From an uncultured Prevotellaceae bacterium (GTDB lineage: Bacteria; Bacteroidota; Bacteroidia; Bacteroidales; Bacteroidaceae), in the NCBI GenBank assembly GCA_947306845.1, contig CAMZHP010000201.1, forward strand, positions 1 to 6,359: 6,359 bases of DNA. Reading direction: 5' to 3'. The notes below the pieces were generated by a model, which did no database searches, was not told the origin of the DNA, and was given only the letters and a program-made list of their open reading frames with translations. A program made the position numbers and the translations under genes. Shown here piece by piece: positions 1 to 6,359 of the stretch (the stretch's first letter is position 1; every line of letters begins with the position of its first letter).

Positions 1-248
1 GTGATGGAGGTTATTCTGGAATTATTCAAAGCATCAGATCCTATGCGCGTCACGCTGTAGGTATCATCCTCATAGACTACCGTTTCTGGGATGGTAATAT
101 TTCCAGTATAGGATCCACCACTGATGACCTCTGCCTGTTTTGTCTTTTTTATCACACTATAATTGATGCCATCAATAGTGACATCTTCTGCCATCATGGC
201 TATCGGGATGAAGGTCATGAGCAATAAGAAGAATAGTTTTTGTTTCAT
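1..248 (-). CDS. Secreted BspA-like leucine-rich repeat protein, N-terminal part (cut by window edge)
   Basis: This reading frame starts at the ATG at 248-246 and runs off the left edge of the window after 82 codons without a stop, so only its N-terminus is visible. The protein opens with a clear signal peptide: MKQK, then a hydrophobic core (LFFLLLMTFIPIAM), and a likely cleavage after MMA, before EDVTIDG. The next stretch has the usual opening of BspA-type surface proteins: a short beta-rich lead-in (INYSVIKKTKQAEV), then GSYTGNITIPETV and YSVTRIGSDAL, which is the first LRR_5 unit. Proteins of this family are exported and often act in adhesion or substrate and host contact; that role is inferred from the family. 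The start lies 46 bp downstream of the end of the frameshifted LRR gene on the same strand, so the two are probably co-transcribed. No Bacteroidota-type promoter was found in the gap. The class is fairly certain; length, domain count and C-terminal anchor or sorting signal cannot be seen. Confidence 0.85.
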   Translation of the reverse strand, partial: MKQKLFFLLLMTFIPIAMMAEDVTIDGINYSVIKKTKQAEVISGGSYTGNITIPETVVYEDDTYSVTRIGSDALNNSRITSI

Positions 249-294
249 AGTTGTAATGGTTTAATCTTCAATTTTCAATAATATTATTTTTTTG

Positions 295-621
295 TTAGTT
301 CCAACGCCCCCAACTGTCTGTATCTTCTTTCAACTGCACTCTGTAACCATCCTTGACTAGTTTACTGATTAGGGATGTAAATGTTTTGAATCAGTCATGC
401 TAAAAACCTGACTCATATACTTAATATTCCTAATTGATTCGTGAAGAATGACATTCTGCAATGAAGTGCATCCTTTGAAAGCGTATGCACCGATAACTTC
501 CACTGACTCAGGAATGATGACTTCTACGAGATCAGTACAGTCTTCAAAAGCATAACTATCAATTTTTTTTTGTTCCTTCTGGAATGTGGCAAACACCATT
601 TTTGATTTCAAAGTCTGGCAT
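295..621 (-). pseudogene. Short leucine-rich repeat (LRR_5/BspA) protein with two compensating frameshifts
   Basis: Three frames on the minus strand join into one sensible 108-aa protein. The ATG at 621-619 opens MPDFEIKNGVCHIPEGTKK, then hits TGA at 561-559 directly after a run of nine A (plus-strand T 563-571). Shifting frame by one at that run continues into KIDSYAFEDCTDLVEVIIP and a second unit with IGAYAFKGCTSL, which are textbook LRR_5 repeats. This frame stops at 371-369. A second shift, in the interval TTCAAAACATTTACATCCC (about 390-372), returns to the original frame and gives a tail ending GYRVQLKEDTDSWGRWN and TAA at 297-295. No signal peptide is seen, so the product would be cytoplasmic. 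The tail is not LRR-like and I do not recognise it. The gene sits 58 bp after the nuclease gene and 46 bp before the secreted BspA gene. It may be a decayed gene, a phase-variable gene, or a base-calling artefact at the homopolymer. Calling only the middle frame (611-369, from a TTG) would miss both ends. Confidence 0.7.
563..571 (-). repeat. A9 homopolymer at the first frameshift of the LRR gene
   Basis: Nine consecutive A on the coding (minus) strand lie at the exact point where the LRR reading frame breaks. Eight A would join IPEGTKK to IDSYAFEDC in frame. Runs of this length are prone to polymerase slippage during replication or transcription, and to basecalling errors. Confidence 0.8.
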
Positions 622-679
622 AGTACTATTAACGATTCACCTGTTCATCGTGAGGTTCTAATAATTTTAACTTACCATA

Positions 680-1789
680 TTATAACTCAGATGTTTTACG
701 AGCTTTCAGGATTTTTTTGAGGGTCGTGTATCTCTGCCTTTGTGTAAAGGCGCAACGTTTCCCATTTTTGTCCACAGAGTCATTGACAATGCCATTGCCA
801 TCGAAGATATGTATTAATTTCAAGCGGAAGAATTCCCGCTCTTTGTTGCTATCATTAATATAATTAAGATCATAAATTTGGAAATAATCTGGGTCTATTC
901 CCCATTTCTTATCTCTCAAATCCAATACTCTTTCCTCTTTGAAGATGATCTCGAAAAGATACTTGATGCGGTTGTCATAATAGAATGCCAAATATTTTGT
1001 GGGTAAGAAAAAGCGGTTAGCCTGACAAGCATAGAAATCAAACCTTATAGCAACTTTCTCACCCCTTCTTCCGCCGACTATCAGCACGTCTTCATCTTCA
1101 TCAGTGTTCTCCTCAGATGCCTTACTCTTTTGGACATTTGATTCTTTGGAAATATCTACTTTGGCAATTTTTTCCTTGGCTATTTTTTCTGTTTCTTCTT
1201 TTTCTTTCTCAAATTCTTTTGCTTTGCTGCCAAATTGACCTATTCTGAGTTTATCTATGAGTTTGATGAACTCCTTTATCAAAAAGATGAGTATTTGGTC
1301 ATCAATCTCCGAAAGGTAATCATTCAGCAATTGGGTAATGTCATCCCAATTAAGCCAAAAGATATCTGGTTCCAATTCCTTGGGTTTCTGAGAGTCTGGA
1401 GTAATGTAAAGAATGTATTCATCGTCATTCTGAGATACCAGTTTCCGATATTGGGCAAGTTGATCAAGATTATGCTGCAAATTGGTGGAGAATGGTGCAA
1501 TTTTGGCCTCAATGACAATCTTATATGTACAATCGCGAATAATCAGGCCATCAGCCACAGTGCCTTTCTTGCCGTCCAATGACACCTGAGTCAGAATGTC
1601 GGGCTCGTTTTTCTTCACTTCTCCACCAAATTTTTCTATCAACTTGTCAATCAAGTGGAGAATTCTCAGCAGGGCACACATTACACGGTTTTCACCTTGG
1701 TTATAATCACCAAATATTGAATGGTCATCAATTTGATGGCTACTAGTTGTAATGTCTTTAAGTGTAATTAAATTGAATTGGTTAGCCAT
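680..1789 (-). CDS. PD-(D/E)XK nuclease-like protein with charged linker and unknown C-terminal domain
   Basis: This 369-aa protein begins at the ATG at 1789-1787. Residues 25-180 look like a PD-(D/E)XK endonuclease fold: an early helix with E33 (QGENRVMCALL), a strand with D80 (TVADGLII), then the E94-A95-K96 signature in KIVIEAKIA, followed by a helix with Q110 and Y114 (LDQLAQYRKL), an arrangement common in restriction-type nucleases. A Lys/Glu-rich, probably coiled-coil or disordered linker (about 188-233) contains an acidic run (ENTDEDEDV). The last 130 residues (about 240-369) form a second domain with NRFFLPTKYLAFYYDNRIKY that I cannot assign. There is no signal peptide or membrane segment, so it is cytoplasmic. 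The expected activity is metal-dependent DNA or RNA cleavage, with the C-terminal part possibly sensing a ligand or target; both are inferences. The gene is AT-rich, unlike the kinase operon, which fits acquisition by transfer. A stand-alone defence nuclease is possible, but no methyltransferase or partner is seen. Confidence 0.7.
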   Translation of the reverse strand: MANQFNLITLKDITTSSHQIDDHSIFGDYNQGENRVMCALLRILHLIDKLIEKFGGEVKKNEPDILTQVSLDGKKGTVADGLIIRDCTYKIVIEAKIAPFSTNLQHNLDQLAQYRKLVSQNDDEYILYITPDSQKPKELEPDIFWLNWDDITQLLNDYLSEIDDQILIFLIKEFIKLIDKLRIGQFGSKAKEFEKEKEETEKIAKEKIAKVDISKESNVQKSKASEENTDEDEDVLIVGGRRGEKVAIRFDFYACQANRFFLPTKYLAFYYDNRIKYLFEIIFKEERVLDLRDKKWGIDPDYFQIYDLNYINDSNKEREFFRLKLIHIFDGNGIVNDSVDKNGKRCAFTQRQRYTTLKKILKARKTSEL

Positions 1790-1832
1790 GTTATAATTAT
1801 ATAGGGTTTTAGATAATAAGTACCTACACGGA

Positions 1833-1905
1833 GTGTGGGCCTACTCACTCTTCGTCAGTAGGTTCTGCAATACCCGTAAAAGAAAGAATGAAAATCAGCC
1901 CACAC
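1833..1905. repeat. Nested inverted repeat (potential two-level hairpin)
   Basis: GTGTGGGC at 1833-1840 is perfectly complementary to GCCCACAC at 1898-1905. Inside it, CTACT (1841-1845) pairs with AGTAG (1857-1861), and after one mismatch AC/GT extends the stem around a five-base loop. An 8-bp outer stem enclosing a 5+2 bp inner hairpin is more structure than expected by chance in a spacer. No T-run follows on either strand, so it is not a standard intrinsic terminator. It lies just upstream of the nuclease gene start at 1789 and could be part of that gene's 5' leader. Confidence 0.5.
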
Positions 1906-2080
1906 CTATATGGCATATACGAATGCCTTCCACGCAAGGGCGCGGGGGCATAGATATACGATATAGAAAGAGCGGCTCTCAATCCTTCCAACACTTTTAC
2001 AGTAGAGTTTGCAGATTCACTGACGGTCAGAAGCGTTGTAGCTCTCCTTATGTTGCCGCCTGTTTTCACAAGCGTCGATG

Positions 2081-2088
2081 CAAATATA
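2081..2088 (-). promoter_or_regulatory. Possible Bacteroidota -7 box on the minus strand
   Basis: TATATTTG read on the minus strand matches the TAnnTTTG consensus exactly and is followed by CATCGACGC. No TTTG sits 19-21 bp upstream, so only half of the promoter is present. If used, transcription would start near 2074 and run leftward through the structured region into the nuclease gene at 1789, giving a leader of almost 300 nt. Confidence 0.25.
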
Positions 2089-2250
2089 AGAAGAATTTTT
2101 GAAAGCACGCTCTCTATGGGCTGTTTTTTTCTTTCCATGCGGTATTTTTCAGTGCTGTGGCTTACGTGGGACGCTCCTGTGATGGCAGGGCACGTCGGTG
2201 GCGGTTGCCTGCTACAAATTTCGGAAAGATGCAGAACCTGAACAAATAAA

Positions 2251-2270
2251 TTTTGTATCATTTTGTATCA
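2251..2270. repeat. Perfect tandem duplication of a 10-bp unit
   Basis: TTTTGTATCA occurs twice head to tail. It marks the right edge of the GC-richer unclassified region and the beginning of the repeat-dense part of the spacer. The minus-strand 138-codon frame begins inside it, which weakens the case that its first codons are real. Confidence 0.85.
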
Positions 2271-2279
2271 TTATTGAAA

Positions 2280-2330
2280 GTAGTTAAGTAGTATAAGTAG
2301 TTAAAGAAGTTAAGTAGTTAAAGAAGTTAA
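2280..2330. repeat. Three tandem 17-bp units (GTAGTTAAAGAAGTTAA family)
   Basis: The second and third units (2297-2313 and 2314-2330) are identical copies of GTAGTTAAAGAAGTTAA. The first (2280-2296, GTAGTTAAGTAGTATAA) is a diverged copy of the same length. The same motif reappears beyond the far end of the kinase operon at 6094-6119. Nothing indicates a protein-binding role, but regularly spaced direct repeats of this kind can act as iterons or regulator sites. Confidence 0.85.
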
Positions 2331-2391
2331 GCTATATGATTCGCGTGTCGTCTTCATTCGACCAAAGCAATCCCTCCAAGCAACAAAAGGT

Positions 2392-2467
2392 GCTGGTTTT
2401 ATTGTCTAATCTTTGTGCCTCTGTACCTTTGTGTTGAGAAAAATGAATCAAAATCTCCGTCTCCGTG
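2392..2467. repeat. Dispersed direct repeat, copy 1
   Basis: This copy starts with GCTGGTTTTATTGTCTAA and ends in AATCAAAATCTCCGT plus a few bases. Copy 2 lies at 2583-2683. The shared blocks are the opening 18 bp (one mismatch), a middle block CTCTGTACCTTTGTGTTGAG, and the closing block with GAATCAAAATCTCCGT. The copies differ by an insertion of about 25 bp between the first two blocks of copy 2. Confidence 0.8.
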
Positions 2468-2500
2468 ATTCATAAAAAAACAATTCATGAATAATTCATG

Positions 2501-2520
2501 GTCATTCGTGGTCATTCGTG
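2501..2520. repeat. Perfect tandem duplication of GTCATTCGTG
   Basis: Two identical 10-bp units lie side by side, preceded by related fragments (ATTCATGA, AATTCATG). It sits between the two copies of the larger direct repeat. Confidence 0.85.
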
Positions 2521-2567
2521 TTAGAAATATTCAAACATGTAATTTCCATGTAATTATACATTAATTT

Positions 2568-2582
2568 GACCGCTCTGCGGTC
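2568..2582. repeat. Short perfect hairpin at the edge of direct-repeat copy 2
   Basis: GACCGC-TCT-GCGGTC forms a 6-bp GC-rich stem with a three-base loop. It directly abuts the start of the second direct-repeat copy at 2583. No T-run follows, so it is unlikely to terminate transcription on the plus strand. Confidence 0.6.
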
Positions 2583-2683
2583 GCTGGTTTTATGGTCTAA
2601 GGAATATAGGAATAAAGGAATAAAATCTCTGTATCTCTGTACCTTTGTGTTGAGAAAAACGAATCAAAATCTCCGTCCCCTGA
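2583..2683. repeat. Dispersed direct repeat, copy 2
   Basis: This is the partner of 2392-2467. It opens with GCTGGTTTTATGGTCTAA and contains CTCTGTACCTTTGTGTTGAG and GAATCAAAATCTCCGT. Between the first two shared blocks it carries an extra AT-rich stretch with two GGAATA and GGAATAA motifs. No open reading frame in either copy looks coding. Confidence 0.8.
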
Positions 2684-2690
2684 TACAAAG

Positions 2691-2778
2691 GAAGTCGCCT
2701 TCGGCGAGAACCAATGGTCGCTGGCCGAAGGGAAAAGTAATGCAAATCCCCTCCAACTGCGAAGCTGAAGGCGATTTC
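2691..2778. repeat. Inverted-repeat unit with hairpin, upstream copy (family also at 5938-5985)
   Basis: GAAGTCGCCTTC at 2691-2702 is matched by its reverse complement with one mismatch at 2767-2778, bounding an 88-bp unit. Its left arm also forms a local hairpin (TCGCC-TTC-GGCGA, 2695-2707). The sequence from 2695 for about 26 bp differs at three positions from 5942 onward, downstream of the kinase gene. The unit lies just upstream of the operon promoter. Confidence 0.7.
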
Positions 2779-2819
2779 TTTTACTATAGGAGTGGAGATT
2801 GTTAGATTGTCTTGGTATT

Positions 2820-2851
2820 TTTGATTGTTTTGATTGTTTTTTGTATTTTTG
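2820..2851 (+). promoter_or_regulatory. Bacteroidota-type promoter of the kinase operon
   Basis: TTTG at 2820-2823, a 20-bp spacer, and TATTTTTG at 2844-2851 match the -33/-7 consensus (TTTG, 19-21 bp, TAnnTTTG) for the main sigma factor of this phylum. Transcription would begin near 2857, leaving a leader of about 32 nt before the ATG at 2889. The spacer contains repeated GATTGTTT, which might be a regulator site or simply low complexity. This promoter decides the start of the first gene, because the open frame upstream of 2889 overlaps it. Confidence 0.7.
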
Positions 2852-2888
2852 CGGTCGGAAACGAAGGATTCATTATTATCATACGCCT

Positions 2889-3488
2889 ATGCGACCTATC
2901 AACGAGAACTCTGGAAGAGAGACGCGGCTGTACGAACTGCTCCGCCAGGCGACGGAGACAGTCATGAAGAAGAAGATGCAAAAACCCGCAGACTTCGACT
3001 TGCTGCATGAGAAAGTCTTCGAGCGCACCCGCGTGATGATCAGTTCGTCCACCCTGAAACGTTTCTGGGGGTACATGCAGAGCGACCACTCACCCAGCAT
3101 CCAGACCCTCGACACGCTGGCCAAGTTCTGCGGCTACACGGATTTCGGGGCTTTTGGCCAAAAGCCTTTCAATAAAGAGGAGATGCCGAGTTGTCCCCTG
3201 TTGGGCAACCACATCGATGTCGCCGAGAATCTGGAAGTCGGTGATGAAGTCACACTCTATTGGTTGCCCGACCGCACCTGCCACCTCCGCTATGAGGGCA
3301 ACACACAGTTTGTGGTGACCTCTTCGGAGAACACCCGCCTCCGCCAGGGCGACACGTTCAGGTGCAACGTCATCATCGAGGGCGAGCCGCTCTATCTCAA
3401 CCACCTCGTACAGGACGGCCGGCCGCCGGTCAATTATTCCTGCGGCCGACAGGGAGGCGTGCTGTTCAAAACCAACCGGCGTGACTGA
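2889..3488 (+). CDS. HTH-like N-terminal plus beta-rich C-terminal domain protein, partner of the receptor kinase
   Basis: This gene encodes 199 aa. I chose the ATG at 2889 because the frame upstream (to 2799) overlaps the promoter and would add a Cys/Phe-rich stretch of no protein-like character. Residues 10-90 are mostly helical and carry the motif ISSSTLKRFWGY (51-62), then PSIQTLDTLAKFCGYTDFGAF (69-89). I know this pattern from many Bacteroidota proteins, where a conserved Ser/Thr-x-x-T-L-K-R-x-W-G-Y segment precedes TLD.LA.F.GY.DF. It resembles a winged or HTH-type DNA-binding region, but DNA binding is unproven. Residues 104-195 form a beta-rich domain with VGDEVTLYWLPDRTC, SENTRLRQGDTF, EGEPLYL and a CGRQGG turn, function unknown. 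It has no signal peptide or membrane segment. Its TGA overlaps the next ATG (TGATG), so the two proteins are made together. It may be a transcription factor or substrate governed by the kinase; that is inference. Confidence 0.85.
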   Translation: MRPINENSGRETRLYELLRQATETVMKKKMQKPADFDLLHEKVFERTRVMISSSTLKRFWGYMQSDHSPSIQTLDTLAKFCGYTDFGAFGQKPFNKEEMPSCPLLGNHIDVAENLEVGDEVTLYWLPDRTCHLRYEGNTQFVVTSSENTRLRQGDTFRCNVIIEGEPLYLNHLVQDGRPPVNYSCGRQGGVLFKTNRRD

Positions 3489-5884
3489 TGGCAGAGCATA
3501 GCGAAGACATCTCCGGGTACCTGGGTTCCACCACAGATTTTGAGGGAGTCAGCAGCGACTTCACCGATGTGGAACCATTGTCCTCCCGAGGCTACTGCGA
3601 CCTGTATAAAGCGAAGCGCTACAGCCGGTGGTATCTGCTCAAATGCCTCAAACAAAACCTGACATCCGACCCCGCCTACCATGAGATGCTGCGCAAGGAG
3701 TTCAGCATCATGATGCGGTTGCAGCACAGCGGCGTGCTGCAAGCCAGCAGCATGGAGACGGTGTCCATCCCCGGCCGCGGGAAGGCTGTCTGCATCGTGG
3801 CAGAATGGATTGACGGGCGCACCCTCGGCGAATACCTGGCCGAGAAGCCCCCGCTGTCGGAACGCCGACGCCTGGCCGACGAGATGACCGACGCCCTCGC
3901 CTACATCCACTCGCAGCAGGTGGTGCATCGCGACCTGAAGCCGTCGAACATCATGGTGACCCACAACGGCAACTACGCCAAAATCATCGATTTCGGACTG
4001 GCCGACACCGACAGCCACGCCATCCTGAAACAACCGGCGGGCACCCTGCGGTATATGGCTCCCGAACAGATGCAGGCAACGGTGGCCGATGTGCGCAACG
4101 ACATCTACTCGTTCGGCATGGTGATGCAGGAGATGAACCTCGGCAGGGGCAACTACCAGCGTGTGGCCGAGCGGTGCCTGCGCCCCATCGAACAGCGGTA
4201 TCAGAACATGGACGCGCTGCTCGCTGACCTCCGCAACCGCACCAAGCAGCGACTGCTGTGGGCGGCCATGTTGCTCCTTGTGGCAGGCATCATCGCCGCC
4301 CTTGTCTTCCAAATCGACCGACTGCGCCAGCAAGCCCTGAGTCAGGCCCAGCACACGGCGGTGCTCAACCGCCAACTGCGCGTGCTCAACCATGAGATAC
4401 TGGATTTCGCAGACCCAGAGGCGGAGCGGCTGTGCCTGCTTCACTGGGACACCAATGGTGACGGCGAACTGACCTTTGAGGAGGCCGCCGCCGTCACCGA
4501 ACTGGGAAACGTGTTCACCCAGAACAAGATGCTGCGCTCATTTGAGGAACTGGAGCATTTCACGGGACTCACCGACATCAGCGCAGAGGCCTTCATGGGA
4601 TGCAGCAACCTACGGTCATTGAAAATCCCTGGAACGGTGCGCTTCTTCCGGCATGACGCCTTCCGCCAATCGGGATTGGAAACCGTCTCCTTCCCTGGGA
4701 CAGTGGCCGGCATCGGCGACCACATCCTCGATGACTGTCCCCAACTGGAGACCATCATCTTCGAGGCGAAACTGCCACAGTCGAACGTAGGCAGCAGACA
4801 TGTCAACAACTGTCCGAAACTCAGCACCATCTTTGCCGACAACGCGATGGTGGAACAAATCAACGATGGTACAAGGCTGTTGGCCTCCGGCTTTCAACCA
4901 GGCGACGAAAAGTTGCAACCAGAGGAGACAGAGCACATCATCCTGAGTCAGGCCTGGAGCCATGTCGTTCCCCTGATGACTGACCACATCCCGTTTGCCG
5001 ACCCCGAGGTGAAGACCGTCTGCATCAGACGATGGGACCGCGACGGCAACAAGGAACTGTCCATAGACGAGGCCATGGCGGTCAACACCATCGGCAAGGC
5101 TTTCTGCGGAAATACCCGAATCACTCATTTCGACGAACTGAAGTTCTTCACGGGCATCCAGACCATCGAGACCAGCGCCTTTGAGGGATGCGACCACCTG
5201 CAGTCCATCCGTCTTCCCTCCACCATCCGCCTCATCGACAGTTATGCCTTCTACGCCTGCAGGTCACTGACCGCCATCCAACTGCCAGACGATCTCGAGC
5301 AAGTGAACAGAGATGCGTTCATGCACTGCGACCTGCGCGAACTGTTCATCCCCGCCAAGACAACGTCGATTGCTACGAGAGCCTTCATTTGCAACGAGAA
5401 CCTGAGCCGGGTGGAGGTGAGCACAGCCAATCCGGTTTATGACAGCCGCGAAGACTGCAATGCCATCATCAAGACAGCCACCAACATGATGGTGACAGGA
5501 AGTCCGGTGGCCATCATCCCCCGGAGTGTCACGCGACTGTCCGACGAGGCCTTTGTGGGTTTCCACAGAGAGGACATCACCCTGCCCATCCAGATGACCC
5601 ACATAGGACGGTGGACCTTCTCCTGCTCCATACCCAAAATCTACTGCGAGGCTCCCACGCCCCCTTTTTACGAGGGAGAAGCCATATTATTCCTGAAGGA
5701 CCTCCAAGGCAATCCTGTCGTCATCTATGTGCCATTCGGTGCCCGCGAGGCCTACTGCCAAGCCAACGGATGGCGCGACTATGCCAGCACCATCCGGGAG
5801 TGCCCCATCGCCGTGCCCTTCTCTGTCCTCTATGAGATAGCGAAAATCATCCATCAAATGGACTTTCAAAATACAAGTCGTTGA
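3488..5884 (+). CDS. Receptor-type Ser/Thr protein kinase with EF-hand and BspA leucine-rich-repeat ectodomain
   Basis: This 798-aa protein has a cytoplasmic Hanks-type kinase domain at about 28-250: K52 in WYLLKCLK, helix-C E71, the catalytic loop HRDLKPSN (147-154), DFG (168-170), APE (191-193) and D205 in NDIYSFG. The glycine-rich loop is degenerate (LSSRGYCDLYKA), but all catalytic residues are present, so activity is likely. A basic run (RTKQR) precedes one membrane helix (about 257-274), placing the kinase inside and the rest outside. After a coiled-coil-like stretch (275-302) come two homologous units. Each has FADPE, an EF-hand loop (DTNGDGELTFEE 321-332; DRDGNKELSIDE 517-528), an F-x-x-L-x-x-FTG segment, and LRR_5 repeats (SAEAFMGCSNL, SAFEGCDHL and others). 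The C-terminal part has the BspA pattern NPVYDSRED and YVPFGAREAYCQANGW. No sorting domain is seen. It starts in the TGATG overlap without a Shine-Dalgarno sequence. The likely role is transmembrane signalling; ligand and substrate are unknown. Confidence 0.92.
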   Translation: MAEHSEDISGYLGSTTDFEGVSSDFTDVEPLSSRGYCDLYKAKRYSRWYLLKCLKQNLTSDPAYHEMLRKEFSIMMRLQHSGVLQASSMETVSIPGRGKAVCIVAEWIDGRTLGEYLAEKPPLSERRRLADEMTDALAYIHSQQVVHRDLKPSNIMVTHNGNYAKIIDFGLADTDSHAILKQPAGTLRYMAPEQMQATVADVRNDIYSFGMVMQEMNLGRGNYQRVAERCLRPIEQRYQNMDALLADLRNRTKQRLLWAAMLLLVAGIIAALVFQIDRLRQQALSQAQHTAVLNRQLRVLNHEILDFADPEAERLCLLHWDTNGDGELTFEEAAAVTELGNVFTQNKMLRSFEELEHFTGLTDISAEAFMGCSNLRSLKIPGTVRFFRHDAFRQSGLETVSFPGTVAGIGDHILDDCPQLETIIFEAKLPQSNVGSRHVNNCPKLSTIFADNAMVEQINDGTRLLASGFQPGDEKLQPEETEHIILSQAWSHVVPLMTDHIPFADPEVKTVCIRRWDRDGNKELSIDEAMAVNTIGKAFCGNTRITHFDELKFFTGIQTIETSAFEGCDHLQSIRLPSTIRLIDSYAFYACRSLTAIQLPDDLEQVNRDAFMHCDLRELFIPAKTTSIATRAFICNENLSRVEVSTANPVYDSREDCNAIIKTATNMMVTGSPVAIIPRSVTRLSDEAFVGFHREDITLPIQMTHIGRWTFSCSIPKIYCEAPTPPFYEGEAILFLKDLQGNPVVIYVPFGAREAYCQANGWRDYASTIRECPIAVPFSVLYEIAKIIHQMDFQNTSR
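4397..5422 (+). repeat. Internal duplication of the EF-hand plus LRR module inside the kinase gene
   Basis: Residues 304-450 and 500-645 align: both begin FADPE, continue through an acidic 12-residue calcium loop beginning W-D, an AVT/AVN segment, F-x-x-N-x-x-x-x-x-F-x-E-L-x-x-FTG, and an AF-x-GC-x-x-L repeat ending IPGTVR or LPSTIR. The second unit has more complete LRRs, while the first lost regularity after residue 390. A linker of about 50 residues (451-499) separates them. This is the kind of unit found in secreted BspA-like proteins, here placed behind a membrane helix and a kinase. Confidence 0.8.
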
Positions 5885-5937
5885 ATTCAACTTCCGCAAG
5901 TTGGGAGTAGTTAGTATCTGTTCAGCGAATATCTAAA

Positions 5938-5985
5938 GAGATCGCCTACGGCGAGAACCAACGGGCGACGTGCGAAGCGGAAGTC
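5938..5985. repeat. Hairpin repeat, downstream copy (family of 2691-2778)
   Basis: This copy shares CGGCGAGAACCAA exactly with the upstream copy, and the preceding stem arm TCGCC is also conserved. The hairpin is TCGCC-TAC-GGCGA (5942-5954); the only change within it is in the loop (TTC to TAC), so the stem is intact in both copies. Similarity fades after GCGAAGCGGAAGTC. Confidence 0.7.
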
Positions 5986-6049
5986 AAATATTAAGAAAAT
6001 TATAAGAAAATATTTTTTTACCATTTTTTTATTCATTTTTTATCATTTC

Positions 6050-6063
6050 TGCCCGTCAGGGCA
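6050..6063. repeat. Small GC hairpin downstream of the kinase gene
   Basis: TGCCC-GTCA-GGGCA forms a 5-bp stem with a four-base loop. T-runs lie before it on the plus strand, not after it, so it does not fit an intrinsic terminator for the operon. No convincing terminator was found after 5884. Confidence 0.45.
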
Positions 6064-6093
6064 CTCCAAATGATGATTCGCTGAATAATTACA

Positions 6094-6119
6094 GTAGTTA
6101 AAAGAGTAGTTAAAGAAGT
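6094..6119. repeat. GTAGTTAA-family direct repeats, downstream copy
   Basis: GTAGTTAAAAGA is followed at once by GTAGTTAAAGAAGT, whose 14 bases match the 17-bp unit at 2297-2330 exactly. A single related fragment (GTAGTTAGTAT) lies at 5908-5918. The family therefore flanks the kinase operon on both sides. Confidence 0.7.
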
Positions 6120-6123
6120 CAGG

Positions 6124-6359
6124 TCACGAATTGTCGAATTATCGAATTTTTTGTGCTCACCAATTCTCAAATTACCTCCCTTCGGTCAGTGGGTCTTCGA
6201 CAAATCTCGCTAATTCGGGACTTTTATTTTCCTCACGAATTGTCGAATTGTCGAATTTTTTTGTGCTCACCAATTCGCCAATTCTCTAATTCGGGATTAT
6301 ATTTTTCTCACGAATTGTCGAATTATCGAATTATTTGGTGCTCACCAATTCTCAAATTC
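6124..6359. repeat. Three copies of an AT-rich direct repeat (TCACGAATTGTCGAATT family)
   Basis: Copies start at 6124, 6233 and 6308; the last runs off the right edge. Each has TCACGAATTGTCGAATT, a third CGAATT, a T-rich spacer and GTGCTCACCAATTC. Copies 2 and 3 are each preceded by CTAATTCGGGA and a T-rich tract, so the full unit is about 75-80 bp; the first interval is 109 bp. The left half is built of CGAATT motifs every 8 bp and the right half of AATTC motifs in opposite sense, so each unit can fold back on itself. No gene is present in this stretch. Confidence 0.85.

Follow-up and report, generated by a model that had tools for sequence, protein, structure and literature searches.

A Hanks-type kinase with a predicted periplasmic EF-hand/LRR sensor and an overlapping partner gene in Bacteroidales

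Main finding

We propose, with a probability of roughly 55%, that two overlapping genes in the window (the whole 6,359-nucleotide stretch of DNA analysed here) encode an inner-membrane two-gene system, in which a periplasmic LRR sensor kinase signals to a putative regulator made together with it. The initial annotation of 3488..5884 was right about the fusion of a kinase to a sensor module but did not mention the partner gene that overlaps it, and this gene gives the best hint of what the kinase does (Table 1). The parts themselves, a Hanks kinase, BspA LRRs and an EF loop, are already known. Among the matches listed from the open-licence literature (titles and beginnings of abstracts), none described a Bacteroidota Hanks kinase with an LRR ectodomain, or the kinase/partner pair.

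Table 1. Features of the partner gene and the kinase gene in the window
Feature	Position	Strand	Remarks
Partner gene	2889..3488	+	199 aa
Partner N-terminal domain	about residues 7-91	+	putative helix-turn-helix-like
Partner C-terminal beta domain	about residues 108-196	+	
TGATG, partner stop / kinase start	3486..3490	+	1-nt overlap, sequence
Kinase-TM-EF-LRR-EF-LRR receptor	3488..5884	+	ORF, 798 aa
Hanks-type kinase domain	3551..4246	+	residues 22-253; glycine loop degenerate; C-lobe shortened
Single transmembrane helix	4253..4309	+	residues 256-274; hydropathy
Helical stalk extending the membrane helix	4310..4393	+	residues 275-302; AlphaFold2 model
EF-hand-like loop 1	4448..4483	+	residues 321-332, DTNGDGELTFEE
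LRR_5 unit 1	4565..4837	+	about residues 360-450
EF-hand-like loop 2	5036..5071	+	residues 517-528, DRDGNKELSIDE
LRR_5 unit 2	5153..5647	+	about residues 556-720

Architecture of the kinase

The catalytic motifs K52, E71, HRD 147-149, DFG 168-170 and APE 191-193, all named in the initial annotation, are present, and the Pfam Pkinase profile scores 121 bits against a cut-off of 31.7. The GxGxxG glycine loop, which is usual in Hanks-type kinases and not strictly defining, is absent, the consensus there being LPSRGYCDL with a single glycine (G35, in 115 of 121 aligned sequences). The C-lobe appears short, because the aspartate of DxYSxG (205) and a later arginine (237) lie only 28-40 residues apart in the 121 sequences and because residues 22-253 of the model align with PknB 8-278. 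Helix G, a substrate-docking element, would presumably fall within this shortened stretch.

One membrane helix had been placed near residues 257-274, and the hydropathy profile bears this out: the 19-residue maximum (mean 2.77) lies at 256-274, the sole strongly hydrophobic stretch of the protein, and all 121 sequences have a hydrophobic helix, taken as a mean of at least 1.6 over 19 residues. Residues 241-300 form one continuous helix in the AlphaFold2 model. By hydropathy, no N-terminal secretion signal is seen and the N-terminus runs into the kinase. Lysines and arginines flanking the helix are more numerous on its N side in 93 sequences, equal in 17 and fewer in 11. These features are consistent with a catalytic domain that would lie in the cytoplasm and an ectodomain that would lie in the periplasm.

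The predicted pair of EF-hand/LRR_5 units is likewise recognisable, with EF-like loops starting at residues 321 and 517 and an LRR_5 score of 138.8 bits over three stretches (cut-off 27.7). The domain search thus placed Pkinase and LRR_5 above their Pfam cut-offs and EF-hand_1 below (17.4 versus 25.4 bits). PASTA repeats were absent in a Pfam scan up to E 1, and the NCBIfam PASTA-kinase model NF033483 scored 129.6 bits, under its cut-off of 450.

Conservation and distribution of the kinase family

A protein search returned 4620 proteins at E <= 0.001 among 7996 candidates scored, and residue conservation was counted over the best 120 (P0001-P0120) aligned with the window protein, 121 rows in all. 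Identity to the window kinase is 99% for P0001 and 45-58% for the rest of these best 120 of 4620. K52 is kept in 120 rows, one being gapped; E71, HRD and DFG are kept in all 121; and APE is kept in 115, the other six reading PPE. Conservation extends to the activation loop, where T174 is invariant, T186 is threonine in 120 rows and serine in one, and Y189 is kept in 120 of 121. The window protein belongs to a conserved family of predicted kinases.

Scanning a single genome for each species, we found 218 encoding stretches and kept the best 80 as loci. The kinase, helix and EF-LRR lie in one frame in 30 of the 34 best loci (L001-L034), so the fusion is not peculiar to one assembly. That it is an assembly artefact or a decayed gene has a negligible probability: four of the 34 loci are broken or cut (L031-L034) and L024 ends early, at 702 aa, with an in-frame stop, but the 30 one-frame loci include L011, which comes from a strain with a name, Xylanibacter ruminicola D31d, and the dN/dS given below is low, which refutes this explanation for practical purposes. 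The hosts of L001-L030 are assigned to Prevotella, Prevotellaceae, Bacteroidaceae or Bacteroidales, and several come from ruminant stomach compartments. Strong matches spanning the kinase and EF-LRR occur in at least 7 of 301 genomes of one family (G249, G088, G251, G004, G204, G065 and G115), a lower bound since three candidates per genome, with few exceptions, were scored; the match in G251 carries one in-frame stop, and that in G115 has a cut frame and looks chimeric.

Beyond L001-L034 most loci encode kinases that carry a different ectodomain and are about 380-470 aa long. Among 87 kinase frames, counted without the broken or cut L031-L034 and L070 (the last cut by its contig end), 34 carry EF and LRR, four LRR only, one EF only and 48 neither, as would be expected of a swappable sensor. 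Repeated independent gains of the sensor were considered and set aside. In a quick tree L116 and L117 lie apart from the clade formed by 31 EF-LRR rows (SH-aLRT 99), but a constraint that groups all 33 EF-LRR rows was not rejected (p-AU 0.46), and without L117 the constrained tree even scored better (p-AU 0.70); the kinase tree left out L115, whose kinase looks chimeric by eye, as well as L031-L034 and L070. We also discarded a virus-borne origin, a scan of viral contigs having given 32 pattern matches and no relatives.

Locus L009, in genome G001, holds a copy 98% identical to the window kinase. The two genes differ by 31 synonymous and 12 non-synonymous codons (dN 0.0085, dS 0.0616, dN/dS about 0.14); the ectodomain alone gives dN 0.0052 and dS 0.0616, and the membrane/stalk part has three non-synonymous differences and no synonymous ones. 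Judged by this comparison, the kinase gene is under purifying selection, strongly so in the ectodomain. Both genes lie in a block, 2759-5911, that has 97.5% identity to L009; a second stretch, 1826-2275, matches it at 94.9%, 2493-2685 matches elsewhere in L009, and positions 1-1825 have no match there.

A BspA-type gene lies near the kinase in both the window and L009. Even so, we abandoned the idea that the ligand comes from a neighbouring gene: frames with LRR or EF units stand beside 13 of 31 EF-LRR kinases and 13 of 42 kinases that have neither EF nor LRR, no clear excess in a comparison where flank lengths vary between loci.

The partner gene

The partner overlaps the kinase gene by a TGATG that may couple the translation of the two. 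Of 81 loci (the window and the best 80 of 218, near-copies left in), 67 have a relative of the partner directly next to the kinase and on its strand, upstream in 46 and downstream in 21; 13 loci have no adjoining partner, and in one the contig ends too early. When just the 31 EF-LRR kinases are counted, the partner is upstream in 20, downstream in two and in neither place in eight, with one locus cut. The genomes of 11 of the 13 loci without an adjoining partner hold a partner-profile match elsewhere, where it may serve another kinase, and in one of these 11 genomes, G603, the match is split over two frames.

The order of the two genes changed at least four times on a quick kinase tree, and the partner adjoins both divergent EF-LRR kinases, being divergently oriented at L171 and convergently at L172 (genomes G204 and G065). 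Linkage in both orders and at divergent kinases suggests that the pair tends to stay together through rearrangements. Kinase and partner distances are also correlated (r 0.70, n 62, 0 of 2000 permutations), with species kinship not removed.

With the partner profile, matches were obtained in 83 of 201 family genomes and in 25 of 296 phylum genomes; in many of them just the N-terminal domain is matched. In an alignment of 40 partners, S52, T55 and S101 are present in all 40, which makes them candidate phosphorylation sites. No Pfam family, HTH included, is above cut-off in the partner, its best match among PDB sequences has E 0.16, and its predicted structure has no Foldseek match at E <= 0.001. 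The lack of a Pfam HTH, together with the occurrence of the N-terminal domain at the front of ATPase-like frames from the phylum sample (L175-L178), leaves some room for reading this domain as a protein-protein adaptor in a membrane signalling or conflict module with no direct action on transcription; we judge this rather unlikely and favour a putative DNA-binding role. A PP2C-type phosphatase domain is encoded in all three genomes searched (G001, G003 and G004), the match in G001 being a low one, at 30 bits (cut-off 24).

Fusions of the partner-type domain to the same sensor

A genome search with the partner profile also gave matches, by the N-terminal domain only, inside longer frames. In L161-L164, frames of 406-451 aa, the partner-type N-terminal domain is followed by one membrane helix, beginning at residue 124-130, then by an EF unit and LRR units. 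A homologue search with L161 residues 1-150, that is, the domain and the membrane helix, gave 151 homologues; in each of the best 120 a membrane helix comes after the domain, a count that the choice of query favours. EF and LRR follow the helix in 21 of these 120 and neither follows in 99, which carry PF18491 according to precomputed annotation. Relatives of this type thus have the membrane helix in the same protein as the putative HTH domain.

That a domain linked to the kinase in one setting is joined in another to the same EF-LRR supports EF-LRR as a swappable input module and the kinase-partner pair as a two-protein version of a one-protein receptor. Taken with the gene linkage, the fusions suggest one sensor plugged into either a kinase or a putative helix-turn-helix domain. 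We therefore put forward, tentatively and at somewhat less than even odds, that Bacteroidales use one exchangeable periplasmic EF-LRR sensor whose output is either a DNA-binding domain directly or a Hanks kinase relaying to a soluble partner that carries this same DNA-binding domain. If the partner-type domain binds DNA, its side of the membrane must be cytoplasmic and EF-LRR periplasmic.

The fusions also bear on what the ectodomain does. Because 48 of the 87 sister-kinase frames have neither EF nor LRR, the sensor is not needed for their common function, and the LRR solenoid could instead be an anchor that constantly holds an envelope component and localises a kinase whose activity is set from the cytoplasm. 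We regard such a device as improbable, since the ectodomain appears to be under strong purifying selection and is common to the HTH-TM proteins, for which it is the most plausible input.

The initial annotation had further taken the ectodomain for a surface-recognition module joined to a kinase. The joining of a BspA-type module stands, the module also being present in large BspA-type frames of G001; the surface location probably does not, because a one-pass inner-membrane protein of a Gram-negative bacterium would expose its sensor to the periplasm. For the suggested calcium-dependent signal, support stops at the conserved loops. With a canonical EF loop defined as 12 residues having D at 1, D/N/S at 3, D/N/S/G at 5 and E/D at 12, loop 1 is canonical in 120 of 121 rows (one gapped) and loop 2 in all 121, as would suit a kinase switched by periplasmic calcium in both loops. 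However, the LRR units of a BspA-type frame in L009 (1139 aa, cut) and of the HTH-TM-EF-LRR proteins are likewise preceded by such EF units, which therefore seem to belong to the LRR unit itself; the Pfam EF-hand score is below cut-off; and periplasmic calcium is usually high. A calcium sensor is thus of low probability, and a structural calcium site, the simpler reading given that shared EF unit, is more likely than a calcium switch.

Proposed mechanism and comparison with known systems

In the two-gene system that we propose, the kinase would sit with its N-terminus inside and its catalytic domain in the cytoplasm, and a single helix would cross the membrane and continue as a stalk carrying, on the periplasmic side, two BspA-type LRR units with EF caps. 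Structural calcium in the EF loops would make the beginning of each LRR unit more rigid. The LRR solenoid may bind a ligand that reaches the periplasm, whether peptide, glycan or protein, and binding could alter the pairing of the stalk helices, turning kinase autophosphorylation on or off. The kinase would then phosphorylate its co-translated 199-aa partner, whose helix-turn-helix-like domain may, once phosphorylated, act differently on DNA and shift gene expression.

The window kinase is neither a PASTA kinase nor a plant-type receptor kinase. PASTA-type kinases (PknB, StkP and Stk1) have an N-terminal cytoplasmic kinase, one membrane helix and C-terminal extracytoplasmic repeats; they share the layout of the window kinase and are among its nearest solved kinases, but the window kinase has no PASTA repeats and has an LRR sensor and a partner gene. 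It is chiefly in plants that LRR receptor kinases are known, with the order signal peptide, LRR, TM and kinase. The plant LRR receptor-like kinases also combine an LRR sensor, one membrane helix and a Hanks-type kinase, whereas the window kinase has the reversed order, BspA-type LRR_5 repeats, EF loops and a two-gene layout; the likeness is presumably convergent. With the secreted LRR proteins of BspA type the window kinase shares LRR_5 repeats and the EF-LRR unit, differing in its TM-joined kinase and in having no visible N-terminal hydrophobic signal; the main text of a paper on the BspA-like family does not contain the word 'kinase' (PMC2843621).

A functional parallel comes from Xanthomonas citri, where the sigma factor EcfK is phosphorylated by its cognate transmembrane Hanks kinase PknS, whose periplasmic part consists of TPRs, as described in an excerpt of PMC13147305. 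Both systems have a transmembrane Hanks kinase with periplasmic repeats; in the excerpted account phosphorylation of a cognate transcription factor is demonstrated for PknS, whose system uses TPRs and a sigma factor, whereas the window pair, for which such phosphorylation is a prediction, has EF-LRR and a putative HTH-barrel partner (PMC13147305). PknS-EcfK, as that excerpt presents it, thus offers a precedent for phosphorylation of a partner by such a kinase (PMC13147305). The one-protein fusions L161-L164 resemble instead the transmembrane regulators of the ToxR/CadC kind in placing a putative HTH at the N-terminus, followed by one TM and then a sensor, as far as an excerpt of PMC10269533 describes these. 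The window differs from the ToxR/CadC kind of that excerpt in dividing receptor and putative regulator between two proteins, in carrying a kinase on the receptor, and in a partner whose putative HTH is not recognised by Pfam (PMC10269533).

Significance

If the exchangeable-sensor proposal is true, the window pair would correspond to a two-component system built on a Ser/Thr kinase and an LRR receptor, and would represent a bacterial pathway from receptor kinase to transcription factor that evolved independently of plants. The presence of a member in the named strain Xylanibacter ruminicola D31d means that the family may be testable. With its linked candidate substrate and its naturally occurring one-protein fusions, the family opens the way to asking which signals gut bacteria perceive through LRR sensors and how genes of Bacteroidota might be controlled by Ser/Thr phosphorylation.

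Related kinases and partner-type domains

The kinases of loci L036-L080, which belong to the best 80 of 218 stretches, are of a short form, common among the related kinases, whose ectodomain spans very roughly 100-200 residues. A Pfam scan of 10 short-form kinase frames yielded no match above cut-off beyond the kinase domain. A relative of the partner, the 199-aa protein with a putative helix-turn-helix-like N-terminal domain, is encoded downstream of 19 of the 42 kinases with neither EF nor LRR.

We also encountered the partner-type N-terminal domain in other architectures. It is followed by a membrane helix and Pfam PF18491 ('SRA') in L167 and in 99 proteins among the 120 listed of 151 homologues of L161 residues 1-150 (domain plus membrane helix), which make up a large family. 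At L169, two adjacent frames each combine it with a membrane helix and LRR, and in four loci from other Bacteroidota genomes (L175-L178) it begins large ATPase-like frames, cut by the fetched stretch, whose P-loop-like motif was judged by eye.

The EF-LRR kinase of L115, compared by eye, resembles that of L117 in its N-terminal kinase half and the main EF-LRR clade in its second half, and may thus be a recombinant or an assembly chimera.

Sequences flanking the kinase gene

Features around the kinase and partner genes
Feature	Window position	Strand	Remarks
Beginning of apparent BspA-type secreted protein	1-248	-	signal-like N-terminus, by eye; at window edge
LRR_5 remnant, broken	372-644	-	adjoins apparent BspA-type gene start
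369-aa protein gene	680-1789	-	without Pfam match above cut-off
Tandem repeat AAGTAGTT	2278-2331		intergenic
57-nt repeat pair, 216 nt apart	2408-2680		intergenic
75-nt repeat unit, about two copies	6124-6359		intergenic

Copies of window positions 2493-2685 lie directly behind the kinase in L009, the locus with the 98%-identical kinase copy. Pfam scans gave no match for the 82 residues of the apparent BspA-type protein and no family above cut-off for the 369-aa protein. In L009 the neighbour is an EF-LRR frame of 1139 aa (cut). L009 also encodes, at a similar position, a 304-aa relative of the 369-aa protein with 34% identity over 356 columns, and this neighbour is therefore strongly divergent between close relatives.
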